Translations under genes and position numbers: made by a program | Notes under the pieces: generated by a model | What the model saw: only the letters and a program-made list of their open reading frames with translations | Database searches by the model: none | What the model was told of the DNA's origin: nothing | Assembly (NCBI GenBank): GCA_012517375.1 | Contig: JAAYVC010000043.1 | Span: 1-32,546, forward strand | Length of the DNA stretch: 32,546 nt | From: a bacterium | Lineage (GTDB): Bacteria; Hydrothermota; Tepidihabitantia; B3-TA06 | Direction: 5' to 3' | Shown here: positions 1 through 32,546 of the stretch, piece after piece | Position numbering within the stretch: the first letter of the stretch is position 1 | Layout of the letters: each line of letters starts with the position of its first letter

Positions 1-550
1 CCAATATTGCAACGTGTTTGTTCTTGAATCTGGACTCTATTGCATGTGCGGCGTCTCCTATCACGGCTATACTTGAATATTCTGCCAGGCTTAGGATTTC
101 ACCCATATCACATGGATAGCCATGAAGATGTACGGGGATAATCGCTTTTGTATTTGCAGTAATCTTATCCTGTATTTTCTGCGGAGAAATATTTCCGGTT
201 TCCTCTTGAACATCCGCGAAAACCAATTTTGCATCGTGATGAAGAATGACATTTGCGGTTGCAGGATAAGTCAACGGTGTCGTTATGATCTCATCATCTT
301 GCTTAAGGTCAAGCATAGCAAGCGAAAGATAGAGCGCGGCGGTACATGAATTGACAGCGATAGCGTGTTTTGTACCAGTAAACTCCTCGAACATCTTCTC
401 GAAACGCTCGGTTTTTGGTCCATGACCTATCCATCCTGAGCGCAGCGTATCGACGACCTCGGCAATATCCTCATCCCTTATATCAGGTTTTCCGAATACA
501 AGCAAATCCTTTCGAACAGGGGTTCCGCCTTCTATTGCAGGTTTCAACAT
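1..550 (-). CDS. DegT/DnrJ/EryC1-family PLP aminotransferase, N-terminal part (runs off the left edge)
   Basis: The minus strand reads open from an ATG at 550 to the window edge, giving 183 residues. The start AIEGGTPVR, the phosphate-binding stretch VNSCTAAL (about residues 67-74) and IGDAAHA with the PLP-nitrogen-binding Asp166 are typical of the DegT/DnrJ/EryC1/StrS family, which transaminates keto-sugar nucleotides for surface polysaccharide, or makes antibiotic sugars. The Schiff-base lysine lies further downstream, outside the window. An in-frame TAA a few codons upstream limits the start to this ATG or the next codon, TTG. There is no usable Shine-Dalgarno spacing, but a TTGACG/TAAAAT promoter ends 6 nt before the ATG, so the message is probably leaderless. 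The substrate cannot be told from this part. Confidence 0.9.
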   Translation of the reverse strand, partial: MLKPAIEGGTPVRKDLLVFGKPDIRDEDIAEVVDTLRSGWIGHGPKTERFEKMFEEFTGTKHAIAVNSCTAALYLSLAMLDLKQDDEIITTPLTYPATANVILHHDAKLVFADVQEETGNISPQKIQDKITANTKAIIPVHLHGYPCDMGEILSLAEYSSIAVIGDAAHAIESRFKNKHVAIL

Positions 551-556
551 CCTTCG

Positions 557-584
557 ATTTTAACCGGATTTAGGCATCCGTCAA
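557..584 (-). promoter_or_regulatory. Promoter of the aminotransferase gene, leaderless geometry
   Basis: Minus strand: TTGACG at 584-579, a 16-bp spacer, TAAAAT at 562-557, then 6 nt to the ATG at 550. With transcription starting 6-7 nt after the -10 box, the RNA would begin at the start codon. The spacing matches several other promoters in the window. Confidence 0.65.
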
Positions 585-682
585 CGTTTTTGAGAAGAAT
601 GAAAAGCTTACTTAGCTTCAATCGGCAGGCCGGTTTTTTGATTTTGATTAGGCGAGTTTTACAAGTCGTGATGCAAAACCGT

Positions 683-710
683 TTGACATAACGACAAGAA
701 GGCTTAAGAT
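683..710 (+). promoter_or_regulatory. Promoter of the 717-2810 gene, leaderless geometry
   Basis: TTGACA at 683-688, 16-bp spacer, TAAGAT at 705-710, then exactly 6 nt to the GTG at 717. The predicted transcription start falls on the start codon. The boxes and spacer are the same as for the gene at 2953, which does have a leader. Confidence 0.65.
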
Positions 711-716
711 ATCGTT

Positions 717-2810
717 GTGTCAGTTCTAACTTTTATGCTCTTTATCGTTTGGGGAGGGGAGAGGTCGGCATTTTGTGATTTACCAAGTATCTTGGATTCT
801 TCTTCCAACTATAACTTCAAACTCCTTGACCGCTGGCCTTACGGAACAGGTTTTTCCGTTTTGCTCGACTCGAATACACTTTTCTATACAAACGGTGGGG
901 TGTTGCAGATAGGTCGACTGGATTTATCAGGCAAGGTCTTCTGGCTTCCCGAAATTGTTTTTCCAGGCCTTGCTTATACAATGGTTCGTTCGGACAAGCG
1001 TCTCTATGTCGCGGTAGACGACCAGGGTGTGGCAATTGTCGATATTTCAAATCTAAACGATCCGCAGATCATGAATCTTTTTAAGACAGGCGGAAGATCA
1101 TTCGGTCTGGCCGTTAGGGGTGATACTCTCTACACAGCTTTGGGATCGGCAGGTCTTGAGGTTTACGATTGTTTGGACCCAGCCTCCACTCGTCTTTTGG
1201 GGACTCTACCAGGGTTCAATCTTCGCTCATTGGCCCTCGATGGGGATTTTCTCTTCGCTACAGATGCTTCGATAGGTCTTATTTCCATAGATGTTTCTGA
1301 CCCTGCAACGCCAAGTTCTATTAAAGGGCTTAAACTTACAGGCCAGCATTACGGTCTTGACTACGACAGTCTCAGTCACACCGCATGGGTTTGCTCATTT
1401 GATGGCGGTCTTCACATAATCGATCTTTCAGATCCCTCCGATCCATCGATTGCTGTATCGATCCCTTTGATGTTTGCATGGGCTGTTGATATCGAGCGTC
1501 CTTATGCATACGTTGTTTCTTGGGATGAGTCCCTTTCGGTCCTTGATGCTGGTTCCTATGAGACAATCGGATCAGTATCTCTTGACACTCTTGATGTTAC
1601 CGGTATATGGCCTTACGATGTGAGTGTATCAGGTAGTTACGGATCGATTGCGGGTTTCCTCGGGTCATGGTGGATTTTTGACGCGTTGAATCCCTCGAAA
1701 CCGAATGTAATCGATGGTTATGCAAGAGGCGGACTTTCAGATGTAGTTGCAGCTGACGATCGCTATATTGCATTGGGTTTAGAGGGTTCTAAAGTCGCCT
1801 TCTTCGATAGAGGGAATACCTTATCGCCTCCGAGGATATATCCGACAGCCGACTGGCCAAGGGACGCAGTCATCCATGATAATACATTGTATGTTGCAGA
1901 GGGCTGGGCGGGTCTTGCCTTGTACGATATAAGCGATTTAGACGAAGGTGTAGAGCTTATTTCGCGGTTTTCGCTGGACGAAATTCATGTATGGGCGCTA
2001 GCCTTGAACCTGCCTCATGTCTACCTTGCATGCGGCGATTCAGGTCTAATATCGGTTGATTTGACAAACCCTCTTCTTCCCCAAAAAACGGCAAAGATTT
2101 CCTTTGATGCGAGGGCTTTTTCATTGTGCCTTTTACGTGATTCGCTTTTCGTTGGTTTGGAAGATGCAACAATCGCAGTCTTGAACGTGGTGGATCCTTC
2201 AAAACCAATTCAAGTTGTAAGACAGAATCTGCATGGTAGCGCGTTGGATTTTGACGTTCGAGACAGTATTCTTTATATTGCGGAAGCGAATGAAGGCGTA
2301 GGCATCTATCTCATTGATGATAACAAGTGGAACACTCTTTCGTTGATCCCCATGGAGCATTTTGCTTCTGCCGTTGACGTCTGCCAGGATGTTCTTTTTA
2401 TTGGCGACGGTTCTTTCGGTATCAAAGCCTACAATATTTCAAACCATGCAGCCCCTCAACTTGTAGGAAGCTTTAACACTGGGGGCGAGGTACGTGATCT
2501 TTTTGTCTCAAGCGATACGGTTTTTGTTGCAGATGGTTACGATGGGTATCAAATGCTTCTCTTTCTCGATTTGGGCTGTTCTGATTCTTCTTTGCCTGAT
2601 TGCGGGGATGCGTTAATCCGTTATAACCCTTTTGTCGATATCCTGGAATTCACAAAGCACGTGAACGCAATTCTTTACGATGAGAGCGGAAGGCTTGTAT
2701 CGAAGGTTTCCGGAAACTCATACAATGCAAGACAACTCCAGTCGGGAGTTTACTTTGTTGTTGGTGACGAATGGTGTAAAAAGGTTGTCAAAATGGGAAG
2801 GATCAAATAA
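717..2810 (+). CDS. Secreted LVIVD-repeat beta-propeller protein with type IX-like C-terminal sorting tail
   Basis: A 697-residue protein. The first 20 residues are hydrophobic (VLTFMLFIVWGG) and act as a plausible short signal peptide. The body is built of repeats of the LVIVD kind, for example GVAIVDISNLNDP (about residue 104), GLHIIDLSDPSDP, GLALYDISDL, GLISVDLTNP and GIKAYNISNH, each followed by an uptake of the form G-x-x-x-L/V-x-V. Such repeats fold as beta-propellers. The last 60 residues end in LQSGVYFV plus a basic VVKMGRIK, as in type A sorting domains of the type IX secretion system, so the protein is probably cell-surface or secreted. The GTG start is chosen because a stop lies just upstream and the promoter -10 box ends 6 nt before it; an ATG at 735 is the alternative. 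Binding target unknown. Confidence 0.85.
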   Translation: MSVLTFMLFIVWGGERSAFCDLPSILDSSSNYNFKLLDRWPYGTGFSVLLDSNTLFYTNGGVLQIGRLDLSGKVFWLPEIVFPGLAYTMVRSDKRLYVAVDDQGVAIVDISNLNDPQIMNLFKTGGRSFGLAVRGDTLYTALGSAGLEVYDCLDPASTRLLGTLPGFNLRSLALDGDFLFATDASIGLISIDVSDPATPSSIKGLKLTGQHYGLDYDSLSHTAWVCSFDGGLHIIDLSDPSDPSIAVSIPLMFAWAVDIERPYAYVVSWDESLSVLDAGSYETIGSVSLDTLDVTGIWPYDVSVSGSYGSIAGFLGSWWIFDALNPSKPNVIDGYARGGLSDVVAADDRYIALGLEGSKVAFFDRGNTLSPPRIYPTADWPRDAVIHDNTLYVAEGWAGLALYDISDLDEGVELISRFSLDEIHVWALALNLPHVYLACGDSGLISVDLTNPLLPQKTAKISFDARAFSLCLLRDSLFVGLEDATIAVLNVVDPSKPIQVVRQNLHGSALDFDVRDSILYIAEANEGVGIYLIDDNKWNTLSLIPMEHFASAVDVCQDVLFIGDGSFGIKAYNISNHAAPQLVGSFNTGGEVRDLFVSSDTVFVADGYDGYQMLLFLDLGCSDSSLPDCGDALIRYNPFVDILEFTKHVNAILYDESGRLVSKVSGNSYNARQLQSGVYFVVGDEWCKKVVKMGRIK

Positions 2811-2875
2811 AGAAATCGTTGTTTGGTGCAATATTGCGCCGTTTCTTAGAATGGTTCTTTGTTAATTACCCCCCC

Positions 2876-2903
2876 TTGACAAACCCCGCAAAATCTTTAA
2901 GAT
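2876..2903 (+). promoter_or_regulatory. Promoter of the 2953 gene (with leader)
   Basis: TTGACA at 2876-2881, 16-bp spacer, TAAGAT at 2898-2903. The predicted RNA start is near 2910, giving a leader of about 43 nt that carries the Shine-Dalgarno AGGAGG at 2942-2947. Confidence 0.7.
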
Positions 2904-2952
2904 TGATATATTAAACATCGAATTAAAAAAACAATAGACCTAGGAGGTATTC

Positions 2953-4632
2953 GTGAAAAAATGGATAGGTATTATTATAGTGCTTAGCGTAGTTACCGCC
3001 TTTTCGCAAGCATGGTATATTGAAGCAGTCGATACGCTAGGCAACGTTGGACAGTACGCATCCTTGGCCATTGATGCACAAAACCGTCCTCACATAGCCT
3101 ATTTCTATGCAGACAGCGCCTTTTTAAGATATGCTACATGGAACGGATCGACATGGGAAATGGAGAATGTCGACAGGAACACTGGCGTAGGAGGCGTAGG
3201 CTTGTATGCTTCTCTTGCATTGGGTCCGCTTACTCAAAGACCGCAGATAGCTTATTATGATATGGCGGATGGAGCGCTTAAATGGGCTCATCTCAATGAT
3301 CTCGATCAGTGGGAGTACGGTGTTCCCTTCGTAGGCCTGGATGACGTCGGACAAGGCTGCGATATTGCTATCGGAGTCCAGGGTTCTGATGAGATACCGC
3401 ATTTCGCTTTTTATGATGTCACAACAGACTATCTGCTTTATGCAAGACCCTTGGGCGCTGCATGGTCCCGCGATACGGTAGATACGATGGCCAGTGATCA
3501 AATTTCGATTGCCCTTGATCCATCGGGAAGCCCGCATATAGCCTACTACGCGAACAACGGCACCGAAGGATTTCTCAAATACGCACACCTGGTATCAGGC
3601 GCATGGGTCATCGACACCGTTGATTATATTGCGGCTAATAATCTGGGTCTATATCCAGATATAGTTATTACATCTAATAACATCCCCTACATCAATTTCT
3701 ACGATTCGACCACCAACCGGTTCAAATACGCAAGATGGACTGGTTCCGCATGGACGATAGACGTTATAGATAACTCTCCTGGAACCGGCATGTACGGAGC
3801 CCAGATTCTCGGATCCACATACGTTAGTTATTACGATATGAGTAATGCGGATCTCAAGTACGGTTACTCCAAGACATACCTTTCCTGGCATAATGAGTCC
3901 GTTGACACAACAGGCGACGTAGGACAGTATACATCAATTGCACTAACTCATAAGAAGGATCTTGTATATCCTCATATCGCGTATTATGATGTTACAAATG
4001 GTGACCTCAAGTACGCTACGCGCATCATCAAGGATGTGCTTCCTACCGTTATGGTTGCTCCTCCCAAGATAGTAAGGCCTGATTCAACTTACATTCCTGC
4101 GGTAACCGTTCTAAACCAGGGCAATACGGTCGCGGCATGTTCAGTAACTTGCGTAATCAAGTATCAGGGGCTGGACGTCCATCACAGTGTAAGGATGATC
4201 GACCCTCCTTTGAATGTTGATGAGGAAACCCAGATAACCTTCGATCCATGGACAGTGCTGGGTTACAATGATGCTTGGTACAACGTAACGTTCAGAACAT
4301 GGATGGCCGATGACTCGGTTCCCCAGAATGATTCACTTAGAGATTCAGTGCACGCAACAAATACTGGTATCATTGAAGCGCTTGTCCCTCTCAAACTGGA
4401 CATTGCTGTTTTCGGTAAAGATGTTGTTCTTTCCCTGCCGAATGCTACTCAAGGTGAAGTGTATTTGTTTGACGTCACAGGGAGCCGCAGGATTACCTTG
4501 GAGAGCGGCATTCTCAGTGCCGGGGAACACAAATATTCTCTAGATAAGCGTGCATTGCCCAACGGTGTCTATTTCGTGCGATTCTCATCCCCAGTTGCTA
4601 ATCTTACGCGAAAGGCAATTCTCGTCCGCTGA
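2953..4632 (+). CDS. Secreted seven-repeat propeller protein with CARDB-like domain and type IX-like sorting tail
   Basis: A 559-residue protein starting at GTG behind a strong AGGAGG (5 nt spacing). Residues 1-20 are a clear signal peptide ending in FSQA. Then come seven repeats of about 45-50 residues with the core PHIAYYD-x5-LKYA followed by W and a VD ending (first YASLAIDAQNRPHIAYF, last ALTHKKDLVYPHIAYYD), which suggests a seven-bladed sialidase-like propeller. Residues of about 355-460 (TVLNQGN, VDEETQITFDPW) resemble a CARDB cell-adhesion domain. The end (GEVYLFDVTGSR, LPNGVYFVRF, KAILVR) is a type A sorting domain of type IX secretion. No catalytic residues are recognisable, so a surface binding role is more likely than an enzyme. 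It shares promoter type and tail with the preceding gene but is transcribed on its own and has its own terminator. Confidence 0.88.
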   Translation: MKKWIGIIIVLSVVTAFSQAWYIEAVDTLGNVGQYASLAIDAQNRPHIAYFYADSAFLRYATWNGSTWEMENVDRNTGVGGVGLYASLALGPLTQRPQIAYYDMADGALKWAHLNDLDQWEYGVPFVGLDDVGQGCDIAIGVQGSDEIPHFAFYDVTTDYLLYARPLGAAWSRDTVDTMASDQISIALDPSGSPHIAYYANNGTEGFLKYAHLVSGAWVIDTVDYIAANNLGLYPDIVITSNNIPYINFYDSTTNRFKYARWTGSAWTIDVIDNSPGTGMYGAQILGSTYVSYYDMSNADLKYGYSKTYLSWHNESVDTTGDVGQYTSIALTHKKDLVYPHIAYYDVTNGDLKYATRIIKDVLPTVMVAPPKIVRPDSTYIPAVTVLNQGNTVAACSVTCVIKYQGLDVHHSVRMIDPPLNVDEETQITFDPWTVLGYNDAWYNVTFRTWMADDSVPQNDSLRDSVHATNTGIIEALVPLKLDIAVFGKDVVLSLPNATQGEVYLFDVTGSRRITLESGILSAGEHKYSLDKRALPNGVYFVRFSSPVANLTRKAILVR

Positions 4633-4653
4633 TTGACCGCTTTTTGAATTTTA

Positions 4654-4682
4654 ACCGCCCCTTCGGGGGCGGTTTTTTTTTT
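4654..4682 (+). terminator. Rho-independent terminator after the 2953 gene
   Basis: ACCGCCCC at 4654-4661, UUCG-type tetraloop at 4662-4665, GGGGCGGT at 4666-4673, followed by a run of T to 4682. The T-run points to plus-strand termination. It overlaps the very end of the converging TonB receptor gene by one base. Confidence 0.92.
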
Positions 4683-6835
4683 CAGAAGGATCCACCAATT
4701 CCTGCCATGGGCAGAAACGGTATGCGGCCGTAGCCGTAAATAACAGGTGTTCCTGTAGAATCAATGTATTCTTTAATCCGATATGGGCTTTGCGAGTTGT
4801 AGACGTTTATTACTTCGATGTAGAAGTACGGTGATAGCGGCAGTTCCGGACAGCTTCGCTGAACACGTAAATCCAGCCTGTGATAAAAAGATGAACGTGC
4901 TGAATTAGGTTTGCCAAGTTCACCTTTATCATTAACAGGAGTATAGGGGAGACCGGAATTCAATCGGAAAGAAGCCGTTATGAGCCATCCCTTGGGGAAT
5001 GACTGGTGGAGTCTGATATTGATGTTGTGTCTTTGATCATATTCACCCCAACATAGCTCGACCAAGTCTCCTTCTAGGCGTTTTGTTGCGGATAAAACGT
5101 ATGAAATCTCGGCCTGCAACCCGAAGTTGGTTTTCTTCTCTATTCCGAATTCGACACCTTCAGAAAATCCATAACCGTTGGAATTCCAGCCTGAATCAGC
5201 ATCCAGGAGAGGAAGAAAACTGAGTCGCCGGTAATAGGGTTCCATTCGGATTTGCGTTGAAGTGTCCGGACAAAATTCCAACCAAGCGGAATATTGTTGC
5301 GCCCTCTTGGGTGCAAGTGCTTCAAAACCCGGATTAAGATTATCTAGAGACGGAGGCTCAAAGGAAAAATCTTTCACATAGAAAGAACTGCGGAGAATGC
5401 GATACGGGTGCTGATACGAATCCCGGTAACTTGCTCCTATATTCAGAATTTCAAAAAGGTTCCAAGTTACCGACGCTCTTGGAGCAAGATACAGCCCGGT
5501 GGTCCAGGGAATCCTTTCGAGTCGGCATCCTAGTGAAGCCAGGAATTCAGGGAGAATCTCTGCGCGTATTTCCGCATAGGTACTTGAAGCAAGATAATCG
5601 CTAGCTAAAGAGGTTGCTTCTTTTTTTATCTCTTCTCCGACTATGGTTTCCATTCTCTTATTCGGTCTCCAAACAAGTTCAATGTTACTTGAAAGGGATG
5701 TGTGTTTGAAGGATACTCTAGGAAACAGCAAATCTTTTTCATAACCAAGTAGATGATACGTACAGCTTCCATATATCTTGAAATCAAACGTTTCTCCCGA
5801 ATGCAGATATCCTACTTTACACAGTGAAAGTCTTTCACGAGAAGAGTCTTCGACCTCATAAAATGAATCCTCGCTTTTGTACAGTGAAGTTGATTCGCGA
5901 GAAGAATCGCTGGCTTCGAAAAAGAAATCTTCACTTAACAGGAATCTGGCAGTAAGTCTGTCGTTCTTAGTAATATCGAATCCAAGATTCAAGGCTCCGT
6001 CATAGAAATTGGGATTAAACTCCTTGCCTAGAGAACCAATCTTGATGTAGTAGAACGTTTTTCTGAGAGATAGCGCTATATCGGCAAAGTTGGCTATGGT
6101 GGTCCAGAAGTACCCTTTGAGTGCGATTGCATCATAGACAAAACCTCCTCCTATTTTCTTTATCTCAGGTGTGCATATCAGGGTCACAGAAGACAACGCA
6201 TCATACTGGATAGGGATAGAGGATTTCCATAGAGAAACAGATTCCAGGAAGTCCGAGTTGAATACAGATATTAAGCCGACAAGATGCCACGGCCATGCCA
6301 CTTCAATCCCGTCGTAAAATAAAGGGCTTTCGTCGGTGTCCCCTCCCCTGATAACGGGGGAGCCCGACCACTCGCTACCAGACATTCCCACGCCGGCAAT
6401 AACCGGCATACTCCGTAAAGGGTCATCTCCGAAATTCGCTGGCGTTTTGCGTATATCCTCTTTCTTGAAAACAACACCGGGTTCGGCTCTCTCGATTAAG
6501 GTTTTCTCTGGTAGAACCTTCACTTCGGGTAGTTGTATTGGATTCGTTTTAAGACGAAAATACAGTATTGCAGGATTTGAGAAGTGTAAGTAAACCGTAA
6601 CCGTATCCGGAAGATAGCCTATATGGGACGCTTTAAGAACAAGTTTTTTTTCTTTAGGTGGATTATCAAGTTGAAAAAACCCGAGAGAATCGGTTGTTGC
6701 ACCTATTTGAGTTCCGAGTATCTCAATCGACGCAAGCGATACCGGTAATCTTGTCTGATCGTCAATAACTCTTCCTTGTATTGTCAATGAGAGAAAAAAG
6801 ACATTAAAAAGCTTTAACGCGATTTCGATAAGCAT
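4682..6835 (-). CDS. TonB-dependent receptor with N-terminal carboxypeptidase-regulatory-like domain
   Basis: A 717-residue outer-membrane protein. A signal peptide (residues 1-20, FFLSLTIQG) is followed by a beta-sandwich domain of the carboxypeptidase D regulatory type (GRVIDDQTRLPVSLASIEI to about residue 90, with TTDSLGFF), then a plug (about 115-220, with VIRGGDTDESPLFYDGIEV) and a beta-barrel ending in an aromatic residue, GGSF. This is the SusC/FecA-like layout of the Bacteroidota and related phyla. A TonB box was not recognised. No SusD-like partner is adjacent. The start has AAGGAG 7 nt upstream. It is the last gene of the minus-strand run, 42 nt after the GT2 gene. The substrate is unknown. 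Confidence 0.88.
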   Translation of the reverse strand: MLIEIALKLFNVFFLSLTIQGRVIDDQTRLPVSLASIEILGTQIGATTDSLGFFQLDNPPKEKKLVLKASHIGYLPDTVTVYLHFSNPAILYFRLKTNPIQLPEVKVLPEKTLIERAEPGVVFKKEDIRKTPANFGDDPLRSMPVIAGVGMSGSEWSGSPVIRGGDTDESPLFYDGIEVAWPWHLVGLISVFNSDFLESVSLWKSSIPIQYDALSSVTLICTPEIKKIGGGFVYDAIALKGYFWTTIANFADIALSLRKTFYYIKIGSLGKEFNPNFYDGALNLGFDITKNDRLTARFLLSEDFFFEASDSSRESTSLYKSEDSFYEVEDSSRERLSLCKVGYLHSGETFDFKIYGSCTYHLLGYEKDLLFPRVSFKHTSLSSNIELVWRPNKRMETIVGEEIKKEATSLASDYLASSTYAEIRAEILPEFLASLGCRLERIPWTTGLYLAPRASVTWNLFEILNIGASYRDSYQHPYRILRSSFYVKDFSFEPPSLDNLNPGFEALAPKRAQQYSAWLEFCPDTSTQIRMEPYYRRLSFLPLLDADSGWNSNGYGFSEGVEFGIEKKTNFGLQAEISYVLSATKRLEGDLVELCWGEYDQRHNINIRLHQSFPKGWLITASFRLNSGLPYTPVNDKGELGKPNSARSSFYHRLDLRVQRSCPELPLSPYFYIEVINVYNSQSPYRIKEYIDSTGTPVIYGYGRIPFLPMAGIGGSF

Positions 6836-6877
6836 TATCCACTCCTTTCACTCACATTTCATTCTTTCCTTTTCCTC

Positions 6878-7561
6878 CTATCTCCAAAACAGGTGAAAAA
6901 CGCATAGCTTGACGAAGCGCAGCGTATCCAATAACTTATTAATGTGTGATCGGGGTGATGTGTAAAGGGTCGTAATGGGAACCTCTAACAGCCTGAATCC
7001 TGCCCATAATGCTTTGGCAACAAGCTCTGATTCGGTGTCGAATCGAACCGTAACTAGAGGGACCTTTTCAATAACTTCTGCTGAAATGAGCCTGTAGCCG
7101 CATTGGGAATCCGAAACGGCCCTCCCACCGAAGATTGAAAGCACCATTGATGTCAAACGGTTGACGAACCATCTGTCAAACGGCATACCTTTCATATTAA
7201 ACCGCCGGGTTCCGATTATTAAATCCATCTTTTGCGGATCGGCTGAAAGAAATCTTCCCACTTCGCCGACGTCATGCTGTGTATCGGCGTCGAGAGTGAG
7301 AATCCACCGGTATCCTTTTTTGATGACTTCTTTAAAGCCTGTTTTGTGAGCCGCCCCTTTGCCGAGATTTTTTTTGTGCCGGAGCAAGTTGACATGAAAG
7401 CTGTTAGCCACATTTCCGGTTTCATCGGGGGAGCCGTCATCAACGACCCATATTTGTTCGGGTTTGGCCCCTGATTCAATCAAATCGCTAAGAACTTTCC
7501 CAAGGGTATCGGATGCTTCATAGGCTGGAATCACTATTGCAACATCATCTAATGCTATCAT
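6878..7561 (-). CDS. Family 2 glycosyltransferase (dolichyl/polyprenyl-phosphate sugar synthase-like)
   Basis: A 227-residue GT-A glycosyltransferase. It opens with VAIVIPAYEASDTL, has the nucleotide-sugar Asp pair in VVDDGS (residues 41-42) and the metal-binding DAD in TLDADTQHD (91-93), and a later GTRRF and SQCGYRL acceptor-side region. Length and motifs fit the DPM1/polyprenyl-phosphate glycosyltransferase branch rather than the larger processive enzymes. There is no C-terminal membrane pair; only the last residues (LCVFHLFWR) are hydrophobic. The start overlaps the nfo stop by ATGA, so translation is probably coupled. A role in loading a lipid carrier for envelope glycans is inferred. 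Confidence 0.85.
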   Translation of the reverse strand: MIALDDVAIVIPAYEASDTLGKVLSDLIESGAKPEQIWVVDDGSPDETGNVANSFHVNLLRHKKNLGKGAAHKTGFKEVIKKGYRWILTLDADTQHDVGEVGRFLSADPQKMDLIIGTRRFNMKGMPFDRWFVNRLTSMVLSIFGGRAVSDSQCGYRLISAEVIEKVPLVTVRFDTESELVAKALWAGFRLLEVPITTLYTSPRSHINKLLDTLRFVKLCVFHLFWR

Positions 7562-8412
7562 GCACCGTTCCTTATCGCTTTGACCGTCTTCATATTCTTA
7601 AGGTCTGCCTGGAAATCCGTAGGTGTTTCCATGATTGCAGGTATATGCTTGAGACGGGGATGCCTTATTATTCTTTTGAACGTTTCGATACCTATCTCGC
7701 CCTCTCCTATGTGCCAATGGCGGTCGTTACGGCTTGAAAAAGCGCTTTTGGAATCGTTAAGATGCAAAAGATGCAGTTTGTTGAGACCGACTAGACGGTC
7801 AAACTCCTCAAGGGTATCTGCCAACCCCTCCTCGGTATGAATAGGGTAGCCTGCTTCGAATGCATGTGCTGTGTCCAGGCAGACACCGACTTTGTATGAA
7901 TGCTTAAGGAAATCGAAGATTCTGGCAAACTCTTCGAACTCGCCTCCAAGACGGGTCCCGCCGGCAGAGGTGTTTTCAATAAGCACTTTTACCTTATCGC
8001 CTCTGCCTCCTGCTATCTTGCCGAAGACATAATCAAGAGAAGCTGCAACTTTTCGAATTCCCTCCTCCTTGGTCGAGTTTTTATATGCTCCCGGGTGAAG
8101 AATAATGTATTCAGCGCCAAGCATCGCAGCACGGTCAAGCTCGGCAATAAGAGCGTTCTGGGATTTTTCCAGTAGCTCCCGGTCTGGAGTAGCGAAATTA
8201 GGCAGATAGAATAGATGTACAAAAAGAGGCGATATATCTTTCTTTTTTCTTCTAGTTTTAAATTCGCTGGCATCATCCTCGTCGATTACGGATCTTCGCC
8301 ACTGCTGCTGCGATCCGGTAAATATCTGCATGGTTTCACAACCGAGCGACTTGGCGACCTCGAGGGATTCAACAAATCCGTGCGATATGCTTATGTGAAA
8401 ACCGAACCTCAT
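7558..8412 (-). CDS. nfo: Endonuclease IV (AP endonuclease)
   Basis: A 284-residue TIM-barrel enzyme of base-excision repair that cuts 5' to abasic sites. The trinuclear zinc ligands are all in place: H66, H106 (LHPGAY), E146 (IENTSAGG), D180 and H183 (CLDTAHAF), H217 (LLHLND), D230 and H232 (DRHWHIGEGEIG) and E262 (METP). The N-terminal FGFHIS and length match the family. The start overlaps the recR stop by ATGA and its own stop overlaps the GT2 start in the same way. Confidence 0.96.
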   Translation of the reverse strand: MRFGFHISISHGFVESLEVAKSLGCETMQIFTGSQQQWRRSVIDEDDASEFKTRRKKKDISPLFVHLFYLPNFATPDRELLEKSQNALIAELDRAAMLGAEYIILHPGAYKNSTKEEGIRKVAASLDYVFGKIAGGRGDKVKVLIENTSAGGTRLGGEFEEFARIFDFLKHSYKVGVCLDTAHAFEAGYPIHTEEGLADTLEEFDRLVGLNKLHLLHLNDSKSAFSSRNDRHWHIGEGEIGIETFKRIIRHPRLKHIPAIMETPTDFQADLKNMKTVKAIRNGA

Positions 8413-9017
8413 CCGTTCCCGCTTTCATTCATGAACTCCCTTCCCCTCATTGCCTTTTCAATGGTTACCTCATCGGCAAGACCTATATCGGATCCTACAG
8501 GTATGCCTCTTGCAATACGGCTTACGCGTATACCTGAACCCTTCAGTATCTCTGCGATGTAGGATGCAGTCGCTTCGCCTTCGGTTGTGGCGGAAATCGC
8601 CAGAATCACTTCACGTATGTTTTCTTTCTTTGTTCTTTCAAGCAGTTCCTTTATCCTTAACGAATCTGGCGAAACGTCATCGACTGGCGACAGCACTCCT
8701 CCAAGCACGTGATACTGACCCCTGTAGACGCCGGAATTCTCGATAACGGGTATATCGAAAGCCTCTTCCACCACGCATATTTCGTATTTTTCCCTTGATG
8801 AATCGCTACATATGCGGCATAATACGTCTTCCGTAAGATTCCCGCAGCGCTCGCAGGCATGGGTTTGGATGCGTGCAGCGAGGATGGCTGAACTCAAGCG
8901 CTGCGCTTCATTGTTTCTGAGCTTGAGAATATAGCGTGCGATGCGCTGGGCGCTCTTTTCTCCTATTCCAGGGAGTTCTTTCAGAAGCCCTATGAGTTCA
9001 GAAAGAGAACGGGTCAT
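8409..9017 (-). CDS. recR: Recombination mediator RecR
   Basis: A 202-residue protein, close to the usual 198. It has the N-terminal helix-hairpin-helix (LLKELPGIGEKSAQRIA), a four-cysteine zinc finger (C55, C58, C67, C70), and a Toprim domain with VVEEAFD and ISATTEGEATA, ending in GIPVGSDIGLADEVT. RecR works with RecO/RecF to load RecA on gapped DNA. It follows ybaB by 23 nt in the conserved dnaX-ybaB-recR order. Confidence 0.97.
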   Translation of the reverse strand: MTRSLSELIGLLKELPGIGEKSAQRIARYILKLRNNEAQRLSSAILAARIQTHACERCGNLTEDVLCRICSDSSREKYEICVVEEAFDIPVIENSGVYRGQYHVLGGVLSPVDDVSPDSLRIKELLERTKKENIREVILAISATTEGEATASYIAEILKGSGIRVSRIARGIPVGSDIGLADEVTIEKAMRGREFMNESGNG

Positions 9018-9040
9018 TTTCCATATCGATGTTTGAAAAA

Positions 9041-9337
9041 CTAAAAGAGACCAGGCAAGGGCATGCCGATGATTTTCTGCATTTCTTCTTTTGCTTTTTC
9101 CTGGGCTTTACGTTTTGCTTCATTTACTGCCGCTATTATAAGATCCTCAAGCATATCCTTATCCTCCGCCACAATGACTTCTGGATCTATCTTGAGTTCA
9201 AGTATTATTCCGTTTCCGTCTGCCACGGCCTTAATCATACCGCCGCCCGATGTTGCCTCTCCCCTGACCGAAGTCATTATCTCAGCCATGCGTTCCTGAA
9301 GCTCCTGAGCCTTGCGCAACAGATCTGCCTGTTTCAT
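9041..9337 (-). CDS. ybaB: YbaB/EbfC-family nucleoid-associated protein
   Basis: A 98-residue dimeric DNA-binding protein of the YbaB/EbfC family. Two helices rich in charged residues (QADLLRKAQELQERMAE; NEAKRKAQEKAKEEMQKI) flank a beta-sheet with the conserved GGGMIKAVADGNG and LKIDPEV, and the end is MPLPGLF. The ATG overlaps the dnaX stop codon (ATGA). In many bacteria it lies between dnaX and recR, as here. Confidence 0.95.
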   Translation of the reverse strand: MKQADLLRKAQELQERMAEIMTSVRGEATSGGGMIKAVADGNGIILELKIDPEVIVAEDKDMLEDLIIAAVNEAKRKAQEKAKEEMQKIIGMPLPGLF

Positions 9338-10917
9338 CTAATGATTTCTCCTTTAAATATATCCAGGATATCGTCAACGCTGGTGTTTTCCATCTTCTTC
9401 GCATCGGTTTTTTCTTCTTCCTTCTCTAGGATCTCGAAAACCAATCGCACTCTCCTGTTCGCAATCTCCGAAAATCTTCTTTCAAGATCATTTTTATCGT
9501 GTTCAATAATATCAAGATTGAATTTCGACCCGGTAATACCGATATGTAGAGTATTTTCGTTTTCTTGCAGCAGTGCGGATGAATTCAGCGCAAGTGTAAG
9601 GAAGGACTGTTCTTGTGATAATTCAACGAGAAAAGACTTCCACAGAGATGACAAGGATGATGGCTTTCCCGGTTCCTCTTTTTTTGTTGCAAGCTGCTCA
9701 CCCTTTTCTGTTTCATGTTCTTGCTTAGAGGTTTCCTTTGAACCGGAAGGCGTATCGGTTTCCGGTTCTTCCTTTACCGGGGACGGGTTGCTTCGCGGTG
9801 TTTGAGGAGGGTTTATTTTTTGATGCGCCTGATTTTGTTCGTTATCCGTGTAGAGGAGGGAAAGCGATATCGTTTCAATCAATATTGTTTTTTCGAGGCT
9901 TTTCTTGAAGACTTCTTCGGCTCTTAAAAAACGTTCAAGAATTTTTGCGAGGTTTTTTGGATGATGATTTTCGGCCTCCGATAAAGCTTCTGATCCCAAA
10001 ACTCCGAAATCATCCTTGTTTATTCCTAATCGATATAGAAGCAGGCTCCTTATAAAACGGATCAGACCGAAATAGTACTCCGCAACATCGTAACCTTGTT
10101 TGAATATTTCTTCCAGGAAGAGGAGGATCTCTTTCTCTGAGCCTCCTCTTAATACCTTCAAGAAACCTACGAATCTTTCCTGAGGAACAATGCCAAGGAG
10201 TTCCGTGACATCCAGAGCGGTTATTCTGCCTTCCTTGAAGGTAGTGATTTGTTCAAGAACGCTTTCTGCGTCTCTAAGCCCGCCGTCAGCTATCTCTGAA
10301 ATGAGCGCGATAGCATCCTTGTCTAAGTCAAGGTTTTCTTTCGCGATTATCATGCTTAAACGTTCAGCAATTACGTGTGCGGGGATTCGTTTGAAGTCGA
10401 ACCTCTGACACCTTGAAAGTATGGTTGCTGGAACCTTGTGCGGTTCAGTGGTGGCAAAAACGAAGATTACATGCCTTGGCGGTTCTTCAAGAGTCTTCAA
10501 AAGGGCATTGAAAGCTTCGGTCGTCAGCATATGGACTTCATCAATAATGTAGATTCGGTATCTGCCGCCCGTCGGCAAATACCGGATATTTTCTCTCAGA
10601 TCCCTTATCTGATCGATTCCTCTGTTGGATGCTCCGTCTATCTCGAGCACGTCCATGCTCTTGGAAGCAGTTATTTCGATACACGCCGAACACTGGTTGC
10701 ATGGATGAGCTCCTTGTCCCTTCTCACAGTTCAGGCTTTTTGCAAGTATTCTTGCGGTTGTGGTTTTTCCGACTCCTCTTGGTCCGGTGAAAAGGTAGGC
10801 ATGTGCGAGCTTTGATCGTTCTATTGCATTAATGAGTGTGCGTTTTATATGTTCCTGGTCGAACAACTCCTCAAAGATCTGGGGTCTGTATCGTAATGAA
10901 AATGTGCGGGGCTGCAT
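9334..10917 (-). CDS. dnaX: DNA polymerase III subunit tau/gamma
   Basis: The clamp-loader ATPase, 527 residues when started at the ATG at 10917 (family start RTFSLRYRPQIFEEL; GGGAG lies 9 nt upstream). An earlier in-frame start at 10974 would run into the SRP RNA gene and is rejected. Domains: Walker A GPRGVGKTTT (45-54), zinc finger with C66, C75, C78 and C81, Walker B IIDEVHML, sensor LSRCQRFDF, then the clamp-loader collar and a low-complexity, acidic-basic linker (NPSPVKEEPETDTPS onward) before the C-terminal tau domain. A seven-A slippery run in the linker may yield a shorter gamma form (see separate entry). It sits directly downstream of the SRP RNA gene and is translationally coupled to ybaB. 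Confidence 0.96.
   Translation of the reverse strand: MQPRTFSLRYRPQIFEELFDQEHIKRTLINAIERSKLAHAYLFTGPRGVGKTTTARILAKSLNCEKGQGAHPCNQCSACIEITASKSMDVLEIDGASNRGIDQIRDLRENIRYLPTGGRYRIYIIDEVHMLTTEAFNALLKTLEEPPRHVIFVFATTEPHKVPATILSRCQRFDFKRIPAHVIAERLSMIIAKENLDLDKDAIALISEIADGGLRDAESVLEQITTFKEGRITALDVTELLGIVPQERFVGFLKVLRGGSEKEILLFLEEIFKQGYDVAEYYFGLIRFIRSLLLYRLGINKDDFGVLGSEALSEAENHHPKNLAKILERFLRAEEVFKKSLEKTILIETISLSLLYTDNEQNQAHQKINPPQTPRSNPSPVKEEPETDTPSGSKETSKQEHETEKGEQLATKKEEPGKPSSLSSLWKSFLVELSQEQSFLTLALNSSALLQENENTLHIGITGSKFNLDIIEHDKNDLERRFSEIANRRVRLVFEILEKEEEKTDAKKMENTSVDDILDIFKGEIIR
9679..9704 (-). promoter_or_regulatory. Candidate programmed -1 frameshift site in dnaX (gamma formation)
   Basis: In frame the codons read ACA AAA AAA GAG, so seven A residues (9685-9679) form an A-AAA-AAA slippery heptamer. 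An internal Shine-Dalgarno-like AGGGTGAG lies at 9704-9697, 11 nt before the run, as in E. coli, where AGGGAG precedes A-AAA-AAG by about the same distance. A -1 slip after codon 413 adds 18 residues and meets a TGA at 9625-9623, giving a product of about 431 residues that lacks the tau-specific C-terminus. No convincing downstream hairpin was found. Whether frameshifting (or polymerase slippage) occurs is inference. Confidence 0.5.
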
Positions 10918-10945
10918 CTCAAGAGACTCCCGTATATGACATTCC

Positions 10946-11213
10946 GGCCGTGCGGCACTTTCGACCGCATACAAAGGCTCCTTTTATATAGATAAACTCC
11001 AACCAGGCTGCCTTTGCACCGCCAAGAATGCCACTTACCGTTGCTTCCTTCCAGACCTGGCGGGGTTTGCGGGAGTTGGCGAACAAAGACCCAATCTTCA
11101 ACGTCCAGCTATACATAAGAAAATCCTTTTTCTGCAGCCTCATAGTGCCCTTCAGCCTCGCGTATGGCGGGTTTCGAGTTCAGGAGACCGCCAGCCTCCC
11201 GCCTAGCACGGCC
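10946..11213 (-). ncRNA. ffs: Signal recognition particle RNA, large bacterial type
   Basis: The minus strand carries the SRP RNA signature CCAGGTCTGGAAGGAAGCA (around 11061-11043), which is the Ffh-binding helix 8 apical region, followed by GGTAAG. The 5' part reads GGCCGTGCTAGGCGGGAGG and then an Alu-domain-like CTCCTGAAC, as in the roughly 270-nt RNAs of Thermus, Thermotoga and Bacillus. The 5' end GGCCGTGC (11213-11206) is perfectly complementary to GCACGGCC (10953-10946), which closes the molecule at about 268 nt. The gene lies between the binding-protein gene (8 nt away) and dnaX, the scr-dnaX-ybaB-recR order known from Firmicutes. No separate promoter was recognised. Ends are good to within a few bases. 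Confidence 0.93.
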
Positions 11214-11221
11214 TGAAATCA

Positions 11222-12208
11222 CTACTCTCTCAAATCCTCTCTCGGCACCAGAATCTTCTTCTCTGTTATGTTGATGCTTTTAAGTACTCCGTAAATCTCG
11301 TATTTGTCTGAAAGATCTTGAATTGTTGCGGCATCCATGTCCTGAGCCCTAACTATCTCCGTTAAGTTCATGTTTGAGGTAACCTTCGGATCGGAAATAC
11401 CTAGCGTCTTTGCTGCAAAAATGCGCGCTGAATCGCTTTCCTTTCCAATCCTGTCGTAGGTCATCTCCATTCCTTTGTTGACTCGTACGACGGCAAGCTT
11501 GTGCTCCTTAAGGTATTTAGGAGTGACAAAAAGACCCGATCCCCAGTAAGGAGCCTTTATCCACTTGGGCATCATTGCGCCTTCATCGTAGGGTTTTCCG
11601 AACTTCCCTAGCGCTTCGGTGAAGTACGGTTCAAGAGCGTAAATCAAATCCACTTCGCCGGACTCAAGCGCCGGAATAAGCTTGTCCTTTGGGTAGAGCT
11701 TAATGGTTATCTTGGACGCGTTCAGTTGAGCCGAACCAATGATCGCTTTCATGGGCAGTTCCGTTAAAGCGCTTACACCTATCTTTTTTCCTTCAAGGTC
11801 GGTTATCTTATCAAGCTTTACGCCTTTTCGCGCGAATATCCCGTCCTGGGGTGCGCCGACCTTGAACTCCTCCGAAAGTATGCAGCGCAGGGTGTCTTTC
11901 GGATGCTCATCCATCCAACGCAGCGCTTCCGGCCAAGGCATAAGGGCGAATTGAATCTTGCCCTGATTGAGATCGTCAAGTGCCTGCTTGGGATTATCCA
12001 TAACGATGATTTTTGCTTTCACCTTGACATCCTGACTCGGGAAGATGCTGCTCTTCGCTTCAGCGTAAGTTATGGATGCGGCGGAAAGGGAAGGCTCAAC
12101 AGCTATGGTTACTTCCACAGGCTGAGCGTACTTGACCATCGGCACTATCAATATGGTCAGAAGAACCGCCACCAGAACAACAATAACTGCAGTCAGTAAA
12201 TGCTTCAT
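11222..12208 (-). CDS. Periplasmic substrate-binding protein, NMT1/THI5 (SsuA/TauA) type, orphan
   Basis: A 328-residue protein with an N-terminal membrane anchor or signal (LLTAVIVVLVAVLLTILIV). It has the two-lobe binding protein pattern of the NMT1/THI5-like family: a lobe-1 stretch with LDDLNQGKIQFALMPWPEAL, the hinge LEGKKIGVSALTELP, and ALESGEVDLIYALEPYF with the typical ESGEVDA-like core. Family members bind sulfonates, nitrate, bicarbonate or thiamine precursors; the ligand here cannot be told. No ABC permease or ATPase gene is nearby, which is odd for this family. Its ATG overlaps the stop of the TPR gene (ATGA), with GGAG close upstream. Confidence 0.8.
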   Translation of the reverse strand: MKHLLTAVIVVLVAVLLTILIVPMVKYAQPVEVTIAVEPSLSAASITYAEAKSSIFPSQDVKVKAKIIVMDNPKQALDDLNQGKIQFALMPWPEALRWMDEHPKDTLRCILSEEFKVGAPQDGIFARKGVKLDKITDLEGKKIGVSALTELPMKAIIGSAQLNASKITIKLYPKDKLIPALESGEVDLIYALEPYFTEALGKFGKPYDEGAMMPKWIKAPYWGSGLFVTPKYLKEHKLAVVRVNKGMEMTYDRIGKESDSARIFAAKTLGISDPKVTSNMNLTEIVRAQDMDAATIQDLSDKYEIYGVLKSINITEKKILVPREDLRE

Positions 12209-13452
12209 TGGTTATCTCCTTGCTTGCTTAGTTCCTGGGCTCTTTTGTAAGCTTCTGATGCTTTCTGCAAATCTCCCTTTTCCCGCCAGTAGACGGTTAA
12301 ATTCAGATAAACGTCGGGGTTTTCATTGTCTAGTTCCTCTGCCTTGAAAAGGAACTCCCCTGCTTTATCGAGGTCCTTCGTTTCGTCTTTCAAATAGCAT
12401 ATACCAAGGTAGAGGTAAATTGTGGGATTAGGATTTAGTGTGTCGATGGATTTTTCAAAATAGACAATCGCGTTTTTATAGTCCCTGAGATAAAAGTAAT
12501 TGAAACCCTTGTACCACGCGGCGTCCGTATTTTCAGTATCAAACTCCAGTGCATTAGAGAACGCGGTATCAGCTTCTGGATATTTTTTCGTCCAGAAGTA
12601 CGCCTGTCCCAGATAGGAATATGCTACCGAAGTTTCGTGCCTTTGTGCGATATATCCGCTTCTCCATTTAAGGAAGTTCTTTGCCTGCGGAGGAAGGAAA
12701 CCTATGTTTGAAACGAGGAAGTTTTCTTTTTCAGCAGGAGGTACGCTGTCCTTTGCCGATTCCATGCTGTCGAGCGAAGCGAGTACAGGATGAATCTCTT
12801 CTATCTTCCTTTCCAATTGAGATGCAATCTTTTCTTCTAGCTCGCCAAGCTCTTTTTTGTAAGCGGCTATGGCGTCATTGAAATATTCTATCGATTTTTC
12901 GTATTCTTCCTTGCTAAGCGATACACGAGCCTTTATGTATGGAACCTGGGGAGAGGCAGGTACGACTTTTTCCAAATCTTCGGCGACTTTAATAGCTTCA
13001 TCGCCTTTATCGTTTTGCAGGTAAAAGCGACCCAGAAGAACGTAGTCGAAGGTTTCTTTTGGGTCTAATTCGATGCCTTTCTTTAGGAAAATCACAACGG
13101 TATCCTGCATTAGAGTATCATCGAAGAGGTCTATGGCACCGTATCTGAATGCTATCTTAGCTAAAGCGATACCTTCTTCATCATTCCTGATAATATTACC
13201 GGTCGGGTCTGAGTCCAGCGCGTGTAAAAAAGCTCTTGCGGCCTCGACCGGATTGTTAAGGCGAACACTTGCTTTTCCATGCCAGAAGTATGCCTCTTCG
13301 GCAGAAGAACCTGATAGCGCCTTGATGAACAGAGCGTCTGCTTTTTCATATCGACCATCCCTGTAATGTATCTTTCCCCCCTCAATATTGGGATCCTTGG
13401 CAAATGCCGTAGCTATTAATCCGATCACTAAAAGACCAAAAGCTCGTTTCAT
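12205..13452 (-). CDS. Exported TPR-repeat protein
   Basis: A 415-residue protein with a cleavable signal peptide (LLVIGLIATAFA, cut after AFA). It carries N-terminal TPR units (GRYEKADALFIKAL; NPVEAARAFLHALD; GDEAIKVAEDLEKV), a central charged coiled coil (about 195-230) and C-terminal TPR units (YSYLGQAYFWTKKYPEADTAF; AWYKGFNYFYLRDYKNAIVYF; YLNLTVYWREKGDLQKASEAY). It probably acts as a periplasmic scaffold. Its start overlaps the trmI stop (TAATG) and a strong AGGAGG sits inside the end of trmI. Function beyond protein binding is unknown. Confidence 0.85.
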   Translation of the reverse strand: MKRAFGLLVIGLIATAFAKDPNIEGGKIHYRDGRYEKADALFIKALSGSSAEEAYFWHGKASVRLNNPVEAARAFLHALDSDPTGNIIRNDEEGIALAKIAFRYGAIDLFDDTLMQDTVVIFLKKGIELDPKETFDYVLLGRFYLQNDKGDEAIKVAEDLEKVVPASPQVPYIKARVSLSKEEYEKSIEYFNDAIAAYKKELGELEEKIASQLERKIEEIHPVLASLDSMESAKDSVPPAEKENFLVSNIGFLPPQAKNFLKWRSGYIAQRHETSVAYSYLGQAYFWTKKYPEADTAFSNALEFDTENTDAAWYKGFNYFYLRDYKNAIVYFEKSIDTLNPNPTIYLYLGICYLKDETKDLDKAGEFLFKAEELDNENPDVYLNLTVYWREKGDLQKASEAYKRAQELSKQGDNQ

Positions 13453-14324
13453 TATTCCTCCTGAGCTTTGTTTATTACTTTTGTTAGTTTATCATTTGAG
13501 AACGAATTGTCAATACTTTCGTCTCCTTGAGAACTTACGGCGGTTACAGTCGTATTCCCTGGCTTATCGGCAAATGCCAAATAGGCCGTGTGGGATATCA
13601 TTCTTTCGTTGGGTCTTGAACCTTGTTCCCTTATTTTCATTTCTCTTACAAGGATTTCAACGGTTTCAAAACGCACGAATCCGTACTTTTGAAGAGCCTT
13701 ACGAGTTTCCTGTAGCTGCTCGGTAGTTGGACTCAACGATACCCATCTTCCGGCAGGTGCAAGAGCTGTCGCTGCATGAGGAACAATGTTCCACGGCTCC
13801 GGTACATCTACTATACACACATCAGCGTCACTTGTGTCAAAGCCTTCCCTCTCAACATCCCTCAACTTGAAAGTCACGAACCCACTGACCTTTAGTCTGT
13901 CGCAGTTTCGTTTTGCTAGTTCAAGGAACTCCGGTCGTCTTTCAAAGGAGTACACGTGCCCGTCGGGCTGCACATATTTAGCAAGGATAAAAGTAAATGC
14001 CCCAGAACCTGACCCTACTTCGACTACTTTTGTTCCTTGAGATATCGAAGCACGGAGAAGAATATAAGCGACGTCCTTGGGATACGCGATAGTTGTGCGG
14101 CGTTCTATCCCTTTCATAAGATCGGCAAAAGACGGTTTGAGAAGAGCAAAATCGAAATTCATATGGGTTCTTACGGTATTACCGTACTCAGCGCCGACGA
14201 TATCGTTCCAGGGAATGCGGCCCTTGTGGCACTCAAAGTCGCCTTTTTCCTGAACCTTACGCAGGTAACTCAGTCTTTCATCGTGATAAAAGAGTATCGT
14301 ATCCCCAAGTTCTATTCGTGCCAT
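13452..14324 (-). CDS. trmI: tRNA (adenine-58-N1)-methyltransferase TrmI-like
   Basis: A 290-residue SAM-dependent methyltransferase. The N-terminal beta domain carries GDFECHKGRIPWNDIVGAEYG, and the Rossmann part has the SAM loop VEVGSGSGAF followed by VYSFERRPEFLELAKRN and the DVEREGFD/ADVCIVDVPEPW catalytic-side motif, as in bacterial TrmI, which makes m1A58 in tRNA. The ATG at 14324 is chosen because the family starts MARIELGDTI; a longer reading frame to 14438 would lie inside the kinase gene. It overlaps the kinase stop by 13 nt. A short, Ser/Asn-rich C-terminal tail is not part of the family core. Confidence 0.9.
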   Translation of the reverse strand: MARIELGDTILFYHDERLSYLRKVQEKGDFECHKGRIPWNDIVGAEYGNTVRTHMNFDFALLKPSFADLMKGIERRTTIAYPKDVAYILLRASISQGTKVVEVGSGSGAFTFILAKYVQPDGHVYSFERRPEFLELAKRNCDRLKVSGFVTFKLRDVEREGFDTSDADVCIVDVPEPWNIVPHAATALAPAGRWVSLSPTTEQLQETRKALQKYGFVRFETVEILVREMKIREQGSRPNERMISHTAYLAFADKPGNTTVTAVSSQGDESIDNSFSNDKLTKVINKAQEE

Positions 14325-15475
14325 AGCGGTAAAGTAATAGACATGACAGTCTTGCCAGGTTTGGATTGCTTGACCTTCAATTTGCCTTTGTGCAACTGTT
14401 CTACAACCCTTTTTGAGAGCGCCAGGCCTATTCCCCATCCGTGTTTTTTTGTTGAAAACCCAGTGCGGAATACCTCCCTGGTGTGTCCGGGTCGTATGCC
14501 TGAACCGGTATCCGTTACAGTAATCTCATAATTATGAGATTTATCTTGTATTCCTGCTGTTATTGTTATGGATCCTTGCTTGCGGCCGATGGCATCTATA
14601 CCATTGCGGATAAGGTTTTCAAGAACCCACGAAACAAGGGTTGGATCCAGCAGAAGTTTGCTGTTTTCCTTAATCTCAGTTATGAATTCGATCTTGGCTG
14701 GCGCACGATGACGCATGAAATCGGCGGTGTGAACAATTAAAGGCTCGATATCATTGGGTTCCAAATGCGGCTTGTCACCAATCCTCGCGAACCTGTCAAT
14801 TATTTCTCTTATCCTTTCAATGTCTGTATGCATCTCGTCAGACGCTTCTTTATTGAGCTTTGACTTGATGAGTTCGACCCAACCCATTAACGAGGAAACA
14901 GGTGTTCCAAGCTGATGGGCGGCCTCACGAGCAAGGGCAACCCACAGCCTGTCCTGCTCTCTCTTCGCTGAAGCGAAAATGAAAACAAAACCGAGTATCA
15001 CGAATAGAATGATGAAGAATGCCTGTATTACCGGAAAATAACGCAACATTGTCCAGGATTCTGGCAGTCCGTAATGTAGAATGCTTAAAGTTAAGGTATC
15101 TTTACTGGAGCTGTCAGTATCTATGATTGCACGAATGGGTATTGGCTCTCTTTCCCTGTCGAGTTTTTCAACGAAAGCAGGTAGTGCAGAAGGAGTTGTG
15201 TCTTTCGCCGGCACATTGCGGAAGCTTTGCGGTGCGCCTTCAGTATCCGTTATCACGACGGGAAAATCAATCTTGCTTACTATCTCTTCGAATATCACGT
15301 TTTCAAGGGCTGCCGAGCTTTCAGGACTTGTAACATAGCTTGCGTATAATCTCGAACGCAAGAGTGTTTCCTCTTCCAATTGTTTTAAGAGTCTTTGGGA
15401 GAAAAAAGCCCAAAGACCTGCCAGGATTATCAGTCCGGCAACAGCGTATATCTGCAGAAAGCTTCGAAGGTTCAA
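14312..15475 (-). CDS. Orphan sensor histidine kinase with two membrane segments
   Basis: A 387-residue kinase starting at TTG (TTGA overlap with the previous stop). Transmembrane segments lie at about 8-27 and 146-169 and frame a roughly 115-residue periplasmic sensor. No HAMP or PAS domain is visible. The H-box AREAAHQLGTP holds the phospho-accepting H187; the N-box is ENLIRNGIDAIG; the ATP lid has TDTGSGI and GFSTKKHGWGIGLALS. The HQLGTPVSSLMGW variant of the H-box is common in Bacteroidota-like kinases. No response regulator is adjacent; the gene sits between a GT9-like gene and trmI. The signal is unknown. Confidence 0.92.
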   Translation of the reverse strand: MNLRSFLQIYAVAGLIILAGLWAFFSQRLLKQLEEETLLRSRLYASYVTSPESSAALENVIFEEIVSKIDFPVVITDTEGAPQSFRNVPAKDTTPSALPAFVEKLDREREPIPIRAIIDTDSSSKDTLTLSILHYGLPESWTMLRYFPVIQAFFIILFVILGFVFIFASAKREQDRLWVALAREAAHQLGTPVSSLMGWVELIKSKLNKEASDEMHTDIERIREIIDRFARIGDKPHLEPNDIEPLIVHTADFMRHRAPAKIEFITEIKENSKLLLDPTLVSWVLENLIRNGIDAIGRKQGSITITAGIQDKSHNYEITVTDTGSGIRPGHTREVFRTGFSTKKHGWGIGLALSKRVVEQLHKGKLKVKQSKPGKTVMSITLPLWHE

Positions 15476-16395
15476 ATGATGATGTTTTCTAAGGCCTTAA
15501 TAATAATTTCATTCGAAGGCTGCTGATTATGCTGAAGCGGCAACAATTTCATGAAGGATGACTCAGGTATAAGCGATTTAAGAGAATCATCTGAAGAGAA
15601 AACGACGGAGGGGATTTCGAACAAATAGGCCAGTTCAAAGTTTCTGTCGATTCCGCCGATGTAAGCGGAGGCCGACGCAAAAAGCGCTGCTTTGGTATCG
15701 TCAGATTCGTTCTGCCACGCTTCAGGAGGAAAGACCATGGCCTTTTCGGAACTCAAATTGGGGATATTGATTGAAGAAAGTATATAAGGGTTTTTTCTGC
15801 CGTTGCCCTTGTCTTTAAGCCATGCCGAGGCCTTCAACTGCTGGGTATGGAGTCTTGGCGGATTGGGTTGCATCGATTCTTCGCCGGTAAGAGATCGTAA
15901 AACAAGTGAAGCTCTCTCTGTTAAGTCTGTTTCTTTTTTTGAACGGAAAAGAATATTGAAGTATGGAAAGCAGTCTTTTTCCGCACAAGCGACTCTTATT
16001 TTAGCGGAAGATAGGACCGCAATTTCAGGAAGGGGTATCGGATCAAAATCGAGCATTACATCGAACTCAGGCTTTTGGAGTTTTTCTTTTATTAGCTTGA
16101 ATGATTTTGAGCCGTACGCAGGAGTCGAGTCAATCTCTATTTTCTCGTCAAAGGTACCTGTATAAGGAAAAAGGAGCATGGATGCATCCTTGGGAACAAT
16201 TACAGTCATCCGCCTGTCCCTTTTGCATTTTTTCAATGCAATGGCGGTAAAAATCGAAAACAGGGTGTAAGGAGGGTTCTCCGCCAGTCTGACCAGAAGT
16301 CTTTTAGCCTTATTGAATTCGGCATGAACAGCGATCTCTTTCGAGAATCTGGACTTGCTGAATGCAAGATATATTGATTTAGTCAAAGAGGACAT
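15472..16395 (-). CDS. Degenerate GT9 (heptosyltransferase-like) protein of unknown function
   Basis: A 307-residue protein with a weak GT-B glycosyltransferase look. After a basic N-terminus, about residues 48-60 (FSIFTAIALKKCK) and RMTVIVPKD resemble the first Rossmann fold, FDVMLDFDP the second strand, and near the end SASAYIGGIDRNFELAYLFEIPSVV recalls the heptosyltransferase motif GxDSGxxHLAxxLGxPxV with the conserved G-N/D-S-G lost. It may be inactive as a transferase or a distant relative. It is the first gene of the minus-strand run; a promoter ends 5 nt before its ATG. Assignment to GT9 is tentative. Confidence 0.5.
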   Translation of the reverse strand: MSSLTKSIYLAFSKSRFSKEIAVHAEFNKAKRLLVRLAENPPYTLFSIFTAIALKKCKRDRRMTVIVPKDASMLLFPYTGTFDEKIEIDSTPAYGSKSFKLIKEKLQKPEFDVMLDFDPIPLPEIAVLSSAKIRVACAEKDCFPYFNILFRSKKETDLTERASLVLRSLTGEESMQPNPPRLHTQQLKASAWLKDKGNGRKNPYILSSINIPNLSSEKAMVFPPEAWQNESDDTKAALFASASAYIGGIDRNFELAYLFEIPSVVFSSDDSLKSLIPESSFMKLLPLQHNQQPSNEIIIKALENIII

Positions 16396-16400
16396 ATACT

Positions 16401-16428
16401 AGTCTAAGTAAAAACCACCTCATGTCAA
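16401..16428 (-). promoter_or_regulatory. Promoter of the minus-strand operon starting at 16395, leaderless geometry
   Basis: Minus strand: TTGACA at 16428-16423, 16-bp spacer, TAGACT at 16406-16401, then 5 nt to the ATG at 16395. No Shine-Dalgarno is possible in a transcript starting there. It probably drives the overlapping genes down to at least 11222 and perhaps the SRP RNA and dnaX genes too. Confidence 0.7.
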
Positions 16429-16567
16429 TATTATTGATTTGATATTAATAATGCATTAAAGCGGGAAGTTAGTTTCATTGACAGCGTCTTTAATCTTTCT
16501 GCGGAAAAGTGATTTCACCATCTCTGTTGATTAGCAAGTTTGAATTTGGAGAAACGCTTTGTGCCTA

Positions 16568-16595
16568 TTGACTAATTGCATTCCAGACGTACACT
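16568..16595 (+). promoter_or_regulatory. Promoter of the glutamine amidotransferase gene, leaderless geometry
   Basis: TTGACT at 16568-16573, 16-bp spacer, TACACT at 16590-16595, then 5 nt to the ATG at 16601. A longer in-frame reading from the TTG at 16559 would contain the promoter and is therefore unlikely to be used. Confidence 0.65.
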
Positions 16596-16600
16596 TTCCC

Positions 16601-17194
16601 ATGAAATTATCAGTTCTCCTCATCAATTGTTACAAGTCGGCTGATGACCAGCGCATAGAGCCTTTTTTCAACTGGCTTTCACCATATTTTGAAGTGAATA
16701 CGGTTCTTGTTGATGCGCTTTCATCTGCGGTTGTCAAGGAAGATGGAGTTATAATAAGTGGTTCGGAACATCATAGCAGTCAGGATTTGCCCCAGCAGCT
16801 CAAGGCTATTCTTTTGGAAACGGAAAAACCTCTTCTTGGCGTCTGTTACGGTCATCAGGCTCTAGCCTCAGCATGGGGTGCAAAAGTTATTAAAAAGAAA
16901 CTTATAGAAGAAGAGGAGGTCGTTCGAGTAGTGCACAGCAAAGGTATCTTGAGTAATCTCGGACTTTTCTTCAACGCTCTTGAATCTCATGCCGAGCATG
17001 TTGTTCCCGATAAGCATCTTGCAAGACACTTCGAGATTATGGCTTATTCCGATTCGTGCAAGGTTGAGGTAATCAGGCACCTAGAGCGCCCTCTTTGGGG
17101 TGTTCAGTTTCATCCGGAACGTTCTGGTCAAATGGGATTACGTCTGGCTGCGAATTTCGAAAACCTCGTGAAGTTCGTAAAGGAAAACTCTTAA
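16601..17194 (+). CDS. Class I glutamine amidotransferase domain protein
   Basis: A 197-residue stand-alone glutaminase domain of the GuaA/TrpG type. The nucleophile is C82 in LGVCYGHQAL and the rest of the triad is H171 and E173 in VQFHPE. The oxyanion-hole region is IISGSEHH (residues 51-58). No synthetase or acceptor domain is fused or adjacent, so the nitrogen acceptor is unknown; the best general match is the GMP-synthase glutaminase-like group. The start is the ATG 5 nt after the -10 box. Just 43 nt separate its stop from the next ATG, and that gap holds a new promoter. Confidence 0.85.
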   Translation: MKLSVLLINCYKSADDQRIEPFFNWLSPYFEVNTVLVDALSSAVVKEDGVIISGSEHHSSQDLPQQLKAILLETEKPLLGVCYGHQALASAWGAKVIKKKLIEEEEVVRVVHSKGILSNLGLFFNALESHAEHVVPDKHLARHFEIMAYSDSCKVEVIRHLERPLWGVQFHPERSGQMGLRLAANFENLVKFVKENS

Positions 17195-17203
17195 AACTTT
17201 ACC

Positions 17204-17231
17204 TTGACAGAGACGGGAGGGCTTATATACT
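17204..17231 (+). promoter_or_regulatory. Promoter of the transglutaminase-like gene, leaderless geometry
   Basis: TTGACA at 17204-17209, 16-bp spacer, TATACT at 17226-17231, then 6 nt to the ATG at 17238. It is the closest match to consensus in the window and leaves no room for a leader. Confidence 0.75.
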
Positions 17232-17237
17232 CCCTTT

Positions 17238-18677
17238 ATGAAAAAAGAATGGATTAAGTGCGTATCACTCGCCGCATCATTTTTTTTACTTTCTGTATGC
17301 GGCGGGAAGCAGGGTTTTAAGGAAACACCTGTAAAACCAGGCGAGGACTGGATGGGTATCTATGTGAGGGACCAGAAGATTGGTTATGTATACTCCAGAC
17401 AGGATATGAAGGGTTCAAACTATACTTTTACTCAGAAATCTACAATGAAGCTTGAGATGCTTGGATCAATCGAAACTTTTGCAACCACGCTCAAGGCATC
17501 CACCGATTCAAAGCTCGATTTAAAGGATTTTTCATTCGATATCTCTTCGAGACAGAACAGCTTCTTTGCGCAGGGCAAACGGATAGGCGACAAAATAAGG
17601 ATCAACATCGAGACCTCTGGCCGCAAGGAAACAAGAGAGATAGATGCAAAAGGCTCCCTCCTTATCTCGCCCGCCCTTGGACACTGGGTACTTTCGCAAT
17701 CCCCAAAGCCGGGTGACAAGTTGCAGGTCGACATCTTCGAACCCACTCTTTTGAGGGTAATTCCTGTATCGGTAAAGGCAATCTCCTTCGATACGCTCCT
17801 CATCGACGGTAAGGAAGTGCCGGCGCTTCATCTTGAGACGAGGATGATGAATCTTAGCTCAGAGGTCTGGCTTGATTCGTCCGGAATCAGCATAAAGGAG
17901 CTTCAGCAGCCAGGTATAGTCATGATGCGTGAATCCCGCGAAAAGGCGCTCGAGATAGAATCTAACGTGGAGAAGCTCGATCTTCTGAGCTTCTTTGCTG
18001 TCCGTCCGGACTCCCTCATCACCAATCCCAGAACTATTAAGGAACTGGTTATCCGGATTGAAGGTCTGACCGCGGCAGACAGCCTTTCAATAGCTTCATC
18101 AACCCAGAAGGTCAAGTATCGAGAAAACGGGGTAGAGTTTTGCATCTCGTCGCCCGACACTTCAAAGGTCAGTCGCACGGACATACCTCTAACCGAGCCT
18201 AGTGAGTTTCTCTCCTCCTCAGTCTACATACAATCCGGGGACCCGGAGATAAAAAACAAGGCTTCCGAGATTGTCGGTGATGAGCGCGACGTCATGGCGG
18301 CTTCAAGAAAACTTGTTCTGTGGGTGTACAAGAACCTTCGAAAGAGAGCTACGGCATCGGTGCCTTCAGCCGTAGAGGTGCTTCATACACTCGAGGGCGA
18401 CTGCAACGAGCACGCGATTCTTCTTGCCGCTCTGGCAAGATCAGAGGGCATTCCTGCAAAGATCAATGTGGGACTAGTGTATCTGGACGGCGCATTCTAC
18501 TATCACGCATGGAACTCGCTCTACATAGGAGGGGCTTGGCTGCCCGTTGACGCTACTTTCGGCCAGATTCCTTCAGACCCGACCCATATCCAGCTTCATG
18601 AAGGCGAGCTCGACGAACAGGCAAAGGTGCTTTCGGTTGTCGGCAAGCTCAAAATAAGCGTCATCTCCTATAAATAG
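17238..18677 (+). CDS. Exported transglutaminase-like (papain-fold) protein
   Basis: A 479-residue protein. The N-terminus has a signal peptide ending LLSVCGGKQ, a possible lipobox with V at -1, so it may be a lipoprotein. Residues of about 35-260 form an all-beta region without a recognised domain (DWMGIYVRDQKIGYVYSRQ, SSEVWLDSSG). The C-terminal transglutaminase-like core holds a triad: C389 in EGDCNEHAI, H423 in YYHAWNSLY and D438 in LPVDATFGQ. Bacterial members act as periplasmic proteases or amidases or as peptide-crosslinking enzymes. The gene is followed after 2 nt by lptD, so both are likely on one message, hinting at a role in envelope assembly (inference). Confidence 0.85.
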   Translation: MKKEWIKCVSLAASFFLLSVCGGKQGFKETPVKPGEDWMGIYVRDQKIGYVYSRQDMKGSNYTFTQKSTMKLEMLGSIETFATTLKASTDSKLDLKDFSFDISSRQNSFFAQGKRIGDKIRINIETSGRKETREIDAKGSLLISPALGHWVLSQSPKPGDKLQVDIFEPTLLRVIPVSVKAISFDTLLIDGKEVPALHLETRMMNLSSEVWLDSSGISIKELQQPGIVMMRESREKALEIESNVEKLDLLSFFAVRPDSLITNPRTIKELVIRIEGLTAADSLSIASSTQKVKYRENGVEFCISSPDTSKVSRTDIPLTEPSEFLSSSVYIQSGDPEIKNKASEIVGDERDVMAASRKLVLWVYKNLRKRATASVPSAVEVLHTLEGDCNEHAILLAALARSEGIPAKINVGLVYLDGAFYYHAWNSLYIGGAWLPVDATFGQIPSDPTHIQLHEGELDEQAKVLSVVGKLKISVISYK

Positions 18678-18679
18678 CA

Positions 18680-21019
18680 TTGTCTCTGCTGTTTTTTCTC
18701 CTGGCTCAACCCGTATCCGCGCCTTCGGGAAGGGATACAGAGCCGGTCATAACAGAGACGGATACTACATTCAAGGATACCCTAAAAGCTGGCGTCTCAA
18801 CCGTCGAATTCAAGGCAGATACCGTAATCTTCTATGCCGATACCAAGGAGGTTCTACTCCTTCACAATGCGGAAGTCAGATACGGTGAAATCAAGGTCTA
18901 TTCCGACTCCATAAGATTTTCCACCCGTAAGAAACAGCTTTCTGCTTACAAGAACGTGAGATTTTTTTCAGGGCGCGACAGCGTAATAGGTTCGTGGATG
19001 AGATATGATGTGGAGACTAAAAAGGGCTGCATGGAGGATGGGCACACTCAGATAGAAAAGGGATTCTTCTACGGCCAGAGTATATGGCTTGTCGAGGAGA
19101 ATACCCTTCACATAACGAACGGCTATTACACAACATGCGCAAATGAAAAACCTCATTATGATTTCTTTGGTTTCGAGCTTAAGGTTTTTCTGAACGATAT
19201 GGTCATCGCGCGGCCCCTGCTCTTCAGGCTCGGAAAGCTGCCTGTTCTTGCGGCTCCTTTCTGGTACGTGCCTATAGGCAGCGAGCGGAAATCAGGTCTC
19301 CTGCCTTTTCAGTTGAGCTATAACAGCACCGAAGGTTTTTACCTGAAAAAAGCCCGATACTACTGGGCTGCGAACGACTACATGGACGCGCTTTTTTCGG
19401 CCGATATAATGACGCGCACAGGCATAAAACCCGGCTTAAACGTTAACTGGGCATGGGGACCAAAGGCAGCGGAGTACCTTTCAGGCAGTTTCATCGGAAG
19501 CTACATAAACGAGCTCGAGACCGGTCGTAGAAGATGGGAGATTCATTTAGCCGACATGACAAAGATTCCAGATGGGACTAGCATCTCTGCTGATATTAAT
19601 TTTAAGAGTGACGGAACCTTCAGTTACGACTACTTGGATAATCCGGACAGCACGCCCGTTGTCCTTGATCAGACGTCTACATCGAACGTCTCAATATCCC
19701 GCAGTATCTTCACAAGACCGGTATCTATTGCCGCATCGAGGACAGACAGCCTTAACGATTCTACCTATACCATGACTCTACCTAGTCTTAATCTTTCCTG
19801 GCCTACGCTGAATCTTTGGGAAATCTTTTCGCTCTCGTTCGGAAGCTTCTCTTTATCCAACAGCTACAATCACGGCAAGCGCTGGTTGGTCGATACTCTT
19901 TCAGGCGACAGCTCAAGATACTGGTTTGACGAACGCAAAACATCATTCGACCAGCCTCTCTCCCTTTCATGGGCGTATACCTTCTTCGGCGCGTACACGT
20001 TCTCCCAGTCATGGTCTGCCGGTCAGAATCTTACCTTGACCCAGGATACTCTCATCCGAGGCGGAAACTACTCGCTGAATAATTCTCTAGGTACGACTCT
20101 GTACCGGCTTTTTGGTGTCAACACCCTGGGTATGAAGGGACTGCTCCACAGCGTTTCGCCTTCAATAAATTACTCAATTACACCCAAAGTCGGTCAAATC
20201 TATCCCTGGCTGGCATATCCCAGATTTGATACCATTTTTGCGGGACACTCCGTTTCCCTGAGCGTAAGCCAGAGCTTTCAGACGAAACTTCGCTCCAAGA
20301 CGGATACGACTTCTTTCACAAAACAGACTCTTTTGAATCTTGGAACAGACATAAGCTACAACCTTCTTTCCGACAGCCTTTCGCCTGTAAGTGCATCGAT
20401 ATCGCTGCCTGGCGGGCTTCCCCTCACTGCAAGCGGCGGTGCGAGCTTCAATGTTTACAACGGCAATTACTCCTTAAACGCGGATCTGACCGCCCAGCTC
20501 GACAGGATTATTTTCCCTCTGATAGGAATAAAACCCAAGGAGGAGAACCATGACACCACTCAGGATACAACGATTCGAGACACGACCAGCCAATTCACCA
20601 CTGTAAAACCCGATACGCTTGAAAAAGAGACGTTCGGTCAGAGATTCGCAAAAAGCACTTTCTACATCAGATATAATTGGGGTTTGCAATCGGTAAATGG
20701 AAATATAATTCCTGAAGATAACATGCTTGCCTTTAACACCTCTATTTACCTTCCACTCGAGTTTCAGATAAACTTCCAGACCCAGGCCAACTTCTCAGAA
20801 AACAAAAAATACTGGTATCAATACCTTTTGGCTCCCCACCTTTCTGTAATCAAGGGGCTTCACTGCTGGGAGGCTGCAATAGAGATAGGCCCGAAGAGCG
20901 GCACGATTACGCTTGATCCTGCCGATCTGGACTGGAGCTTTTATTTGAGGATAAAAGAGCTTCCAGATTTCGAGATAAGCACCAAGCTTTTCAAAAGCCT
21001 CACGGGTTCAGGCGGATAA
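18680..21019 (+). CDS. lptD: LPS-assembly outer-membrane protein LptD (OstA) homologue
   Basis: A 779-residue protein beginning at TTG, 2 nt after the previous stop, with a short signal peptide (LLFFLLAQPVSA). Residues of about 45-140 form an OstA/LptA-like beta-jellyroll (FKADTVIFYADTKEVLLLHNAEVRYGE, DSIRFSTRKKQLSAY), and the rest, from PLLFRLGKLPVLAAPFWYVPIG onward, is the large beta-barrel typical of LptD (YWAANDYMDA in the barrel start). LptD inserts LPS in the outer leaflet. It lacks the Cys pairs that make disulfides in E. coli LptD, as expected outside Proteobacteria. It is about 8 residues from E. coli length (784). No lptE is adjacent. Confidence 0.88.
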   Translation: MSLLFFLLAQPVSAPSGRDTEPVITETDTTFKDTLKAGVSTVEFKADTVIFYADTKEVLLLHNAEVRYGEIKVYSDSIRFSTRKKQLSAYKNVRFFSGRDSVIGSWMRYDVETKKGCMEDGHTQIEKGFFYGQSIWLVEENTLHITNGYYTTCANEKPHYDFFGFELKVFLNDMVIARPLLFRLGKLPVLAAPFWYVPIGSERKSGLLPFQLSYNSTEGFYLKKARYYWAANDYMDALFSADIMTRTGIKPGLNVNWAWGPKAAEYLSGSFIGSYINELETGRRRWEIHLADMTKIPDGTSISADINFKSDGTFSYDYLDNPDSTPVVLDQTSTSNVSISRSIFTRPVSIAASRTDSLNDSTYTMTLPSLNLSWPTLNLWEIFSLSFGSFSLSNSYNHGKRWLVDTLSGDSSRYWFDERKTSFDQPLSLSWAYTFFGAYTFSQSWSAGQNLTLTQDTLIRGGNYSLNNSLGTTLYRLFGVNTLGMKGLLHSVSPSINYSITPKVGQIYPWLAYPRFDTIFAGHSVSLSVSQSFQTKLRSKTDTTSFTKQTLLNLGTDISYNLLSDSLSPVSASISLPGGLPLTASGGASFNVYNGNYSLNADLTAQLDRIIFPLIGIKPKEENHDTTQDTTIRDTTSQFTTVKPDTLEKETFGQRFAKSTFYIRYNWGLQSVNGNIIPEDNMLAFNTSIYLPLEFQINFQTQANFSENKKYWYQYLLAPHLSVIKGLHCWEAAIEIGPKSGTITLDPADLDWSFYLRIKELPDFEISTKLFKSLTGSGG

Positions 21020-21092
21020 TTTTTTCCGCATCCGCCGCCCACAATCAAAGAATAATATCTTACAATCGGTAAACGTCTTGTGACTTTTAAGC

Positions 21093-21120
21093 TTGACTAT
21101 TCCGGCATGTTCGTTAAAAT
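21093..21120 (+). promoter_or_regulatory. Promoter of miaB, leaderless geometry
   Basis: TTGACT at 21093-21098, 16-bp spacer, TAAAAT at 21115-21120, then 7 nt to the GTG at 21128. The promoter lies inside the longer reading frame that begins at 21080, which argues that the longer start is wrong. Confidence 0.65.
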
Positions 21121-21127
21121 CTTAATA

Positions 21128-22411
21128 GTGAACTGTTTTATCAAGGTTTATGGCTGCCAGATGAACGCGGCAGATTCCAGTCTGCTCTCCGGTATTCTTG
21201 CCGGCGCAGGTATAACCGAGACCTTGAGCGAAAAGGATGCAGAAAGCGTTGTAGTGCTCACGTGCTCCGTCAGGCAGCATGCCGAAGACAGGGCAAAGGG
21301 TTTTGCGCGCACGATGCGGGGCGAGGGCAAGAAAGTGGTAGTTGCAGGGTGCATGGCTCAGCTGAGAGGGGACTCCTTAATCAGGGAAGGCGTTGCCGAT
21401 TATGTCGCAGGTCCTGACCAGTACCGAATGATTCCATCCTTTATTAAGGAACAGGAAATGCAGGCCAGAAATCCAGATTTTGATGAGCTTGAGACTTATT
21501 CCGATCTTTTGCCGTCATTCAAGAACTCTGTAAGTGAGTCCCTTGCAATCATGAGAGGATGCAACAACTACTGCTCCTACTGCGTGGTTCCTTATGCAAG
21601 AGGACCCGAGCGAAGCGTTCCGTATCAATCAATTGAGAGACGGATAAGGCGCTTTCTGGATTGCGGTGCAAAGGAGGTTTTTCTTCTTGGGCAGAACGTC
21701 CTTGCATACGGCGACGCGGGAAAACGTTTCATCGATCTCCTGGAGCGTCTGTCGGGCCTTAGCGGACTGGAAAGAATTGGATTCCTGACTTCGCACCCGC
21801 GCGACTTGGACAAGGAAACCGTTAGACGCATGGCTGCCATCCCCAATCTTCTCCACTTTTTTCATCTGCCCCTTCAATCTGCATCCGACAAGGTATTATC
21901 TCTCATGAACCGGGGATACACGATGGCTGATTACGAGGAGAGGGTTGCATGGGTCAGGGAGACGTTTGAAAAGCCCTACATCACGACGGATATTCTTGTA
22001 GGTTTTCCAGGCGAAACACAAGAGGACTTCCAGTACACTCTCGACGCTATTGAAAGGATAGGTTTTGATTTCGCATACATGTTCGCCTACTCAGAAAGAC
22101 CGGGAACCAGGGCATGCGAGATGTCAGCTAAGGTCTCGCAAGAGGAAAGACAAGAACGCCTTTGCGTTCTTATCGAGCATGCAAACGCTATTGCCCGCAA
22201 GAAAGCTTCATGCCTTGTAGGCTCAGAAGAAGAAATATTCATAACCGCTCCTGCCCCGCGCGGCGACGGAGCCATGTTAGCAGGACTTCGTAACCACCGA
22301 AGCATTGTATTTAAACAAAAAGCCAGACCAGGTGAGCGTCTGCGCGCACGCATCGTGCGTCTGGAAGGCTTCACCCTTCTGGCGGAACCCTTGACCAAGG
22401 AGGTGGTATGA
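21128..22411 (+). CDS. miaB: tRNA-2-methylthio-N6-dimethylallyladenosine synthase MiaB
   Basis: A 427-residue radical-SAM methylthiotransferase that converts i6A37 to ms2i6A37. The GTG at 21128 is preferred over 21080: it places the family's N-terminal YGCQMN at residues 8-13 as in known MiaB proteins, and the promoter ends 7 nt upstream. N-terminal cluster cysteines are C10, the Cys of LTCSVRQHAEDR and that of AGCMAQ. Radical-SAM cysteines are C145, C149 and C152 in MRGCNNYCSYCVVPYARG. The C-terminus has the TRAM region (SEEEIFITAPAPRGDG, LRARIVRLEGFTLLAEP). Its stop overlaps lapA. Confidence 0.95.
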   Translation: MNCFIKVYGCQMNAADSSLLSGILAGAGITETLSEKDAESVVVLTCSVRQHAEDRAKGFARTMRGEGKKVVVAGCMAQLRGDSLIREGVADYVAGPDQYRMIPSFIKEQEMQARNPDFDELETYSDLLPSFKNSVSESLAIMRGCNNYCSYCVVPYARGPERSVPYQSIERRIRRFLDCGAKEVFLLGQNVLAYGDAGKRFIDLLERLSGLSGLERIGFLTSHPRDLDKETVRRMAAIPNLLHFFHLPLQSASDKVLSLMNRGYTMADYEERVAWVRETFEKPYITTDILVGFPGETQEDFQYTLDAIERIGFDFAYMFAYSERPGTRACEMSAKVSQEERQERLCVLIEHANAIARKKASCLVGSEEEIFITAPAPRGDGAMLAGLRNHRSIVFKQKARPGERLRARIVRLEGFTLLAEPLTKEVV

Positions 22412-22770
22412 GAATTTTACTGTGGATTCTTGTGCTGCTTGCTGCAGCCGTGATGATTGTTATTTTCGCAGGATTCAACTCAGGAAACCCTTTAGCCAAT
22501 CCGCCGGTCGCCCCGCTTATCGTGAACGTGAAATTCTTCGGCGACCTGAAGATACCGATTGTGCTCCTGGGTCTTATCTCTTTCGGAATTGGTGCAGCCA
22601 CTTTCCTGCTTATTACGATAATCGAAGAGGTGGCGCTCAGAAGCAGGATACACAGGCTGAAAAAGAATATTGAGTCTATGCGCAAGGAGATTAACGCTCT
22701 GCGCAATCTTCCCCTTGCAGCCGAGATACTAACCAAGGATATTGAAAAGAAAGAGGAGGGCGAGAAATGA
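22408..22770 (+). CDS. lapA: LapA-domain membrane protein
   Basis: A 120-residue protein with two membrane segments (about 3-23, ILLWILVLLAAAVMIVIFAG, and 51-70, IPIVLLGLISFGIGAATFLL) and a C-terminal coiled coil (SRIHRLKKNIESMRKEINALR), the layout of the LapA/DUF1049 family. AAGGAGGTGGT just before the ATG gives an excellent ribosome site inside the end of miaB. In E. coli, LapA pairs with LapB to balance LPS synthesis; here the very next gene has the LapB layout, which supports the call. Low similarity makes the name provisional. Confidence 0.75.
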   Translation: MRILLWILVLLAAAVMIVIFAGFNSGNPLANPPVAPLIVNVKFFGDLKIPIVLLGLISFGIGAATFLLITIIEEVALRSRIHRLKKNIESMRKEINALRNLPLAAEILTKDIEKKEEGEK

Positions 22771-23882
22771 ATCCCCTGTGGCTCATCCCGGCCGTAGTTT
22801 TCGTTGTTCTTGTAGTGATAGTATTGGTTTATGTGGCGAAAAGGCGCGCCGCACCTCCTGTAAACACATATCCTGACGCCTTGAAGGCGCTTCTAGACGG
22901 CAGGGAGCTTGAGGCCATGAGAAGGCTTCGCGACACAGTCATGCACGATACGGACAACGTGGACGCCTACATAAGACTAGGACGCCTTATCCGTGAAAAA
23001 GGGGATGCAGAGAAAGCCGCCAATATTCATCAGTCCCTTACTGTTAGACCTACTCTTAAAAGAGAAGACGAACTGAGGATATACGAGGAGTTGATTGAGG
23101 ATTACTCGGCTATGGGCAGGACTGAGAAAACAGTAGACCTGCTTAAGGAAGTAATAGGCCTAGCGCATGAGAAGCTTCCTTATCTGAAAAGATTGCTTTC
23201 AATATTAGTCGCGCGCCAGCGAATGGATGAAGCCTTTGAAGTACTGCGGCGCTATGAGAAGAGCTTTGGCGATAAAAAGCAGGTTTCCTCCTGGTATGCA
23301 GAGGTCGCCCGGATTCAGCTGGAGAAGGATGACCCTAAAGCCCAGGAAAGCCTCAGAAATGCCCAGAGGCTTTCAAAAGATCACCCATACGTCATGATAG
23401 TTCAGTCAAGCCAGTACATGAAATCCGAACAGCCAGAAAAAGCCCGGCCTATTCTTGAGAAATTTGCCAAGCTTTACCCCGATGATGTCGAGCGGATACT
23501 TGACATCATAGAACAGGTATATTTCGAACTAGGCATTTACGAAAGGATTGTTCCCCTGTACGAAGGACTCATTAAAAAATATCCTGCAAAACACGAAATA
23601 AGACTCAGGCTCGCCAGACTGAAGGTCAAGGAGGGTGCCGAAGATGAAGCGTCTGTCCTTATCGATGCCGCGTTGTTCGAGAATCCTAATGACGTACCCT
23701 TTCTTATCGAAAAAATAAGTCTTTATCTTGCCGACAAGAAGCTTGATTCCGCAAAGGAAGTTTTCGAAAGGCTTGAAGAGATGCTTGCATCGCCTGCTTC
23801 GGTCTGCGCTGAGTGCGGCGAACTTCTTAATCCGTCATCCTGGTTCTGCATCAAGTGCGGGACCCCTGTCGAAGATCAATGA
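22767..23882 (+). CDS. lapB: LapB (YciM)-like TPR protein with C-terminal rubredoxin-like knuckle
   Basis: A 371-residue protein: one N-terminal membrane anchor (LIPAVVFVVLVVIVLVYVA), a tandem of TPR units over about residues 35-335, and a C-terminal metal knuckle with C347, C350, C361 and C364 (CAECG ... WFCIKCG). This three-part layout is that of E. coli LapB (389 residues), which steers FtsH to degrade LpxC and so sets LPS output. Overlap with the LapA-like gene (4 nt) and the nearby lptD fit that role. That FtsH/LpxC are the targets here is inference. Confidence 0.82.
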   Translation: MNPLWLIPAVVFVVLVVIVLVYVAKRRAAPPVNTYPDALKALLDGRELEAMRRLRDTVMHDTDNVDAYIRLGRLIREKGDAEKAANIHQSLTVRPTLKREDELRIYEELIEDYSAMGRTEKTVDLLKEVIGLAHEKLPYLKRLLSILVARQRMDEAFEVLRRYEKSFGDKKQVSSWYAEVARIQLEKDDPKAQESLRNAQRLSKDHPYVMIVQSSQYMKSEQPEKARPILEKFAKLYPDDVERILDIIEQVYFELGIYERIVPLYEGLIKKYPAKHEIRLRLARLKVKEGAEDEASVLIDAALFENPNDVPFLIEKISLYLADKKLDSAKEVFERLEEMLASPASVCAECGELLNPSSWFCIKCGTPVEDQ

Positions 23883-24631
23883 TATTCCTGAGTCTTCTTA
23901 TTGCGGGTGCGACTCTTAACGAAGGGCTTACCTCGGCTAAAAATGGAGACTACGAAAACGCTCGCAGGATTCTTTCATCCTTCACGCACGAGAAACCTTC
24001 AGATCCAGGCGTTGCACAGGCAAGATTATGGCTTGCAAGACTCGAACCAAATCCTGACACGGCGCGAGTGTTATATTTGATAGTGGTTTCAAACAATATG
24101 CAGACCGCCTATGCAGACAGCGCCCTGTTCGAGGCAGCTTCAATCGATTACGCCTACGGTCTTTATAAGCAGGCCGCCTCGGGATACAAGCAGCTTGTGG
24201 AGTACTTTTCTGCAAGCCCTCTCCTTGCAGAAAGCTTCTACTGGCTCGGTCTGTGTTATCTTGTTCTTGGTGACAAGTCATCTGCCGAAACAAGCTTCAA
24301 GAAGGCTCGTGATGCGGGGACCGGCGGCTTGTGGACCGCTCAGGCAAAAAAGGAACTTGAGTTGCTCGGCAGTTCGACTGCCTCAGCGAATCCGCCAGGC
24401 TCAGGAGACTATGCAGTTCAGGTCGGGTCATTCACTGAACAAAACCGAGCCGAAAAACTTCTTGCCGAGTATAAGTCTAAAGGCAGATCGGGCGAGATAA
24501 AACAGATAAATATCGCAGGAACAACATACTACAGGGTATGGCTTGGTCCTTTTTCATCGGAGTCCGATGCGAGAAACTATGCCGAAACGCTGAAGGCTCA
24601 GGGCGCAGCCGCAATGGTTGTCAAGCGATAA
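23879..24631 (+). CDS. TPR and SPOR-domain envelope protein
   Basis: A 250-residue protein starting at the ATG that overlaps the lapB stop (ATGA); an earlier in-frame start at 23855 would lie inside lapB. The N-terminus is a signal peptide (MIFLSLLIAGATL). Two to three TPR/Sel1-like helical repeats follow (ENARRILSSF, QAASGYKQLVEYF, AESFYWLGLCYLVLGDKSSAE). The last 75 residues are a SPOR domain (YAVQVGSFTEQNRAEKLLAEY, YYRVWLGPFSSESDARNYAE), which binds denuded glycan strands of peptidoglycan at division sites. It probably ties to septal wall. The C-terminus overlaps the mutS start by 14 nt if the TTG at 24618 is used. Confidence 0.88.
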   Translation: MIFLSLLIAGATLNEGLTSAKNGDYENARRILSSFTHEKPSDPGVAQARLWLARLEPNPDTARVLYLIVVSNNMQTAYADSALFEAASIDYAYGLYKQAASGYKQLVEYFSASPLLAESFYWLGLCYLVLGDKSSAETSFKKARDAGTGGLWTAQAKKELELLGSSTASANPPGSGDYAVQVGSFTEQNRAEKLLAEYKSKGRSGEIKQINIAGTTYYRVWLGPFSSESDARNYAETLKAQGAAAMVVKR

Positions 24632-27215
24632 TCAAATATTGAGCCTAGATTCAACACCCCTTCTTAAACAGTACCACGATATAAAAAGAAGATATCCCGA
24701 CGCGCTGCTGTTCTTCAGGATGGGTGATTTTTACGAAATGATGTACGATGATGCAAAGACTGCCGCAACGATTCTGGGCATTGCCCTCACTTCGAGGCAG
24801 TACGGAAGCGCAGGAAAAATCCCGCTTGCCGGAGTTCCTGTTAAGAGTTATGAGCACTATCTGACCAAACTCGTCAAGGCTGGAATAAAGGTTGCGGTTT
24901 GCGATCAGACAGAACTTCCGGATTCCAAAAAGAAGCTTCTCGCGCGGGACGTAACTGAAGTCATCACTCCGGGAACAATAGCGACCGCAGAGATGCTTGA
25001 TGCATCAAAAGGGAACTACCTTGGAGCCTTTATAAAGGACGGGAAACACGCGGGGCTTGCGTATGCGGACGTTTCTACCGGCGAGTTTGTTTGCGGCGAA
25101 GCGCTTGTAGAAGAGGTTGAAAGCCACCTGGCCAAGATAATTCCAAGCGAACTCATTCTTTCTTCGGACGAATCGTGGAGACCGGCGCTTTTTGAAACCA
25201 GCATCAGGACTGAAGAGAGTTACCTCTTTGACCCCGATATCTCAGCCTCAAGCGTACTAAGGCATTTCCGCGTCGCCGCTCTCGAAGGGCTTGGCCTTGA
25301 GTCAAAACCGCTTGCCCTTAGAGCGGCTGGCGCGGTTCTATCATATTTGAGGGAACAGAAGAAAAACATACTTCCGCACATCGAAACCTTAAGGGTTTTT
25401 GAAAGTTCAAGCTACCTGACTATAGATGAATTCACGCAGCGCAATCTTGAGCTTCTTGAGCGTCAGCGCGACCGTTCCAGTGAAGGCACTCTTTTCTCTA
25501 TTCTCAACAAGACCTTGACTCCTGCCGGAACTAGGCTCCTTAAACGTTGGATAATATTCCCCTTGAGGTCAAGTTCTGGCATCGAAGCACGTCTGGAAGC
25601 TGTTGAGGAGCTGCTTGCGGAGAGGGAACTGGCCGAAGAGCTTGGGGACCTTCTCGTTGAAGTCGGAGATCCAGAAAGACTCGTTTCCAAAATAGCTACT
25701 GAAAAAGCAAATCCGAGGGAGGTCCTTCGCCTGGCTGCCATTCTCAGAATCGGTTCAGCCGTTAAGAAAAGCCTTCTCGACGCCCGGTCCAAAATGCTAA
25801 AGAAGATTGCCGCAAGAATAGAAGATTTCGATGAGCTTGCCGGGGGGATAGAAAAAACGATAATGGAGGATCCGGGACTTGCCTTGCTGGAGGGTGGAAT
25901 AATCAAAAAAGGACTGAATCCAGAACTCGATGAATTAAGAGATCTGGCGCATAATGCGCGCGAGCATATAGCGAGACTCCAGTTAAAGGAACGCCAGTCG
26001 ACCGGCATCGATAAGCTCAAGATTGGATACACGAGCGTGTTCGGCTACTATATAGAGATTCCGAGAAGTCTTTCGTCCAAAGCTCCATCTCACTACATAC
26101 GCAAGCAGACTCTTGTAGGCGCCGAGCGTTTTTTTACACCCGAGCTAAAGGAACTCGAACAGAAGATACTTACGGCCGAGGAACGCTCAAGGCTCATCGA
26201 ATATGAGATATTCCTCAGTTTCCGGTCAGAGTTGGCTTCTCATTCCCGTTCGTTCAAGGTTCTGGCTGAAGCGCTTGCCGAACTTGACGTCCTGCGTTCA
26301 CTTTCAACAATCGCAGCCGAGAACAACTACACAAGACCCCAGATTCACGAGGGTGATGAAATAAGCATCTCAGGCTCAAGGCATCCGGTTGTGGAAAAGC
26401 TTCTTTCGGAGAAGTTCATTCCGAACGATGTCAGACTGGATACAGATGAAAATATGATTCTCCTTGTTACAGGTCCGAACATGGCCGGAAAATCGACGTA
26501 TCTTCGTCAGGTCGCGCTAACCGTTATCATGGCGCAGATAGGTTCATTCGTACCCGCATCCAAGGCTAGAATCGGCATTGTTGACAAGATATTCACGAGA
26601 ATCGGAGCCTCGGACGACCTTTCGCGCGGGGTATCTACCTTTCTTGCCGAGATGGCAGAAACCGCAAACATTCTGCGTTCGGCCAGTTCAAAGAGTCTCG
26701 TTATCCTCGACGAGATAGGCCGTGGAACATCCACATATGACGGCATGGCTATTGCATGGGCTGTAATAGAATACCTGCACAACTCGCCCGATCTGAGGCC
26801 CAAGACCCTTTTTGCCACGCACTATCACGAACTCACAGAACTCTCGTCCCATTTCAGGGGGCTTCGCAACGTCAGCTTCTCGGTGAAACGCACTCCTGAA
26901 GGCATCCTCTTCCTCCGCAAGCTGCGTTATGAGCCGTCCGACCAGAGCTACGGCATAGAGGTTGCACGGCTTGCCGGTCTTCCGAAGGCTGTTGTAGAAC
27001 GCGCCCGGTTCCTTCTCGACCGTATCTATAAGGGCGAGACCGTTTCGATAGACGAGATACTTACGGAAAAGAAGCTTCAGCTTCGCTTGTTTACGGGCGC
27101 GATTCAGGATGAAATCGCAAAGGAACTCGCAGAGCTCGACCTAGATTCCCTTTCTCCAATCGAAGCGCTGCAGAAGCTAATCGCCTGGCAGGAGAAATTG
27201 AGCCAATCCCGGTAG
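24618..27215 (+). CDS. mutS: DNA mismatch-repair ATPase MutS
   Basis: An 865-residue MutS1. The mismatch-binding motif F38-x-E40 is in GDFYEMMYDDA. Connector and core domains follow; the clamp and lever span about 260-540. The ATPase has Walker A GPNMAGKST at 619-627, Walker B with DEIGRGTSTYDG and the FATHYHELTEL switch. The family's opening (PLLKQY ... YPDALLFFRMGD) is present. The start is uncertain: TTG at 24618 overlaps the SPOR gene by 14 nt, while TTG at 24639 is 7 nt after its stop. There is no clear Shine-Dalgarno at either. mutL is not in the window. The stop codon lies inside a 13-bp hairpin stem. Confidence 0.96.
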   Translation: MSSDNQILSLDSTPLLKQYHDIKRRYPDALLFFRMGDFYEMMYDDAKTAATILGIALTSRQYGSAGKIPLAGVPVKSYEHYLTKLVKAGIKVAVCDQTELPDSKKKLLARDVTEVITPGTIATAEMLDASKGNYLGAFIKDGKHAGLAYADVSTGEFVCGEALVEEVESHLAKIIPSELILSSDESWRPALFETSIRTEESYLFDPDISASSVLRHFRVAALEGLGLESKPLALRAAGAVLSYLREQKKNILPHIETLRVFESSSYLTIDEFTQRNLELLERQRDRSSEGTLFSILNKTLTPAGTRLLKRWIIFPLRSSSGIEARLEAVEELLAERELAEELGDLLVEVGDPERLVSKIATEKANPREVLRLAAILRIGSAVKKSLLDARSKMLKKIAARIEDFDELAGGIEKTIMEDPGLALLEGGIIKKGLNPELDELRDLAHNAREHIARLQLKERQSTGIDKLKIGYTSVFGYYIEIPRSLSSKAPSHYIRKQTLVGAERFFTPELKELEQKILTAEERSRLIEYEIFLSFRSELASHSRSFKVLAEALAELDVLRSLSTIAAENNYTRPQIHEGDEISISGSRHPVVEKLLSEKFIPNDVRLDTDENMILLVTGPNMAGKSTYLRQVALTVIMAQIGSFVPASKARIGIVDKIFTRIGASDDLSRGVSTFLAEMAETANILRSASSKSLVILDEIGRGTSTYDGMAIAWAVIEYLHNSPDLRPKTLFATHYHELTELSSHFRGLRNVSFSVKRTPEGILFLRKLRYEPSDQSYGIEVARLAGLPKAVVERARFLLDRIYKGETVSIDEILTEKKLQLRLFTGAIQDEIAKELAELDLDSLSPIEALQKLIAWQEKLSQSR

Positions 27216-27237
27216 AATTGCATCGCAATTCTACCGG
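27209..27237 (+). terminator. 13-bp perfect hairpin spanning the mutS stop codon
   Basis: CCGGTAGAATTGC (27209-27221), loop ATC, GCAATTCTACCGG (27225-27237). The TAG at 27213-27215 is the mutS stop. Perfect pairing of 13 bp is hard to explain by chance and it probably ends the 17.2-27.2 kb transcript, but there is no T-run on either side, so it may need Rho or act as an RNA 3' stabiliser. As a palindrome it could serve both strands. Confidence 0.6.
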
Positions 27238-27359
27238 AAAGCCGCTTTCCTTGTGTTGACTTGTTGTTCATCGGGTATGAGCAGTATATTCCGTTGCTTT
27301 TTGGCCGATATAGCGCGATCTTCGGAACTCTTCCTGCCTTCATATCACAGCATGGAATT

Positions 27360-27842
27360 TTACATTAGCTTCTGCAAGATAGCCTCGATTCTAGGCAAGG
27401 CATCCTTTGAAGCCTGCAGGGCTTTTTCCTTGTAGTTCTTCTTGATGATGCTTATCTTGCTTTTCTTTGAATCGCCTCCTTCATCAATCGTCTTAGCCCA
27501 TATCCTGTTGACTTTGTCGTAGAAATTGTAGAGTCCGCCTATGGTTATCAATGCTTCGGTTACTTCCGGTAACGGGATTCTTCCAATTGAGGGAAGAATC
27601 GAACCGCCCAGCCTCGTAAACACAAGCTGTTCGCCGCCTGCACCTTTCCTTAGATCAGGCAGAATCTCGATATTGCTGCGTATCTCATCAGCCACGGCTT
27701 CGAGATAGCATCTTAGCTGGATGCGATTCCTGCCACGCTCGCTTCTTCGCTTCTGGCTTTCTATGATTAGTTGAACGAAAAGCCCTACTAAACCAGCTAT
27801 CAGAGCGCCTGAAACTGTAGGAAGAATAACGGTCAATAGCAT
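27360..27842 (-). CDS. Small membrane-anchored protein of unknown function (cassette, outer member B)
   Basis: A 160-residue protein: an N-terminal membrane helix (about 2-27, VILPTVSGALIAGLVGLFV), then a charged, mainly helical cytoplasmic part. The ATG at 27842 is chosen because AAAGGAG lies 6 nt upstream; the frame stays open to 27914, but that ATG has no ribosome site. Its layout matches the gene at 29317-29955: G-x-LIA-x2-VG within the helix, IE at the helix end, and then YLEAVADEIRSNIEIL against YLLAFAEEIDTNILWL in the other. The pair flanks two tandem paralogues. No known family was recognised. Confidence 0.75.
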   Translation of the reverse strand: MLLTVILPTVSGALIAGLVGLFVQLIIESQKRRSERGRNRIQLRCYLEAVADEIRSNIEILPDLRKGAGGEQLVFTRLGGSILPSIGRIPLPEVTEALITIGGLYNFYDKVNRIWAKTIDEGGDSKKSKISIIKKNYKEKALQASKDALPRIEAILQKLM

Positions 27843-27966
27843 CGCTGCTCCTTTTTTACTGTCCGTATAAAGATCTCTGTTTTCCATCGCCGTAATTTTA
27901 ACTACAGAACTCATGGACGTTATCTCAGGAATATCTGTAAGTTTTATGTTGCTAGCTTAATATTAA

Positions 27967-27994
27967 ATTATACTAATTTTCCTGAACCGTTCAA
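27967..27994 (-). promoter_or_regulatory. Promoter of the 27842 gene (with long leader)
   Basis: Minus strand: TTGAAC at 27994-27989, 16-bp spacer, perfect TATAAT at 27972-27967. The predicted leader is about 118 nt to the ATG at 27842 and carries the AAAGGAG. It lies just after the stop of the previous gene. Confidence 0.6.
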
Positions 27995-27998
27995 TGAC

Positions 27999-28598
27999 CT
28001 AGCATGCATTCCTGGAATTTTCCCCAAGCCTGATTCTCCATTGGAGTACCGGATCATCTGAGTGTTTGGTTCCGGCATCCTCGACTTCGACCTTGAGAAA
28101 ACCCATGGTTCTGAAGACCTGAGTGAACCAAGCCTCTATGAGAGGCGGAAACAGGGGGTCTGGCTCAAAATCCTTCAGTTCAATAACGACTCCGGCATCA
28201 GTCCTGTTGATCAGAAGAGTTCCCTTGTTGTAGTATTTTTTCCACATAACACTGATATTGTTTAGCGCAAGATGAAACGGGACGTTGACAAGCATCCCCT
28301 TCAAGAAAGACGCAATTTCGTAGCTTGCAGCGAAAATACCGGCATCGTAAACCGCTTTCTCCGGATCCCGAGGGTTGAAATGCTCTGCAATTACTTCCCT
28401 CATTTTGCGCTGCAAGGAGAAGGGATACCACTCCTTTTTCTGAATTTGGAGAAGCGTTTTCGAATCACTGGTTAACCTGTGAAGCATAAAGTGTCCGAAT
28501 TCAGCTGGGTCAAGCGACGCACGCACGTATTCAGTCAGAGAGATTATGGATACGCCTCGCACCATGATAGAGGCACTGGAAGGACCCTCCTTGAGCAT
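27999..28598 (-). CDS. Cassette paralogue 1, WYP-motif helical protein (DUF2378/V4R-like)
   Basis: A 199-residue soluble protein of no named function. Roughly 40% of positions match the next gene: VRGVS near the start, EWYPFSLQRKMRE (about 56-68), NPRDPEKAVYDAG, an FL run, then W-K-K-Y-Y-N-K-G (about 119-126) and ELKDF, and a tail W-R. The WYP...G...W-x-x-YY-x-x-G pattern recalls the DUF2378 (TIGR02265) proteins of myxobacteria and the heme-NO-binding/V4R group of sensors, but no heme-ligand His is evident. The ATG at 28598 has a TTGACA/TATTAT promoter 8 nt upstream. The link to those families is from memory and tentative. Confidence 0.7.
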   Translation of the reverse strand: MLKEGPSSASIMVRGVSIISLTEYVRASLDPAEFGHFMLHRLTSDSKTLLQIQKKEWYPFSLQRKMREVIAEHFNPRDPEKAVYDAGIFAASYEIASFLKGMLVNVPFHLALNNISVMWKKYYNKGTLLINRTDAGVVIELKDFEPDPLFPPLIEAWFTQVFRTMGFLKVEVEDAGTKHSDDPVLQWRIRLGENSRNAC

Positions 28599-28606
28599 AC
28601 TGCATT

Positions 28607-28635
28607 ATAATAGACAATTATCTGGGGATTGTCAA
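28607..28635 (-). promoter_or_regulatory. Promoter of cassette paralogue 1
   Basis: Minus strand: TTGACA at 28635-28630, 17-bp spacer, TATTAT at 28612-28607, 8 nt to the ATG. An overlapping TATAAT (28609-28604) ends 5 nt before the ATG but sits 20 bp from the -35 box. Either way the leader is nearly absent. Confidence 0.55.
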
Positions 28636-28637
28636 GT

Positions 28638-29213
28638 CTACTTCCATTCAGCCTCCCACCTCCAGCATTCATCTCCTTTATGTATGTTTCCTGTCTGTCT
28701 TATTAGCACATCATTGAGTTCAAGCATTCTGGCAGCGACAGTGAGCCATGCGGTCACGACAGGTCCAAACAACTTGTCGGCAGGAAAGTCTTTCAACTCC
28801 AGAACCGCCTTTTTGTCGCCAGCAATAGTCTGCATAACACCTCTACTGTAATACTTATTCCACACGGTCGCTGTTTGTTTGAAAACAAGCTTGGCAGGAA
28901 GGAAGTTCATTATCGCCCGCAGAAATGTGCTCATCTCGTACTCAGCGGTGTAAATGCACGCATCGAACACCGCCTGTTCAGGGTCCAGGGGATTGTATTT
29001 CCGGACTATAAGTTCTCTCATCTTTTTCTGCAAATCAAAGGGATACCACTCAGCCTTTTCTACGTTAAGGATGGCCTGCTTGTCATCATCGGACAGGGGC
29101 GAAAGAAAAGCCTTTAGGGATCCGCCCTCCAGTTTTGTCCTCATATACTCGCGCAACGCAAACAGCGAGACGCCGCGTACGAGCATATCGGGTTCATTAG
29201 CAGTCTCAGACAT
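28638..29213 (-). CDS. Cassette paralogue 2, WYP-motif helical protein (DUF2378/V4R-like)
   Basis: A 191-residue paralogue of the neighbouring 199-residue protein, sharing VRGVS, EWYPFDLQKKMREL, NPLDPEQAVFDA, W-N-K-Y-Y-S-R-G, ELKDF, and a C-terminal WRWE. The frame is open to 29285, but the extra part (GASRFSTVIFLTN...) contains a promoter and is not shared with the paralogue, so the ATG at 29213 is preferred. Tandem duplication followed by strong divergence is the simplest reading. Its TTGACA promoter (29252-29247) suggests it is transcribed separately. Function unknown. Confidence 0.7.
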   Translation of the reverse strand: MSETANEPDMLVRGVSLFALREYMRTKLEGGSLKAFLSPLSDDDKQAILNVEKAEWYPFDLQKKMRELIVRKYNPLDPEQAVFDACIYTAEYEMSTFLRAIMNFLPAKLVFKQTATVWNKYYSRGVMQTIAGDKKAVLELKDFPADKLFGPVVTAWLTVAARMLELNDVLIRQTGNIHKGDECWRWEAEWK

Positions 29214-29224
29214 ATACCGCCGGT

Positions 29225-29252
29225 AGTATCTCTGCAAAAAGGCGTTTGTCAA
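29225..29252 (-). promoter_or_regulatory. Candidate promoter of cassette paralogue 2
   Basis: Minus strand: TTGACA at 29252-29247, 16-bp spacer, GATACT at 29230-29225 (poor first base), 11 nt to the ATG at 29213. The weakest of the set, but correctly placed. Confidence 0.4.
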
Positions 29253-29316
29253 GAAAATCACTGTGGAGAACCTTGAGGCTCCCACTTAAATTCGATGCGA
29301 TGCTACTTGAATGATA

Positions 29317-29955
29317 TTAGTTTACCTTTTCTATAAGTTCCTTGATTAATGCTGTTGTGGGTTCTGCTTCCTCAATAGTACCATCTAAGACTTCATCCTT
29401 GAGATATTGTTTTGCTTGGGCAATTGGCATGATAGAACCTGATTCTGCAATAATTTTTCTTTGAATTCCTTCCCGGATATTATTCACTGTATCGAAACAA
29501 TTATAAGAACGTGTGATGCTTTGGATTACTTCTTTTATTTCTGAAAAAGGTATATCAGCTTCTTTTTTGTAGTGTGCAACGATGGGTAAGAATTGTACTA
29601 ATTGAGGTAAACAAAAATCTCTTGTTGCTGTTAGCAAAAACCTAATGGAACGAGCTTCCTTGATATCAATTGGTTCTTTGCCTGGAAATCCCTTCGCATT
29701 CTTAAGCCATAAGATATTAGTATCGATTTCCTCTGCAAATGCCAGCAAATACCCAATAGCTTTCTTATGCTCAGCGTTTTTTTGAACAATTTCTCTACGT
29801 TGTTCTATCCTTTTGGAAGCTAAGAAACCTACGAAGGCAGCAATCAAACCTCCCAAGATTGTCGCAATGGACGTAGCGATTAATTGCCATGCGCTTCCCC
29901 ATCTCAGGAATGCGATTATTTCTTTAGCATCCCAGATATTCCAAAAGAATATCAT
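29317..29955 (-). CDS. Small membrane-anchored protein of unknown function (cassette, outer member A)
   Basis: A 212-residue protein with a membrane helix at about residues 21-46 (WQLIATSIATILGGLIAAFVGF) and a charged helical cytoplasmic part with EEIDTN and YKKEADIPFSEIKEV. The start has a strong AAGGAGG. It is AT-rich: 39 of 60 bases are A or T in 29461-29520, against 18 of 60 in 30481-30540 of the kbl gene, which suggests a different origin. It resembles the gene at 27360-27842 in length class, helix motif and order of segments. Nothing recognisable in databases known to me. Confidence 0.7.
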   Translation of the reverse strand: MIFFWNIWDAKEIIAFLRWGSAWQLIATSIATILGGLIAAFVGFLASKRIEQRREIVQKNAEHKKAIGYLLAFAEEIDTNILWLKNAKGFPGKEPIDIKEARSIRFLLTATRDFCLPQLVQFLPIVAHYKKEADIPFSEIKEVIQSITRSYNCFDTVNNIREGIQRKIIAESGSIMPIAQAKQYLKDEVLDGTIEEAEPTTALIKELIEKVN

Positions 29956-29978
29956 CTTTCCCCTCCTTAAGATATATA

Positions 29979-30000
29979 GGGCCGACCTGAAGGTCGGCCC
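29979..30000. terminator. 9-bp hairpin after kbl, probable terminator or intergenic palindrome
   Basis: GGGCCGACC (29979-29987), loop TGAA, GGTCGGCCC (29992-30000). On the minus strand it is followed by TATATATCTT, a weak T-rich tail; on the plus strand by CTACTTTTTACT. It separates kbl from the following membrane protein gene. Confidence 0.55.
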
Positions 30001-30017
30001 CTACTTTTTACTGCGAT

Positions 30018-30038
30018 CTTTTCGACTAAGTCGAAAAG
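30018..30038. repeat. Second perfect hairpin after kbl
   Basis: CTTTTCGAC (30018-30026), loop TAA, GTCGAAAAG (30030-30038): a 9-bp perfect stem starting 9 bases after the end of kbl. It may act with the hairpin at 29979 as an mRNA 3'-end structure for the acp-kbl transcript. Confidence 0.55.
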
Positions 30039-30047
30039 AAGCATTGC

Positions 30048-31295
30048 TTATTGTCCGTACTTCTCGATGATTTCCTTCTTTTTGAGGCCAAGTATTCCGT
30101 ACTTGGCGCCCACCTTTTTGAACGCCTCGATGGCTTTGTCCAGATGCTCCTTCTCGTGCGCGGCGGAGAGCTGGGTGCGGATGCGCGCCTGGCCCTGAGG
30201 AACAACCGGGTAGAAGAAGCCTATGACGTAGATGCCCTCGTAGTAAAGGTCTCTTGCCATATCCTGCGAGAGCTTTGCGTTATAAAGCATCACGGGCACG
30301 ATAGGCGTTTCGCCGGGGCGGATGTCGAAACCGGCCTCTTCCATCTTCTCGCGGAAGTAGCGCGTGTTCCACTCCAGCTTGTCGCGTCGTTCTGTGGTCC
30401 CGGAGATCAAATCGATAACCTTGTTAGCCGCCGAAACGATCACTGGAGGCATGGTGTTGGAGAAGAGGTAGGGTCTTGCGCGCTGCTTGCACATCTCGAC
30501 AATCTCGCGTCGGCCGGATACGCAGCCGCCCGAGGCGCCGCCCAAAGCCTTGCCAAGCGTCGTCGTGATGATATCAATTTTTCCGACCACTCCGAAATGC
30601 TCGTGCGTGCCTCTTCCGGTCTTGCCTATGAAGCCGGTGGAGTGCGAATCGTCAACCAGAATCATCGCGTCGTAGCGCTCGCACAATTCGACCATCTTGT
30701 CCAGAGGAGCAAGATCGCCGTCCATAGAGAATACGCCGTCGGTAACAACTAGCCTTATGCGCTTGTCCTGGTGCATCGCGAGCTTTTCATCAAGATGCTC
30801 CATGTTCATGTGCTTGAAGGAATCATACTGCGCCTTGCACAGCCGGATGCCGTCAATGAGCGATGCGTGAACGAGCCTGTCCGAGATTATAACGTCCTCT
30901 TCGCTGAGCACGGCCTCGAACACGCCGGCGTTGGCATCCATGCATGAAGGGAAGAGCACGGTGTCCTCGGTTCCGAGGAACTTCGTTATTCTGTCCTGCA
31001 ACTCCCTGTGTATATCCTGTGTTCCGCATATGAAGCGCACCGAGCTCATTCCGTAACCTCTTGAATCGAGCCCCTCGTGCGCGGCTTTAACAACGTCCGG
31101 GTGCGAGGAGAGCCCGAGGTAGTTGTTGGCGCAGAGGTTTATTACTTCCTTGAGTTCTGCGCCCGCTGGGAATTCCACCTTTATCTCCGCGCCCTGCGGC
31201 GAGTGGATGAAGCGCTCCTCCTTAAATAGTCCGGCGTCGCGGATCTCGGAAATGGTCTTCTGGTAGTAGCCGCGGAGCTTTTCGCTGTATGCCAT
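30048..31295 (-). CDS. kbl: Glycine C-acetyltransferase / alpha-oxoamine synthase (Kbl family)
   Basis: A 415-residue PLP enzyme very close along its length to E. coli Kbl, about 17 residues longer at the N-terminus and C-terminus together. Conserved stretches: CANNYLGLSSHP, SVRFICGTQDIHRELQ, DGVFSMDGDLAPLDK and VPQGQARIRTQLSAAHE. The Schiff-base lysine is K249 in TTTLGKALGGASGG; H143 (VHAS) and D215 (LVDDSH) bind PLP. Kbl cleaves 2-amino-3-ketobutyrate in threonine degradation, yet no threonine dehydrogenase is near. Instead the preceding gene is an acyl-carrier protein, 0 nt away, so it may condense an acyl-ACP with an amino acid. It is much GC-richer than its neighbours. Confidence 0.92.
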   Translation of the reverse strand: MAYSEKLRGYYQKTISEIRDAGLFKEERFIHSPQGAEIKVEFPAGAELKEVINLCANNYLGLSSHPDVVKAAHEGLDSRGYGMSSVRFICGTQDIHRELQDRITKFLGTEDTVLFPSCMDANAGVFEAVLSEEDVIISDRLVHASLIDGIRLCKAQYDSFKHMNMEHLDEKLAMHQDKRIRLVVTDGVFSMDGDLAPLDKMVELCERYDAMILVDDSHSTGFIGKTGRGTHEHFGVVGKIDIITTTLGKALGGASGGCVSGRREIVEMCKQRARPYLFSNTMPPVIVSAANKVIDLISGTTERRDKLEWNTRYFREKMEEAGFDIRPGETPIVPVMLYNAKLSQDMARDLYYEGIYVIGFFYPVVPQGQARIRTQLSAAHEKEHLDKAIEAFKKVGAKYGILGLKKKEIIEKYGQ

Positions 31296-31559
31296 TTACG
31301 CCCCCTTGAAGCGCTTTACTAGCTCCACAATCTTCGTGACCGTATCGAACGCATCCGGAGTTGCATCCTCATCCGGTATCTTTATCTCATATTTCTTCTC
31401 TAAGAACACCTTGAGCGAGACCATCGAAAATGAGTCCACTATTCCGCCTGAGATCAAGGGCGTATCGGTCGTAAGCGCCTCGGCTTCGTCCTCGTCGTCG
31501 ATGTACTCGTTCTTGACGTAGGTAAGAACCGTGTCCTTTAATTGTTTTTCATCAAGCAT
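31296..31559 (-). CDS. Acyl-carrier protein
   Basis: An 87-residue acidic four-helix carrier protein. The phosphopantetheine site is S43 in GGIVDSFSMVSL (canonical DSL, here DSF). Start AAGGAG is 7 nt before the ATG. Its stop abuts the kbl start, so the two are translated together. It is unlike a housekeeping AcpP, which has GADSLD; the GGIVDS form is typical of dedicated carriers in lipid or natural-product clusters. Probably it delivers the acyl group to the neighbouring Kbl-family enzyme (inference). Confidence 0.9.
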   Translation of the reverse strand: MLDEKQLKDTVLTYVKNEYIDDEDEAEALTTDTPLISGGIVDSFSMVSLKVFLEKKYEIKIPDEDATPDAFDTVTKIVELVKRFKGA

Positions 31560-31621
31560 TGCTGCTCCTTGGTTTGATTTTCAATCTCGAACGACCTACC
31601 CAATTTATCTAACAGAGAGGT

Positions 31622-31649
31622 AGTATATTTGATTATCAAAAGGATGCAA
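31622..31649 (-). promoter_or_regulatory. Promoter of the acp-kbl operon
   Basis: Minus strand: TTGCAT at 31649-31644, 16-bp spacer, TATACT at 31627-31622. The predicted leader of about 55 nt contains the AAGGAG of the acp gene. Confidence 0.6.
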
Positions 31650-31651
31650 GG

Positions 31652-31730
31652 GGGTTATTAGCATAACCCTACCCTCACCCGAAAGGAGAGGGTAGAGGTG
31701 AGTATCACTTTCCTTGAATGAAGGTGAGGG
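31652..31730. repeat. Hairpin-rich intergenic element between acp and the immunity pseudogene
   Basis: Several inverted repeats are packed together: GGGTTAT/ATAACCC (31652-31658 with 31663-31669), CTACCCTC/GAGGGTAG (31669-31676 with 31688-31695), and CCTCACC (31673-31679) matching GGTGAGG (31723-31729). They look like a small mobile or repetitive palindromic element or a bidirectional terminator. Not seen elsewhere in the window. Confidence 0.45.
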
Positions 31731-31743
31731 GAAAGGTTGCGTT

Positions 31744-32289
31744 TTAACTTTCACTTGTTTTCTTTATGTGTTGCTCCCAGAATTTGCTTCTCTTGTTTCT
31801 CGATGAAAGAACGGGTTTTTTGATTTCCGGAGACAATTGTTCGTTCTGCCATTTCCTTTCTTCATCGATAGATTCGCCTTCGCAGACAAGAGCTTTAAGC
31901 ACGTATTCTGCGGCTAAAGGAGCATGATCGGGCATGAGCGCGATCGCGACGGCATGTCCAACACCCCGGGCAACTGCAATCAACACCGGGTCGGTCAATT
32001 CATTTGCTGCATCGATTGCACCAAAAGTAGCATTGCGTGCGCTGCCGACAGACGCTTTTCCTTCTTTCCACATCCTGGCTATCTTGTACGTATTCTAAAC
32101 GTTCATCAATTTTTTCGCCAAAAAGCGGCAGCACCCTCTTAATGCATTTTTGTGCCCAGTGTATAAGCTGTCTGTGCTGCTTTTCTTGCAAAGCCCCCCT
32201 CTATGTTCGGCTATGAACGGATAGCGAGAAGACTTTTGTGCAGATTTCTTCAGTGCCTCCTTTGTTAAATTTGGTCTATTCTTTTGCAT
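31744..32289 (-). pseudogene. Frameshifted immunity-type protein gene (Imm5-like family)
   Basis: One family protein of about 180 residues is spread over two reading frames on the minus strand. Frame a, from the ATG at 32289: RPNLTKEALKKSAQKSSRYPFIAEHRGGLCK. Frame b, from about 32193: EKQHRQLIHWAQKCIKRVLPLFGEKIDERLE. Then back to frame a near 32090: IARMWKEGKASVGSARNATFGAIDAANELTDP and on to the stop at 31744. In intact relatives (polymorphic-toxin immunity proteins, as I recall them) these pieces are contiguous. Two shifts, near 32190 and 32090, compensate but a TAG in frame a lies just upstream of the second, so no full protein is made. It may be a sequencing or assembly fault if the raw reads disagree. 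Confidence 0.7.
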
Positions 32290-32464
32290 CTTGTTTTATC
32301 CGCGGCGCGAATAACATCATCATATGCAGTGCGACCCATTTGTCACAGACATGTAAAGGTCGTCTTTGCATCTTCGATGCCGCTTCGCGTCAAGTCGTCC
32401 CTTTAATCTCCAAGGCCTACGGCCATCTCCCTTTCTTAATGAGCGCTGGATTATCCTCATCCGC

Positions 32465-32546
32465 TTATTTGACCTTCCTCAACTCCTCAATAAACGCAGG
32501 TCTTCTTGCGTATGTGGTCTTGAAGTCCTCAACGAGTTCCCTGACC
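32465..32546 (-). CDS. C-terminal 26 residues of an unknown protein (runs off the right edge)
   Basis: The minus strand is open from the window edge to a TAA at 32467-32465, ending VRELVEDFKTTYARRPAFIE and then ELRKVK. The RRPAFIEELRK ending resembles the tails of some SWIM zinc-finger or helical proteins, but 26 residues are too few for a call. The 175-base stretch between it and the pseudogene (32290-32464) holds no recognised gene, RNA or repeat. Confidence 0.5.
   Translation of the reverse strand, partial: VRELVEDFKTTYARRPAFIEELRKVK

Follow-up and report, generated by a model that had tools for sequence, protein, structure and literature searches.

A conserved pair of zinc-less H-NOX/V4R-superfamily proteins and a linked single-helix membrane protein in a candidate division WOR-3 bacterium

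In the window analysed here, a stretch of 32,546 nucleotides, two tandem genes encoding H-NOX/V4R-like proteins (P1 and P2) form, by their gene order in relatives, a conserved and vertically inherited chromosomal group with the gene of a small membrane protein (M2). On balance, we lean towards the view that P1 and P2 are zinc-less and heme-less-looking ligand sensors which signal through M2 or use it as a membrane anchor. This reading is backed by homology, predicted fold, loss of a zinc site, gene order in three genera and promoter positions. Since the locus is chromosomal and vertically inherited, an earlier interpretation as a defence cassette is corrected.

Layout of the locus

A preliminary description had reported a set of four genes at 27360-29955, and an ORF check recovered all four there as minus-strand frames (Table 1). 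For P1, translation probably starts at ATG 29213 and not at GTG 29285, because homologues begin at the former position and a promoter-like site lies between the two codons.

Table 1 Features of the cassette and its surroundings
Feature	Position	Strand	Description
M2	27360..27914	(-)	184 aa; single-helix membrane protein
Promoter-like site of M2	27967..27994	(-)	TTGAAC-16-TATAAT; 52 nt before ATG
P2	27999..28598	(-)	199 aa; P1 paralogue
Promoter-like site of P2	28607..28635	(-)	TTGACA-17-TATTAT; ends 8 nt before ATG
P1	28638..29213	(-)	191 aa from likely ATG 29213; longest ORF 28638-29285 from GTG 29285
Promoter-like site of P1	29225..29252	(-)	TTGACA-16-GATACT; ends 11 nt before likely ATG
M1	29317..29955	(-)	212 aa; one N-terminal transmembrane segment (residues ~22-48), helical, predicted-cytoplasmic tail
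Perfect hairpin	29978..30001		GGGCCGACCTGAAGGTCGGCCC; between KBL and M1
Imm5_like remnant	31744-32191 (in-frame 31744-32073)		PF21805, E 3e-19, profile 46-128 of 129

The hairpin is a dispersed repeat whose 20-base core (N in the loop) has nine exact copies in the genome, with none for a reversed control. At 30048-31559, an acyl carrier protein (ACP) gene adjoins a gene for a KBL-type alpha-oxoamine synthase (glycine C-acetyltransferase-like). The two genes stay together in 15 of 16 loci, which come from WOR-3, Aminicenantes, Ignavibacteria, Cloacimonetes, Zixibacteria and others. This wide retention suggests that the KBL-type enzyme, with its dedicated ACP, catalyses a condensation that depends on the ACP and does not simply break down threonine.

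Family and fold of P1 and P2

That P1 and P2 are diverged tandem paralogues, as proposed earlier, is borne out by 37% identity over 186 residues (E 2e-51 in a single comparison) and by the presence in both of the four motifs VRGVS, EWYPF, DPE.AV and W.KYY. Pfam, NCBIfam, PHROGs and PADLOC gave no usable match to the single cassette proteins; in Pfam, P1 and P2 match no family at E<=10, including HNOB (PF07700) and V4R (PF02830), and M1 and M2 match none above cutoff. Hence, the superfamily assignment of P1 and P2 rests on their relatives and on the fold. Similarity to V4R, HNOB and MsvR surfaced only when all relatives were scanned: among the 40 P-family members covered by profile scans, 22 match Pfam V4R (best E 2.8e-6), 20 match NCBIfam MsvR and 13 weakly match HNOB (best E 8.2e-5), and P1 and P2 align to the V4R-matching members at E values of 1e-12 to 1e-50. 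The P-family profile also matches the MopR sensor domain weakly (E 0.023) over the cysteine region.

Using the AlphaFold model of P1 (pLDDT 90.3), the best Foldseek matches in the PDB are all H-NOX proteins (TM 0.60-0.67; for 2o09, E 1.3e-7 and TM 0.63), followed by guanylate cyclase beta and TRAPP subunits, of which 3cue is matched more weakly than H-NOX (E 3.9e-4, TM 0.43). The structural search suggested in the preliminary description thus returned an H-NOX fold for P1. For M2, of which only a weak model was obtained (pLDDT 69), it returned no solved fold at E<=0.001, just helical-bundle noise. Because relatives match V4R, HNOB and MsvR and the P1 model matches H-NOX, the predicted structure and these profile matches place the P1/P2 family in the H-NOX/V4R/Bet3 superfamily. 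P1 and P2 each consist of one domain of ~190 aa and have no HTH; none of the four cassette proteins contains a DNA-binding, kinase or cyclase domain.

Zinc and heme sites

A zinc-cysteine pattern, C-x25-C-x7-C (spacing 26 and 8), which corresponds to the zinc-binding Cys-(E)-Cys-Cys site of V4R domains, is kept in 30 of the 40 P-family relatives. Its spacing is identical to that in MaMsvR (redox cysteines C206/C232/C240; PMC3729527) and in DmpR (zinc ligands C151/C177/C185; PMC7264223), and very similar to that of the zinc site in V. cholerae H-NOX (Cys149/Cys174/Cys182, spacing 25 and 8; PMC7108781). In the family alignment, the zinc-site positions are occupied by G, Q, N and W in P1 and by P, D, T and L in P2, so that the zinc-cysteine (redox) site present in most paralogues is gone from both. 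The P1 orthologue of another genus, at 50-53% identity, has likewise lost it (G, Q, D and W in G007). Going by this alignment, the zinc-less form is ancient: it predates the separation of the genera and has been conserved ever since, and its occurrence in both orthologues argues against simple decay.

The YxSxR heme motif is absent from P1 and P2, and the P-family alignment contains no common His column except for a Y/H position after a conserved W and the C-terminal HKGD motif. As YxSxR is lacking and the single His of P1 lies within HKGD, heme binding is not expected, and P1 and P2 are apparently heme-less.

The membrane proteins M1 and M2

The two small single-helix proteins had been noted for their matching layout, and this likeness reflects true, distant homology (BLASTP E 7e-10 in a single comparison; phmmer E 7e-7 against the full set of fetched ORFs). 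Near the N-terminus, both carry a single strongly hydrophobic segment, and the part behind the helix scores 67 on its own against 28.6 +/- 5.0 in 500 shuffles (maximum 50). The notion of a mirrored cassette as a design, however, did not hold. Among the 147 genomes of the phylum, M1 has no relatives in other genomes save as a distant homologue of M2, and it was not found in plasmids, phages or viral contigs. Its GC content is 0.37 compared to 0.45-0.48 for P1, P2 and M2 (GC3 0.31 compared to 0.49-0.56), it has a strong Shine-Dalgarno sequence, AAGGAGGGG, and no close-set promoter, and its place in relatives is taken by ABC transporter or Hypoth_Ymh/FmdE genes. Since M1 is confined to the window genome, AT-rich and Shine-Dalgarno-led, the mirrored layout is regarded as a local addition and not as a conserved unit; M1 itself would be a later M-type gene, either laterally acquired or fast-diverged.

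Conservation in related genomes

The relatives considered are MAGs labelled candidate division WOR-3 / Candidatus Stahlbacteria. P-family members occur in 40 of the 147 genomes of the phylum, and many copies are found only in four genomes of the window's own family (22, 19, 17 and 9), the remaining holders having 1-3. In the window genome, 21 copies are retrieved with P1 as query and 22 with the family profile. One of its contigs, C14, carries a tandem run of about a dozen P genes beside a rocD-like aminotransferase gene, and a similar array stands beside the same gene in G001; such V4R/H-NOX-fold arrays with an adjoining rocD-like gene thus occur in two genera (13 genes, L015 4765-14276; 8 genes, L047 6908-11638). 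A small protein with a hydrophobic N-terminal stretch and no M-profile match is encoded directly upstream of a P array in G001 (L048 7252-7797, beside uvrC); the matching array of G003 has one at the same position (L049 2627-3133).

The recurring unit of the cassette is [P-P-(P)]-M2, present in three genera (window genome, G007 and G001). G007 has ACP-KBL ... P-P-P-M facing MutS, which is the same KBL-MutS interval as in the window, and G001 has ACP-KBL-ABC transporter-P-P-P-M facing FtsY. Checking whether the gene order recurs elsewhere, as had been advised, therefore shows that the genes are not unlinked in all relatives. In G003 (81% complete), ABC transporter-P and P-FtsY lie on separate contigs without M, so that M2 is not obligatory, and the WOR-3 contig L061 has KBL-MutS without any cassette. 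Across the 147 genomes, M-family proteins are restricted to the window genome, G001 and G007 and always adjoin cassette P genes, the sole exception being a weak and partial match within a longer open reading frame.

In the tree, the cassette P genes fall into a single clade with 99/98 support, which also takes in P genes from a locus with a cNMP-binding gene, a PlsC-type acyltransferase gene and a Glt-symporter-like gene. This setting of cyclic-nucleotide-binding protein, P gene, PlsC-type acyltransferase and Glt-symporter-like gene is seen, whole or in part, in four genomes (L016, L044, L045, L046). In the class relatives G012 and G036, a P gene directly adjoins genes for PAS/GAF/HD-GYP-type proteins (L051 5731-9021; L052 3663-9864).

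Promoters and leaderless transcripts

Individual promoters had been postulated in the gaps for three of the four genes, and promoter-like sites indeed fit for P1, P2 and M2; their support is positional. An excess of promoters in the region as such was rejected, as six sites compare to 5.3 in shuffles. The fetched DNA of the window genome contains 35 strong sites at <=60 nt upstream of candidate starts; 17 of them end 4-11 nt before ATG, with about 4-5 expected, and in relatives 16 of 33 do so. Given how close its site lies to the ATG, the P2 mRNA is predicted to have no leader or almost none. In G001, G003 and G007, almost every orthologous cassette P gene has a TTGACA-like -35 and a TATAAT-like -10 element ending 6-9 nt before the start, the first cassette P gene of G001 having a weak site only; most P genes of the C14 and C35 arrays are Shine-Dalgarno-led instead. 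Because the enrichment at 4-11 nt extends to unrelated genes, it is read as general leaderless use and suggests widespread leaderless transcription in this WOR-3 lineage rather than a peculiarity of the cassette. Strong -35/-10 sites ending 5-9 nt before the ATG of many genes are seen in the window, L015-L019 and L039-L054. Among the papers searched, none combines the words leaderless and WOR-3.

Proposed function and alternatives

Stand-alone H-NOX/V4R proteins bind a ligand or change their redox state and then contact a separate output protein. By analogy, P1 and P2 would respond to a ligand and act on M2. As stand-alone sensors of this superfamily, they would probably form homo- or heterodimers, and binding of a small ligand, probably a hydrophobic one, in the pocket of their fold may change their shape. 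M2, encoded directly downstream and conserved with the P genes, is their likely partner; with its N-terminal membrane helix and cytoplasmic helical tail it could either tether the sensors to the inner membrane or receive their signal. We infer the ligand class, dimerisation, P-M contact and membrane location of the complex. Transcription of P1, P2 and M2 would start from three separate promoters, giving leaderless mRNAs for the two P genes, and the doses of the three proteins could therefore differ. Stand-alone H-NOX-type sensors usually have partners of PAS/GAF/HD-GYP type, and the P genes adjoining such genes in two class relatives were counted in favour of the sensor reading.

P1 and P2 might instead be cytoplasmic ligand sensors or regulators, with M2 being a conserved neighbour that has an unrelated job. 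This is unlikely, yet deserves consideration, as each gene has its own promoter, G003 has no M2 beside its P genes and P genes exist at other loci without any M; on the other hand, M-family genes adjoin cassette P genes in all three genomes that have them and, barring the one partial match, occur nowhere else in the phylum set. Decay of P1 and P2 into functionless copies that lack a partner would account for the missing zinc residues and for the long branch of P2 (1.18), but is very improbable given their intact frames, their own promoters and the same loss in the orthologue of another genus. We give little credence to a third option, according to which the P family is a TRAPP Bet3-like membrane-adaptor scaffold with heterodimers fixed via M2, and not a sensor. 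V4R as proposed ancestor of Bet3 (PMC2253512), TRAPP subunits among the Foldseek matches, the much expanded family (22 copies) and two zinc-less members adjoining membrane proteins would fit such a scaffold, while the TRAPP match is far weaker than that to H-NOX, relatives adjoin signalling proteins and inspection by eye of the examined P arrays showed no small GTPase or Roadblock gene nearby. The related idea of an expanded Bet3/V4R-like family whose zinc-less members are membrane-held by a dedicated single-helix protein, yielding a multi-subunit adaptor or receptor as a bacterial parallel to TRAPP-type assemblies, appears quite improbable.

The preliminary description had further raised a membrane-linked sensory or defence module next to an immunity pseudogene. 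Its sensory part agrees with the H-NOX/V4R fold, whereas a defence or toxin-immunity module is the least credible of all readings. Defence loci often encode small membrane proteins as effectors, and an Imm5_like gene fragment does lie 1.8 kb from the cassette. However, the N-terminal part of this fragment continues in another frame, which makes it a frameshifted remnant, and no Imm5_like gene was seen next to the cassette in either of the relatives examined, G001 and G007; its adjacency in the window is therefore uninformative. PADLOC returned no families at E<=1 for any of the four proteins, PHROGs and NCBIfam gave no match either, and no mobile genes were seen in the cassette or orthologous neighbourhoods. 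In addition, the chromosomal setting is fixed among housekeeping genes, with KBL-cassette-MutS in G007 too, and the spread across genera is vertical.

Comparison with known systems

Proteins with the V4R/H-NOX fold connect the sensing of redox state and small molecules in bacteria to TRAPP, a vesicle machinery of eukaryotes. Like the P family, H-NOX proteins (Nostoc 2o09; Shewanella, Vibrio) display this fold over about 190 residues and occur as stand-alone proteins of ~190 aa; they share a zinc-Cys site at an equivalent place with most P paralogues (PMC7108781), and adjoining HD-GYP-type signalling genes with the P genes of class relatives. P1 and P2 differ in lacking YxSxR, the zinc site and an evident heme ligand, with about 10% identity. 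MsvR from methanogens and the phenol regulators MopR/DmpR resemble P relatives in profile similarity and in the same three-Cys spacing (30/40). In contrast, P1 and P2 have neither a fused HTH nor an AAA+ output, their cysteines are lost, and a linked membrane protein is found instead; MsvR, for instance, combines an N-terminal HTH with a V4R domain bearing three Cys, and P1 and P2 lack both that HTH and those Cys. Myxobacterial DUF2378 (TIGR02265) represents a lineage-specific paralogue expansion of ~190-aa single-domain proteins, as does the P family, but was dropped as a candidate family since PF09536 is matched by only one of the 40 members at E 0.18; by this test, they are not the same family.

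TRAPP Bet3 would belong to the same superfamily as P1 by fold (PMC2253512), although the structural match is weaker and no eukaryote-like trafficking partner was seen. For an archaeon, a set of seven V4R proteins was described in 2008 as unusually large (PMC2253512); this one bacterium has about 22 family copies, mostly stand-alone proteins in tandem arrays. The conserved pairing of zinc-less P members with a membrane protein offers a concrete candidate partner for a stand-alone member of the superfamily.
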